Shown: positions 1-64,000 of the stretch, piece after piece
How positions within the stretch are numbered: position 1 is the first letter of the stretch
How the letters are laid out: every line of letters begins with the position of its first letter
Source of the DNA: an uncultured Flavobacteriaceae bacterium
GTDB taxonomy: Bacteria; Bacteroidota; Bacteroidia; Flavobacteriales; Flavobacteriaceae
Length of the DNA stretch: 64,000 nucleotides
Assembly: GCA_938092005.1 (NCBI GenBank)
Contig: CALKOU010000003.1
Span: 83,368-147,367, forward strand
Direction: 5' to 3'
Program-made: the position numbers and the translations under genes
The notes under the pieces: generated by a model
What the model was told of the DNA's origin: nothing
The model's input: only the letters and a program-made list of their open reading frames with translations
Database searches by the model: none

Positions 1-45
1 TCAAAACCCTAGTGCAATCACAAGGACGCAATAAAAAAACCAGTA

Positions 46-3000
46 CTATTCTTTAATGATCGGAAAAAGCGTTTGATTACGGGTGCTGTTGTTTGTAATT
101 TTTACAAAATACACCCCATTCGCAAGGGATGTAATGTCTTGTTGTTTCTCCCTGTTAGACCTAATAAGATTACCCATTATGTTGTATATCTCAATCTGTA
201 CATCTTCGTCAGTATCAATATAAAAGATATCTTTTGTTGGGTTAGGATACACGACAGCTTGTATCTCATACACATCATCAATACGTAACGCACATGTATC
301 GCCAACCTCATACTGAAAATACTTGGTCGTCCCAACACCGCCGGGAAATGAAAACTTAGTCCCATAGCTTATTGTCTCTCCCTCCGTAAAACCACTTAAT
401 GTTTTCGTAAAAGTGTTGTTTCCTATATCATCCATAATGGTTTCGCTAAAGGGAAATTCTCTAAACAAATAGGCGGGGGCACCTGTTTTGTCATCATCAA
501 GAAGCTCCACAGTAAACTTAACAGCGTTGCCAATGGTTTCAAACGTAAAATTATACCCAACAGAAAACTGACCCTCTCTTGCTTCTGAAGAATTAAAGGT
601 GCAGTAATAACGTTGGTTTACTGTGATTGATGCAATAGAAGAAATCGTTTCTCCACCATCATTATCGGTAGCTTTGGCCGTGATGTCATACGTACCAATA
701 GCGAGGTTCTCCCAAGAAAATGAATACGGCTGGGAAGCATCTTCACCCAACTTATTGGTGCCTTCAAAAAATTCAACTTTAGCAATGGTTCCATCAAAAT
801 CAGAAGCTGAAACTTCTATTAAAGCTGTATCTCCAGAAACAAAAACAGCACCATTTTCAGGAGCAGTTAAAGACACATTAGGAAGTGAATTGGATCCATT
901 TTGGACATTGACAAACACTTGATCTTTTGAAACATTTGTGCCCTCGGTCAAGGTTAGCTGGAGCTTATAGATACCCTGAAGAAGATTCGAAAGGTTGGTG
1001 GTTAACGATTGATTATTATCAAAACTAATTATCGATGGGCCGTAAACTTGTTCCCACGAGTAGGTTGTGTTTGCAGGGTTTGGAATAACACTTTGAGTTC
1101 CACTAAGCTGAGCTGTAGACGCTGGTATTTCAACCGTAACATTGGCACCCGCCTTTGCTATTAGTGGTGTATAACCTAAAGGGGAATCGTAAGTAAATGT
1201 TAAGTCTCCAAGGTTAAAACCGCCATTAGTAATAGCGACACGAAGAATATGCTCTCCTTCAATCAAATCAATTCCTGTTACCTCAGCAGTTGACCAATTG
1301 TCCCAAGCACCTGTTCCGCTTACATTGATATTTTCACTAACAACTTGGCCGTCTAATTCTAAATGGAAAGGACCGCCACTTGCGTTGGCAGACGCATATC
1401 GATAATTCATTTTGTAAGAACCAGATTGAGATACGTTAACGGTGTACTCTAACCATTCGCCCGCTTCAATCCACCCAATGGTTTTACCTTCGTCATCCAC
1501 AACAGCGTCAACATGTTCATCTGTTCTAAAATTTCCAGTGTCGGCACCGCTGTTTCCAGTAGTCGTGTCGTTATAGGAGACGTCTTGCCCTTTACCACCT
1601 TCAAAATAATCGTAGTTTGCTGTTTCAATGGTTCCTGGAATTTGGAATGGAGTATTCAAGTAGGGCTTTTGTTCACCAACGATTACTGAAATCGTATTAG
1701 ACACTGCAAAACCACTGCTGTTATAAATTTTAGCATAGAAACCATGCACCCCTAAGGTTAGACTTTCGACTGTTGCCGTATAGGGTGCCTCTGTATCTGT
1801 GAAGATCAATCCATCATCTCCAAAAAATGCAACTTTTGTGACGCCAGTTCCTGTAGCCTCAGCCGCAAGGTTAACACTACCTCCATTATAAGCTTCATAA
1901 AAATCAGAGGAAATGGTTCCTGACAAAGCTACATCACGATTAGTAGCCATGGAATGGGCAGGAACAGTTAATGAAAAACCGTCTGAAAAAGCAACTGTAA
2001 TGGGCGCATTAGAATAGTTATGTGCCACATAGGTTACTTCATCATTTTGTTCAAAAGCAGCCGCAATAGGATGATCGGCCGTAATGTCCGTTTTGACCGT
2101 GCCCATAGCTTTCATATTGTGTATCCAATAATAGGTATGCGCATCAGAGATACCAAACTTCAATCCTCTATCGGGATATGAATCATACAACTCTATTGCC
2201 TTGTCAGGATCAACAAATGCAGCGTAGCACCAATACACATCGTGCCATAAATTCGCGTTTTCTTGATTGGACAAAATCCCTGTATTTTGTTGCATTTCGT
2301 TCCATAATTTTTGCACGTACGACGTATTGTGACCCAAGTACAACGAACCGCCATGGATAGGATACAGCTCTATGCCGTAAGCTGCAGCTATATCAGCAGT
2401 CCAAAATGTACCGCTATCATATGAATTACCCCAAACACGAGAAGCAACACTGTAATTATATGTGTCCGAAAAAACACGCTCGTGCATATCGAACCAATAT
2501 TCTTCTACTGCTGTTTGCTCGGTAGTATATAAATAGATACCCAAGTCGCGAATAGCATCGTTTCCAGTAACAGCTCCCCAGTGAATTAATGAGGTATTAA
2601 ACTGCATACTTTCAGAAGTAGACTCCTGATCATTCCCCTGCGGAAAAGTGGCAAATCCATTTGCCCAAGCATGCCCAGCGTAAGGGCTAAAGTTTCGTAA
2701 AAATGGAAAGTCGTCGTCATTTCGATTAGAAGATGCAGCATCTCGAATAAGTGTGTTTACCATGTCGCCCCAATCATCAGCCCAACCTGGTTCAAACTGC
2801 TCAACAAAAGCGGCTGCATGAATAAAATAACCCCAATGGAAATGGTGGTCATTTATATTATTGTCTTGCCCATGACCGGCTGGATAACCAAAAAGTGTTG
2901 ACCACGTATTATTATAATAAAACAAAAAAGCTACCTCACCAGATTCGTAACTTAACCAATCTTCAAGGCGCTCTTTTACAGTTGCAATCATTTTATCTCG

Positions 3001-4170
3001 CGCCTCAATATCACCCGTTTTGTGTGCGATTCGTGCCGTTTGAATAAGACGATTCATCATTTGCCCCTCATTGTATGAATCTGTCCATGAAGCAAGTTCA
3101 TTATTCTCTAACAAATCCACTTTGTTAGCCATAGAAGAAGGGTTAAATGAATTGCTGTAATTCGCCAAATAAGGAAGTGTAGGAAGAACACCATAAAACG
3201 TGTTTTCTACATAAAAAACATTTCCTGCTAACATTTTTAACGCACCTCTAACGGAAGCATAGGTTTCTTTATTTGGTTGTGGAGAATCCGATGCCAAATA
3301 AGTCCATTGGTGTGGTAGTATTCCTTGTAGCATTGTATTGTAACTCCCTTCTTTTACATCTGGAGTAGTTTCGAACGTTGTACGCAATACACTCGTAGAT
3401 TCGTCATAATTCCAACTCACTTTAGTATCCCCTGGAAAAACATATGCGTATTTTTTGTAATCATTAGCAACAGCCGATGCATTTGTATTGCTTTGTGGAA
3501 GCATCACTGCAGACCAATAATTCTTTCCATTTAGTGATGATGTATAAACATTTCCACTTTGTAACCAAGTGCTTCCTGCGGGCGCATACACAGCATAATC
3601 TACACCATCTTGAGCGTTCTCAATAAGAATCATTTCACCAGAAACAGTTGCAGTACCCGCCTTAATTTCAACCATTGCAACATCTGAACTCCCTTTTGTG
3701 AAATACACGAAAGGCATTCCTATACCGCTAGTTGTTGAAAAATAACGTCCATTATTAATCCATTCTATCTTAACAGTCCAATCCGAATGGTCGGCAACAG
3801 TTGCACGAGCACTATTTAAACTCTGAACACCAATATTCAAGGTTTGCTTATCACCCACAACTCCAAAAGGCACATACGTAATACCAATTCCGCTCGTAGT
3901 TGTTCTAAGCGTTAATGGATAGTTAAATAAATTGCTAACATGATCTTCTTTTAAAAGATTTGACCACCAATCATTAGTAGGAACGGGGTTGTTTTGAGCT
4001 AATCCTGAAAGTTGAGGCGAACCAGCAGGGTATGAATTTCTACCTTCAACATCAACTCCTGGAAACGTGTTCGTATAACTCCCGCTTCCAACAACTGTAG
4101 TTTGAGAAAACAATAGAGAAAATGAAAAAAAAGTACTTACTATTGAAAAATATAAAATTTTTAACCGCAT
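46..4170 (-). CDS. GH81-family endo-1,3-beta-glucanase (laminarinase) with CBM6-like and Ig-like domains and a T9SS type A sorting domain
   Basis: 1374-aa ORF; signal peptide; GH81-like N-terminus (NPVPTNDWWSNLL, NDHHFHWGYFIHAAA); CBM6-like segment (GKTIGWIEAGEWLEYTVNVSQSGSYKMNYRYAS); Ig-like repeats; C-terminal VYPNPTKDIFYID...NGVYFVKI sorting signal. Confidence 0.9.
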   Translation of the reverse strand: MRLKILYFSIVSTFFSFSLLFSQTTVVGSGSYTNTFPGVDVEGRNSYPAGSPQLSGLAQNNPVPTNDWWSNLLKEDHVSNLFNYPLTLRTTTSGIGITYVPFGVVGDKQTLNIGVQSLNSARATVADHSDWTVKIEWINNGRYFSTTSGIGMPFVYFTKGSSDVAMVEIKAGTATVSGEMILIENAQDGVDYAVYAPAGSTWLQSGNVYTSSLNGKNYWSAVMLPQSNTNASAVANDYKKYAYVFPGDTKVSWNYDESTSVLRTTFETTPDVKEGSYNTMLQGILPHQWTYLASDSPQPNKETYASVRGALKMLAGNVFYVENTFYGVLPTLPYLANYSNSFNPSSMANKVDLLENNELASWTDSYNEGQMMNRLIQTARIAHKTGDIEARDKMIATVKERLEDWLSYESGEVAFLFYYNNTWSTLFGYPAGHGQDNNINDHHFHWGYFIHAAAFVEQFEPGWADDWGDMVNTLIRDAASSNRNDDDFPFLRNFSPYAGHAWANGFATFPQGNDQESTSESMQFNTSLIHWGAVTGNDAIRDLGIYLYTTEQTAVEEYWFDMHERVFSDTYNYSVASRVWGNSYDSGTFWTADIAAAYGIELYPIHGGSLYLGHNTSYVQKLWNEMQQNTGILSNQENANLWHDVYWCYAAFVDPDKAIELYDSYPDRGLKFGISDAHTYYWIHNMKAMGTVKTDITADHPIAAAFEQNDEVTYVAHNYSNAPITVAFSDGFSLTVPAHSMATNRDVALSGTISSDFYEAYNGGSVNLAAEATGTGVTKVAFFGDDGLIFTDTEAPYTATVESLTLGVHGFYAKIYNSSGFAVSNTISVIVGEQKPYLNTPFQIPGTIETANYDYFEGGKGQDVSYNDTTTGNSGADTGNFRTDEHVDAVVDDEGKTIGWIEAGEWLEYTVNVSQSGSYKMNYRYASANASGGPFHLELDGQVVSENINVSGTGAWDNWSTAEVTGIDLIEGEHILRVAITNGGFNLGDLTFTYDSPLGYTPLIAKAGANVTVEIPASTAQLSGTQSVIPNPANTTYSWEQVYGPSIISFDNNQSLTTNLSNLLQGIYKLQLTLTEGTNVSKDQVFVNVQNGSNSLPNVSLTAPENGAVFVSGDTALIEVSASDFDGTIAKVEFFEGTNKLGEDASQPYSFSWENLAIGTYDITAKATDNDGGETISSIASITVNQRYYCTFNSSEAREGQFSVGYNFTFETIGNAVKFTVELLDDDKTGAPAYLFREFPFSETIMDDIGNNTFTKTLSGFTEGETISYGTKFSFPGGVGTTKYFQYEVGDTCALRIDDVYEIQAVVYPNPTKDIFYIDTDEDVQIEIYNIMGNLIRSNREKQQDITSLANGVYFVKITNNSTRNQTLFPIIKE

Positions 4171-4415
4171 AAATTAAGATTATCCACAAATATCATCCAT
4201 AAATTATGCGAAACATAATTTAATTTCCATACATTACCTATACATAGCTTGCTTATCAAAAAATAAATTGGAAGTCTAAATCTTGAGGGTTTTTTATTAA
4301 AAATTCAAATACGAATTATTTGAATCTTTCTTTTTTAAAAAATCTGTTAGTATAAGCATCTAAAAACACTTTTAATTCAATCAATTATTAGTAAATGTGC
4401 TTTTACATTTGATAT

Positions 4416-4697
4416 ATGGATATTCATGACAGATTACGCAGTATGATTGAGGATGAAGGTATGTCGATTTCTAAATTCGAACGCATTGTTGAGGTAGGGC
4501 AGAATTCCGTTTCTACTTGTCTTCGCCGCGAATCAACGATTAGCCATACTGTACTACAAGGTATTTGCAAACATTTTCCCAACCAAAGTATTGAATGGAT
4601 TCTTACTGGAAAGGAATCCAATAACGAAGAAGTGAAAAAAAATATTAAAAGGCTAATGAAACAAATTGAGGCAGAGCTCAAGAATATTAGTCATTAA
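4416..4697 (+). CDS. Small HTH (XRE-like) transcriptional regulator
   Basis: 93-aa ORF; helix-turn-helix-like pattern (MSISKFERIVEVGQNSVSTCLRRESTIS...WILTGKE) typical of Bacteroidetes phage-type regulators. Confidence 0.65.
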   Translation: MDIHDRLRSMIEDEGMSISKFERIVEVGQNSVSTCLRRESTISHTVLQGICKHFPNQSIEWILTGKESNNEEVKKNIKRLMKQIEAELKNISH

Positions 4698-6057
4698 GCG
4701 CAGCTTTAGAAAAGCTTGCCAACGGAATTTCATTGGTTGTGCCTGCTTGCATATTTTTTAATGACACCACAGCCTTTTGCTGCTCTTCATCGCCATACAA
4801 AATCACCCAAGGTGCCATAACTTGGTTAGCATACTGCATTTGTTTCTTAAGCTTGTGGTGGGTTGGATAGCAATTTATACGAATTCCTTCATCACGCCAT
4901 TTTAACAAATAGGGCACCAAATCTTGCATTGCTTCGTCACCAAAATTTAGAACCACGATATCAACAGCTTGTTGAAGGGATTGAGGAAATAGATCGAGTT
5001 CTTCTAGTACCATGCACAGCCGATCTAAACCAAAAGATATGCCCAAACCGTTCATATCCCGTAACCCAAAAACAGCAGTCAAGTCGTCATAACGACCACC
5101 AGCACCAATAGACCCCATGGAAACCGTTTGAGGCGGTGCAACTTCAAAAATAATACCTGTATAATAATTTAACCCACGTGCTAAGGTCAAATCAAAAGAA
5201 AGATGACTCACTTTAAGTGGGCACACAAAAGACAACACCATTCGTAAGTGATGGATACCCGCAATTGCTTTTGGGTGAGCCTCTAAAATGTTTTCCAGTT
5301 GATCAAGTTGCGATGTTATATCTCCAGATAATTGAAGCAAAGGAGTTAAGCGTGCAAGAGCTGCATCGCTAAAGCCTTTGTTGCGGAGTTCATCGAAAAC
5401 GCCCTCAGTACCGATTTTGTCAAGCTTATCAAGAGCCACTGTAAAATCCACCAAACGCTCTGGTGCATCTAAAAAGGCAGCGATACCTGCTAAGATACCT
5501 CGATGATTGATGCGAATAGTTGCACCCATGAGGGAAAGCGTATCAAAAACATTATCAAAAAGTTGGATACACTCTGCTTCAAGCAATGGACTTATAGCAC
5601 CTACAACATCCGCATCGCACTGGGTAAATTCTTGAAATCGACCGCGCTGTGGACGATCAGCGCGCCATACAGATTGAATTTGATAGCGTTTAAAAGGAAA
5701 TGTAATCTCATTTTGATGTTGCACCACAAACCGAGCAAAGGGCACTGTTAGATCGTAGCGAAGTGCTTTCTCAGAAACAGATTGCGTAAAAGCACCTAGT
5801 TTATTTTCCTCTAGCGCAGCTATATTCGCCTTTTTTACTTTCTCACCTGAATTCAGAATATGAAACATAAGACGGTCACCTTCTTCACCATATTTCCCTT
5901 GTAAGGTAGATGACTTTTCCATAGCGGGTGTTTGTATCGGTAAAAAGCCGAAACGTTCAAATTGTGAACGAATCATATCCGTTACATACGTACGCTTTGC
6001 AACGTCAACAGGAAGAAAATCTCGGGTTCCCTTTGGAATGCTGGGTTTCTGAGCCAT
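4687..6057 (-). CDS. hisS: Histidine--tRNA ligase
   Basis: 456 aa; KGTRDFLP start, RADRPQRGRFQEFTQCDADV and GGRYDDL motifs. Confidence 0.97.
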   Translation of the reverse strand: MAQKPSIPKGTRDFLPVDVAKRTYVTDMIRSQFERFGFLPIQTPAMEKSSTLQGKYGEEGDRLMFHILNSGEKVKKANIAALEENKLGAFTQSVSEKALRYDLTVPFARFVVQHQNEITFPFKRYQIQSVWRADRPQRGRFQEFTQCDADVVGAISPLLEAECIQLFDNVFDTLSLMGATIRINHRGILAGIAAFLDAPERLVDFTVALDKLDKIGTEGVFDELRNKGFSDAALARLTPLLQLSGDITSQLDQLENILEAHPKAIAGIHHLRMVLSFVCPLKVSHLSFDLTLARGLNYYTGIIFEVAPPQTVSMGSIGAGGRYDDLTAVFGLRDMNGLGISFGLDRLCMVLEELDLFPQSLQQAVDIVVLNFGDEAMQDLVPYLLKWRDEGIRINCYPTHHKLKKQMQYANQVMAPWVILYGDEEQQKAVVSLKNMQAGTTNEIPLASFSKAALND

Positions 6058-6090
6058 GGTATCAATTTCTACAAATATCTTATTTTAAAT

Positions 6091-6114
6091 AAAAAAAGCC
6101 GCAAAAGCGGCTTT
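6091..6114 (-). terminator. Intrinsic terminator downstream of rplI
   Basis: AAAGCCGC-AAAA-GCGGCTTT perfect 8-bp stem; T-tract follows on the minus strand. Confidence 0.85.
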
Positions 6115-6136
6115 CTGTTTTGTTTTTGAGAAAGTT

Positions 6137-6595
6137 TTATTTTTCCTCAGCTGCTTTTGTGATTTCAAAATCCAAATCAGCAAACACCTCGCGGTGAAGT
6201 CTTATAGAAGCCGTGTGTTTACCTAGGGTCTTAGCAGATCCTCCTGGTAATTTAATAGCTTTTCGCTCAATGGACTGACCTGCTTTTTTTAGAGATGCTT
6301 CTAAATCGATGGTTCCAACAGAACCAAATAATTTATTTCCAGCACCTGCTTTAGCTTCAATTTTAATTTCCAATTTGGCTAATGCTTTGGCTTGTTTTTG
6401 CGCATCTTCAACAAGCTTTTGCTCTTTGAAAGCACGTTGTCTTAAATTTTCAGCCAACACTTTTTTTGCAGATGATGTTGCCATCACTGCTAAACCGTTT
6501 GGAATTAAAAAGTTTCTGCCGTAGCCGTTCTTTACCGAAACGATATCGTCTTTGAACCCTAGGTTCTCAACATCTTGTTTTAAAATAAGTTCCAT
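6137..6595 (-). CDS. rplI: 50S ribosomal protein L9
   Basis: MELILKQDVENLGFKDDIVSVKNGYGRNFLIPNGLA. Confidence 0.97.
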   Translation of the reverse strand: MELILKQDVENLGFKDDIVSVKNGYGRNFLIPNGLAVMATSSAKKVLAENLRQRAFKEQKLVEDAQKQAKALAKLEIKIEAKAGAGNKLFGSVGTIDLEASLKKAGQSIERKAIKLPGGSAKTLGKHTASIRLHREVFADLDFEITKAAEEK

Positions 6596-6600
6596 GGCAA

Positions 6601-6894
6601 TTATTTTAGCATATCGGCTACATACGGCATAAGCGCCAAGTGGCGCGCACGCTTAACAGAAACCGATAGTTTACGTTGGTATTTTAGTGATGTTCCCGTA
6701 AGACGACGCGGTAAAATTTTACCTTGCTCGTTAACGAATTTCAATAAAAAGTCTGCGTCTTTATAATCAATATATTTGATACCTGACTTCTTAAAACGAC
6801 AGTACTTTTTGGCTTTTGTCGTTTCAATATCCAACGGAGTTAGATACCGAATTTCACCTTGCTTTCCGCCTTTGCTTTCTTGTTCTATTGACAT
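6601..6894 (-). CDS. rpsR: 30S ribosomal protein S18
   Basis: [30 protein letters not shown]...[30 protein letters not shown]. Confidence 0.97.
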
Positions 6895-6897
6895 AAT

Positions 6898-7236
6898 TTA
6901 AGCTTTTTCAGTTAAACGTTCTCTTCTCTTAACAGCCCAAGCCTCTGCGTGCTTGTCTAACTTAACCGTTAAATAACGCATAACACGCTCGTCACGGCGG
7001 AATTCGATTTCAAAAGGGTTGATGGCTTCACCATCTAATTTGAAATCAAACAAGTGGTAAAAACCACTTTTTTTGTTTTGAATTGGATAGGCGAACTTTT
7101 TCAAGCCCCAGTCCTCTTTGGCGATAATTTCGCCACCGCGAGACGTGATAAACGTCTCGTACTTTTCTACTGCTTCCTTTACCTGATCATCAGATAAAAC
7201 GGGATTCAATATGAAAACAGTTTCGTAATGGTTCAT
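6898..7236 (-). CDS. rpsF: 30S ribosomal protein S6
   Basis: MNHYETVFILNPVLSDDQVKE...EDWGLKKFAYPIQNKKSGFYH. Confidence 0.97.
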   Translation of the reverse strand: MNHYETVFILNPVLSDDQVKEAVEKYETFITSRGGEIIAKEDWGLKKFAYPIQNKKSGFYHLFDFKLDGEAINPFEIEFRRDERVMRYLTVKLDKHAEAWAVKRRERLTEKA

Positions 7237-7303
7237 ATATTGTTTTTTAATTGGGCAGCGAAAATACGGATTTTCTTGCGTTCAACAAACATAGTCGCTA
7301 CAA

Positions 7304-9739
7304 TTATTGTGGGTCAACGTCCACAGCAACTTTCACTTGACTAAACGAACCCACCATAGCAAAGCTTTTCAACAGGGATTCTAAGCGGTTTTTGGCTGCT
7401 GACTGTGAAGCATTGAGTGGTAACTTAATGAGGATGTGTAGAATGTAAAAGTTACGAACGCGACCAACCACTGGAGCAACAGGTCCAAGCACATTTGGAA
7501 AACGTTCTACCAATCCCTTCTTCAACCAATCGCTAGCCGTAATGAGCGAAGACATGTTTTTGTGTTTCAATTCAATTCGCATCATGCGCACAAAGGGCGG
7601 ATAACCAAACTGTTTTCGTTGTTCGATTTGTATATCAAAGAATGCAGGAAAGTCGTAATTGCGAACAAGACCTAGCACTGGATGTTGGGGCTGGAACGTT
7701 TGGATCAACACCTTGCTTTTATCCCCCAGTCTTCCTGCCCTGCCCGCAACTTGAGTCAACACCTGAAAAGCACGTTCGTGTGCTCTAAAATCGGGAAAGT
7801 GAAGAAAATTATCAGCCGAAATCACCCCCACAAGCGTTACCTGCTTAAAATCCAACCCTTTAGTAATCATTTGGGTTCCAATCAAGATATCTATTTCTTG
7901 ACGTGCAAAGGCATTGATTAACTTTTGATGGGCATTCTTTTTGCGTGTAGTATCCAAGTCCATGCGGCCGATACGTGCCGAGGGAAACAACGCTTGAACT
8001 TCTTCCTCCAGTTGCTGCGTTCCCAAACCCTGTGTTTGCGGCGCAAGGGTCCCACAGGCAACGCAAGCCGCTGTGTACTGATCCATATAGCCACAATAAT
8101 GACAACGCAATTCCTTAGTGACCTGATGATAGGTCAAACTTACATCGCAGCTTGGGCATTGCGGTACGTGCGCACACTGACGACATTCGATAAACGAGGC
8201 ATAGCCACGACGATTCTGAAAAAGGAGCACTTGCTTTGAAGCGCGTAAGGTTTCTTGAATGGCTTGTACAAGGGGTTGAGCCAAATGCCCGCTCATTTGT
8301 TTTTTACGATGTGCTTCAGCCAAATCTACATATGTTATTTCGGGAAGTTGCGCATCTTGATACCGTTGCGTAAGTGAAACAAGCCCATACTTACCAGATT
8401 GTGCATGTGCATAGCTTTCAATTGAAGGGGTTGCCGAACCCAAAATCACCTTTGCGTGATGCTTATGCGCCAATACCATGGCAGCATCTCGAGCGTGGTA
8501 TCGTGGTGTAGCTTCAAATTGCTTGTAAGACATTTCGTGAGATTCGTCCACTACTACCAATCCAAGTTCTTGATACGGTAACAAAACAGCCGAACGCGCT
8601 CCCAATACCAGGCGTGCCGTTGTTTTGTTTGTCAAAATTTTATCCCAAGTTTCAGCACGTTCTTGTGGACTGTATTTGGAATGATACACCACCAATTGTT
8701 TTCCAAAATATGTGTACAATCGCTGCATCAACTGTGTTGTTAGTCCTATTTCGGGAACTAAAAACAAGACCTGTTTTCCTTTTGCTAACTGTTGTGAAAT
8801 AAGGTGCATATACACCTCTGTTTTTCCCGAACCCGTTACTCCGTGGAGCAAGACCACATTTTTTTCTTTCCAGTATTGTTTAATAGCTGATGTTGCTTGA
8901 AGTTGATGAGAACTTAGTGCCGTTAAGGACTCATCTGCTGAAAGCTTTGGCGGCAAACGATCTATTATGCGTTGATGCTTTGTTAAAACATGATGTTTAA
9001 TTAACGTGTTTAGCGATGATGAGCTAACTGATTCAAGCTTAACAAAGTCAGCCTTAATTACCGGTGTTTTTTGTTGCAAGAAAGTTAATAAGGTTTGGTA
9101 TTGTTTGGGTTTTGATGAAAAATCTTCCAAGGTCTTTTTCAACGTATCATCATCATATATATTTTCATGAAGCCTGATTTCAGTTTGTTGCTTGGGTGCG
9201 TATTTGGCGTAAACCGCTTCTTTTAACGAAACACAACCAGAGGCTACCAATTCTTTAATAATACCATAGGGGTTTTTTATCGAGATTAGCTGTTGAATCT
9301 GTGCGATTGAATACGTGCTATTATGGTTTAATTGGTGCAGCAATGAAGACGCCTTTTGGGATAATGATTGTGGCACTCTATCCCATTGATGGGTTGCCAT
9401 TTCGGTTTCACTTTCGAGTAGCATAACGGAAGGCACCGCTGTTCGTGCTACCAATCCAATTGGCGCTTGGTAATAGTCTGCAATCCAATGTAAAAAATCC
9501 AATTGTTTGTGACTTAGGACCGCCTTTTCGTCAATAATACTGTCTATCTGTTTGGGCACATAGGTTTTGGGTGGCGTTTGATGTACGTGCCATGAAATGG
9601 CAGTATATTTTTTGCGTTTTCCAAATGGGACAATAATGCGCATCCCTGGCTGAATAACAGCTGCCTCAGCAGGTGTTATGACATAGGTAAACGTTTCTTT
9701 TAGGGGTAATGGAAGAATAACATCTAGAAAAAACGGCAT
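7304..9739 (-). CDS. priA: Primosomal protein N' (replication restart helicase)
   Basis: 811 aa; LLHGVTGSGKTEVYMHLI, DESHE, zinc-binding cysteines CRQCAHVPQCPSCDVSLTYH. Confidence 0.96.
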   Translation of the reverse strand: MPFFLDVILPLPLKETFTYVITPAEAAVIQPGMRIIVPFGKRKKYTAISWHVHQTPPKTYVPKQIDSIIDEKAVLSHKQLDFLHWIADYYQAPIGLVARTAVPSVMLLESETEMATHQWDRVPQSLSQKASSLLHQLNHNSTYSIAQIQQLISIKNPYGIIKELVASGCVSLKEAVYAKYAPKQQTEIRLHENIYDDDTLKKTLEDFSSKPKQYQTLLTFLQQKTPVIKADFVKLESVSSSSLNTLIKHHVLTKHQRIIDRLPPKLSADESLTALSSHQLQATSAIKQYWKEKNVVLLHGVTGSGKTEVYMHLISQQLAKGKQVLFLVPEIGLTTQLMQRLYTYFGKQLVVYHSKYSPQERAETWDKILTNKTTARLVLGARSAVLLPYQELGLVVVDESHEMSYKQFEATPRYHARDAAMVLAHKHHAKVILGSATPSIESYAHAQSGKYGLVSLTQRYQDAQLPEITYVDLAEAHRKKQMSGHLAQPLVQAIQETLRASKQVLLFQNRRGYASFIECRQCAHVPQCPSCDVSLTYHQVTKELRCHYCGYMDQYTAACVACGTLAPQTQGLGTQQLEEEVQALFPSARIGRMDLDTTRKKNAHQKLINAFARQEIDILIGTQMITKGLDFKQVTLVGVISADNFLHFPDFRAHERAFQVLTQVAGRAGRLGDKSKVLIQTFQPQHPVLGLVRNYDFPAFFDIQIEQRKQFGYPPFVRMMRIELKHKNMSSLITASDWLKKGLVERFPNVLGPVAPVVGRVRNFYILHILIKLPLNASQSAAKNRLESLLKSFAMVGSFSQVKVAVDVDPQ

Positions 9740-10611
9740 TACTTGGCGTGTTTTAGCTTGGCAATGGATGCGTTGAGCTCAAAACCTAGCAAGAGCACAA
9801 TGGCATTTAGCCAAATATAGAGCATCAAGATTAAGATGGCTCCAATAGAACCATATAACTGATTGTAAGATCCAAAATTATCGATATAAACCCCAAAACC
9901 AAAAGATGTAAGTGCAAACAAAAAAGTTGTTACCAAGGCACCTGCCGAGAAAAAACTAGAGAATCCTCGCTGTGTTCCAAAATAAAATAAGATTGCACTA
10001 ACAAAATAGGTCATTCCCAAGAAAAAAACCAGACGCACCCAAGGACTTAATTCAAAACCAAAATCAAAAGTTTGGCTTATAAGAATCTCAAAAAACAAAT
10101 AGCCAGCAATGGAAATAAGAAGTAGTATGCCGAGTAAAACACCAACGCCAACCGCATAGACATATTGCCTAACAAAATGCCTACTAAAGCTTATATGCAC
10201 CGATTCACTAAAACCACCAAATATGGCATTAACACCGTTAGACATAAAAAAAATAGACAATACAAACGTAGAAGACAACAACCCACCCCTAGGTTTTGAT
10301 TGAATGTCATACAATACACCATTTAAAAAATCTTGCGCCTCTGAGGGTGCAATAGAAAGAAAAAAAGAAGAAAAGGTATCTTCAATATTTTCTACGGGAA
10401 CAAATGGAATCAGGTTTAAGACAAAAATTAAAAAAGGAAAAAGGGATAAGAAAAAGCTAAAAGCAATACTGCTTGCTCGCGTAGTTAGGGTTCCTTTAAC
10501 AATTCCAATACCATAAAGCTCCACCAATTGATACAACGAAATGGATTTTTCGTTTCCAAAGCGTACGCTTTGCAACCAATCCACCCATTTTTCTTTACTT
10601 TTCTGAAGCAT
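9739..10611 (-). CDS. YihY/virulence factor BrkB family membrane protein
   Basis: 290 aa, multiple TM helices; RASSIAFSFFLSLFPFLIFVLNLIPF pattern. Confidence 0.85.
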   Translation of the reverse strand: MLQKSKEKWVDWLQSVRFGNEKSISLYQLVELYGIGIVKGTLTTRASSIAFSFFLSLFPFLIFVLNLIPFVPVENIEDTFSSFFLSIAPSEAQDFLNGVLYDIQSKPRGGLLSSTFVLSIFFMSNGVNAIFGGFSESVHISFSRHFVRQYVYAVGVGVLLGILLLISIAGYLFFEILISQTFDFGFELSPWVRLVFFLGMTYFVSAILFYFGTQRGFSSFFSAGALVTTFLFALTSFGFGVYIDNFGSYNQLYGSIGAILILMLYIWLNAIVLLLGFELNASIAKLKHAK

Positions 10612-10667
10612 TGTGCTAAGGTAACTATTAAACCAAATGCTTTCACGAGAATTAATACCTTAGCATA

Positions 10668-11141
10668 ATGAAAATTCAAGTGGTCTGTGTGGGCAAAACC
10701 CATCACAGTGCGTTGCGTAATTGGTTACCAGAATATACAAAGCGTCTGTCGCATTATGTCTCGTTTGAATGGCTTGAACTCCCAGAACTTAAAAACACCA
10801 AAAAATTAAGTGAATCCCAGCAAAAAACAGAAGAAGGCAAGCGAATACTCCAGACCATTGCACGAGGTGATATTGTAGTACTTTTCGACGAAAAAGGAAC
10901 AAATCATACCTCTAAAAGTTTTGCGCAGTTTCTTCAAAAAAAAATGAATGCAGGTACCAAAAAATTGACTTTCATCATTGGTGGTCCGTACGGTTTTTCC
11001 GAAGAAGTGTACCAAAGAGCACAAGGAAAAATAGCATTATCATCCATGACGTTCTCACACCAAATGGTACGTATTTTTGTTGCTGAGCAACTTTACAGAG
11101 CCTTTAGTATTTTACACAATCAACCCTATCATCACGAATGA
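10668..11141 (+). CDS. rlmH: 23S rRNA (pseudouridine-1915-N3)-methyltransferase
   Basis: 157 aa; FIIGGPYGFSEEVYQRA, SHQMVRIFVAEQLYRAFSILHNQPYHHE. Confidence 0.95.
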   Translation: MKIQVVCVGKTHHSALRNWLPEYTKRLSHYVSFEWLELPELKNTKKLSESQQKTEEGKRILQTIARGDIVVLFDEKGTNHTSKSFAQFLQKKMNAGTKKLTFIIGGPYGFSEEVYQRAQGKIALSSMTFSHQMVRIFVAEQLYRAFSILHNQPYHHE

Positions 11142-11716
11142 AAGAACTCATATTTGCTACACATAACCAAAATAAAGTCGACGAGATAAAAATGATTTTT
11201 AAAGAATATGGAATCAAAAGTTTGGCTGAAATTGATTACCGTGAAGAAATTGATGAAACAGCGCAAACCCTCGAAGGAAATGCATTACTAAAGGCAAATT
11301 ACATTTTTGAAGTGTATAAAACCCCTGTTTTTGCAGATGATAGCGGCTTGGAAGTTGAAGCCTTAGACGGGGCTCCTGGCGTATATTCGGCACGCTATGC
11401 AGGTGAGCCTAAAAACCACGAAAAAAATAACGCAAAGCTATTATCAGCGTTGCAGAACGAAACAAATAGAAAAGCACAATTTAGAACGGTCATTGCTTAC
11501 ATAACAAAAAACACGCAGTTATGTTTTGAAGGTGTCGTAACAGGAACCATAGCAACCGAAATACGTGGCAAAGGCGGCTTTGGATATGACCCCTTATTTA
11601 TTCCTGACGGATATACCAAGACCTTCGGCGAACTACCACGTGAAGTCAAGTTAGCGTGTAGTCATCGGAGTAACGCAATGGCTAAGCTATATACACATCT
11701 AAAATCCCTAACATAA
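11138..11716 (+). CDS. rdgB: Non-canonical purine NTP diphosphatase (RdgB/HAM1)
   Basis: 192 aa; FATHNQNKVDEI, FADDSGLEVEALDGAPGVYSARYAG, GGFGYDPLF. Confidence 0.95.
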   Translation: MKELIFATHNQNKVDEIKMIFKEYGIKSLAEIDYREEIDETAQTLEGNALLKANYIFEVYKTPVFADDSGLEVEALDGAPGVYSARYAGEPKNHEKNNAKLLSALQNETNRKAQFRTVIAYITKNTQLCFEGVVTGTIATEIRGKGGFGYDPLFIPDGYTKTFGELPREVKLACSHRSNAMAKLYTHLKSLT

Positions 11717-11777
11717 TGTTAATTTTAGATAAAAATATTGCAGACCAACGCGGAATACATTTAGTTTGTATCTATAT

Positions 11778-12533
11778 ATGACAAAACTTTTTACGCATTT
11801 CTTTTTTCTGTGTATTTGCTGTTCCATAACATTTGGACAGGAAGTGATTGGTATTGTTGAAAATGAAGCTGATCAAAAACCAATAGCAACCGTTCATATC
11901 ATCAACCTGAACAAGGTTACCATGTCTATCACTGACAAAGAAGGAAAGTTTGTGATTGATGCAGAGGTTAACGACACCCTTTACTTTTCGTATTTAGGAT
12001 ATAAACCCATAAAGGTTAGGGTTTCTAATGACTTGGTGAAGTACCCCAACACACGCTTCCAGCTTACTGAGCTTGCACTAGCGTTAGAAGAAGTTGTTGT
12101 TCGTCCTTATCAACTTACAGGTTACCTTGACATTGATGCGCGGAATGTTCCCATCAATAGAACCCGGAGATACAGCATTCCAGGACTTCCTTCAGGAGGC
12201 TATGAAGGAGGAAACAGAACGCCATTGGGCGAAATTCGAATTCTGCAAGCCATTTCGAATCCTGCCGATTTTCTTTACAACATCTTTGGAAAAAAACCCA
12301 GGCAACTCCGTAAACTCAAGATGGTCAGAGGCAACAACGAGCTTCGAGACCTATTGGCAGTTAAATATGATCGAAAAACATTGGAAGAACTTCTGCAGCT
12401 TGAACGTATTGACATAGATGAAATACTACGGAAGTGTAATTTCTCTGACAGTTTTATCAAAGGAGCAAACGATTTACAGATATTGGAGGCTATTAGTAGT
12501 TGCTATGAAGAATACAAAGTTCTTAATCGATAA
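11778..12533 (+). CDS. Carboxypeptidase-like regulatory domain-containing exported protein
   Basis: Signal peptide; N-terminal CarboxypepD_reg-like domain (GIVENEADQKPIATVHIINLNK...DTLYFSYLGYKP). The track start at 11766 is TTG; ATG at 11778 preferred. Confidence 0.7.
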   Translation: MTKLFTHFFFLCICCSITFGQEVIGIVENEADQKPIATVHIINLNKVTMSITDKEGKFVIDAEVNDTLYFSYLGYKPIKVRVSNDLVKYPNTRFQLTELALALEEVVVRPYQLTGYLDIDARNVPINRTRRYSIPGLPSGGYEGGNRTPLGEIRILQAISNPADFLYNIFGKKPRQLRKLKMVRGNNELRDLLAVKYDRKTLEELLQLERIDIDEILRKCNFSDSFIKGANDLQILEAISSCYEEYKVLNR

Positions 12534-12570
12534 AAAAGGTAAATTCTATACCTTTGCATTTTGATACACT

Positions 12571-13914
12571 ATGCTACTAAATAAACTAAGTGCAATTTCA
12601 CCCGTTGACGGTCGTTACCGCCCAAAAACAAAAGCGTTAAGCCCTTTTTTTTCTGAATTTGGATTGATTCAATATCGCGTTCGCATTGAAGTTGAATACT
12701 TTATTGCGCTTTGTGAGCTTCCACTACCTGAATTAAAGGACTTCCCTAGCTCTGCAATTGAAGAATTACGCAGTGTATACCGTCATTTTAGTTTGGATCA
12801 AGCGCAAGCCATAAAAGACATTGAGAAGGTAACAAACCACGATGTAAAGGCAGTTGAATATTTCCTGAAACAAATTTTTGATGATTTGAGTCTGGGCAAA
12901 TACAAGGAATTCATTCATTTCGGCTTGACATCACAAGACATCAATAATACGGCCATACCGTTATCGGTCAAAGAAGCCTTTGAACGTGAATACCAACCAA
13001 AATTGCAAGAAGTACTTTCGGCTCTTGACAGCTTGATTGACCAGTGTAAAGGAGTGTCTATGCTAGCCAGAACCCATGGCCAACCTGCTTCACCAACCCG
13101 TTTGGACAAAGAATTAAACGTTTTTAAAGTACGTGTCAATGAACAATTATTGTTGCTTAAACAAATCCCCATGGCTGCTAAATTTGGCGGTGCTACAGGT
13201 AATTTTAATGCACACCATGTTGCCTACCCAAGCATTGACTGGAAAGCGTTTGGTAAGGCATTTGTAGAAAACACGTTGGGGCTACATCACTCATTTCCAA
13301 CAACACAAATTGAGCACTACGATCACTATGCTGCGCTATGTGACGCGCAAAAGCGCATCAATACCATTTTAATTGATTTTGCACGAGATATATGGACCTA
13401 TATTTCGATGGATTATTTCAAGCAACAGATTAAAGAAGGCGAAGTAGGTTCCTCTGCGATGCCACACAAAGTAAACCCTATCGACTTTGAAAATGCAGAA
13501 GGGAATCTTGGTATTGCAAATGCACTGCTATCACATTTGGCAGAAAAACTACCCATTTCAAGACTGCAACGGGATTTAACAGACAGTACTGTATTGCGCA
13601 ACGCGGGTATTCCAATGGCGCATATGCTTATCAGTTTTGCATCACTAGTAAAAGGAACTGGGAAATTAGTGGTCAATAAAGAAAAAATCCAAGCAGATTT
13701 GGACAACAACTGGGCGGTACTTGCAGAAGCCATTCAAACCATCTTAAGACGAGAAGGCTACCCAAAACCCTATGAAGCCCTTAAAGCATTAACACGAACC
13801 AATAGCGTTATTGACGAAACAGCCATTCGCGAATTTGTAAATACACTTGATGTGTCACCAACTGTAAAGGAAGTGTTGTTATCGCTTAGACCAGAGAACT
13901 ACACTGGGATTTAG
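12571..13914 (+). CDS. purB: Adenylosuccinate lyase
   Basis: 447 aa; ISPVDGRYRPKTKALSPFFSE, signature GSSAMPHKVNPIDFENAEGN. Confidence 0.97.
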   Translation: MLLNKLSAISPVDGRYRPKTKALSPFFSEFGLIQYRVRIEVEYFIALCELPLPELKDFPSSAIEELRSVYRHFSLDQAQAIKDIEKVTNHDVKAVEYFLKQIFDDLSLGKYKEFIHFGLTSQDINNTAIPLSVKEAFEREYQPKLQEVLSALDSLIDQCKGVSMLARTHGQPASPTRLDKELNVFKVRVNEQLLLLKQIPMAAKFGGATGNFNAHHVAYPSIDWKAFGKAFVENTLGLHHSFPTTQIEHYDHYAALCDAQKRINTILIDFARDIWTYISMDYFKQQIKEGEVGSSAMPHKVNPIDFENAEGNLGIANALLSHLAEKLPISRLQRDLTDSTVLRNAGIPMAHMLISFASLVKGTGKLVVNKEKIQADLDNNWAVLAEAIQTILRREGYPKPYEALKALTRTNSVIDETAIREFVNTLDVSPTVKEVLLSLRPENYTGI

Positions 13915-14435
13915 AGCAAGTTTCCAATAGCTTCTGCGGCATGCTCCAAAGCGCCTTCACGCTTGAGAACATTAGCGAGCAACATGGCTTTTTCTACTTG
14001 CATTTTTCTTCCTATTAGCCTTGCAACCATAAAACCCTCATCTGAAGCTGAACCAAAAAATACAATTTCATTGGGGTGCTCAACACTACCCGTAAGCACC
14101 AGTTTACCCGAATATTGCCGATCATTCATGACCATTAAGGGTTCAAAGTTTTTACCATCAATTATGGAACGTACCGTTTTCATTTCTTCCGGCAACTTAT
14201 CGGCGTTAGCCGTTGTTTTGCGAAACATCAATACATTTAGTTTCTGAAAAGAATCCAAAGCATCTTGCTCTTCTTCTGTTAGGGTGTTTTTGCCAATTCC
14301 TAAAATAGAAGTGGGAATATCAACAACTAAAAAATCAGGATCTTCTGTTTTAGAAACATAATATTCTTGAATACTAGGGGTGCCCGAGCAGCCCACTAAA
14401 GCCAAAAAAACTGTAAAAATCAATAGCTGTTTCAT
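13911..14435 (-). CDS. DUF4252 domain-containing lipoprotein
   Basis: 174 aa; lipobox LVGCSG; DUF4252-like pattern. Confidence 0.7.
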   Translation of the reverse strand: MKQLLIFTVFLALVGCSGTPSIQEYYVSKTEDPDFLVVDIPTSILGIGKNTLTEEEQDALDSFQKLNVLMFRKTTANADKLPEEMKTVRSIIDGKNFEPLMVMNDRQYSGKLVLTGSVEHPNEIVFFGSASDEGFMVARLIGRKMQVEKAMLLANVLKREGALEHAAEAIGNLL

Positions 14436-14983
14436 TGTTTCTCGTTTAGTTTTCCCAATTGCTGACCGCCAGGAAGGTTCATTTGATTTACGAGCTTTGA
14501 GATTTGCGTCAAATCAATATCGCCACTCAAATAAAGCAAAACGGTTTCGGGCTTGCGATTACCAAGTTGCATTCCCTCAACATTTATATCGGTCACAAAC
14601 ATCAACAGTTCTTTGACCAAATCGTCGTTTTTTCGCGCCGATTTCACATAAAAATTGACGTTCGCTTCCTTATCACGTACGCGCATCAACTCTTCCATGT
14701 TAACGGACTTGATGTGTTTATCTACCCAACCTTGAATATCTTCTGAAATAGCATAATTTTCGGTGGTGATTACCTTAAAGGTTTCTATTTCCTGGACAAG
14801 TTTAATAAACTGATCCGCTTCTGGGTCGTTTGTTTCAATACTTAACTTAGCCAACATTTGAAACATTTTTGGGCTTATTGAGAAGTAGCTAACGCTATCG
14901 TCGTATTCGTATTTTTCAAAAACGTCTTGACCCCAGCTAAACGAAGCGGTAATAAGGATTAGTAAAATAATATTCTTTTTCAT
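14432..14983 (-). CDS. DUF4252 domain-containing exported protein
   Basis: 183 aa; signal peptide; second DUF4252-like gene in tandem. Confidence 0.7.
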   Translation of the reverse strand: MKKNIILLILITASFSWGQDVFEKYEYDDSVSYFSISPKMFQMLAKLSIETNDPEADQFIKLVQEIETFKVITTENYAISEDIQGWVDKHIKSVNMEELMRVRDKEANVNFYVKSARKNDDLVKELLMFVTDINVEGMQLGNRKPETVLLYLSGDIDLTQISKLVNQMNLPGGQQLGKLNEKQ

Positions 14984-14984
14984 G

Positions 14985-15416
14985 TTATTTTGTCTTTATA
15001 AATTTAGTTGCTGTTTCATTAAATGTTTCCATATACGCCATGCCCTCTTTTCCTTTATTTAATTTTTCGGAAACGAGATACATATTTGCTTTAAACTCTT
15101 CAAAAACGAGTTCTTCAGCGGTAAGTTGCTGTGGCTGTGAATTGTTTTGTTGTGTAGCAATAACACTCACAACAGCTATAGCAGCCACTGCCACCGCATT
15201 ACGCCAATAGTTTTTAGATGGTTTTACAGGAACCGCAACACCCGAAAAGGTTTCGTTACGCTCTTGTGCAATAGCCGTAAAATACGGAACATAATGCGCC
15301 AAAGAAGCATCAACATCAGCCTGTGTGAAATACAAAAACAAGACTTGTTCTTGCTCAAGTGTTGCTGTTCCGTCAACGTATGCGTCAACGTGTTTATGAA
15401 CCTGTTTCAATTCCAT
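14985..15416 (-). CDS. Putative anti-sigma factor-like / hypothetical membrane protein
   Basis: Internal start MELKQVHKHVDAYVDGTATLEQE preferred over track start 15542; single TM (NYWRNAVAVAAIAVVSVIATQQ); immediately downstream of an ECF sigma factor. Confidence 0.6.
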   Translation of the reverse strand: MELKQVHKHVDAYVDGTATLEQEQVLFLYFTQADVDASLAHYVPYFTAIAQERNETFSGVAVPVKPSKNYWRNAVAVAAIAVVSVIATQQNNSQPQQLTAEELVFEEFKANMYLVSEKLNKGKEGMAYMETFNETATKFIKTK

Positions 15417-15912
15417 GTTGATGTGCTTTAATGAGTTGTTCTTTAATTTTTTTTCGAGCCCGTGAGAGTGCAACGCGAACCGCCCCTTCTGAAAGCTCGG
15501 TAATTTCAGCAATGACATCAAATTCATATTGCTCAATATCACGGAGCTGTAAAATGAGTTGTTGTTGTGAGGGTAATGATTTCATAAAATCCATAACCAT
15601 CGATACACTATCGCGAGCGTTTAGCTGTTTATCTAATGAATTTGTAGCGCTATCATGCTTGTAATGTACCAAGCGTAGTTGCGCTGCTTGCTTCGACTTC
15701 AACCTATCCAAACAATAGTTTTTGGTCATGGTCATGGCATACCCTTCAATATTCGATAATGTTGCAATATGTGTCATGTTTGCCCACAATTTTGTTACGA
15801 CTTCTTGGACTGCATCTTCAGCTTCTTCTTTTGAAATTAACAATCTTTTTGCCAATCGGAACATGCTGTCTTGAACAGTCATAATACGATCTAAAAAAGT
15901 TTGTTCGTTCAT
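15394..15912 (-). CDS. RNA polymerase sigma factor, sigma-70 (ECF) family
   Basis: 172 aa; region 2 (LAKRLLISKEEAEDAVQEVVTKLW) and region 4 (LSEGAVRVALSRARKKIKEQL). Confidence 0.92.
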   Translation of the reverse strand: MNEQTFLDRIMTVQDSMFRLAKRLLISKEEAEDAVQEVVTKLWANMTHIATLSNIEGYAMTMTKNYCLDRLKSKQAAQLRLVHYKHDSATNSLDKQLNARDSVSMVMDFMKSLPSQQQLILQLRDIEQYEFDVIAEITELSEGAVRVALSRARKKIKEQLIKAHQHGIETGS

Positions 15913-16028
15913 CAGTTTGATTCAAGATTAATTGGGTGTTTTTTCACTTAACGACTGTACACCAACCTTGTTACAAAGTTAGGACTCATTTATTTTAGTA
16001 CATTAGCTAAGCCTTTAATTTCAAACCT

Positions 16029-17402
16029 ATGAAAAAATTCATTCCTCTTTTTATTATACTACTGGTTTTTAGCTGTAAAGACGACTTGGATGATGCCGTT
16101 ATTGTCAATACCACTGAAAATTTAGAAGTCGAAGATTTCATCTATAAGGTTATGAACTATTGGTACTTGTGGCAAGAAGACGTCCCAAATTTGGCTGATA
16201 ATAAATTCACAAACGACAAAGACTACACCGCATTTTTACAATCTTTTGATGGGCCTAAAGCACTATACAAAGGATTGCAGTTGTCAACTGATATATTTAG
16301 CTACATCACAGATGATTATGTTGCCTTCCAAGAAAGTCAAAAAGGAATAACACTGAGCAATGGAATGGTATTTGGTTTGGTTCGGCTTTCAGAAGGCAGT
16401 TCCGAAATCTTTGGTTACGTTCGTTATGTTTTGCCCAACTCCGACGCCAAAACAAAAGGCATTGAACGTGGCGATATATTCTCGCATGTAAACGGAACAA
16501 AACTAACATACACAAACTTTGGAAATTTGTTGTTCTCCAATGCCCCCAGCTACACCCTTGACTTAGCTAACTTTAACAACAACCAAATTACAACAACAGG
16601 AGAAAGCGTAACCCTAAGTAACTCTCAGCAAACCGAACAAAGCGTACACATCGCAAAAGTAATAGAGCAGGACGGCAAAAAGGTGGGATACCTGATGTAT
16701 AACAGCTTTATTGAACCACAGGAAGACAATTTAAAAGCAGCCTTTGCCGATTTTGTAACAGCGCAAATAGACGAGCTTGTGGTAGACTTACGCTACAACA
16801 GTGGGGGAAGAGTTTCCACTGCGCAACTTCTGGCTGGACTCATAGCGGGAGAGCACGCAGGAAATATTTTTGGCAAGTTAGTTTACAACGAAAAACGAAG
16901 TGCACAAAACAGCGAAATTACCATCACCGATGCTGATGTTCAACTGGGTTTGTCCCGAGTATTTTTTCTAACTACACAAAGTTCTGCTTCGGCTAGTGAA
17001 ATGATGGTTAACGGTCTCAAGCCCTATATGAACGTGATTCAAATTGGTGATAAAACTGCTGGAAAAGATGTAGGATCAAATCCATTTTTAGATTTCATTG
17101 ACAACAAAAACACCATAAACCCAAATCACACTTACCTCATCTTACCCATTACATTCAAATACTACAATAGCGAAAATGTTGGTGACTACTCCGATGGGTT
17201 AATTCCCAGTATTGAGCTTCCAGAAATCCTTTCAAATTTGGGAGCACTCGGCGATGTAGACGAACCGCTACTTAAACGTGCATTAGATTACATAAGCGGG
17301 AAACGCACCAGTAGCTCCATAAAGGCAATTAGCAGCAGCCCGACTCCGTTTTTGGAGCTCCAATTGAAGCCAGGCAGGGCTATTTATGTTCCTGAAAACT
17401 AA
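16029..17402 (+). CDS. S41 family peptidase (tail-specific protease-like lipoprotein)
   Basis: 457 aa; lipobox FSCKDD; PDZ-like region; VVDLRYNSGGRVSTAQLLAGL and SSASASEMMVNGLKPYM catalytic pattern. Confidence 0.9.
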   Translation: MKKFIPLFIILLVFSCKDDLDDAVIVNTTENLEVEDFIYKVMNYWYLWQEDVPNLADNKFTNDKDYTAFLQSFDGPKALYKGLQLSTDIFSYITDDYVAFQESQKGITLSNGMVFGLVRLSEGSSEIFGYVRYVLPNSDAKTKGIERGDIFSHVNGTKLTYTNFGNLLFSNAPSYTLDLANFNNNQITTTGESVTLSNSQQTEQSVHIAKVIEQDGKKVGYLMYNSFIEPQEDNLKAAFADFVTAQIDELVVDLRYNSGGRVSTAQLLAGLIAGEHAGNIFGKLVYNEKRSAQNSEITITDADVQLGLSRVFFLTTQSSASASEMMVNGLKPYMNVIQIGDKTAGKDVGSNPFLDFIDNKNTINPNHTYLILPITFKYYNSENVGDYSDGLIPSIELPEILSNLGALGDVDEPLLKRALDYISGKRTSSSIKAISSSPTPFLELQLKPGRAIYVPEN

Positions 17403-19243
17403 AACGTATAGCGCAAAGCAATATTCACGTTTCGTCCTAAGGTTGTGTACCCAAAAATTTCGGTATAATCAACATCAAAAAGATTGGTAATGGCCAAATT
17501 AGCCGTTGTATTACCAATAACGTTCGGAAATGCAACACGGAAATCTACTAAAGAATAGGCCTCTAGTTTTTCTTGCTCAAAGGATTGATTTAGGTCGTAT
17601 CGTGCGCCAATATATCGCCAATGAAGTCCCCATTGTGCTTTAGTCACTGCATACCGAAGACCTATATTTGCTGCGTGTTTCGGTAGCCTAAGAGGCGATT
17701 GCGCTACTTTTTCTGTAAACGTATAATTGGCATTTAGGTTCCAGTTTTTACGTTGCCAGTTTGTTTCTACCTCTACCCCACGAACTTTGTATAACACGGC
17801 GCTGTTACGATACTGTCCTGCAAAGTTAGGGAGTGAAACAAAATCGATAAAATTATCCTCCTCACGTTGAAAAGCAACGACCGTTATACGATCGCTTTCG
17901 GACACGTATTCAACACCTAATTCAAAGGTTTCATTTTCCTCGGGCGTAAGGTCATTATTACCATAAAGGGCACTAAACATTTTGTATTGTGAAGGGGCAA
18001 TAAAAGACGTTGCCCACGATCCAAATACTTTTAGATAAGCTGCAGCTTCTAAACTGTGTACATAAAACGGATTAACTATAAAGGTTGGATGCGCGCCAAA
18101 CTCGCTGTGTATTGTACTACGAGTACTTAACTGTAATGCATAGCCCTTGGGGTGCTGCCATTGTGTACTTACAAAAACCGCTACGTTATCATGCGTATAG
18201 GTTTCAGATGAAAAAGCATTCTTAAAATCAGAATCAATATCTTGGTAAAAAACACCACTCAACAGGGTTAATTCCTCCGATGCTCGGTAGCTCCATGTAA
18301 GTTCAGCCGTAAAAATATCTGCCGTATAGTCAGACGGGAATCCATCTGCATAAGAACGAGAGCTGTCCAACCAAGAAAGTTGCGCTTGAAGGCTGGAATT
18401 CCCTTTGGTATAGGCAGGCGCAAAACCAAAACGTTTTTGCTTGCTTAAAAATGAATAATCGGCATCTGCGAAACTTGGGAAGGTGCTGTCAAAATTACCA
18501 TAAAAGCGATCTTGATGAAAAAAAGCAGACCACGCCAATGGGCCGCTATACTGGCTTTTGGCACTAAACTGAATATTTTCTTTTTCAACAGCATCTGTTT
18601 CGGTTCCAATCACGGATGACATCCCGTCTGATGTGAAGCGCTGCACGGATGCACTCAATCCAATAGCTCCCACTTGTTGTTGCACCTCCACAAACTGCTT
18701 TTCCATATTGGATAGTTTGCCTAGTTTTTGGTCTTGTATGTTTTGTGTACCCCATTCTTGAGCTACGGTAAGTTTTGTTTTAGCAGTTGAGGCTTTTTTA
18801 GTTGTGATATCAATTACAGCCGTTGCTGCACCACTACCATACAAGCTGCTGGATGCACCCTTTACAATTTCAATGGATTCAATTTGCTCGAGAGCAAGCA
18901 AACGCAAATCAAAATCCGATTCGATTTGAGAGGGGTCACTTACCACCACACCATCAATGCGTACTAGCACTTGCCGGTTGTTTCCGCCACGAATAAAATA
19001 CGACAAATTTTGCCCGGGATGCTGTTGAGCACCTGATATATATATTCCGGCGTATTGATTCAGAATTTGTGCAAGGGAAAGCCCTTTGTTTTGTGCTATT
19101 TCTTTAGCACTAATTTGTACAACAGCTTTACCGCTGTTTTTTCTTGGTTTCGAAATTCGAGAATCCGAAACAATTACTTCGTCCAATTGCTCTTGCGCAT
19201 GAACGGTACCTATACATAGCATGACTGCTATAACATATCGCAT
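17399..19243 (-). CDS. TonB-dependent receptor, BtuB-like (predicted cobalamin uptake)
   Basis: 614 aa; plug domain (EIAQNKGLSLAQILNQYAGIYISGAQQHPGQNLSYFIRGGNNRQVLVRIDGV); C-terminal beta-barrel; cobalamin riboswitch upstream. Confidence 0.9.
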   Translation of the reverse strand: MRYVIAVMLCIGTVHAQEQLDEVIVSDSRISKPRKNSGKAVVQISAKEIAQNKGLSLAQILNQYAGIYISGAQQHPGQNLSYFIRGGNNRQVLVRIDGVVVSDPSQIESDFDLRLLALEQIESIEIVKGASSSLYGSGAATAVIDITTKKASTAKTKLTVAQEWGTQNIQDQKLGKLSNMEKQFVEVQQQVGAIGLSASVQRFTSDGMSSVIGTETDAVEKENIQFSAKSQYSGPLAWSAFFHQDRFYGNFDSTFPSFADADYSFLSKQKRFGFAPAYTKGNSSLQAQLSWLDSSRSYADGFPSDYTADIFTAELTWSYRASEELTLLSGVFYQDIDSDFKNAFSSETYTHDNVAVFVSTQWQHPKGYALQLSTRSTIHSEFGAHPTFIVNPFYVHSLEAAAYLKVFGSWATSFIAPSQYKMFSALYGNNDLTPEENETFELGVEYVSESDRITVVAFQREEDNFIDFVSLPNFAGQYRNSAVLYKVRGVEVETNWQRKNWNLNANYTFTEKVAQSPLRLPKHAANIGLRYAVTKAQWGLHWRYIGARYDLNQSFEQEKLEAYSLVDFRVAFPNVIGNTTANLAITNLFDVDYTEIFGYTTLGRNVNIALRYTF

Positions 19244-19299
19244 GATTTAGTTGTTAAAAAATGAACTGGTGCTGCTTATCCCGAGCAGTTACAGCATGA

Positions 19300-19470
19300 A
19301 TCATCTAGGCAGGTCTCCTGACTTGTGCTGTTCAATATGCCTTCCCATCGGCCTAAGGCAGACAGTGGTCTAAAGTTATTGAACGCAATAGCACTTACAG
19401 TTGCGGGAACAGTAAAGGCCTTACACCTTTTTCCCTTTTCATCTTCGCATACGGAAGAACCTAAAAGCTA
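19300..19470 (-). promoter_or_regulatory. Cobalamin (AdoCbl) riboswitch upstream of the TonB receptor
   Basis: Minus strand reads GAAAAGGGAAAAAGGTGTAAGGCC...CTGTTCCCGCAACTGTAAGTGCT...GCCGATGGGAAGGC...AAGTCAGGAGACCTGCCT (B12 box). Boundaries approximate. Confidence 0.93.
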
Positions 19471-19547
19471 TTTCAAATGTAGGTGTTAATAAAATAAACG
19501 ACGACTAAAAACGAAAAAAATGTACCTTTGTATAAGAACTTAATACT

Positions 19548-20033
19548 ATGGCATTTAGCAAAAAAGAAACCGTCCTACTAAGCTTTGTAGTTGTTGCTGT
19601 CTTGATAAGATTGCTTCCGCACCCACCAAATGTGGCACCCATTACGGCCGTAGCGCTTTTTGCAGGTACGCATTTTAGCAAAAAGCATTGGGCACTTTTG
19701 CTACCGCTGCTAGCCATGTTTTTTACCGATTTGTTTCTTGGGTTTTCGATGATTACTCCTATTGTTTATTTGGCTTTTATAGGAGTTACAGCCTTAGGTT
19801 TTGTTATGAAAAAGATGAATATAGGAGCTGTATTGTTGAGTAGCCTGCTCTTTTTTGTAGTAACCAATTTAGGTGTTTGGTTTTTACACTACCCGCTTAC
19901 CCCCGAAGGTTTTACCAGCTGTTTTACACTTGCCATTCCATTTTTTGGATACTCCATTATAGGGGATTTGTTCTTTAGTGCGGCCTTACTCTTTGGCTAC
20001 CGCTTTGCAGCAAAACGCTTGCAACTGGCTTAA
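19548..20033 (+). CDS. DUF6580-type integral membrane protein (putative ECF-like S component)
   Basis: 161 aa, about 5-6 TM helices; RLLPHPPNVAPITAVALFAG...PLLAMFFTDLFLGF; divergent from B12 riboswitch/receptor. Confidence 0.7.
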   Translation: MAFSKKETVLLSFVVVAVLIRLLPHPPNVAPITAVALFAGTHFSKKHWALLLPLLAMFFTDLFLGFSMITPIVYLAFIGVTALGFVMKKMNIGAVLLSSLLFFVVTNLGVWFLHYPLTPEGFTSCFTLAIPFFGYSIIGDLFFSAALLFGYRFAAKRLQLA

Positions 20034-20076
20034 AATATTTTCACACGTTACCCCTACAGTACTAAAAAGTGTGTTT

Positions 20077-20106
20077 TTGTTTAAGTAGTTATTTTTTATA
20101 CATTTG
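20077..20106 (+). promoter_or_regulatory. Bacteroidetes-type sigma-A promoter for the T9SS small secreted protein
   Basis: TTG (20077-20079) - N19 - TACATTTG (20099-20106), matching TTG-N17-19-TAnnTTTG; ATG at 20138. Confidence 0.6.
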
Positions 20107-20137
20107 GGATACCCTTAATTTAAAAACTTAACAGCTT

Positions 20138-20755
20138 ATGAAAACAACATATATCCTCGTACTGTTTTTTGGCAGTACCTTACTAGTAGCGCAAAACATA
20201 GAAGTATCCGGTGGTAATTCCTTTTGCAATGGGATTGATGGCACTTACACAAAATCGGCAGACGTTAATGAAAGACCCTCCTACGTTTTTGATAATTGGA
20301 GAGTGCAATGGACGGGATCGAGATGGGAATTATTTTATGCAGGGGCATCCGGAACCTCCTATGAACTCGTTTATTATAATACAATTGACACCCCTACCCC
20401 ACCAGCATCTAGCCTATCTGCATGGAAGCCGAGAGTTACAGGAGCAAATGGTTGCGGTACTAGCGAAACCCAAATAGTAACCGTTTCAGGAGCAGGCGCT
20501 GCTACCACGCTTAGTTCCGAAACGCTTGCTATCACAAAAAATAAGCTCAGGATATATCCAAATCCAGCAACTGAGCGCATTACCATTTCAGGGTTAAAGA
20601 ATAAAGAGCGTTTTGGCATATACAATCTGTTAGGAGCTGAAATGCTTACAGGAGCGCTAATAGATAATGGTGAAATTGAAATTAAACGTTTTTCAAACGG
20701 ACTTTACTTTTTAAAATTGGATAACGGAACTACACTAAAATTTATAAAGGAATAG
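20138..20755 (+). CDS. Small secreted protein with T9SS type A sorting domain
   Basis: 205 aa; signal peptide; CNGIDGTYTKSADVNERPSYVF...VQWTGSRWELFYAG module; RIYPNPATERITISG...GLYFLKLDNG C-terminus. Confidence 0.85.
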   Translation: MKTTYILVLFFGSTLLVAQNIEVSGGNSFCNGIDGTYTKSADVNERPSYVFDNWRVQWTGSRWELFYAGASGTSYELVYYNTIDTPTPPASSLSAWKPRVTGANGCGTSETQIVTVSGAGAATTLSSETLAITKNKLRIYPNPATERITISGLKNKERFGIYNLLGAEMLTGALIDNGEIEIKRFSNGLYFLKLDNGTTLKFIKE

Positions 20756-20793
20756 ACGATAACGTTTACTAATTTACAATAAGTAATTCCTCC

Positions 20794-21999
20794 TTACCCA
20801 ATCACGCCAGAGCCTATAAGCTCGTTGTCTAGGTACCAAGCGGCAAACTGTCCGGCTGCAATCGCTGTTTGGGGTGCATCAAAAACAAGATAAGCACCAT
20901 CCGCTGTTGGGTGTAGCGTAGCCGCCGCCAAGGGCTGACGATAACGGATACGTGCTTTAACGCGGAGTGGTTGATCGGACTTTAAGTCGGGGCGTATCCA
21001 ATGAATGTCTTTTTGCGCAATCCATAAAGCAGTGCGGTATAAGCCAGGGTGGTCTTTGCCCTCCCCTACGTAAATGATATTTTCCTGCACATCGGTTGCA
21101 AGTACAAACAGTGGTTCTTTGGTGCCTCCAACAGCCAAGCCCTTGCGCTGACCAACTGTAAAAAAATGGGCGCCATTATGCGTACCTACAACAGAACCAT
21201 CCTGTCGCGTGTAGCAAAACTTCTCTGCCAAGCCCTTGGGTGTGTTTTCGCGAGCTTCGGCATACATGGGATGCGTGTTGAATACTTGAATAATATCGCC
21301 TTTTTTAACCGCTAGTTTTTGCTGTAAAAAATCGGGGAGGCTCACTTTTCCTACAAAACACAACCCTTGAGAGTCGCGCTTTTCGGCCGTTACCAACCCT
21401 TGATCAGCGGCAATTTTGCGCACCTCGCTTTTTTGCAATGCACCAATAGGAAATAGCGTTTTAGCAAGTTGCTCCTGATTCAATTGACATAAAAAATAGG
21501 ATTGATCCTTATTGGCATCGGCACCTGCGAGGAGGCGGTGGGTCACTTCGACAAGCTCAGTGTCCACGACAGACTCAGTGTCCACGACAGACTTAGCAAC
21601 CGTATCTTTTTGGCAATAATGCCCCGTAGCAACATAATCTGCGCCAAGCGATAGGGCGATATCTAAAAACACATCAAATTTAATTTCACGGTTACACAAC
21701 ACATCGGGGTTTGGTGTGCGCCCGTTTTGATACTCCTCAAACATATAATCCACAATACGTGCTTTGTATTGCTCACTTAAATCAACCGTTTGAAAAGGAA
21801 TTCCAAGTTTTTCGGCCACCAACATGGCATCGTTACTATCTTCTAGCCAAGGACAATCATCGGAAATGGTCACCGAGTCATCGTGCCAGTTTTTCATGAA
21901 CAACCCAATGACCTCATAGCCTTGCTGTTGCAGCAAGTAGGCGGAAACACTAGAGTCTACTCCACCCGAAAGACCAACGATAACACGTTTGTTTTGCAT
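20794..21999 (-). CDS. mnmA: tRNA-specific 2-thiouridylase MnmA
   Basis: [53 protein letters not shown]. Start at MQNKRV. Confidence 0.96.
21542..21597. repeat. Fragment of a dispersed flavobacterial-type repeat plus 18-bp tandem duplication inside mnmA
   Basis: GTCACTTCGACAAGCTCAGTG followed by two tandem copies of CTCAGTGTCCACGACAGA (21556-21573, 21574-21591). Confidence 0.7.
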
Positions 22000-22051
22000 G
22001 TTACAAAGATACACAGCTTGGACAATCCTGTCGTAACTGTTAGGATTGAGG

Positions 22052-23857
22052 TTAGCGCTTCGTCTTTTTCTGACGCTCCGCTTCTTCCATCATTTCAGAC
22101 ATTTTACGCTGAAAACGATTTTGTTTCTTGGGTTTCTTTTTGTTTTCCTCAATCTGTGCATGAATTTTATCCTGATCGATAATCACATTCTTAATCACCA
22201 ACATAATACCAATCATCAACAGGTTGGAAACAAAATAATACAAACTAAATCCAGAAGCGTAGTTGTTAAAGAAAAAGAGCATCATCACAGGCATCAAATA
22301 CATGATAATCTTCATGTTAGGCATGCCTGGTTGTGCCGGTTGCATCTGTTGTCCAGTAGTCATTTGCGTATAAAAGAAAATAGCTACTGATGCCAATAAC
22401 GGAAACAAACTAATATGATCACCATAGAACGGAATGTTAAATGGCAAGGATGCAATTAAATCATAGGACGACAAATCATCGGCCCATAAAAACGATTTAC
22501 CACGCAGCTCATATGCAATTGGAAAAAAGTAAAACAACGCAAAGAAAACGGGCATTTGCAAGAGCGCAGGAATACACCCAGCAACTGGACTTACACCTGC
22601 TTTTCCATAAAGCTTCATGGTTTCTTGCTGACGCTTGCCCGCCTCGTTTTTATACTTTTCATTAATGGCTGTTATCTCAGGACGGATTACCCGCATCTTG
22701 GCTTGAGACACATAGGATTTATACAACACAGGTGAAAGCACTACGCGTACAATAATTGTGAGTAGAATAATAGCAATTCCCTGCGGAACAACTCCAGATA
22801 AAAAGCTAAACAATGGATAAAACACAGAACGGTTTATCCAACCAATAAGTCCCCACCCAAAAGAGATGCTTTGATCTAAATTTTCGTCGTACTCTTTTAG
22901 TACGGCATAGTCCGTTGGCCCCATATACCAATCAAAATTGGCTTGAAAACGGTTGCGCTGATACGGCAACGTGGTTTCGGTTGTGAACGATTTTAGGTAT
23001 ACAGATGCTTCTTCCTCGTCCTCGGTAATGGAAGCAGAACCTAACAACACCTCCTCAAAAGCATCTTGAGGAATAAGAATGCTGCTAAAAAAATGTTGGC
23101 GGTATGATACCCAACCTACTTTTTGTTCACGTTCATCATCATCCCCAGTAGCAGAAAGTGTAGCGTATTTGTCACCCTCATGGTTGTAAGCGAGCTGCGT
23201 GTAACGGTTTTCATATTGAGCACTTTTGGCATGACGGAACCCGTCCATACGCCAAGAAAAAGCAGCGGGTATGGAAGTGTCCAATGCCCCTTCAATTCCT
23301 TCGGCAACCACCTCAAAACCAAAGCGATAACCATTGTTAGGTAAGGTATACACAAATTCAATAAACCCGTCAGCATCAAGAGGTGCACGTAATCGCAACT
23401 CTTGTGCATTTGCTGTTTTTGAAAGTGTAGGCGTAAACAGCATAAATTTTGTTTGACGCATTTGTCCAGTAACAGTAGTAAAGGCAATATTTAACGCATT
23501 GTTGTCCGCGTTAATCAATTGTAACGGTTCGTCTTGGTAATTGACCATCCCATTTAAACCTACTTGTGACATGACACCTCCTTTAGTAGAAATGGCAAGT
23601 TTTAACACATCATTTTCCAGCGTTAGCGTATCTACAACAACTTGTGGCTGTACAGGTGTTGTGGTTTCAGGACGTTTGGTTTGCGCAGCTACTACAACAC
23701 TATCTGAGGAATCTAACTGCTCTGGTTGTGCTTCTTCGGTGGTAGCGGGTGTTGCAACATCCTCTACGGGCGGCTGGGTGTACATCATCCAAGTGAATAT
23801 GGCAAAAATGAGTACCATGCCTATAATTTGTAAAGGGTCTATGCGCCGTTGTTCCAT
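22052..23857 (-). CDS. yidC: Membrane protein insertase YidC
   Basis: 601 aa; [31 protein letters not shown]-terminal 60KD_IMP core ([56 protein letters not shown]). Confidence 0.96.
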
Positions 23858-23862
23858 GTGAT

Positions 23863-25488
<1,626 letters not shown>

Positions 25489-25520
25489 TCATTTTAAGTG
25501 GCAAAAATACAAAGAATAAA

Positions 25521-27314
25521 CTACCTAACACGCAAGGAATCGGGTTGTTCCTCAGAAGGTCTAATTTCAATGGTTTCATACCCTTGATGCTGAACCATAT
25601 AGGTTGCTGTATTTCGAAAACCTCCTTTAGGGTTAGATTTGTAATCGAATCGATGTTGAAGCTGCTCCAAAACACCAAGCGACAGCCCATCCATAAGGGT
25701 GCGTTTTGTTGCAATTCGAAGGGAAACGTCTACCATTACATCATATCCTTTAACCGCTGTACGATTGGGTATTTTTCCATAACGCTCTTTAAACGAGGTA
25801 TCAAAACGCAGGCGTAAACTGTCTTGCTTTTCTAAAAAATGACTGGGGTATGAAAAGCGTAAATTACCCAAATGCTCTTGTGAAATATTTTGATCATCAT
25901 AGGCAGGTGTCCGATAATGCGTTAGCAATTGCACTGGACGATCGTCTGACTGTTGGGCATTCAGCATAGAGGTCATGCTGGTTATCAAGTTCAAATCTTC
26001 AGTTTCTAAAAAGACCCAATTTGTACGTGTTGGCGTTAATAGTGAGTCAACAACATCGGGCTTTATATACCCAAATCTTTCGTCGGGGTGCAGTACCTCC
26101 GCTAATGGAAATTGTTCCTTTAAACGCAATGTGGTTTGTTGATTTTTCTTATCAGCAATAATGAGCACACAAGGGTTTTCGTTGGTTGCGTCGAGCGTAT
26201 CTACAAAAGTTATCATCCGTTGAGCCAGGGATTTCTTACTTGGAATGGTATTAATCAACATCTTACGCGGTTGAATCTCACGTGTGGTTAGCGGAGAAAT
26301 AACCGGAATACCAAAAAAACTCATCGCTTGTGCCATACGGCTGACATTTGCAGGCGTAAAAGGCCCTATAACCGCATCAAAACTGGTGAAATCCTCTTGG
26401 TTAAGTAATTGCTCAACAATGTGAAGTTGACCTTCGGTATCAAAAACAGACAGCTCAACACTTAGTCCAGCTTTCTGAAGGCTATCAACAGCGTGCAGTA
26501 TGCCCGAGTAAAAATCTAGGGATACCGTGGTCAGGTTTCGTTCCGACAGGGTCTTGTTTGTTTGATCTATCGAGTCTAGCTCAATACGAGATAATCGAAA
26601 AGGAGCCATAAAGGCCACTTTAACAACAGGAGTCACAAAAGTGCTATCCCATAAGCTGCGTTTTGTGTTTTCAGACAAAATACTTGTGTTAAGCGTATCT
26701 GTTTCAGCTTTTGGAACTTTCAACAGCATTCCCACTTGTAAACCCGAAAGCGTCAATGCTGGATTAAGTGCTTCTAATTCGGCTTGTGAAAGACCTAATT
26801 TTTGTTCCAGTCGGTAAAATCCTTCTCTCGGCTGAACGGTATAATAGTCAAATTGCGCTGCTATTTCTTCGGCTGTTTTTGCTGGAACCTTTAGCACAAT
26901 CCCCGTTGAAAGCGTATCTCCAAGCTCAGGGTTTAGCACAAGTAGTGAGTCAACGGAAATACCATACGTATGGGCAATACGCCAAAGGGTTTCTTTTGGC
27001 TGAACCGTATGTGTTGCTGTTGTGGGTTGAGCAGGAGCAATAACAACAGTTATTTTATAGCGAGGGATTTTTAACTTATCACGTTTGCGAATTCCCTTTT
27101 TTGCAAAGGGGTTAAAAGCAATAATCTGATCGCTGGTGATGTCATAGCGCATAGCGATTCCATCAAGCGTTTCTTTCTTTTTTACTTTATGAACAATAAA
27201 ATGAGATACTTCTGGCTCTTGTGCGTGTGCACTGATACCAAAAAGAAAAAGAGCAAAAAGAATAATGTACTTATTCCCACTCAATAGTTGCAGGGGGTTT
27301 TGAACTAATATCAT
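25521..27314 (-). CDS. LysM-domain protein with periplasmic-binding-protein-like C-terminal region
   Basis: Three LysM-like repeats ([51 protein letters not shown]) then a PBP1-like domain; start codon uncertain (GTG 27323, ATG 27314 or TTG 27284). Confidence 0.8.
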
Positions 27315-28797
27315 AGACAACACGATTTATTCCCGGAACACGGTTAATGATTTGGTTAGAAATTTCTTGCAAGAACTCATATGGCAAATGTACCCAATCT
27401 GCTGTCATTCCGTCGGTAGAGGTTACAGCTCTTAATGCCACACACTTTTCATAGGTGCGCTCATCCCCCATAACGCCTACTGAATTTACAGGCAATAGCA
27501 TCACACCTGCTTGCCAAACATCATCGTACAAACCATGATCTCGAAGCCCTTGGATAAACAATGCATCTGCTTCTTGCAACATGGTTACTTTTTCGGCAGT
27601 GATATCGCCTAAAATACGAATAGCAAGGCCTGGCCCCGGAAACGGATGACGTCCTAAAATTTCAGTGGGCATTTGCAAGCTTGCCCCCACGCGACGCACC
27701 TCATCTTTAAACAACATCTTAAGTGGCTCGACAACTTTAAGCTTCATAAAGTCGGGCAAGCCACCCACATTGTGGTGTGACTTGATGGTAGCCGAAGGGC
27801 CATTCACAGATATAGATTCAATAACATCAGGGTAAATGGTTCCTTGTGCCAACCATTTGGCGCCTTCTACTTGATGTGCTTCATCATCAAAAACATCAAT
27901 AAAAACCTTGCCAATGATTTTACGTTTGGTTTCTGGGTCACTAACATCTGCTAACGCATCCAAAAATCGTTTTGACGCATCAACACCTTTTACGTTTAAG
28001 CCCAACCCTTTGTATTGCTCCAATACATCGTCAAACTCATTTTTGCGAAGCAATCCGTTGTTTACAAAAATACAATGCAAGTTAGTGCCAATGGCCTTGT
28101 GCAACAAAATAGCCGCAACCGATGAATCTACACCTCCGCTTAAACCAAGAATCACTTTATCATCACCTAATTGATTGCTTAGGCTTGAAACTGTTGTGTC
28201 GACAAACGCATCTGACGTCCAGTCAGGAATAACACCTGCTATATCAATTAAGAAATTATGTAAAAGCTGCTTGCCGTCCGTGGAATGATAAACCTCAGGG
28301 TGAAACTGAATCCCATAGGTCATGTTGTTGTCCATAGTATAGGCGGCATTTGCAACATCCGCTGTGGATGCCAATTGTATCGCATCTGCTGGTAATTTTT
28401 TAATGGTGTCGCTATGGCTCATCCATACTTGAGACTGCAAAGGGATATCTTTTGTAAACGGATGCGTTTCAACACGAGCCAAACGCGCACGACCGTATTC
28501 TCGTGTGTTGGAAGGCGCAACTTCTCCTCCGTTGAAATGTGCCAAATATTGTGCCCCATAGCAGACGCCCAACAACGGGACTTTGGTTCTAATTTGACTT
28601 AAATCTGGATGAGGTGCATCTTCAGATCGAACCGAATAAGGCGAACCCGAAAGAATTACAGCCTTAAATGAACTTATATCTTCAGGAATCTTGTTAAAGG
28701 GATGAATCTCACAAAAAATGGAGAGTTCTCGAACGCGTCGGGCAATCAACTGAGTATATTGCGATCCGAAATCGAGGATTAAAACTTTGTTTTGCAT
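27271..28797 (-). CDS. guaA: GMP synthase (glutamine-hydrolysing)
   Basis: [41 protein letters not shown]; ends [10 protein letters not shown]. Confidence 0.98.
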
Positions 28798-28863
28798 ATG
28801 CAAAAATACAACTAAACTTGAATGCGGATGCGTCGCTTTTGATTAATTTTCAACAGGGTATAA

Positions 28864-30471
28864 TCAGCCGTGTTGCACAATCGCAACGCCATTTGTGGCA
28901 TTTGCCAACGTAGCCTTTAGTTGTTGCGTAAAATCATCCACCCCACATGCTTTGACAAAAGATGCAAAATGTGCTGATCGCTCTTGAAGACGGTTATGAG
29001 GAAATACATCATTGCGAATATCTGTGATCCGAACCACATGGTCTTCCAACTTCTTTCGCTGGGCTTTTAGTAAGCGTTTTTCCAGTACATCTAATCCTTT
29101 TAATTGCTTTTTTTCTTGAGCCTCAACAGCTCCTAAAAATGACTTATCGGTTTGCTTTGCTAGGTCATGTAATGACGTAAACTGTTGTTGGAGCAACTCA
29201 CGTTGCGGTGTGAAATCGATATCAATATCGCTAATTTGACGTACTCGTTTGTTGATAAACGTTGCGCTAGGCAAAAATAAATCAGCAAATGGGAGGTCTA
29301 ATTTTGTACATTTTTTAACCTGTTTCGCTGATAATAACAACACACTCGTTCGGTGATGAAGTAATGGATAGGGAATGTCAAAGGCTTCAAAAGTGGCTTT
29401 GAGCTGTAACCAATATGCCAATTCTCCACCGCCGCCTACATAGGCTATATTGGGCAACACACACTCTTGATAAAGCGGACGCATCAAAGCGTTTGGAGAA
29501 AAACGATCAGGATAGTCTTCTATTTCTTTGGTTAGCGTTTCCAACGTCCATTTTTCTGGGTGATCTAGCGTTCCATAAGCATCAGCCGTTTGCGTAATAC
29601 GCACACGTTTGTTTGCATACATATAGAATAGATTTATATCCCTTGGATTTACTTGAGGGGTATACTTCTCGATTACTTGACCCAAACCAGCAGTAGTTTT
29701 AGCAACCGTTTTGCGTGTGGTTTCACTTAACACCTCTGCTTTGAGCGTAGGAATAAACTGAGCTTTAAGTGCAGCGTCGTCGCCGTCAACGACTACTATA
29801 CCATATTTACCAAACAGATGATGCACCAGTTTGCGTGTTGCTTTTGCCAAAGTATCTTCATGGGCATAACAAGCATTAAAAAGCGTTAACAATTCTTTTT
29901 CTTGATCTGTTTTATTCCAAAATGGGATTAACGTATCAAAAACAGCATCAAGACCTTTGGCGTTCATTCGCCCTACTGGGCCGCCAGCTGCCGCCTCCCA
30001 CCGAACTTTTTGTTCGCCCAAAAAGAAATGGTTTATTTCTTCAAAATCATGATCTTCAGATGCCATCCAAAACACGGGTACGTAATGGTTTGTGGTATCT
30101 TCCTTTTGAAGTTGCTCTACCATATTAATGACATCCAAAATTTTATACCAAAAAAAGAGGGGCCCCGTAAAAATATTGAGTTGATGTCCTGTAGTTACCG
30201 TTACGGTATTAGGCTTTGCTAATAGATCTATTTGCTTACGTATATGAGCATCGGTTGCAATGTGTTCGTACTGTTTGTTTAATGCTTGAACGAGAATTTT
30301 TCGTTTTTGTTGATCAAATGAAGCGGAACGTGTTGTAGCAGCTTTTACTGTTTCTCGAGAAGAAGCCAGTCCATGGTGAAAGGAATCTAAGCTGTTGTCG
30401 TGTTGCAACAAACGCTGCATCAAGGGGGTGTATACACCCGATATATATCCTAACGACTCAATTAACTTCAT
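28864..30471 (-). CDS. bshC: Bacillithiol biosynthesis cysteine-adding enzyme BshC
   Basis: 535 aa; TVTTGHQLNIFTGPLFFWYKI, WMASEDHDFEEINHF, YVGGGGELAYWLQLK. Confidence 0.92.
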   Translation of the reverse strand: MKLIESLGYISGVYTPLMQRLLQHDNSLDSFHHGLASSRETVKAATTRSASFDQQKRKILVQALNKQYEHIATDAHIRKQIDLLAKPNTVTVTTGHQLNIFTGPLFFWYKILDVINMVEQLQKEDTTNHYVPVFWMASEDHDFEEINHFFLGEQKVRWEAAAGGPVGRMNAKGLDAVFDTLIPFWNKTDQEKELLTLFNACYAHEDTLAKATRKLVHHLFGKYGIVVVDGDDAALKAQFIPTLKAEVLSETTRKTVAKTTAGLGQVIEKYTPQVNPRDINLFYMYANKRVRITQTADAYGTLDHPEKWTLETLTKEIEDYPDRFSPNALMRPLYQECVLPNIAYVGGGGELAYWLQLKATFEAFDIPYPLLHHRTSVLLLSAKQVKKCTKLDLPFADLFLPSATFINKRVRQISDIDIDFTPQRELLQQQFTSLHDLAKQTDKSFLGAVEAQEKKQLKGLDVLEKRLLKAQRKKLEDHVVRITDIRNDVFPHNRLQERSAHFASFVKACGVDDFTQQLKATLANATNGVAIVQHG

Positions 30472-30497
30472 GTAGCAAAAGTAGTCAATGTAATAAA

Positions 30498-31802
30498 CTA
30501 TGTCGTAGGAATGGCCTGTAAGTCAAAGTCTTGCGCAGCGGTAATGGTTAGCATGGCAAAATCACCCACCTTTAAGTAGTGTTCGCGTGCATCTACCCAA
30601 ACCTCATTATCAACATCAGGTGAGTCAAATTCGGTACGTCCTACAAAGTAATTTCCTTCTTTTCTATCAATTACACATTTGAGCGTTTTGCCAATAAGGG
30701 TTTGATTCTTCTCCCATGAAATTTGCCCTTGGAGTTCCATAAGCTCATTAACACGAGCTTGTTTTACTTCAGAAGGAACATCATCTACAAGCTGATGTGC
30801 GTGTGTATTTTCTTCATGGCTGTACTGAAAACAGCCCAATCGTTCAAAGCGCATTTCTTTAACCCAAGACTTTAGCAATTCAAAATCCTCCTCAGTTTCT
30901 CCAGGATAGCCCAAAATAAGTGATGTACGGATCGCCATTTCAGGGACTGAAGTTCTAAATTTTTTGAGCAAAGCGGTTGTTTTTTCTTGAGTAGTTCCAC
31001 GACGCATGGAGCGCAAAACAGCATCTGAAATATGCTGCAGCGGAATATCGATGTAGGAACACACTTTTGGCTCGCTAGCAATCACCTCTAATACATCTTC
31101 TGGAAAACCCGTGGGAAAAGCATAATGCAAACGTATCCACCCGATGCCTTCAACCTTTGAAAGCGCTTTGAGCAAATCTGCTAAACGGCGTTCTTTGTAT
31201 AAATCCAATCCGTAGTAGGTAGAATCTTGCGCTATGATAATGAGTTCTTTTACTCCCTTATTGGCAAGTCCTTTGGCTTCTTGAACCAAATCTTCAATAG
31301 GTCTAGAACGATGTGCGCCACGCATAAGCGGAATAGCACAGAAAGAGCAAGGACGATCACAACCCTCTGAAATTTTTAGATAGGCATAATTTTTTGGTGT
31401 AGTCGTAAGCCGCTCTCCAAGTAACTCATGCCGGTAATCTGCTCCTAAAGCTTTGAGTAAAAGCGGTAAATCTGTGGTGCCAAAATAACGGTCAACGTCG
31501 GGTATTTCTGCTTCTAAATCGTCTTTGTAACGCTCACTTAAGCATCCCGTAACAAACAACTTATCAATTTGACCTGCCTGCTTTTGTTCTGCGAAAGACA
31601 AAATGGTATTTACAGACTCTTCTTTGGCGTTATCAATAAAACCACAAGTATTGACCACAACAATATTCCCTTGCTCTTGATGCACAACATCTTTATCACT
31701 CGCCTTTAGCTGCCCCATTAACACTTCCGAGTCGTAGATATTCTTTGAACATCCCAGCGTTACAACGTTTATTTTATTTTTTTTGTGTGATTTTGTGCGC
31801 AT
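30498..31802 (-). CDS. rimO: Ribosomal protein S12 methylthiotransferase RimO
   Basis: 434 aa; VVTLGCSKNIYDSEVLMGQL; radical SAM CSFCAIP; GETEEDFELL. Confidence 0.97.
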   Translation of the reverse strand: MRTKSHKKNKINVVTLGCSKNIYDSEVLMGQLKASDKDVVHQEQGNIVVVNTCGFIDNAKEESVNTILSFAEQKQAGQIDKLFVTGCLSERYKDDLEAEIPDVDRYFGTTDLPLLLKALGADYRHELLGERLTTTPKNYAYLKISEGCDRPCSFCAIPLMRGAHRSRPIEDLVQEAKGLANKGVKELIIIAQDSTYYGLDLYKERRLADLLKALSKVEGIGWIRLHYAFPTGFPEDVLEVIASEPKVCSYIDIPLQHISDAVLRSMRRGTTQEKTTALLKKFRTSVPEMAIRTSLILGYPGETEEDFELLKSWVKEMRFERLGCFQYSHEENTHAHQLVDDVPSEVKQARVNELMELQGQISWEKNQTLIGKTLKCVIDRKEGNYFVGRTEFDSPDVDNEVWVDAREHYLKVGDFAMLTITAAQDFDLQAIPTT

Positions 31803-31810
31803 ATTATCGT

Positions 31811-32746
31811 TTACAACTTATTATCATTAAAGAGCGAATCCAAAAACGCTTTTGTATCAAAAGGAATCAAATCATCTACGTTTTCACCAACACCAATATA
31901 GCGAATGGGAACGTCGAGTTCATCAGAAATACCAATCACAACACCACCCTTAGCAGTACCATCTAGTTTTGTCAAAATAAGCCCCGAAACAGCAGTTGCT
32001 TCCGAAAAAAGCTTTGCTTGCATAAAGGCGTTTTGACCTGTTCCACCATCTAAAACCAAAAAAGTTTCATGAGGTGCATCTGGAATAATTTTTTTTACAA
32101 CTCGCTCAATTTTTGCCAACTCTTGCATCAAATTGGTATTGTTGTGTAGCCGCCCAGCCGTGTCAATAAGCAGTATATCAACCCCTTCTTTTTGGGCGCG
32201 TTCCACTGCTGTGTAAGCAACTGATGCGGGATCGCTTCCTTCTTGCAATGTTACAATGGGCACCGCTACACGTTCTGACCATCGCCGAAGTTGGTCTACT
32301 GCTCCGGCACGAAAGGTGTCAGCCGCCGCAAGCATGACCTTTTTACCTTGCTTGCTGTATTGATGCGCTAACTTACCAATAGTTGTCGTTTTGCCTGCCC
32401 CATTAACCCCAACAATCAACATAACCTCTAGGCCCTCTTGAACCGTATTTTGTTGCGGACTGTTGATGGTAACCAATTCAAAAATTTCTTCATAGAGCAG
32501 TTGATCTAATTCTTCTGCTTTAAGGAATTTATCTTTGGCCACACGTTGCTTTAAACGGTCTATGATTTTTTCGGTTGTGGACACCCCAACATCTGATGTA
32601 ATTAGTAATTCTTCGAGCTCTTCTAGAAAGTCTGCATCAACCCTGCTTTTTCCAAGCACTACTTTTTTTAGGCGTTCGGCCCAAGCTTTTTTGGTAGCCG
32701 ACAATCCAGATTGAAGTTTTTTAGATGATTTTGAAAAAAGACCCAT
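31811..32746 (-). CDS. ftsY: Signal recognition particle receptor FtsY
   Basis: 311 aa; GVNGAGKTTTIGKLA, AADTFRAGAVDQLRRW, DTAGRLHNN, TKLDGTAKGG. Confidence 0.97.
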   Translation of the reverse strand: MGLFSKSSKKLQSGLSATKKAWAERLKKVVLGKSRVDADFLEELEELLITSDVGVSTTEKIIDRLKQRVAKDKFLKAEELDQLLYEEIFELVTINSPQQNTVQEGLEVMLIVGVNGAGKTTTIGKLAHQYSKQGKKVMLAAADTFRAGAVDQLRRWSERVAVPIVTLQEGSDPASVAYTAVERAQKEGVDILLIDTAGRLHNNTNLMQELAKIERVVKKIIPDAPHETFLVLDGGTGQNAFMQAKLFSEATAVSGLILTKLDGTAKGGVVIGISDELDVPIRYIGVGENVDDLIPFDTKAFLDSLFNDNKL

Positions 32747-32770
32747 GCGTTAAAGGTACGTTTTGAGAAT

Positions 32771-32796
32771 AAAAAAAGCCACAAAAAGTGGCTTTT
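32771..32796 (-). terminator. Intrinsic terminator of the rpmB-rpmG-DUF4295 operon
   Basis: AAAAGCCAC-AAAAA-GTGGCTTTT; T-tract on the minus strand. Confidence 0.8.
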
Positions 32797-32818
32797 AAAT
32801 AGTATAATATGGATTGGT

Positions 32819-32971
32819 TTATTTTTTGGACAACCAGTCGTTCACCAATTCAGGTGCTAAGATGGTTTCCACATACGTGTATGCGCCAGATTTTTCGCTA
32901 CGTACCATTTTGATGGCTTTCGTAAGACGCTTTGATTTTGTTTGTAAGGTAGCTACCGTTTTCTTTGCCAT
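32819..32971 (-). CDS. DUF4295 domain-containing small protein (not in the supplied ORF track)
   Basis: My translation: MAKKTVATLQTKSKRLTKAIKMVRSEKSGAYTYVETILAPELVNDWLSKK*, 50 aa, directly downstream of rpmG. Confidence 0.88.
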   Translation of the reverse strand: MAKKTVATLQTKSKRLTKAIKMVRSEKSGAYTYVETILAPELVNDWLSKK

Positions 32972-32973
32972 GT

Positions 32974-33156
32974 TTACTTAATTTCTTTGTGAACCGTCAT
33001 ACGCTTTAGGATCGGGTTGAATTTTTTCATTTCAATACGATCGGGCGTGTTTTTTTTGTTTTTAGTTGTAATGTAACGAGATGTTCCAGCAAGACCAGAG
33101 TTTTTGTGCTCGGTACATTCCAAAATAACTTGAACGCGATTTCCTTTCTTAGCCAT
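32974..33156 (-). CDS. rpmG: 50S ribosomal protein L33
   Basis: [60 protein letters not shown]. Confidence 0.97.
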
Positions 33157-33164
33157 AACGTGTG

Positions 33165-33401
33165 TTATTTAATGAGACCTTGTGCACGTGCTTCTTTGAT
33201 GACAGCAGGCAGTCCCTTTTTGTTAATGGTTTTGAGTGCCGATGTTGAAAGTTTAAGTGTAATCCACTTATCTTCCTCAACAAGGTAAAAGCGCTTTTTG
33301 ATAAGATTAGCGCCAAACTTGCGCTTGGTTTTGTTCATGGCGTGCGATACGTTGTTTCCAACCATCGCCTTTTTGCCAGTTAATTCACATACTTTCGACA
33401 T
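33165..33401 (-). CDS. rpmB: 50S ribosomal protein L28
   Basis: [29 protein letters not shown]; start shifted from track start 33425. Confidence 0.96.
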
Positions 33402-33458
33402 GACTTCTTTTTTAACAGGCTGCAAACTTAGGAAAATATGGTGTGTTAAAAAAATTTT

Positions 33459-34712
33459 TTAACTAAAGTTACCATGCAATTCATTTGACAAAAGCTCAAG
33501 TGCTTTATTCATCGTTTTTCGTAGGTTTCTTTCGCGGTGTTTTCCAAAACAAAAGGTTTGTACAAACTTGTGCTTTGGCGTAATAATCGCAATAACAACA
33601 GTACCTATTTCAACGTCAGCATCTCCTTTGGTAGGTCCAAGGTTTCCTGTTGTTGCGACAGCAACATCAGCCCCCGTTTGCTTTAGTACTCCTTTTGCCA
33701 TTTCCAAGGCAACGGCCTCACTCACTACAGAATGTTGTGCAATAAGTGCTTTAGAAACACCTAAAACATCTTGCTTAACTCCAGTTGCATAACTCACTAC
33801 TGAGCCCATAAAAAAAGCAGATGCACCCGAATGTTGTGTAAACAACGCTGCTAAACTACCACCCGTACAACTTTCTGCAGTAGCTAATGTCCATCCCCTT
33901 TGTTGTAGCGCTTCACCGATTTGCATTTCAATGGGTGCCTCGGACTCAAAACCTTTAATATAATCACCAATAAGTGGGTAGAGGGCATCAAACAAAGCGT
34001 CTATTTCATCATGTAAAGCTGTTTCATCGGTTCCACGAGCAGACAAACGCAAACGCACCCGTCCAAGGTTAGGTAAATACGCCAATTTTATATGCGGTGG
34101 CAATGCCATTTCCCAAGCGGAAATTTTTTCAGCGATAATACTTTCCCCAAGACCATAAGTCATCATGGTTTTGTGAACACGCGCTGGCAATGTGAATGTC
34201 CTTTTAATAAGTGGAATAAGTTTTTCGCGAACCAAATATTTCATTTCAAAAGGCACTCCCGGCAAGGAAACAAAAACAGTGTTTTCTCGTTGCATCCACA
34301 TGCCCATCGCAGTACCGTGTTCGTTAAAGAGTTGTGTGCACGTTGAGGGCAGCATGGCCTGTCCGCGATTAAGCGCATTGACTGGCGCTTTTACGTATTT
34401 GCGAAACAATTCATCAATATGTGCCATGACTTCAGGAAAAAAACGAAGTTCATCATCAAAGTATTCGCACAGGGTGTGTTTGGTAATATCGTCTTTAGTT
34501 GGCCCTAGCCCACCCGTCATCACTACCAAATCAACTTGATTTTGCGCGGCTGCAAAGGCATTAAGAATTGCCTCTTTGTTATCTGAAATGGAATGAATTT
34601 GACGAACCTCAACCCCTATCGTATTGAGAGACTTACCAAGAAAGGTTGCATTGGTGTCGACCACCTGTCCAATAAGGATTTCATCCCCGATTGTAATGAT
34701 ATCTGCGCGCAT
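33459..34712 (-). CDS. cinA: CinA family nicotinamide-nucleotide amidohydrolase / competence-damage inducible protein
   Basis: 417 aa; ADIITIGDEILIGQVVDTNATFL; MTGGLGPTKDDITK; AESCTGGSLAALFTQHSGAS. Confidence 0.93.
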   Translation of the reverse strand: MRADIITIGDEILIGQVVDTNATFLGKSLNTIGVEVRQIHSISDNKEAILNAFAAAQNQVDLVVMTGGLGPTKDDITKHTLCEYFDDELRFFPEVMAHIDELFRKYVKAPVNALNRGQAMLPSTCTQLFNEHGTAMGMWMQRENTVFVSLPGVPFEMKYLVREKLIPLIKRTFTLPARVHKTMMTYGLGESIIAEKISAWEMALPPHIKLAYLPNLGRVRLRLSARGTDETALHDEIDALFDALYPLIGDYIKGFESEAPIEMQIGEALQQRGWTLATAESCTGGSLAALFTQHSGASAFFMGSVVSYATGVKQDVLGVSKALIAQHSVVSEAVALEMAKGVLKQTGADVAVATTGNLGPTKGDADVEIGTVVIAIITPKHKFVQTFCFGKHRERNLRKTMNKALELLSNELHGNFS

Positions 34713-35323
34713 TATTTTACGATTAATGAAAATGCCTTTTCTTGGTTAAGATACCCTTCAAGACGGTCATTTTTAGTTACAGGCCCCACACCAGAAGGCG
34801 TTCCCGTAAAAATAATATCGCCAATTTTAAGAGTAAAAAATCGCGAAATATGTTCGATTAGTTCATCCACAGACCATAGCATAAGACTGGTATTTGCCTG
34901 TTGTACCACTTCGCTATTATTATGAAGCGAAAAAGAGAGGCTACCTAAATCCCCTAAGCTGGACTTATCAAACCATTTTCCAATAATGGCAGATCCGTCA
35001 AATGCCTTTGCCTTTTCCCATGGCAAACCTTTAGCTTTTAGTTCTTGCTGAACATCCCGGGCAGTGAAATCAATTCCCAACCCAATTTGATCGTAATACT
35101 TGTGGGCAAACTTAGCCTGAATATGTTTTCCTATTCTATTAATTTTGACCAAGACCTCCACTTCATGATGCACATCATTTGAAAATTCAGGTATAAAAAA
35201 AGGAAGGCTGGACTGCGCAATAGCCGTATCAGGCTTCATAAAGATTACAGGTGCTTCGGGGCGGATATTGCCCAACTCGTCTATGTGGGCTGCATAATTT
35301 CGACCAACACAAATAATTTTCAT
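34712..35323 (-). CDS. Fumarylacetoacetate hydrolase family protein
   Basis: 203 aa; ICVGRNYAAHIDELGN; PVIFMKPDTA; GDIIFTGTPSGVGPV. Confidence 0.92.
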   Translation of the reverse strand: MKIICVGRNYAAHIDELGNIRPEAPVIFMKPDTAIAQSSLPFFIPEFSNDVHHEVEVLVKINRIGKHIQAKFAHKYYDQIGLGIDFTARDVQQELKAKGLPWEKAKAFDGSAIIGKWFDKSSLGDLGSLSFSLHNNSEVVQQANTSLMLWSVDELIEHISRFFTLKIGDIIFTGTPSGVGPVTKNDRLEGYLNQEKAFSLIVK

Positions 35324-36093
35324 GAATTCGTATTCAACGTTTCCAAACGAATTGCTGTAAGTACTTTTTTAGTGTAGAGCGGGAAGTCTGCATTTAACAA
35401 CCAACTAAAATAACCTGGTTCATGCTGCAACACGTCAACAACTTTTTTACCCTTGTGCTTGCCAAAACTAAAAGACGGATCGCCGTCATCATCCGCAAGA
35501 ACAAAGCCTGCAAAATCGATACTTTTTCTTCGTGTTGAAAACGCACTAAGCTTGGCAACGTCATTTTCAAGATCGTCATATCGCGCAATTTGAGACTTCA
35601 ACACTTCGTATGTTGCCGTAGTATCGGCCTCTGCACTGTGTGCATTATCTAAGTCTTTCCCACAGTAAAATTTATATGCCGCTGAAAGTGTACGTTTCTC
35701 CATTTTGTGAAAAATGGTTTGAACATCAACAGTCAAATGCTTTTTAAAATCTACATCTATGCCCACACGCAACATTTCTTCAGCAAGCAGTGGAATATCA
35801 AATCTATCGGAATTAAATCCAGCCAAATCCGAACCCTTAATCATGTTGTAAATTTCTTTACTCAACTGTTTAAACGTAGGCTCGTTTGCTACTTTTTCAT
35901 CTGTTATACCATGTACAGCTGTCGTTTGCGGTGGAATAGGCATTTCGGGATTCACCAACCAAGTCTTGGACTCTTTATTACCGTTGGGAAAAACTTTCAA
36001 AATGGATATTTCCACTATTCGATCTTTGGCAACATTTACCCCTGTTGTTTCCAAATCAAAAAAACATATTGGACGTGTAAGTGAAAGTTCCAT
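35320..36093 (-). CDS. 3'-5' exonuclease (DnaQ/epsilon-like)
   Basis: FFDLETTGVNVAKDRIVEISILKV; HGITDEKV; AHSAEADTTATYEVL; start at MELSLTRP. Confidence 0.92.
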   Translation of the reverse strand: MELSLTRPICFFDLETTGVNVAKDRIVEISILKVFPNGNKESKTWLVNPEMPIPPQTTAVHGITDEKVANEPTFKQLSKEIYNMIKGSDLAGFNSDRFDIPLLAEEMLRVGIDVDFKKHLTVDVQTIFHKMEKRTLSAAYKFYCGKDLDNAHSAEADTTATYEVLKSQIARYDDLENDVAKLSAFSTRRKSIDFAGFVLADDDGDPSFSFGKHKGKKVVDVLQHEPGYFSWLLNADFPLYTKKVLTAIRLETLNTNS

Positions 36094-36095
36094 AT

Positions 36096-37451
36096 TTATA
36101 GTTTTTGTGATTCGTCCCATTGTTCAATGCGCTCTTTTAAGCGCAATAAAAACATACCCCCCATAGCACCGTTAATGATACGATGATCATAACTATGCGA
36201 AACGACCATTTGTTGACGAATGGCGATAACATCCCCATGTTCTGTTTCTAGGACAGCTGGGACTTTTCGAATAGCACCCAATGCCAAAATCGCAAGCTGC
36301 GGTTGATTGATAATAGGTGTTCCTGTTAGACTGCCAAACATACCTACATTGGTAACGGTATACGTTCCACCCTGAACGTCGTCTGGGCTTAAGGCATTAG
36401 TACGTGCATTTGAAGCCAATTCATGAACACGCTTAGCAAGTCCAATAAGGTTTAGCGAATCTGCTTGCTTGATTACAGGAACAATAAGGTTACCGTCCGG
36501 TAATGCTGTTGCCATGCCAATATTAATATCTTTTTTGTTGACGATGTTGGTTCCGTCTAACGAAGCGTTGAGCAATGGAAATTCAGGCAAAACTTGTGCT
36601 ACAAGATGCAAAAAAATAGGTGTGAACGTAAGTTTGACCCCATGCTGAGTAACAAATTGCTGTTTTACTTTTTCACGCCAATTCCAAAGTTTGGTAACGT
36701 CGATTTCAATGAACGATTGCACGTGAGCCGACGTTTGCAGGCTGCGTGTCATGTGCTCTGAAATCATCTGCTCCATTCGTGTCATGGGCACAACAGCATC
36801 TTTATTGTTTTTTGCTGGAGACGTTACAGGAATTACAGGGGGTTGCGTCACTACTTTTGGCGTGTTTTGTTGAGGCTTGTGAGCTGAAGTCCTGGTCTCA
36901 ACGAATGCCAAAACATCACTTTTGGTAACGCGGCCATCTTTTCCCGAACCTGTAATTGAAGCTAGTTCTTGATTTGAAATCTGCTCCTGCTTAGCGATAC
37001 TCTTAACAAGAGGCGAGTAAAAACGTTTTTCTCCAACGGCGGCTTGGGTAACGGGCTTGATGGCCTCTTGCGCTTGCTCCATATATTGTTCAGGGGCAGC
37101 AAATACTTCCGCTGTTTCTTCAGTCTTTGAAGATGATACAATAGGAGCTTGTTCAACAACAGATTCCGTAGCAGCTTTAACTGAGGGAGCAGCATCCTGT
37201 GCAACGGCTTCATCTGTTTCAATAAGAACCATCGGTTCGTCAACAGCAACAACTGCATTTATTGGGTGAAGAATTTCTTTAATAACACCACTATACTCGC
37301 TAGCAACCTCAGAATCAACCTTGTCAGTAGCAACCTCTACGACTGCCTCATCGGCAGCTACGGTATCCCCTACTTTTTTTAACCATTGCGTGATGGTAGC
37401 TTCTGAAACACTCTCGCCCATAGCGGGCAAAACAAGCTGATAAATGGGCAT
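36096..37451 (-). CDS. Dihydrolipoamide acyltransferase (2-oxo acid dehydrogenase E2)
   Basis: 451 aa; lipoyl domain (VEVATDKVDSEVASEYSG), E3-binding domain, catalytic SHSYDHRIINGAMGG. Confidence 0.93.
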   Translation of the reverse strand: MPIYQLVLPAMGESVSEATITQWLKKVGDTVAADEAVVEVATDKVDSEVASEYSGVIKEILHPINAVVAVDEPMVLIETDEAVAQDAAPSVKAATESVVEQAPIVSSSKTEETAEVFAAPEQYMEQAQEAIKPVTQAAVGEKRFYSPLVKSIAKQEQISNQELASITGSGKDGRVTKSDVLAFVETRTSAHKPQQNTPKVVTQPPVIPVTSPAKNNKDAVVPMTRMEQMISEHMTRSLQTSAHVQSFIEIDVTKLWNWREKVKQQFVTQHGVKLTFTPIFLHLVAQVLPEFPLLNASLDGTNIVNKKDINIGMATALPDGNLIVPVIKQADSLNLIGLAKRVHELASNARTNALSPDDVQGGTYTVTNVGMFGSLTGTPIINQPQLAILALGAIRKVPAVLETEHGDVIAIRQQMVVSHSYDHRIINGAMGGMFLLRLKERIEQWDESQKL

Positions 37452-37493
37452 TTGAATTTTTTTTTCAAAAGTACAAATTAATCATGGCTTTCG

Positions 37494-38633
37494 CTATGAC
37501 ATAACCAGCACTTCTCCTTTGGCATTACTTGAGATGCTTCCAACAGCATGGCTTTTGTCAGAGCACAAGAACTTATATGTAAACCCTTTTCCGTGGCGCG
37601 ACATAAATGCAATACAGTCTTTAAAAGAAATGGTCTCTGGATCAAAAATAAGTTCGGTGCGTGTGTTTTTATGACCCAATGCAGGAGTAAGCCCTGCAGT
37701 ATGCATAAACGAAATGTTTTTGTTTACGCCAATCTCCAAATCAAGATCTTTTGATATCAACCAATAACAACTAGGCTGAGGTTTAATAGTGTTAGGCGCT
37801 GTTAGGTTGATACGTTTTAAAAAACTAAACAAGTTGGTTGCAAGTTTGATCCATACTTTAACCAAGTTAGAAACATGAAAATGTTTGTTGTAAAAATAAT
37901 TCATGGCTTCGCGAAACATCATTTGATAAGCAAAATCCTTAGGGGTACTTTCGCCTTTAAAGTGTATTGTTGTTATGTCTGCATTATAATAATTTTGCTG
38001 CCCTAACTGTAGTGATCGATAACTTAAATCAATATCATCGGAATACATAAAGCAACCTTCATCAAAACCATTGAGCGACCTGTAATGCTTGGTGCGCATA
38101 AACATAAAAGCACCAACCAAAACATCTGTGGGACCTGATTCATCTTTTGGCAAACGCATGTTGTAGTAAGCGCCAAACAACTTAGGAAACACTTTATAAA
38201 GTCCTGAAACTTTGGCAAAAGCAACAGCTGGAGTTGGAACACCTCTCTTGGATTCTTTTAAAAATGAACCTGAACCATCAATGAGCTTTGGACCCATAAT
38301 GGCCACTTGGTTATTTTCCTCCATAAAGGATAGCGCCTTCACAAACGTATCTTCTGCCACAATCGTGTCAGGATTTAAAATACAAACGTACTCTCCTTTT
38401 GCTTGGGCAACACCAATGTTATTCCCTTTTGGAAACCCTGTGTTTTCATTATTTACAATTCTTTTGACTTGAGGAAACTGTTTTGCAATCCAGTCAATAC
38501 TTCCATCAATAGAAGCATTATCCACTAAAATAACCTCTGCATCCAAATTTTTAGTAGCGGCTAGGACGCTCTGCAAGCACACATCACAAAAGTACTTTAC
38601 ATTATAGTTTAAAATTATGACAGATAATTGCAT
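37494..38633 (-). CDS. Glycosyltransferase family 2
   Basis: 379 aa; LSVIILNYNVKYFCDVCLQSV; ILVDNASIDGS; NTGFPKGNNIGV. Confidence 0.92.
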   Translation of the reverse strand: MQLSVIILNYNVKYFCDVCLQSVLAATKNLDAEVILVDNASIDGSIDWIAKQFPQVKRIVNNENTGFPKGNNIGVAQAKGEYVCILNPDTIVAEDTFVKALSFMEENNQVAIMGPKLIDGSGSFLKESKRGVPTPAVAFAKVSGLYKVFPKLFGAYYNMRLPKDESGPTDVLVGAFMFMRTKHYRSLNGFDEGCFMYSDDIDLSYRSLQLGQQNYYNADITTIHFKGESTPKDFAYQMMFREAMNYFYNKHFHVSNLVKVWIKLATNLFSFLKRINLTAPNTIKPQPSCYWLISKDLDLEIGVNKNISFMHTAGLTPALGHKNTRTELIFDPETISFKDCIAFMSRHGKGFTYKFLCSDKSHAVGSISSNAKGEVLVMS

Positions 38634-38635
38634 GC

Positions 38636-39253
38636 TTAGCTTTTCATTGACATTTCAAAAGGGATACGTTGACGAATACTTCTACCTAGCGTAAGCTCAT
38701 CGGCGTATTCCAATTCATCACCAATACCAATACCACGAGATATCGCTGAAAAACGCAACCTCAGAGCGCTTAATTTTTTATATATATAATAGTTTGTCGT
38801 ATCTCCTTCCATAGTACTGCTCAATGCAAATATAATCTCATTAATATTTTCTTCTTGCACACGAGCCACCAACGCGTCAATGGTGAGTTGTTGTGGTCCA
38901 ATTCCGTCCATAGGGGCAATTTTACCACCCAAAACGTGATATAGCCCTTTAAATTGTCCTGTTGCCTCAATAGCCATAACGTCTCTAATATCTTCTACCA
39001 CACAAATAACATTGCGCTCGCGAAGTGGATTTGCGCATATTGTACATTGATCATCATCTGAAATATTGTGGCACGTAGTACAATAACGTATTTGTTGGCG
39101 CAATGTTGCGATAGCACCAGAAAGGCGTTCGCTGAAATCTGTTGGCTGACGTAATAAGTGAAGTACTAAACGAAGTGCTGATCGTCTTCCAATACCTGGA
39201 AGCTGTGCAATTTCATCCACTGCTTTTTGCACTAACAAAGAAGGAATTTCCAT
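38636..39253 (-). CDS. recR: Recombination mediator protein RecR
   Basis: [33 protein letters not shown]; Toprim segment. Confidence 0.97.
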
Positions 39254-39287
39254 ATTCAAAAATACATTATTTAAACAACTCCTACAT

Positions 39288-40793
39288 ATGCTATATTTGA
39301 CAAAAAAACAGATGAGTGCTCAAGTACTGGTATTGAGCTTATTGGCATACTTTGGCTTGCTTTACATCATTTCACTAACAGTTGGAAAAAGCAACACCAA
39401 CACGGCTTTTTTTTCTGCAAACAATAAAGCCCCTTGGTACCTAGTAGCCTTCGGTATGATAGGCGCCACACTCTCTGGGCTTACTTTTGTTTCTGTTCCA
39501 GGTTGGGTTGAAAGCACCCAACTTAGCTACGTACAAATGGTACTGGGTTATGCGGTGGGCTACCTGTTTATTGCCACTGTTTTGTTACCCCTTTATTACA
39601 AATGGAATCTTGTTAGTATATACACCTATTTAAGACATCGCTTTGGATATTATGCATACAAAACAGGGGCTTCCTTTTTTATACTTTCCCGACTTACAGG
39701 AACTAGTTTGCGGCTTTTTTTAGTACTCAAAGTCATGCATTGGATTGCTTTAGACGCACTTCATGTTCCATTTTGGACAACTGCAGCACTATCCATTTTT
39801 GGCATCTGGATATATACTCAAAAGGCAGGAATTAAAACGATAATATACACAGACACCGTGCAAACGCTTTGTATGTTAATAGCACTAGGTGTTAGTATTT
39901 ATGTGCTTTATCATGAATTGAATTTAGACGTACAGTCGACATTGGGTTGGTGGAAAAATCAACCTACAACGAAATTGTTTTTTTGGAATAACTGGGGTAG
40001 TGCTCAACATTTTAGCAAGCAATTTTTAGCTGGCATACTCATTGCCTTTGCCATGACTGGACTCGATCAAGAAATGATGCAAAAAAATTTAAGTTGTAGA
40101 TCCCTTAAGGATGCACAAAAAAACATGCTTTGGTTTACTGTTGCTCTTGTAATAATTACAATGTTATTTTTAATTCTAGGTGTGTTTCTAACTGCATATG
40201 CGCAGACCACAGGAATTACTGCTACAGGAGATCATCTTTTTCCTTTTATAGCCACTCAATCGGGATTGAGCGAAGTATTGAGCTATGTATTTGTTTTTGG
40301 ACTGATCGCTGCTGCTTTTAGTAGTGCAGACAGTTCACTCACTTCGCTCACCACAAGTGTTAGTATCGATATTTGGGATATCAAAGAAGGTACAAAAGGT
40401 GTGAAACAACGTAAAAAAATTCACGTCATCATGGCACTAGTTCTGTGGACTTGCATGGTTTGTTTTTATTATCTGGTAGAAAACGAGAGCGTAATACAAC
40501 AACTGTTACTGTTCGCAGGATACACCTATGGTCCATTGCTTGGCTTGTATTTGCTAGGTATCTTTTCTAAACGCACTACTCGTGACGAATGGGCACCATA
40601 TATTTGTGTGGCGGCACCTGTTTTAACTTATGTAATAGCAACCTACAGCAAAATCATATTGGGGTACGACTTTGGATTTTTTGTGCTTGCGCTCAATGGT
40701 GGAATAACAATGCTATTGTTGTGGATTTCGGGGATCGGATTACCAATGTATCAAGGTGCTTCCCCAGGTAAAACCACTACCAAAAGCAGCTAG
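39288..40793 (+). CDS. Sodium:solute symporter family protein
   Basis: 501 aa, about 13 TM helices; SSF pattern [16 protein letters not shown]...[26 protein letters not shown]. True start may be ATG 39312 (MSAQVLVLS). Confidence 0.88.
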
Positions 40794-41747
40794 TAACACG
40801 GTATCACCCTCCTTAATTTTTCCTTCTCCCCATGCTTCAGAAAGTGCAATAGGAATAGATGCAGCTGTAGTATTCCCATAACGCATGATGTTGTTATAAA
40901 CCTGATCATCGCGTAGGCTAAATTTCTTTTGCACAAACTGGGCAATTCGTAAATTAGCCTGATGTGGGATAAATAAATCGATATCGGAAGTGTTTTTTCC
41001 ATTTTTTTGTAATGCCTCTTGAATCACTTCGCTAAAACGCACAACGGCATTCTTAAACACCAATTGTCCATTCATATAAGGATGGTACCGCATATCATCT
41101 TCGTCATAGTCAGCAACAATTTCTGGAATCCACTGCTTTGTACTTGGCCCAATAATCGCCAGTTCTTCGGCATGTTTCCCTTCAGAATACAAATGCGTGG
41201 ATTGAATCCCTTTGGAGGTATCTTCTTCACGAGTAAGCACAGCAGCTCCTGCGCCATCCCCAAAAATGACCGAAACCGTACGTCCACGAGTAGTAAAATC
41301 CATACCGCCCGAGTGATACTCTGAACCTACAAGTAATACGTTTTTATACATTCCTGTTTTAATGAATTGATCCGCTACAGAAAGTCCATAAATAAATCCA
41401 GAACACTGGTTACGTATATCGAGCGCAGGACAAGTTCCCATACCCATCATGTCTTGTAATAATACTCCTGAACCAGGAAAGTATAAATCTGGACTCAGGG
41501 TAGCAAAAATGACAAGCTCAATGTCGTCTTTTGAAATCCCTGCACGGTCAAGTGCCATCTCAGCAGCCTTTACGCCCATGGAAGCAGTACCCTCCCCAGA
41601 ATCTTTTTTAATGAATCGACGTTCTTTAATTCCAGTGCGTTCTGTAATCCATTCGTCGTTGGTATCCATAAGTTTAGATAAATCGTCGTTTGTAACAATA
41701 TTTTCTGGAACAAAATGACCAAGACCTGCAATACGGGAGTGATACAT
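40740..41747 (-). CDS. fabH: 3-oxoacyl-ACP synthase III (FabH-like)
   Basis: 335 aa; NEWITERTGIKERR, ALDIRNQCSGFIYGLSVA, PHQANLRI, GNTTAASIP. Confidence 0.94.
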   Translation of the reverse strand: MYHSRIAGLGHFVPENIVTNDDLSKLMDTNDEWITERTGIKERRFIKKDSGEGTASMGVKAAEMALDRAGISKDDIELVIFATLSPDLYFPGSGVLLQDMMGMGTCPALDIRNQCSGFIYGLSVADQFIKTGMYKNVLLVGSEYHSGGMDFTTRGRTVSVIFGDGAGAAVLTREEDTSKGIQSTHLYSEGKHAEELAIIGPSTKQWIPEIVADYDEDDMRYHPYMNGQLVFKNAVVRFSEVIQEALQKNGKNTSDIDLFIPHQANLRIAQFVQKKFSLRDDQVYNNIMRYGNTTAASIPIALSEAWGEGKIKEGDTVLLAAFGSGFTWGSTLIHW

Positions 41748-41790
41748 ATTTAATAAAATTTAAAAGCAATTAACGAAATAAATATGGCAT

Positions 41791-41826
41791 AAAAAAAAGA
41801 AGGTGCAACAACCACGATGCACCTTC
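41791..41826 (-). terminator. Strong intrinsic terminator upstream of fabH, at the end of a candidate leader/sRNA
   Basis: GAAGGTGCA (41799-41807) - 10 nt - TGCACCTTC (41818-41826), perfect 9-bp stem followed on the minus strand by T8. Confidence 0.85.
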
Positions 41827-41843
41827 GAACAACTTAACCAAAA

Positions 41844-41879
41844 TTAAACAAACCAATAAAAAGGAATGTGTGTAATCAT
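41844..41879 (-). other. Candidate leader-peptide mini-ORF MITHIPFYWFV*
   Basis: ATG ATT ACA CAC ATT CCT TTT TAT TGG TTT GTT TAA; its stop lies 17 nt before the terminator hairpin. Confidence 0.4.
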
Positions 41880-41932
41880 AAGAGTTTCATAGCAATTTTC
41901 TCCGCAACAAATTTTGTTGATTGATTACTCCA

Positions 41933-41962
41933 CAAATATAAAAATGTTTAATAAAAAAACAA
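41933..41962 (-). promoter_or_regulatory. Bacteroidetes-type sigma-A promoter reading toward fabH
   Basis: TTG (41960-41962) - N19 - TATATTTG (41933-41940) on the minus strand. Confidence 0.7.
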
Positions 41963-42047
41963 ATTATTTAAACAAAATATTTTTATGCCATCCTGTCAGC
42001 CCGTTTATTTTGGTACTTTTTTTGAAATAGATTTAAAAACAAAAATT

Positions 42048-43928
42048 ATGGCATCCGGTAAAATAAATGTTGCAGTAGAAAACATATTCCCGTTAATTAA
42101 AAAATTCCTTTACAGTGATCACGAAATTTTCTTGCGTGAGCTCATTTCAAATGCTACAGACGCTACACTAAAGCTCAAGCATCTCACCAACATTGGCGAA
42201 GCCAAAGTAGCCTATGGCGATCCACATATTGAAGTCAAAGTAGATAAGGAAAATCGAACCCTTCATGTTATTGATCAAGGACTTGGCATGACAGCCGATG
42301 AGGTAAACAAATACATCAATGAAGTTGCCTTTTCTGGAGCTGAGGAATTTATCAACCAATATAAAGACAGTGCTAAAGACAGCGGTATTATTGGTCATTT
42401 TGGTCTTGGGTTTTACTCGGCCTTTATGGTAGCAGAAAAGGTTGAAATCATCACCAAGTCTCACAAAGACGGCGCAGCAGCACACTGGACGTGTGACGGT
42501 TCTCCAGAATACACACTAGTGGAACATGACAAAACGGAGCGTGGAACAGAAATCATCTTACATATTGACAACGAGTCTGATGAATTTTTGGAAGAAGGGC
42601 GTATTCAGGAGCTACTTACGAAGTATAATAAGTTTATGCCCATCCCTATCAAGTTTGGAACACGTGAAGAAACGCGCGAGGAAGGGGAAGGCGATGACAA
42701 GAAAGAGGTAAAAGAAGTAGTCACTAATATTATCAATAATCCTTCACCCGCTTGGACCAAAAAGCCAAGTGATTTAAAAGATGAAGATTACAAAGGATTT
42801 TATCGCGAGTTATACCCCATGCAGTTTGAAGAGCCTTTGTTTCACATTCACCTAAATGTAGACTATCCCTTTAATCTGACTGGTGTATTATATTTTCCAA
42901 AATTGAATAACGAGCTTAATGTTCAAAAAGATCGTATTCAACTTTATCAGAATCAAGTTTTTGTAACGGATAATGTTGAGGGAATTGTGCCCGAATTTTT
43001 AACCATGCTTAGAGGGGTTATCGATTCGCCAGATATTCCACTTAACGTTTCAAGAAGTTACCTTCAAGCCGACGGTGCAGTAAAAAAAATCAGTAACTAC
43101 ATTACCAAAAAAGTGGCAGATAAACTGCAGTCCATTTTCAAAAACGATCGTGAAAATTTAGAACAAAAATGGAACGACATCAAAGTAGTTATTGAATATG
43201 GAATGCTTTCGGAAGATAAGTTCTACGATAAGGCAAAGAAGTTTAACCTCTTTCCTACTACAGACGGCACCTATTTAACCCTTGACGAGTTAAAAGAGCA
43301 AACCAAAGATGCGCAAACAGACAAAGATGGTAAACTCATCCAACTCTATGCCGCTAATGTGGATGAGCAGCATGCATACATAGAGGAAGCTAAAAGCAAA
43401 GGATACAAAGTACTTTTGTTAGACTCTCCTATTGTTGGACACTTATTGCAAAAACTAGAGCAAGAAGACGACAAACTTGGTTTTGTTCGTGTGGATAGCG
43501 ATCATATTGATAAACTCATAAACAAAGATGAACCACAACTTTCAAAGCTTTCCGATGAACAAAAGGAAACCTTAAAACCATTGATTGAAAACGTGGTGCC
43601 GAAAGAACAATATACTGTTCAACTCGAGGCTATGGACAGTGAGGCTGCTCCATTCATTATCACGCAGCCAGAATTTATGCGACGCATGAAAGAAATGCAA
43701 CAGACTGGCGGTGGTGGTGGTATGTTTGGGGGTGGATTCCCTGACATGTACCAACTGGTGGTAAACGTAAACAACCCACTCGTGAGTCAAATTTTGGAAA
43801 CCAAAACCAAGAAAAAACAAGAACGACTTATTAAGCAATCGCTTGATTTGGCGCGTTTGTCACAGTCCTTACTCAAAGGAGAAGAGCTTACCGCATTTAT
43901 TAAGCGAAGCTTTGAAATGATTAAATAA
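42048..43928 (+). CDS. htpG: Molecular chaperone HtpG (Hsp90)
   Basis: MASGKINVAVENIFPLIKKFLYSDHEIFLRELISNATDA; IGHFGLGFYSAFMV; start shifted from 41985. Confidence 0.97.
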   Translation: MASGKINVAVENIFPLIKKFLYSDHEIFLRELISNATDATLKLKHLTNIGEAKVAYGDPHIEVKVDKENRTLHVIDQGLGMTADEVNKYINEVAFSGAEEFINQYKDSAKDSGIIGHFGLGFYSAFMVAEKVEIITKSHKDGAAAHWTCDGSPEYTLVEHDKTERGTEIILHIDNESDEFLEEGRIQELLTKYNKFMPIPIKFGTREETREEGEGDDKKEVKEVVTNIINNPSPAWTKKPSDLKDEDYKGFYRELYPMQFEEPLFHIHLNVDYPFNLTGVLYFPKLNNELNVQKDRIQLYQNQVFVTDNVEGIVPEFLTMLRGVIDSPDIPLNVSRSYLQADGAVKKISNYITKKVADKLQSIFKNDRENLEQKWNDIKVVIEYGMLSEDKFYDKAKKFNLFPTTDGTYLTLDELKEQTKDAQTDKDGKLIQLYAANVDEQHAYIEEAKSKGYKVLLLDSPIVGHLLQKLEQEDDKLGFVRVDSDHIDKLINKDEPQLSKLSDEQKETLKPLIENVVPKEQYTVQLEAMDSEAAPFIITQPEFMRRMKEMQQTGGGGGMFGGGFPDMYQLVVNVNNPLVSQILETKTKKKQERLIKQSLDLARLSQSLLKGEELTAFIKRSFEMIK

Positions 43929-43948
43929 AATTTTTTGGCACTGAATCA

Positions 43949-43982
43949 AAATCCCTAACTTATATAGTTGAGGGATTTTTTT
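43949..43982 (+). terminator. Intrinsic terminator downstream of htpG
   Basis: AAATCCCTAACT-TATAT-AGTTGAGGGATTTTTTT hairpin with T-tract (one bulged G). Confidence 0.8.
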
Positions 43983-44083
43983 ATTTGCTCCATCGTATAA
44001 AAGATAATTTCAATACTAAAATTCACAACCGATTGTCAAATATTTTTGTACATTCAAAAAATAATAATCCAAAATCTTACATT

Positions 44084-44479
44084 ATGAAACGTTTAACTAT
44101 ACTTATTTGTGTTTTTTCATTTTCTATATTTTCTGTCGTTAGTTGTGCTCAAGAACAAGAGCATGCGCAACTTATGATTGTGAAATTTCATGCAGATTGG
44201 TGTGGCTCCTGTAAAGCAATTGCTCCAGCTGTAAAAGATCTAAAGGCATCTTTAGAAGGTAAGCCCATACTGTTCGTGACATTAGATTTTACAAATGATG
44301 CTACTAAATCTCAAGCAAACATGTTGTCCATGGCGTTAGGGATTCACGAAATTGTGAGCAAAAACAGTAAAACTGGTTTTCTTTTAGTCATGGATAGTAA
44401 AACAAAAAAAGTTCATGAAAAGCTCACTAAAAAAATGAGCTCCAAAGAAATGGAAAGCAAAATTGTTTCCCTTCTTTAA
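44084..44479 (+). CDS. Thioredoxin-fold lipoprotein
   Basis: MKRLTILICVFSFSIFSVVSCAQ lipobox; FHADWCGSCKAIAPAVKDL (CxxC). Confidence 0.87.
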   Translation: MKRLTILICVFSFSIFSVVSCAQEQEHAQLMIVKFHADWCGSCKAIAPAVKDLKASLEGKPILFVTLDFTNDATKSQANMLSMALGIHEIVSKNSKTGFLLVMDSKTKKVHEKLTKKMSSKEMESKIVSLL

Positions 44480-44503
44480 CAGCCATAACTCATAAAACCA
44501 TAT

Positions 44504-44536
44504 AAATCCTTCATAAGTTTATGAGGGATTTTTTTT
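44504..44536 (+). terminator. Intrinsic terminator downstream of the thioredoxin-like gene
   Basis: AAATCCTTCAT-AAGTTT-ATGAGGGATTTTTTTT hairpin with T-tract. Confidence 0.7.
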
Positions 44537-44563
44537 ATATTGGTATTTCCTCAAATTACTAAA

Positions 44564-45238
44564 ATGAAATTCAAAAAAACCACTTTAAACACCATCGTCA
44601 GAGGAGCAAAAAAAGCTTCTTATGATAAATATCAAGTATACAGCATTCTTGACGCTGCTGAAATCTGTCATATTGCATTTATTGACAACAACAAAGCCTT
44701 TGTGCAACCCATAAATTTTGGGCGTTGTGGCGATGCTATTTATTTGCACGGATCGTATAACAACCGAATGACAAATGCATTAATCAAATCAAAAGAGGTT
44801 TGCTTAAACGTGACCTTACTTGATGGCATGAAATTAACACGTTCTGCTTTTCATCATTCGGTAAATTATCGTTCTGTGGTAGTATTCGGAACTGTAAAAG
44901 AACTTACTTCAGATGAAGATAAATTGCATGGATTAAAATGCATCATCAATCATTTTGTGCCCAACAGATGGGAACATTGCAGAGCTCCAAACGATGGAGA
45001 GCTTAAAGCTACCCGAGTTCTAGAAATCAGCATTAAAACAGCTTCCGCAAAAATTGCCGATGCACCACCAAGTGACAATAAAGCCGATTTAGCATTAGAT
45101 TTTTGGGCAGGGACTATTCCTACCAAAATAACGTACGGGCAACCTAAACCAGATGCATACACAAAGAAAAATAGGCATACGCCAAAGCATATTCTTGATT
45201 TTATAACAAAAGGAAGGCTTGATTTTAGGTTTTTATAA
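44564..45238 (+). CDS. Pyridoxamine 5'-phosphate oxidase family (FMN-binding, NimA-like) protein
   Basis: Start at MKFKKTTLNTIVRGAKKASYDKYQVYSILDAAEICHIAFIDNNKAFVQPINFGRCGDAIYLHGSYNNRM. Confidence 0.88.
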   Translation: MKFKKTTLNTIVRGAKKASYDKYQVYSILDAAEICHIAFIDNNKAFVQPINFGRCGDAIYLHGSYNNRMTNALIKSKEVCLNVTLLDGMKLTRSAFHHSVNYRSVVVFGTVKELTSDEDKLHGLKCIINHFVPNRWEHCRAPNDGELKATRVLEISIKTASAKIADAPPSDNKADLALDFWAGTIPTKITYGQPKPDAYTKKNRHTPKHILDFITKGRLDFRFL

Positions 45239-45270
45239 TTTTTATATCTTGTTACACCCTAATATCTATT

Positions 45271-45477
45271 GTGACGCCTACGCTAATCTTTAGAGCATTT
45301 TGGGAAATTAGCGTCAAAGGTATTTTGACATTTAAATTTGTAAAACTGAGTGTTATGGAAATACTCGCGCATATTGAACAACTGAAAATCTCGAAAAAAT
45401 CCAAAATCTATATGCATTTGGGAGAAGTTTTACCCTTATCAGGGTTTAACGAATACGGATATGTTGCTCAACATTAA
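45271..45477 (+). CDS. Hypothetical short ORF (doubtful)
   Basis: 68-aa ORF with no recognised motif; alternative start at MEILAHIEQL (45355); low-coding-density intergenic region. Confidence 0.25.
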   Translation: MTPTLIFRAFWEISVKGILTFKFVKLSVMEILAHIEQLKISKKSKIYMHLGEVLPLSGFNEYGYVAQH

Positions 45478-45482
45478 AATCT

Positions 45483-46127
45483 ATGAAAAGATTAGCTGTA
45501 ATTTTATTTTTTTGTGTATTGACTAGCTTAAGTGCTCAACAAATGGACAACAACTGGATGATAGGTCTGGAAATTTCTCAGGATAATCTGTCAGGTGAAA
45601 ATTTTGTTATTACTAGTGGAATTATTAACGGGTATTCGATCAAATATACTGAACGTAATTATAGTATTGGAATATTGTCTGGATTCAATTTGAATGAAAG
45701 GGTAATCATAAGCTCAGGGCTGTTTTTCTCAAACAAAAACGTTAGTGGAGGGTTAATCTGTAATAGTTGTGAAGTAGTCCCTATTTTGATTAAACAACAA
45801 TATTTGAGTCTCCCTATTTCAGTTAGTTACGGAATTTTAAAATCAAAATTGAGATCAAATTTAAAACTTGGATTTATAAATAATTTTAGCCTTCTAAATG
45901 AATTAGATAATAACAATGAACATTTTAGTAGCAATGAATACTTTATAGAAGGGTTAATTGGACTTTCATTCTCTTATAAATTGAATAAAAAATGGAAAGC
46001 TGAAATAGGGTATAATTACCGAAAGGCAATAACGCCTATGTATAAAGAAACTACAGGTGGAAACTACACTCGTAATAAACTCGCTACCAACAGCTTGACA
46101 GTAGGAATGAAATATTTTCTAAAATAA
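45483..46127 (+). CDS. Outer membrane beta-barrel protein
   Basis: 214 aa; signal peptide (MKRLAVILFFCVLTSLSAQ); alternating beta-strand pattern; terminal aromatic (SLTVGMKYFLK). Confidence 0.7.
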   Translation: MKRLAVILFFCVLTSLSAQQMDNNWMIGLEISQDNLSGENFVITSGIINGYSIKYTERNYSIGILSGFNLNERVIISSGLFFSNKNVSGGLICNSCEVVPILIKQQYLSLPISVSYGILKSKLRSNLKLGFINNFSLLNELDNNNEHFSSNEYFIEGLIGLSFSYKLNKKWKAEIGYNYRKAITPMYKETTGGNYTRNKLATNSLTVGMKYFLK

Positions 46128-46335
46128 CACTGGATAACAGCTCCTATGAATAAAAACAACTAGAAATCTATGGGTATAAGCCTGGAATCTACACCTTGCG
46201 GCTTACTAATGTGACGTTCTGACGAATCTTTTTGAGGGTTCTAAAAATACTTTTCTACTAAAGCTCCATTTGATTTTTGTTAAAGGTTGATTCGTTTAAA
46301 ACGAAAATCCTTACTTTTATTAAAAACCTTACGCT

Positions 46336-46665
46336 ATGTTATTTTTTTGGCGCACGCTTCTTTCGTTTTGGCGTGATTCTGCTTACCGAAGTTTGCTTTT
46401 TGCTACCAATTTTTTTCTTGCTATTGGCACGGTTGCCTACCGCTTTATTGAGGGGTGGTCATGGCTGGATTCGCTTTATTTTTCTGTAATCACATTAACC
46501 ACCATTGGCTATGGCGATTTTTCACCACAAACTTCTCTAGGAAAGCTTTTTACCATGGCGTACATCATTATTGGAGTGGCCTTGATTTTGGGTTTTGTCA
46601 ATACACTTTTCTTGCACTACAAAGAGGAAAGTATTAAGAAGCGTAACAAAAAACACAAAAAATAA
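46336..46665 (+). CDS. Two-TM potassium channel family protein
   Basis: 109 aa; selectivity filter TLTTIGYGDFSPQT between two TM helices. Confidence 0.88.
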   Translation: MLFFWRTLLSFWRDSAYRSLLFATNFFLAIGTVAYRFIEGWSWLDSLYFSVITLTTIGYGDFSPQTSLGKLFTMAYIIIGVALILGFVNTLFLHYKEESIKKRNKKHKK

Positions 46666-47270
46666 TGCCTACGCTGTTTGATGTTTTTGAACCCAAACTG
46701 CCCAATGCCGCTATTCGGTATTACCCAAATTTTTTGAGTGAAAACGAAGCAAATGAACTTTATAACACATTGTATAGCGAAACACCTTGGCAAAACGATC
46801 CCATAACCGTTTTTGGCAAGACCTATCCGCAACCCCGCATGACTTCCCTGCACGGTCACACAACAGACCCTTATGGCTACTCAGGAATTGTGATGCAACC
46901 CAACCCGATGACAGCTTCTTTATTACAACTTGAAAAAAAACTAAAAGCATTTACAAGCGAGCCCTTTACAACAGTATTGCTAAACCTCTACCGCGACGGC
47001 AAGGACAGTAACGGTTGGCATGCCGATGATGAACCCGAATTGGGGGAAAATCCAGTTATTGCATCCGTGAGTTTGGGGGCTGAACGTTATTTTCACTTAA
47101 AACACAAGACAGACAAATCACAAAAACTAAAGTTTGCATTAGCACATGGAAGCCTACTATTGATGGAAGAAAGCACTCAGCATTATTGGAAACATCAAAT
47201 TGCTAAAACTGCTAGGGCTGTTGAGCCACGTATAAATCTAACTTTTAGAAAAGTGCTTACAACGCATTGA
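46665..47270 (+). CDS. AlkB-like 2-oxoglutarate-dependent dioxygenase
   Basis: 201 aa; NLYRDGKDSNGWHADDEPELGENPVIASVSLGAERYFHLKHK; HxD iron motif; H...R (HYWKHQIAKTARAVEPRINLTFR). Confidence 0.92.
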   Translation: MPTLFDVFEPKLPNAAIRYYPNFLSENEANELYNTLYSETPWQNDPITVFGKTYPQPRMTSLHGHTTDPYGYSGIVMQPNPMTASLLQLEKKLKAFTSEPFTTVLLNLYRDGKDSNGWHADDEPELGENPVIASVSLGAERYFHLKHKTDKSQKLKFALAHGSLLLMEESTQHYWKHQIAKTARAVEPRINLTFRKVLTTH

Positions 47271-47523
47271 TTTTAGCAATAAGCGCATTGCCTTTTTCTG
47301 TTAGCTCATCTTGAATAGCACGAAAGTGTGCTTTCTTATTGGCAACATCTTTTTGGTGAATCTTAACATTAAAAGCATCAAAGGCACTAATCGCCTCGTC
47401 AATAATAGCGGCGGTGGCTGCCTTGTCTGCACTGGGGTTTTCTTTTTCCCAGTCCATTGCCATTTCAATAATTTCACCTAACACATGGTTGATGTCTTTT
47501 TTTATATCACGAATAGAAGCCAT
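47257..47523 (-). CDS. Conserved hypothetical protein, helical
   Basis: 88 aa; MASIRDIKKDINHVLGEIIEMAMDWEKENPSAD...; complete ORF with coding-like composition. Confidence 0.7.
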   Translation of the reverse strand: MASIRDIKKDINHVLGEIIEMAMDWEKENPSADKAATAAIIDEAISAFDAFNVKIHQKDVANKKAHFRAIQDELTEKGNALIAKINAL

Positions 47524-47534
47524 AGATTTTAATT

Positions 47535-47951
47535 TTAGTTTGGCCCTGAGAACTGCACATAGTTCCGGGGAGTTTCGTATAAAGTTACAGATAAATCATG
47601 TGCTACTGTAATGTGGGGTCGTAATTTATCCCATATCACAACGGCAATATTTTCAGCTGTTGGAATAAGCGAAGCAAATTCAGGCACCTGTTCATTTAGG
47701 TTTTTATGATCAAAAGCATCCTCAATATGCGCCTTGATCAAATCTTTAAGCACTTTCATATCCATAACGTAACCTGTTTCAGCATCAATTTCGCCTGTAA
47801 CAGAAACAATAAGCTCGTAGTTGTGTCCGTGAAAAAAAGGATTGCTGCATTTATCAAAAATAGCTTCATTTTGACTGTCGCTCCAATCTTTTCTATAGAG
47901 GCGATGTGCCGCATTAAAGTGTGCCTTTCGGCTAACGGTTACTTTATTCAT
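47535..47951 (-). CDS. queD: 6-carboxytetrahydropterin synthase family protein
   Basis: 138 aa; KAHFNAAHRLYR, HGHNYELIVSVTGEIDAETGYVMDMKVLKDLI, DHKNLN. Confidence 0.92.
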   Translation of the reverse strand: MNKVTVSRKAHFNAAHRLYRKDWSDSQNEAIFDKCSNPFFHGHNYELIVSVTGEIDAETGYVMDMKVLKDLIKAHIEDAFDHKNLNEQVPEFASLIPTAENIAVVIWDKLRPHITVAHDLSVTLYETPRNYVQFSGPN

Positions 47952-48466
47952 TGCAATTTTATTTGTTCGAAGAACTTTTCAAAGATAATAATAAACCAGA
48001 CGGTATAGCTATCAGGATTTTTTTTAATATCGGCACGAACATGCTCAAGTGGCATCCATTTCCAGCTGGCAACCTCATCAGGATTTATATCAGGAACTTC
48101 GTTGTAATGTCCAATCATGACATGATCCAATTCATGTTCCGTTAAGCCATTATCAAAAGGGGCTTTGTAAATAAAAGAAGTGACTTCTTGTAGCTCGGTA
48201 ACAAAACCCATTTCTTCATATAAACGACGTTTTCCAGCCGCTAGGTTCGTTTCTCCATCGCGCTGATGACTACAACAAGTGTTGGTCCATAAGCCTGGAG
48301 AATGATATTTGTGTAACGCTCGTTGTTGTAGCATAAGTTCCCCTTTATCATTAAGAATAAAAACTGAGAACGCTCGGTGTAACACTCCTTTTTCATGAGC
48401 TTCCATTTTGGGCATCAGACCCACTGGATTATCTGCGATGTCAACTAAAACAACTTGTTCTTCCAT
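47948..48466 (-). CDS. idi: Isopentenyl-diphosphate delta-isomerase
   Basis: 172 aa Nudix fold; HRAFSVFILNDKGELMLQQRALHKYHSPGLWTNTCCSHQRDGE. Confidence 0.95.
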   Translation of the reverse strand: MEEQVVLVDIADNPVGLMPKMEAHEKGVLHRAFSVFILNDKGELMLQQRALHKYHSPGLWTNTCCSHQRDGETNLAAGKRRLYEEMGFVTELQEVTSFIYKAPFDNGLTEHELDHVMIGHYNEVPDINPDEVASWKWMPLEHVRADIKKNPDSYTVWFIIIFEKFFEQIKLQ

Positions 48467-48545
48467 ATAAAAATTAAAAGTACAAAAAACTTATGGCCAA
48501 CGGCTATAAATAAATTGATATATTTGATGTACCAAATCTTATTAA

Positions 48546-50369
48546 ATGAAACAACTCTTAACACTCTTAGCCGTTTCACTACCTCTTTTTATTTTTTCTC
48601 AGGTACAGCTTTTAGACAATATTCCTCTTCAAAAACAAGTAGCCATTGCTGATGTGATTGTCGAAGGTAAAGTAATCAACGAGGTCTCTTACTGGGATGT
48701 GGATCACAAAAACATTTATACGGTTCACACGTTGGAAGTTAGCAAAATGCACAAGGGAGGTATCACGTCAGAAATACATCTTGTAAGTCTTGGTGGTACT
48801 ATTGGGCTTAAGTCTCACATTGTGCGTCCCGCACTAAAACTCCCCGTAAATACTGTTGGTGTTTTTGTGGTAAAAAATGCACCCATAGCACTAGAGGGAT
48901 TCCCCTCTGACAAGCCAACATATAAAAGTGTTGGGCTAAGCCAAGGTGTATATCGATACAATTTAAAAAAAGGAACGGTAACAAATCCATTTTTAAAATT
49001 CTCAAATCACAAAAAACTAGAGGATACCTTAACATTGTTAACAGAAAGCAAAGCCATACCACTAAAAGAAGTGGACTACTTTAAAACTGAAGAAGAAAGC
49101 ATCAAAAAAAAAAGCGTTTTTGGTGTAAAAAAAGTTCAGATTAATGCCTTAAGCCCAACACAAATAGCTGCTGGAAACAACTCTGTTTTAACCATTAGTG
49201 GTACTAATTTTGGCACCAGCCTTGGAACAGTGCGTTTTAAAAACGCAGATGATGGCGGTGCTACTACCATTGAAGCCCTAGAAACAAATATTGTGAGTTG
49301 GACAGACACCGAAATAAAAATTAAAGTGCCGAGCGGTGCTGGTTCTGGGGCTGTGGAAGTGGAAACAAGCGCAGGGGTTAGCTTTTCTTTTCCAGGACTA
49401 GAGGTCACACATAACTACATTACTTTTAGGTATAGAAATGATGATATTCAAGGCGGAGAAAAACTTGAATACCATATTCATCACATTGGCTCACACACCC
49501 CAACTGACGATGAGATCACCACCACTGGTAATTTTGAAAACGGTGCTTATACCTTTAACTATCATACTGACTTTAAAAGCAACGCTGCTGCGGTTGACGC
49601 TTTTAAAAGCGGCTTTGAACCCATAGTGTGTAACGCAGGTTCTAAATTTACCATCAGTGATGCAACAACAGATGCTAAACTAGCAGACGACAATATCAAT
49701 TCAATTTCTTTTGACACTACCGATGCGGGTGTTTTGGGTTTTGTTGTTGGTAGAGCTTATGCTTATATATTACAAGATACTGTTACGCTAGAGTACTTCC
49801 TTTACTTCTATTATTATGAGTTAGATTATGTATTCAACCCTGATATAAGTTGGGATTTTGACGGAGATGCAACATTTTTTGAATATGACTTTAATGCAGT
49901 AGTGCGGCATGAAACAGGACACGCAGCAGGGCTGGGTCATGTGATCAACAACGCTGAAATTATGCATTATGCTATTGGTTCAGGCCCAAATGATAACACC
50001 ACTTCTGAACCCATATATGACCCTGCGAAAGCTAAAATAACGTTTGATAAAGCAGCTTTTATTCCGTCCATACTCCCTATTACAGCAACAGATTTTTCGG
50101 ATTGCTATACGCTAAGTGTAGTAAGTCCAACGCAGCGTAGCATAACTGCCTACCCAAATCCAGCTACCGAAAGCGTTATCTTGAATGCCAGCCAACCCAT
50201 ACATTCCGTTACTATTTATACATTAACCGGCAAACTGTTAAACCAAATTAATGTTAAAAACAGCTATGAATTGCGTTTGAATGTGAACGATATGCCATCG
50301 GGGCAGTATTTTATTATTGTTCAATTTGAGGATAAGCAAGAGGTGGTGCGTTTTATAAAAAGCAATTGA
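48546..50369 (+). CDS. T9SS-exported IPT/TIG-domain zinc metalloprotease (matrixin-like)
   Basis: 607 aa; IPT/TIG (SPTQIAAGNNSVLTISGTNFGTSLGTVRFKNADDGG); zinc motif RHETGHAAGLGH; AYPNPATESVILNA C-terminal sorting domain. Confidence 0.85.
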   Translation: MKQLLTLLAVSLPLFIFSQVQLLDNIPLQKQVAIADVIVEGKVINEVSYWDVDHKNIYTVHTLEVSKMHKGGITSEIHLVSLGGTIGLKSHIVRPALKLPVNTVGVFVVKNAPIALEGFPSDKPTYKSVGLSQGVYRYNLKKGTVTNPFLKFSNHKKLEDTLTLLTESKAIPLKEVDYFKTEEESIKKKSVFGVKKVQINALSPTQIAAGNNSVLTISGTNFGTSLGTVRFKNADDGGATTIEALETNIVSWTDTEIKIKVPSGAGSGAVEVETSAGVSFSFPGLEVTHNYITFRYRNDDIQGGEKLEYHIHHIGSHTPTDDEITTTGNFENGAYTFNYHTDFKSNAAAVDAFKSGFEPIVCNAGSKFTISDATTDAKLADDNINSISFDTTDAGVLGFVVGRAYAYILQDTVTLEYFLYFYYYELDYVFNPDISWDFDGDATFFEYDFNAVVRHETGHAAGLGHVINNAEIMHYAIGSGPNDNTTSEPIYDPAKAKITFDKAAFIPSILPITATDFSDCYTLSVVSPTQRSITAYPNPATESVILNASQPIHSVTIYTLTGKLLNQINVKNSYELRLNVNDMPSGQYFIIVQFEDKQEVVRFIKSN

Positions 50370-50423
50370 TATTATTATTCCAAAACCTCAAGGGTTTACC
50401 AAAACCGTGGTATTTTTGCACCT

Positions 50424-52010
50424 ATGAGTTTTTTGGAAGAAATAGCACGCAGACGCACCTTTGGTATCATTTCGCATCCCGATGCGGGAAAGACAACACT
50501 TACAGAAAAACTACTCCTTTTTGGAGGTGCCATTCAAGAAGCAGGTGCTGTAAAGTCCAATAAAATAAAGAAAACAGCCACCAGTGACTTTATGGAAATC
50601 GAACGCCAACGTGGCATTTCGGTTGCTACTTCGGTGTTAGCGTTCTTATACAAAAACAAAAAAATAAACATTCTTGATACGCCTGGGCACAAAGATTTTG
50701 CCGAAGACACCTTCCGCACCCTCACAGCCGTTGATAGCGTGATTGTCGTGATTGACGTTGCAAAAGGTGTTGAGGAACAGACCGAAAAACTCGTATCGGT
50801 GTGTCGTATGCGAAATATTCCGATCATTGTTTTTATCAATAAACTCGACCGAGAAGGAAAAGACGCTTTTGATCTCTTAGACGAAGTGGAGCAAAAACTT
50901 GGGCTTACTACTGTTCCTTTGAGTTTCCCCATTGGAATGGGCTATGATTTTCAAGGCATCTACAACTTATGGAGAAACAACATTCGTCTTTTTGACGAAG
51001 AAAGCAAGACCACGGTTAGTGACAGCAACCTTGTTGATCGTTTGAGCGATCCGTTTTTAGAAAAAACGATTGGCGAGACTGCAAAAGCCACGTTGGAGGA
51101 AGAAATAGAATTAGTTCGTGAGGTCTATCCAACTTTTGACAGAGAAGCATACCTTAACGGTACGCAACATCCTGTATTTTTTGGCTCTGCCTTGAATAAT
51201 TTTGGGGTACAAGAATTACTTGACTGTTTTGTGGATATTGCACCGCCACCCCTCCCCAAAACAAGTGAAGAACGCACCATTGCGCCAGACGAAAATTCCT
51301 TTTCTGGGTTTGTCTTTAAAATTCACGCCAACATGGATCCCAAACACCGCGATCGATTGGCATTTATTAAAATCGTATCGGGAACCTTTACACGAAATGT
51401 ACCTTACCTTCACGTACGTCACAATAAAAAACTTAAATTCAGCAGTCCAAATGCGTTTTTTGCGGATAAAAAAGAGATCGTTGACGTGTCTTATCCCGGG
51501 GATATTGTGGGACTTCATGACACCGGAAATTTTAAAATTGGCGACACACTTACTTCTGGAGAGCGCATTCACTTTAGAGGGATACCGAGCTTTTCGCCCG
51601 AGCATTTTAGGTATATCAATAATGCCGATCCGATGAAGGCAAAACAGCTCAATAAGGGCATCGACCAGTTGATGGACGAAGGAGTTGCGCAGCTATTTAC
51701 CCTAGAGCTAAACGGACGTAAGGTAGTAGGCACCGTGGGCGCATTACAGTTTGATGTAATTCAATATCGTTTAGAACATGAGTATGGTGCCAGCTGTACG
51801 TATGAAAATCTAAACGTACACAAAGCATGTTGGGTGGAAGTAAAAGAAGCGGGCGAAACGGATTTCGCTGACTTTAAGCGAACCAAGTCCAAGTTTTTAG
51901 CAAAAGACAAACAAGGACAATTGGTATTCTTAGCAGATTCTGCCTTTACCCTGCAAATGACCCAAAGCAAATACCCTGGCATTAGCTTTCACGCAACTTC
52001 GGAGTTTTAG
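50424..52010 (+). CDS. prfC: Peptide chain release factor 3
   Basis: 528 aa; FGIISHPDAGKTTLTEKLLLFGGAIQEAGAVK; DTPGHKDFAEDT; NKLDREGKD. Confidence 0.96.
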   Translation: MSFLEEIARRRTFGIISHPDAGKTTLTEKLLLFGGAIQEAGAVKSNKIKKTATSDFMEIERQRGISVATSVLAFLYKNKKINILDTPGHKDFAEDTFRTLTAVDSVIVVIDVAKGVEEQTEKLVSVCRMRNIPIIVFINKLDREGKDAFDLLDEVEQKLGLTTVPLSFPIGMGYDFQGIYNLWRNNIRLFDEESKTTVSDSNLVDRLSDPFLEKTIGETAKATLEEEIELVREVYPTFDREAYLNGTQHPVFFGSALNNFGVQELLDCFVDIAPPPLPKTSEERTIAPDENSFSGFVFKIHANMDPKHRDRLAFIKIVSGTFTRNVPYLHVRHNKKLKFSSPNAFFADKKEIVDVSYPGDIVGLHDTGNFKIGDTLTSGERIHFRGIPSFSPEHFRYINNADPMKAKQLNKGIDQLMDEGVAQLFTLELNGRKVVGTVGALQFDVIQYRLEHEYGASCTYENLNVHKACWVEVKEAGETDFADFKRTKSKFLAKDKQGQLVFLADSAFTLQMTQSKYPGISFHATSEF

Positions 52011-52137
52011 GATTTTTTGCTACATTAGCATTGAACAACCCCAAACCTGTTCATATAAGAAAAGTAGCAGCTAAAGTAGCGTACGTATTTTGTATTACCT
52101 TTTTTGGGGTATTTTTTTAACTTAAAATAATGTACCC

Positions 52138-52611
52138 ATGAAAACCCATAACAACATTGGACTTGACACACAAAAATGTAAGGAACTAGCACATGCGCTT
52201 AATGACTTACTTGCTAATTATACCGTTTTTTATCAAAATTTACGCGGATTCCATTGGAATATCCAAGGGGAAAAATTCTTTGAACTGCACGAAAAATTTG
52301 AAGAATTGTATAACGACTTTTTTGAGAAAATAGATGAAGTAGCCGAGCGAATATTAACGCTTGGGCATGCGCCACAACACAAAAGCTCCGACTATCTAAA
52401 AATAGCTCAAATCAGCGAAAGCAATGAAGTTAGCAATGGAACTAAAGCCATTAAGGAAATTCTTGATGGATTTACAATACTGCTAAGCAAAGAGCGGCAT
52501 ATTCTTAATCTTTCTGGTGAGATTGATGATGAAGGTACCAATGCTCAAATGAGCGACTATATTCGAGAACAAGAAAAACTTGTTTGGATGTATTCTGCTT
52601 ACTTAAATTAA
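52138..52611 (+). CDS. dps: Dps-family DNA-binding ferritin-like protein
   Basis: 157 aa; LLANYTVFYQNLRGFHWNIQGEKFFELHEKFEELYNDFFEKIDEVAERIL. Confidence 0.93.
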   Translation: MKTHNNIGLDTQKCKELAHALNDLLANYTVFYQNLRGFHWNIQGEKFFELHEKFEELYNDFFEKIDEVAERILTLGHAPQHKSSDYLKIAQISESNEVSNGTKAIKEILDGFTILLSKERHILNLSGEIDDEGTNAQMSDYIREQEKLVWMYSAYLN

Positions 52612-52627
52612 AATGTAAGAAAAATAT

Positions 52628-52650
52628 AAACCCTCCAATTGGAGGGTTTT
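52628..52650 (+). terminator. Intrinsic terminator downstream of dps
   Basis: CCCTCC-AATT-GGAGGG followed by TTTT. Confidence 0.8.
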
Positions 52651-52666
52651 AACTTTTATCAAAATA

Positions 52667-53323
52667 ATGATGCGTATTCCAAAAGTGATTTACCAAACCT
52701 TTAAAACTTCAAAGGTGCCGCTTATAACCAAGTGGCATATCTGGAGGATGAAAAAAAGAAACCCAGAATACGCTTACCAGTTCTATGATGACGCTATGAT
52801 AGAAGATTTTATTCAAAATTCGTTTGAAAAGGACGTATTTGAATTGTATAAAAAAATAAATATCGGGGCAGCAAAAGCAGATTTTTTTAGATATGCCATC
52901 CTATATAAGAAAGGCGGCGTATACTTAGATATCGACAGCATGTTTCTCACCAAAATAGATGAAATCATAACACCCGAAGATAGTGCCGTAATTTCATTAG
53001 AAACACATGGTGTTAACTACGTGCAATGGGCGTTATTTTTTGAAGCAGGGCACCCATTTTTAAAAGAGACCTTAACGCAAATTATCGAGAACATCAAAAC
53101 AAACAAATACCCAAAAGATGTTTATCGCATGACGGGACCAGAAGTGTTTACTATGGCCATAAAAAAATGTAAAGAGGCAGCTGCGGTTCACTACAGAGAA
53201 ATTGGCGCAGATTATGACAAAAAAGCAAAATTTAGTTACCCTATGAGTAAATTTTTCTTGTACGGTTTTTCAAGAAAAACCCACTGGCGCAACCAATCAA
53301 AAACAAAAAACGTATTGAAATAA
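52667..53323 (+). CDS. Glycosyltransferase, sugar-binding DXD-motif (GT32-like)
   Basis: 218 aa; IPKVIYQTFKTSK; INIGAAKADFFRYAILYKKGGVYLDIDSM. Confidence 0.88.
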   Translation: MMRIPKVIYQTFKTSKVPLITKWHIWRMKKRNPEYAYQFYDDAMIEDFIQNSFEKDVFELYKKINIGAAKADFFRYAILYKKGGVYLDIDSMFLTKIDEIITPEDSAVISLETHGVNYVQWALFFEAGHPFLKETLTQIIENIKTNKYPKDVYRMTGPEVFTMAIKKCKEAAAVHYREIGADYDKKAKFSYPMSKFFLYGFSRKTHWRNQSKTKNVLK

Positions 53324-53329
53324 GCGTAT

Positions 53330-53362
53330 AAAAAAACCCTCCTGGTGGAGGGTTTTGTTTTT
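53330..53362. terminator. Bidirectional intrinsic terminator between convergent genes
   Basis: A7-CCCTCC-TGGT-GGAGGG-TTTTG-T7. Confidence 0.8.
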
Positions 53363-53674
53363 TTAGGCTTCGCCTGTTGGACCAAAGTTAAGGGGTATGG
53401 GCGGTTGCTCATAGTCTTTAACCTCTCCGTGGGCGGCTTCAAAACGCTGTACGTTCTCACCTAATGCTTTAAGAAAACGTTTGGCATGCTGTGGCGTTAA
53501 AATAATACGCGAACGTACTTTTGCCTTTGGCGCACCAGGCATGATATTAATGAAATCTACCACAAACTCAGACGCCGAATGGTTAATAATCGCCAAGTTT
53601 GAATAGGTACCTTGAGCCATTTCTGGGTCAAGCTCAATATTAATACTGCCTTCTTTTTTTGTTTTCTCACTCAT
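53363..53674 (-). CDS. DUF3467 domain-containing protein
   Basis: 103 aa; INIELDPEMAQGTYSNLAIINHSASEFVVDFINIMPGAPKAKVRSRIILTPQHAKRFLKAL; immediately downstream of rpoC. Confidence 0.88.
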   Translation of the reverse strand: MSEKTKKEGSINIELDPEMAQGTYSNLAIINHSASEFVVDFINIMPGAPKAKVRSRIILTPQHAKRFLKALGENVQRFEAAHGEVKDYEQPPIPLNFGPTGEA

Positions 53675-56600
53675 TAGACGTCTGCGCTTAATGATTTTTC
53701 AGCAATAAGTGCCTCATACTCGTCTGTATAGCCTACAATGATATCGTTGTACGCACGGTTACCCGTACCTGCTGGAATCTTGTGACCCACAATAACGTTT
53801 TCTTTCAAGCCCTCTAACGTATCTATCTTACCTGCTACTGCAGCTTCGTTAAGTACCTTAGTAGTTTCTTGGAACGACGCAGCCGAAATAAACGATTTGG
53901 TCTGTAAAGAAGCTCTTGTAATACCCTGAAGGATTGGCGTTGCTGTTGCATTAACAGCATCACGTGCTTCCACTAGGTTTTTATCTTCTCGTTTCAGCAA
54001 TGAATTTTCATCGCGTAATTGACGTGCTGTGATAATTTGACCTGCTTTGAGGTTTTCGGAATCACCCACTTCAACTACTACCTTTTGACCAAACAATGCG
54101 TCGTTTTCTTCAATAAAGTCTGACTTATGAACCAACTGACCTTCCAGGAACGTGGTATCACCAGAATCTTCAACACGTACTTTACGCATCATTTGACGAA
54201 CAACTACTTCGAAATGTTTATCGTTAATCTTCACACCTTGTAAACGATACACTTCTTGTACTTCGTTTACTAAGTATTGCTGAACAGCAGAAGGGCCTTT
54301 AATCGATAAGATATCGTTTGGTGTAATAGCACCATCAGATAACGGCATACCGGCTTTAACAAAATCATTTTCTTGTACTAAAATTTGATTCGAAAGCTTA
54401 ACCAAATATTTCTTGATTTGACCTGTGCGAGACTCAACAATGATTTCACGATTACCACGCTTAATCTTACCAAAGGTTACAACACCGTCAATTTCAGAAA
54501 CAACAGCTGGATTAGACGGGTTACGTGCTTCGAAAAGCTCGGTAACTCGTGGCAGACCACCTGTAATATCTCCAGATTTAGCAGACTTACGTGGAATCTT
54601 CACAAGAATTTTTCCGTTTTCAATTTTCTCGCCATCATCAACCATGATGTGGGCACCAACTGGAAGGTTGTACGACTGTAACGTAGTTCCTTTTGAATCC
54701 TTAATCAATAAAGTAGGAATAACTTTCTTGTTCCGTGATTCTGAAATTACTTTCTCTTGGAAACCAGTTTGCTCATCAATTTCAACTTGATAAGTTATAC
54801 CTTGCTCAATGTTTTCATAACCAATAGATCCTGAAAACTCAGAAATAATAACTCCGTTATATGGATCCCATTGACAAATCACATCGCCTTCCTTGATTTT
54901 TTGTCCGTCTTTGACAAACACAAAAGAACCGTAAGGAATGATGTTGGTACTTAACACGATACCCGTGTTTTTATCTACCAATTTGATTTCTGAGGTACGC
55001 GAGATAACAATCTTAACATCGTTACCATCGTTGTCTTTTCCATCTACTGTTTTGAGTTCTTCAATTTCAGCAACACCATCAAAACGCGCTGCTAATTTGT
55101 TTTCTTCAGAAATGTTCCCTGCAATACCACCTACGTGGAATGTACGTAGCGTAAGCTGCGTACCAGGTTCACCAATAGACTGAGCGGCAATTACACCAAC
55201 AGACTCACCTTGTTGCACCATTTTACCAGTAGCAAGGTTGCGTCCGTAACACTTGGCACAAATACCTTTTTTAGCTTCACAAGTCAAAGGCGAACGCACT
55301 TCAACACTTTCTAGTGGAGAGTCTTGAATTGCGTTGGCATGATCATCTAGTATATTTTCACCAGCAGCAACCAACACATCACCAGTTAGTGGGTGAATAA
55401 CATCGTGTAACGATACACGTCCAACAATTCTATCTCCGATTGGCTCAACGATTTCGTCATTTTTCTTAAGTGCTGAAACAGCAAGTCCTCGTAACGTGCC
55501 ACAATCCACATGGTTTACAATAACATCTTGCGCAACATCATGCAAACGACGTGTCAAGTAACCTGCATCGGCTGTTTTAAGAGCCGTATCCGCAAGACCT
55601 TTACGTGCACCGTGTGTGGAAATAAAGTATTCTAAAATTGAAAGCCCTTCTTTAAAGTTAGAAAGAATTGGATTTTCGATAATTTCTCCACCACCAGCGT
55701 TAGATTTTTTAGGCTTAGCCATCAATCCACGCATACCAGTCAACTGACGAATTTGCTCCTTAGAACCACGCGCTCCAGAATCCAACATCATGAAAACCGA
55801 GTTAAATCCTTGCTGATCTTCGCTAATGCGCTTCATGGCAAGTTCGGTAAGCTTTGCGTTTGTTGATGTCCAAATATCAATTACCTGGTTGTAACGTTCG
55901 TTATTGGTAATAAGTCCCATGTTGTAGTTTGCAATAATGCCATCTACTTGACCATTGGCCTCATCAATAAGTGTCGTCTTTTCTTTTGGAATAATAATAT
56001 CCCCAAGGCTAAACGACAATCCACCTTTGAATGCAAAAGAGAATCCCATATCCTTAATTTTATCAAGGAATTCAGCTGTTTCGGGAACGCTCGTCACTTT
56101 TAGAATGTTACCAATAATACCACGAAGTGACTTTTTAGTCAATACCTGGTTAATGTAACCTGCTTTTTCAGGAACATGTTGGTTAAACAATATACGTCCA
56201 ACTGTAGTTTCAATAATTTGGTATACAAGCTCACCTGCATCATTGAAATCCTTAGCGCGGATATTAACCATAGCGTTAAGGTCTACCTTACCTTCATTGA
56301 ATGCAATATTTACCTCATCTGCGCTATAGAATGTCAAGCCTTCCCCTTTAACCTTCTGGTCTTTGGTAGATTTTCTAGCTTTTGTCATGTAGTACAACCC
56401 AAGCACCATATCCTGCGATGGAACCGTAATCGGAGAGCCGTTTGCAGGGTTTAGGATATTGTGCGATGCCAACATAAGCAGTTGTGCTTCTAAAATGGCT
56501 TCTGGTCCTAGTGGTAAGTGGACTGCCATTTGATCCCCATCAAAGTCAGCGTTAAATGCTGTACATGCTAGTGGGTGTAGTTGGATTGCTTTACCTTCAA

Positions 56601-57975
56601 TCAACTTTGGCTGGAATGCCTGAATACCCAATCGGTGTAAGGTGGGGGCCCGGTTCAATAGTACGGGATGTCCTTTAAGTACATTCTCTAAGATATCCCA
56701 TACAACAGGCTCACGCTTATCAATAATTTTCTTTGCAGATTTAACCGTCTTCACAATACCGCGCTCAATAAGCTTACGGATGATAAATGGCTTATACAAT
56801 TCGGCTGCCATGTTTTTCGGCAATCCACATTCGTATAATTTCAATTCTGGTCCAACAACAATTACCGAACGTGCCGAATAATCAACACGTTTTCCAAGTA
56901 AGTTTTGACGGAAACGTCCTTGCTTCCCCTTTAAAGAATCAGAAAGGGATTTCAACGGACGATTTGCATCTGTTTTTACCGCTGAAGATTTACGTGTATT
57001 GTCAAATAACGAGTCTACAGATTCTTGTAGCATTCGTTTTTCGTTACGTAAAATCACCTCAGGTGCTTTAATCTCTAACAAACGCTTTAAACGGTTGTTA
57101 CGTATAATCACACGGCGGTACAAGTCATTTAAATCAGAGGTAGCAAAACGACCACCATCTAATGGTACCAATGGACGTAATTCTGGTGGAATTACGGGAA
57201 CCACTTTCATAATCATCCACTCGGGACGATTCTCACGATTTTTGTTTGCATCACGAAGGGCTTCAACTACTTGTAAACGTTTTAGCGCCTCTGTTTTACG
57301 TTGCTTTGATGTTTCATTGTTTGCTTTATCGCGAAGCTGATAAGAAAGCTCATCCAAATCAATACGATTCAGAATATCAATCAAACATTCAGCACCCATT
57401 TTAGCAATAAACTTATTTGGATCGCTGTCTTCTAAGTACTGGTTATCCTGTGGAAGTTTTTCCATGATATTCAGGTACTCTTCTTCTGTCAAGAAATCCA
57501 TTTTCTGAACAGGCTCTCCTTCTTCATTTGTTGCAATACCTGGTTGGATAACCACATAACGCTCGTAATAAATGATCATGTCTAACTTCTTAGAAGGAAG
57601 ACCAAGTAGGTAACCTATTTTATTAGGAAGTGAACGGAAGTACCAAATGTGCGCAACAGGAACCACCAAACTGATGTGACCTACACGATCACGTCGTACT
57701 TTCTTCTCGGTAACCTCAACCCCACAACGGTCACAAACGATTCCCTTATAACGAATACGTTTGTACTTTCCACAAGCACATTCAAAATCCTTTACAGGAC
57801 CAAAGATGCGTTCACAAAAAAGACCATCACGTTCAGGTTTGTGTGTGCGATAATTGATGGTTTCTGGCTTTAAGACTTCACCTCTTGAAGCGGCCAAAAT
57901 AGTTTCGGGCGATGAAAGCCCAATAGAGATTTTATTAAAATCCTTTTGTTGTTGTACTTCGTTTATACGTGCCAT
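53674..57975 (-). CDS. rpoC: DNA-directed RNA polymerase subunit beta'
   Basis: 1433 aa; [38 protein letters not shown]. Confidence 0.99.
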
Positions 57976-57987
57976 ATCAATTTTTTA

Positions 57988-60900
57988 TTATTCTTCTAAT
58001 CGAATATCAAGACCAAGGCCTTTAAGTTCGTGCATCAATACGTTAAAGGACTCAGGAAGACCAGGCTTAGGCATGGCTTCACCCTTAACAATTGACTCGT
58101 ATGTTTTTGCTCTACCGATAACGTCATCAGACTTCACAGTCAAGATTTCTTGAAGTGTACTAGATGCGCCATAAGCCTCAAGTGCCCAAACTTCCATTTC
58201 TCCAAATCGCTGTCCACCAAACTGCGCCTTACCACCAAGCGGTTGTTGCGTAATAAGTGAGTATGGTCCAATCGAACGTGAGTGCATTTTGTCGTCAACC
58301 ATGTGGCCGAGTTTAAGCATATAAATCACACCAACTGTTGCCGGTTGATCAAAACGCTCTCCAGTTCCACCATCATACAAATAGGTATGGCCAAACTGTG
58401 GCACACCCGCTTCTTGCGTAATGGTATCAATCTGTTCGTTAGTTGCACCATCAAAAATTGGCGTAGCAAATGTTTTACCCATTTTCTGACCTGCCCATCC
58501 AAGAACCGTTTCGTAAATCTGTCCAATATTCATTCGTGAAGGTACCCCAAGCGGGTTCAATACGATATCAACGGGCGTCCCGTCTTCTAAGAATGGCATG
58601 TCTTCTTGACGTACAATACGTGCAACAATACCTTTATTCCCGTGACGTCCCGCCATCTTATCCCCTACTTTAAGCTTACGTTTCTTAGCGATATAAACTT
58701 TAGCAAGTTTTAAGATTCCAGCTGGTAATTCATCTCCTACAGATATGGTAAACTTATTTCTACGTAATGCACCTTGTAAATCATTTTCTTTGATTTTATA
58801 GTTGTGCATCAAGTCGTTTACAAGACTATTGACACGTTTGTCTACTGTCCAATCGGAGTTGACAAGGTGAGAATAATCATCAACTGCATTAAGCATTTTT
58901 AAGGTAAATTTCTTTCCTTTCGGCATCACTTCTTCTCCCAAGTCGTTCATCACGCCCTGACAGGTTTTACCGCTAAGAATTGAAAATAGCTTTTCTACTA
59001 ATACAGCATTTAGTTTTTCAAACTTTACATCATAGCTATCTTCTAATTCCATGATAGCTTCTTTGTCTTGTGAACGCTTTCGCTTATCCTTAAGGATACG
59101 CGTAAAGAGTTTTTTATCAATCACAACTCCGTTGAGTGATGGAGAAGCTTTTAAAGAAGCGTCTTTAACATCACCTGCCTTGTCACCAAAAATGGCACGT
59201 AACAGTTTTTCTTCGGGTGTTGGATCAGATTCTCCTTTAGGCGTAATCTTTCCAATAAGGATATCACCAGCGCCAACTTCGGCACCAACGCGAATCATCC
59301 CGTTTTCATCCAAATCTTTAGTAGCTTCTTCGCTAACGTTTGGAATGTCGTTTGTAAGTTCCTCTTTCCCTAGTTTGGTATCACGAACCTCTAACGAATA
59401 TTCATCAATATGAATAGATGTAAAGACGTCGTTACGAACTACTTTTTCAGAAATAACAATCGCATCTTCAAAGTTGTAACCTTTCCATGGCATAAAGGCA
59501 ACCTTCATGTTACGCCCAAGGGCTAACTCACCATTTTCAGTTGCATATCCCTGACAAAGTACTTGACCTCTTTTCACACGGTCTCCAATAGAAACAATGG
59601 GTTTTAGGTTGATACAAGTACCCTGGTTGGTCTTTCTAAACTTAACGAGCTCATATGTTTTTTCATCCGTATCAAAAGACACTAGTCTTTCGTCGTCAGA
59701 CATATCATACTGAATCGTAATTTTTTGAGCATCTACATAGATAACCTTACCATCCCCTTCAGCGTTGATAAGCACTCGTGAGTCTGTAGCCACTTGACGC
59801 TCCAATCCAGTTCCTACAATAGGAGCCTGTGGGCGTAGTAATGGTACTGCCTGGCGCATCATGTTTGATCCCATCAAAGCACGGTTTGCATCATCGTGTT
59901 CCAAGAATGGAATTAACGAAGCAGAAATAGATGCAATCTGGTTTGGTGCAACATCCGTGTAATCCACTTCTGTTTTGTCAATTACCGGATAATCAGCCTC
60001 AGAACGTGCTATAATTTTATCAGCAGCAATTTCGCCAGATGCTGTTTTCTCAATGTTTGCTTGTGCAAAAAGTTTTCCTTCCTCTTCCTCAGCAGATAAG
60101 TATTGTGATGCAGACATGTCTACAACACCTTCATTTACTTTGTAGTAAGGGGTTTCAATAAACCCAAGGTTGTTCACTTTTGCAAACACACCCAAGGAAG
60201 AAATCAAACCAATGTTTGGTCCTTCAGGTGTTTCAATCGGACATAATCTTCCGTAGTGCGTGTAGTGTACGTCACGTACCTCAAATCCAGCACGCTCTCT
60301 TGATAAACCACCAGGGCCCAAAGCCGATAAGCGACGTTTGTGCGTGATTTCAGCTAATGGATTGGTTTGATCCATAAACTGAGAAAGCTGGTTGGTGCCA
60401 AAGAACGAATTGATAACCGAAGACAGTGTCTTGGCATTAATCAAATCGATAGGCGTAAACACTTCATTATCACGAACGTTCATACGCTCACGAATGGTAC
60501 GCGCCATTCGAGAAAGACCAACACCAAATTGAGATGAAAGTTGCTCTCCTACAGTACGAACACGACGGTTTGATAAGTGATCAATATCATCGATTTCAGC
60601 TTTTGAGTTGATTAGCTCAATCAAATACTTGATAATGGTGATAATATCATCTTTAGTCAGTACTTGTTTGTCCATTTCAATGTCCAAACCAAGTTTTTTG
60701 TTCATTCTATAACGACCAACTTCACCAAGGTTATAGCGCTGGTCAGAGAAGAACAATTTGTCAATAATACCACGAGCTGTTTCTTCATCTGGCGGTTCAG
60801 CATTACGCAACTGACGGTAGATGTGTTCAACCGCTTCTTTCTCGGAGTTTGTTGGATCCTTTTGAAGGGTGTTGTGAATAATTGCGTAGTCGGCAGATTG

Positions 60901-61800
60901 CAATTCTTCTTTGTGTAGCAAAATAGTAGTAGCATTAGCTTCTAAAATTTGATCGATGTGGTCTTTTTCAAGAACGGTATCACGATCCAATACAATTTCG
61001 TTACGCTCAATAGAAACTACCTCACCTGTATCTTCATCTACAAAATCTTCAAACCATGTATTCAGTACACGAGCGGCAAGCTTGCGACCCAATACTTTTT
61101 TGAGACCTGTTTTCGAAACTTTAACTTCTTCTGCAAGGTCAAATATTTCAAGAATATCTTTATCACGTTCATACCCAATGGCGCGGAAAAGCGTGGTAAC
61201 AGGTAACTTTTTCTTACGGTCAATGTATGCGTACATCACACTATTGATATCCGTAGCAAATTCAATCCATGATCCTTTGAAAGGAATCACACGAGCTGAA
61301 TAAAGTTTGGTACCATTTGCATGGAACGATTGACCAAAAAATACACCAGGAGAGCGGTGCAACTGTGACACAACAATACGCTCAGCACCGTTAATAACAA
61401 ACGTACCACTAGGCGTCATGTAAGGGATTACGCCTAAATATACATCTTGAACGATGGTTTCAAAATCTTCGTGTTCAGGATCTGTACAATACAGTTTAAG
61501 ACGTGCCTTTAAGGGAACGCTGTATGTTAAACCACGTTCAATACATTCTTGTATGCTATAACGAGGTGGATCTACAAAATAATCCAAGAACTCAAGGACA
61601 AACTGGTTTCTAGTATCAGAAATAGGAAAATTTTCCATGAAGGTGTTGTACAAACCTTCATTACCACGTTCGTCGGACTTTGTTTCTAATTGAAAAAAGT
61701 CTTGGAAAGATTTAATTTGAATATCTAAAAAATCTGGGTAGGGAGGGGTACCAATGGCCGAAGCAAAATTGTGTCGGGTTGCGCTTGTCGTGTTGGACAT
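57988..61800 (-). CDS. rpoB: DNA-directed RNA polymerase subunit beta
   Basis: 1270 aa; [54 protein letters not shown]. Confidence 0.99.
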
Positions 61801-61849
61801 ATGGGTTTTAATTATTAAAAATTAATACTAGGGGCATAAAACACCAAAT

Positions 61850-61886
61850 GGTTTAAGCCCACGAACACAAGTTCGGGACTTAAACC
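61850..61886 (-). promoter_or_regulatory. Long imperfect hairpin in the rplL-rpoB intergenic region
   Basis: Minus strand GGTTTAAGTCCCGAACTTGTGTTCGTGGGCTTAAACC; arms GGTTTAAG/CTTAAACC, CCC/GGG and GAAC/GTTC. Confidence 0.7.
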
Positions 61887-61909
61887 TCTGGTTTGGATCG
61901 TAAGCTTAA

Positions 61910-62287
61910 TTACTTAAGCTCAACTTCAGCACCTGCTTCTTCTAATGAAGATTTCAGTCCTTCAGCTTCGTCTTTTGCTACACCTTCCTTAATTGGGCTA
62001 GGTGCATTGTCAACAAGTTCTTTTGCTTCCTTAAGACCAAGACCTGTAAGTTCTTTCACAAGCTTAACTACAGCAAGTTTAGAACCACCAGCGGCTTTTA
62101 GGATTACATCAAACTCAGTTTGTTCCTCAGCTGATTCACCACCACCACCGGCAGCAGGTCCAGCTACGGCAACGGCTGCTGCTGCAGGCTCGATACCATA
62201 TTCTTCTTTAAGGATGTCAGCCAATTCGTTGACTTCTTTTACGGTCAAGTTGACCAATTGTTCTGCAAAATCTTTTAAATCTGCCAT
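61910..62287 (-). CDS. rplL: 50S ribosomal protein L7/L12
   Basis: [42 protein letters not shown]...EEKTEFDVIL-type sequence. Confidence 0.98.
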
Positions 62288-62320
62288 TTTTGAACTATTT
62301 AATTGTTTTTGTTTTACGTT

Positions 62321-62842
62321 TTACGCTTCCTTTTCAGAAAGTGTTTTAATTATTCCAGCAAGGGTACCACCACCCGATTGTAGGGCAGATACCACGTTTT
62401 TCGCAGGCGATTGTAGCAACCCAATAATGTCGCCAATCAATTCGTCCTTAGATTTGATGTTCACCAAAGCTTCCACTTGATCGTCGCCCAAATAAACTGC
62501 TTCTTCTATAAAAGCACCTTTTAGTATAGGCTTTTCCGATTTTTTGCGAAACTCTTTAATCAGTTTTGCAGGTGCATTACCTGTTTCTGATAACATCATG
62601 GCAGTGTTTCCAACCAAGACCGTAGATAAATCTCCAAAGTCTCTGTCGGAAGCCTCCATGGCTTTGGCCAACAATGTGTTTTTTACAACTTCTAATTTTA
62701 TGTTTGCCTTAAAGCAGGCACGTCTTAAGTTCGAAGTTGTCTCGGCATTCAACCCAGATGCATCTGTTAAATAGATGTTGGAGTTGTCTGCGAGCTTGGC
62801 AGTTAACTGCTCAATAACGATTGCTTTTTCTTCTCGTGTCAT
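62321..62842 (-). CDS. rplJ: 50S ribosomal protein L10
   Basis: MTREEKAIVIEQLTAKLADNSNIYLTDASGLNAETTSNLRRACFKANIKLEVVKNTLLAKAM. Confidence 0.97.
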   Translation of the reverse strand: MTREEKAIVIEQLTAKLADNSNIYLTDASGLNAETTSNLRRACFKANIKLEVVKNTLLAKAMEASDRDFGDLSTVLVGNTAMMLSETGNAPAKLIKEFRKKSEKPILKGAFIEEAVYLGDDQVEALVNIKSKDELIGDIIGLLQSPAKNVVSALQSGGGTLAGIIKTLSEKEA

Positions 62843-62857
62843 AAATTCTGTACGCTA

Positions 62858-63547
62858 TTAACCTACCTTAGTATCAATGAGAATGCTTGGGCTCATCGTA
62901 CTTGACATGGCGATACTTTTAATGTATGCACCTTTCGAAGACGATGGCTTTAACTTCATTAGTGTTTGCAACAGTTCGTTAGCATTGCCCGAAATTTTGT
63001 CCGCATCAAAAGATGCTTTTCCAATAGAGGCATGCACAATTCCTGTTTTATCCACTTTAAAGTCAATTTTTCCTGCTTTTACTTCACGAACAGCTTTCGC
63101 TACGTCCATTGTTACCGTGCCTGTTTTTGGGTTTGGCATTAATCCTCTAGGTCCTAAAACACGACCTAGTGGACCTAACTTACCCATTACACTTGGCATA
63201 GTAATGATAACGTCAACGTCTGTCCATCCGTCTTTGATTTTTTGCAGGTACTCATCTAACCCTACAAAATCAGCTCCAGCTTCTTGTGCTTCGGCTTCTT
63301 TGTCGGGTGTAACTAAGGCCAAAACTCGAATGTCTTGACCTGTACCGTGCGGAAGTGTAACCACGCCACGAACCATTTGGTTCGCTTTACGCGGATCAAC
63401 TCCTAATCGAACGGCTAGGTCGATAGACTCATCGAACTTTGAACTAGCGATTTCTTTTACCAGTGCGGAAGCATCCTGTAGCGAGTACAGTTTTGTCCGG
63501 TCTACTTTACTGAGCGCTTCTTTACGCTTTTTTGTAATTTTTCCCAT
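62858..63547 (-). CDS. rplA: 50S ribosomal protein L1
   Basis: [69 protein letters not shown]. Confidence 0.98.
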
Positions 63548-63559
63548 GTTTCACTTCAA

Positions 63560-63997
63560 TTAAAAAGGGGAATTTCCTTTGACAGTAAATCCCATTGAAC
63601 GAGCAGTCCCAGCTACCATTTTCATGGCAGACTCAACGGTAAATGCATTTAAATCCTGCATTTTATCCTCCGCAATAGTGCGTACTTGATCCCAAGAAAC
63701 GCTTGCCACTTTACTGCGGTTGGGCTCACCTGAACCTTTTTTAACCTTGGCGGCTTCCATCAATTGAACGGCTGCGGGTGGCGTTTTTACAACAAAGTCA
63801 AAAGACTTATCAGCATACACAGAAATAACCACTGGCAAAACTTTGCCAGCTTTATCTTGGGTTCTTGCATTAAACTGCTTACAAAACTCCATGATATTTA
63901 CTCCTGCGGCCCCCAGAGCGGGTCCAACCGGCGGCGATGGATTCGCGGCGCCTCCCCTAACTTGTAGTTTTACTACTTTACTTACTTCTTTAGCCAT
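63560..63997 (-). CDS. rplK: 50S ribosomal protein L11
   Basis: [47 protein letters not shown]. Confidence 0.98.
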
Positions 63998-64000
63998 TAT

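Follow-up and report, generated by a model that had tools for sequence, protein, structure and literature searches.

The window analysed here, a stretch of 64,000 nucleotides of DNA from an uncultured Flavobacteriaceae bacterium, contains a short transcription unit on the minus strand between htpG and fabH. The first-pass annotation had described this unit as a promoter, a mini-ORF and a terminator, with htpG diverging from it, and these elements are where it placed them: TTG-N19-TATATTTG occupies 41962-41933 on the minus strand, a 9-bp stem followed by T8 precedes the fabH start at 41747, and the htpG start codon at 42048 reads in the opposite direction. The key feature of the locus is one that this annotation did not contain, an inverted repeat overlapping the promoter that is the operator of a light regulon. 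The features, in the order in which they are met when reading from htpG towards fabH, are as follows.

42048..43928, plus strand: htpG, the divergent neighbour, with its ATG at 42048
41945..41974, minus strand: operator TGTTTAA-N16-TTAAACA, a wide inverted repeat that overlaps the small RNA (sRNA) promoter at its -33 region
41960..41962, minus strand: TTG of the -33 box, separated from the -7 box by a 19-nt spacer
41933..41940, minus strand: -7 promoter box TATATTTG, read from the sequence and kept in the genus alignment
41791..41927, minus strand: predicted small RNA of about 135 nt, its start placed from the -7 box and its end from the T-tract
41868..41928, minus strand: 5' domain of the sRNA, a GUAAUCA/UGAUUAC closing helix around CAACA..UGUUG and GAG..CUC hairpins
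41885..41895, minus strand: conserved loop UUGCUAUGAAA, which includes the AUG of the mini-ORF, identified by family-wide comparison
41890-41876, minus strand: mini-ORF ATG AAA CTC TTA TGA
41879-41844, minus strand: ATGATTACACACATTCCTTTTTATTGGTTTGTTTAA, overlapping the mini-ORF
41827..41859, minus strand: core UUAUUGGUUUGUUUAAUUUUGGUUAAGUUGUUC (elsewhere UUGGUUUGUUUAUUUAUUGGUUAGGUUGUUU), mostly unpaired, a candidate interaction region
41791..41826, minus strand: intrinsic terminator with a 9-bp stem, a 10-nt loop UCGUGGUUGU and T8
41766..41784, minus strand: candidate separate fabH promoter TATTTATTTCGTT, between the terminator and fabH
40740..41747, minus strand: fabH (KAS III), the downstream neighbour in the window's genus, with its ATG at 41747

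Taken as a single sequence, this locus provides weak evidence for a gene. The promoter had been singled out as an exact match to the Bacteroidetes consensus, which it is; the match carries little weight, however, as TTG-N19-TAnnTTTG occurs three times in the 64-kb window against an expectation of 1.5 ± 1.1, and the TTG of the -33 box is kept within the genus and not outside it (e.g., L043 and L063). For the 140 nt, the predicted fold has only mild stability (z = -1.65), and the hairpin, which has perfect stem arms GAAGGTGCA and TGCACCTTC at 41826-41799 followed by T8 at 41798-41791 on the minus strand, is not listed by a generic terminator scan because its loop is longer than the limit of that scan. 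We accept the transcription unit as real because it is conserved, and not because of the promoter match alone.

This conservation is evident within the genus. Besides the window's own genome, 16 others of the genus were examined, and the unit was found in every one; an alignment of the intergenic regions, which had been proposed as a check on the locus, together with DNA searches showed that promoter, hairpin and T-tract are all kept in 18 of 18 loci from 17 genomes. Across these 18 loci, the core and terminator that make up the 3' half of the RNA (with the loop counted in) are on average 97% identical between pairs. The corresponding figures are about 74% at the start of fabH and 68% between the terminator and fabH; the third codon positions of fabH are about 46% identical, a slightly understated value given that some sequences end early. 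Constraint on the 3' half of the RNA exceeds that on the adjacent coding sequence. The 5' domain is variable, and its closing helix GUAAUCA/UGAUUAC is 97% paired in the 18 sequences and includes two doubly changed pairs, a modest level of covariation.

A covariance model built from the genus sequences matched 50 of 400 Flavobacteriaceae genomes, nearly always once per genome, and a second model (R2), for which 27 diverse sequences were used, extended this to 156 of the 400 genomes and 106 of 237 genera. Named carriers include Maribacter, Muricauda/Flagellimonas, Galbibacter, Cellulophaga, Aequorivita, Croceivirga and Eudoraea; the presumed Flavobacterium genus (g148) yielded only a few weak matches to the model, and these were without the operator. 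Beyond Flavobacteriaceae the second model found almost nothing, with order-level matches near background. BLAST matches in other families (L018 and L019) were discarded as AT-rich chance matches, and one further locus (L038) is probably a false positive. Judging from these model matches, the RNA family is widespread in marine Flavobacteriaceae. Searches of Rfam 15 with the whole window, with the element at a relaxed threshold and with the relatives produced no match for the RNA near the gathering score; Flavo-1 (RF01705), which had been suggested for comparison, is likewise a small structured RNA of flavobacteria, and the window element does not match it. One related locus (L027) does carry a Flavo-1 element (272-347, minus strand, 58.9 bits), near the sRNA locus and separate from it.

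Across the family, the shared parts of the RNA are a hairpin that presents the UUGCUAUGAAA loop on a changing stem, the core UUGGUUUGUUUAUUUAUUGGUUAGGUUGUUU and a covarying terminator. The terminator stem has 49 doubly changed cells compared to 22 ± 4 in shuffled alignments, and none of 500 shuffles reached as high a value. The stems flanking the UUGCUAUGAAA loop average 9.2 bp across 103 loci, compared to 7.1 bp in shuffles, and GCTATGAAA was seen in nearly all family members, although conservation of the loop motif must be read with the knowledge that the search pattern itself demanded it. The core is nearly invariant across the family.

The genes surrounding the RNA are less constant. In most relatives htpG is the divergent neighbour, while downstream the RNA is followed by fabH, by a TetR-ABC1 pair, by a HAD gene or by a gene in the opposite orientation; fabH follows it in only part of the loci, and promoter, operator and terminator are kept as a unit whichever gene comes next. 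In two loci (L042 and L049) the operator-RNA unit lies after ABC1 and not beside htpG. In five others (L030, L045, L101, L106 and L108) the RNA core and terminator form a 3' UTR directly behind the ABC1 kinase gene, and in all five of these genomes (extended loci L263-L267) an operator with no or one mismatch lies between htpG and tetR, so the RNA lies behind the same switch in both architectures. Three of these genomes (G390, G388 and G214; L045 with L263, L106 with L266 and L108 with L267) have the gene order htpG, operator, tetR, ABC1, RNA, fabH. Loss of tetR-ABC1 from such an order would leave operator, RNA and fabH side by side, which would account for the position of fabH behind the RNA in the window's genus.

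Separately, a similar tail, GGUUGGUUUGUUUAGUUGGUUAGUUNGG followed by a terminator, closes Hsp20 genes of other flavobacteria (L104, approximately 1540-1610; L115, approximately 1540-1600), which suggests a shared 3'-UTR or sRNA module. An isocitrate-lyase-like gene (L105, approximately 1560-1610) has AUUGGUUAG before its terminator; this is a weak match to the model and possibly due to chance.

The first-pass annotation left two possibilities standing, a free-standing sRNA or a fabH leader. The sRNA reading gains from the presence of the RNA in more than 100 genera, its covarying terminator and the variety of genes downstream; attenuation of fabH as a main function does not hold up, because the downstream gene varies, there is no leader peptide and the module is also found behind ABC1. 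A broader form of the leader hypothesis, in which conditional read-through of the terminator sets expression of whichever gene follows (fabH here, TetR-ABC1 elsewhere), deserves consideration: only about 43 nt separate the end of the terminator from fabH, TetR-ABC1 follows the RNA in the same direction in many relatives, and in one genome (G241) tetR has no second operator, so that read-through could feed the tetR-ABC1 operon. We nevertheless regard a cis-acting leader as unlikely. In addition to the varying downstream gene and the position behind ABC1, we identified no conserved leader peptide, no match to an Rfam riboswitch or T-box and no convincing anti-terminator pairing; fabH has a promoter-like element of its own, the TTTYGTT of which is kept in 18 of 18 genus loci; and the conservation of loop and core exceeds what termination alone needs. 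A candidate leader peptide with aromatic residues (MITHIPFYWFV) is not conserved. A candidate anti-terminator pairing of CACnnCCUU with the terminator arm was also rejected; the CCU block stays where the terminator lacks a partner for it, and a small local hairpin is therefore the better explanation. Read-through into the next gene may be a secondary possibility alongside an sRNA acting in trans.

A second alternative concerns the loop. The mini-ORF is indeed present in the window, but its frame and length vary across the genus and family and no leader peptide is conserved; over 103 loci, the ORF that begins at the conserved AUG varies in length around a median of 7 codons, and in one third of loci it has only 2-3 codons. 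One may postulate that ribosome binding at the AUGAAA loop is itself the functional event and that the mini-ORF is dispensable, which would make this a dual-function or decoy RNA. The very short ORFs fit this scenario, as does the fact that, within the 5' domain, conservation is highest at UUGCUAUGAAA, whose A-rich flanks resemble a Bacteroidetes start site. On the other hand, ORF length and frame vary freely, a hairpin-loop position would suit a protein- or RNA-binding site equally well, and the loop motif was required by the search pattern; we consider this scenario quite improbable.

For an sRNA acting in trans, the conserved unpaired core is most likely the point of contact with targets or with an RNA-binding protein. 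Complements of 13 nt of the core were found at 7 sites in this genome compared to 5 for reversed-pattern controls, and at 1 site compared to 7 in a second genome (G241), with no excess in either. Long-seed pairing is therefore unsupported, while pairing through a short seed or binding by a protein is possible.

The operator TGTTTAA-N16-TTAAACA is exact in 52 of 103 distinct RNA loci and has at most one mismatch in 89 of 103, compared to 2 of 2060 shuffled flanks with at most one mismatch; the spacing of exact operators is N16 with a single N17 exception, and TAnnTTT typically sits 5 nt after the operator in relatives. About 6% of canonical RNA loci have an operator with at least three mismatches, and a few non-canonical loci (L030 and L045) lack a recognisable one. 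Only four sites in the whole of the window's own genome come within one mismatch of the operator, and two of these are exact. Apart from the one at the sRNA, they lie ahead of a MerR-B12 gene that has crtB (phytoene synthase) and crtZ behind it (L246/L253), an SRPBCC-SDR-photolyase operon (L254, 1501-1530) and msrA-folE (L051, 1501-1530), where crtB, crtZ, folE and the photolyase were named from sequence and not by domain search. The sites identified in five complete relatives stand in front of crtI, photolyase operons, tetR-ABC1, nth/bcp, fasciclin and redox genes as well as the sRNA, and only a few fall inside unrelated genes. The operator is common to the sRNA, the regulator gene and light-response genes.

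The operator might instead belong to htpG, which adjoins it in most loci, with the sRNA promoter sharing it by chance. This is very unlikely: in the two loci where the operator-RNA unit follows ABC1 it lies away from htpG, the spacing from operator to the -7 box of the sRNA is typically fixed, and htpG has a separate sigma-54-like promoter at 42010-42027, with a TTGGTAC-N-TTTG element. A sigma-54-like htpG promoter has also been reported in F. psychrophilum (PMC9723704). Alongside this element, an inverted repeat, TGCCATCCTGTCA, precedes htpG in the window (41986-42027, plus strand), and similar TGACAnnnTGnCA repeats are found before htpG in many relatives.

The notion that the conserved 3' half is a gene for a small membrane protein, one frame of which reads LLVCLILVKLFEGASWLLHL, is scarcely credible even though an ATG frame spans this half in three loci (L009, L010 and L011) and a few of the substitutions within the genus are synonymous, as most genus members lack an ATG start in the frame, the frame is broken by 1-nt indels (L011 and L016) and by an extra base in most other genera, and the stretch includes the terminator stem, with synonymous positions conserved like the rest. 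Frames differ between species and 1-nt indels cross the conserved block; because of these frameshifts we reject protein-coding readings. The RNA is non-coding, lacking a conserved reading frame.

The likely controller is the MerR protein encoded next to crtB and crtZ. Domain searches identified MerR and B12-binding domains in this protein, and it matches CarH structures (5c8d and 3whp). The residues with which CarH binds adenosylcobalamin (AdoCbl) are a tryptophan, a glutamate and two histidines (PMC11796333), and all four residues are kept in the MerR protein. Most same-genus loci have an operator immediately before merR itself (0-2 mismatches wherever the sequence reaches far enough upstream), as expected for autoregulation. 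Of the 400 family genomes, 105 have a strong match to the RNA (E at most 1e-6), and 104 of these encode a MerR-B12 protein, compared to 192 of the 295 others; these are raw counts that ignore kinship. Given the autoregulatory position, the regulon content and this co-occurrence, we infer that the MerR-B12 protein acts at the sRNA operator. CarH is described as a tetramer that, when loaded with B12, binds DNA in the dark and releases it in the light (PMC4557120), and by analogy the flavobacterial MerR protein would behave in the same way.

Elsewhere in the window, a cobalamin riboswitch (RF00174; 19291-19479, minus strand, 100.6 bits) lies upstream of a gene for a TonB-dependent receptor (17399-19243), presumably a B12 importer. 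This is worth recording given the B12-dependent light regulator encoded elsewhere in the genome.

The explanation that we consider probable is that 41791-41974 on the minus strand is a free-standing sRNA gene of about 135 nt that belongs to the regulon of a B12 photoreceptor and acts in trans. In the dark, a CarH/LitR-type MerR-B12 photoreceptor probably sits on TGTTTAA-N16-TTAAACA, so that the promoter is blocked and no RNA is made. In the light, adenosylcobalamin would be photolysed and the repressor would dissociate. The switch of the sRNA promoter is that of the light-protection genes, and the RNA is therefore probably made in the light; it would be produced alongside the photolyase, carotenoid and methionine-sulfoxide/folate-repair enzymes and end at the terminator. 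The predicted folded RNA would consist of the 5' domain with its UUGCUAUGAAA loop, the unpaired G/U-rich core and the terminator, and most likely works in trans, with the core pairing to its targets. Some genera instead carry this 3' module as the 3' UTR of an operator-controlled TetR-ABC1 operon.

Trans-acting sRNAs of stress and light regulons are known in other bacteria, such as PcrZ of Rhodobacter, and resemble the window RNA in being short and intergenic, governed by a stress or light factor, ended by an intrinsic terminator and equipped with a conserved unpaired region. Compared by description only, the window RNA differs from these in its predicted controller, a B12-dependent MerR photoreceptor, and in its Bacteroidetes hosts. 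It shares with the CarH/LitR regulon the AdoCbl residues of the regulator, the carotenoid neighbours and an operator common to photolyase and carotenoid genes and the sRNA; in the literature that we searched, however, we found no sRNA described in that regulon and no prior account of the operator in Flavobacteriaceae. A 2021 transcriptome of F. psychrophilum reports conserved sRNAs, notably Rfp18, on which metalloprotease expression is reported to depend and which is conserved across the genus Flavobacterium (PMC9723704); as described there, Rfp18 and the other Rfp sRNAs resemble the window RNA in their family-level host, their conservation and their stable stem-loops. The sRNA family is real, widespread and, with Rfp18 compared by description only, apparently undescribed, and it is new in its membership and regulon and not in kind.

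Sunlight is part of the habitat of marine flavobacteria, which are major consumers of algal carbon, and to our knowledge few small RNAs have been described from them. At about even confidence, we propose that a light-switched sRNA found across the family forms the RNA arm of the CarH/LitR response and moves between two settings, a gene of its own and the 3' UTR of a co-regulated TetR-ABC1 operon, with core and terminator perhaps a shared sRNA module of flavobacteria. With a covariance model available for the family, a B12-dependent light sensor as its predicted controller and many hosts that can be cultured, a light-controlled post-transcriptional response is directly testable. If this proposal is correct, a photoreceptor regulon for which we found only protein outputs described would gain an RNA output.
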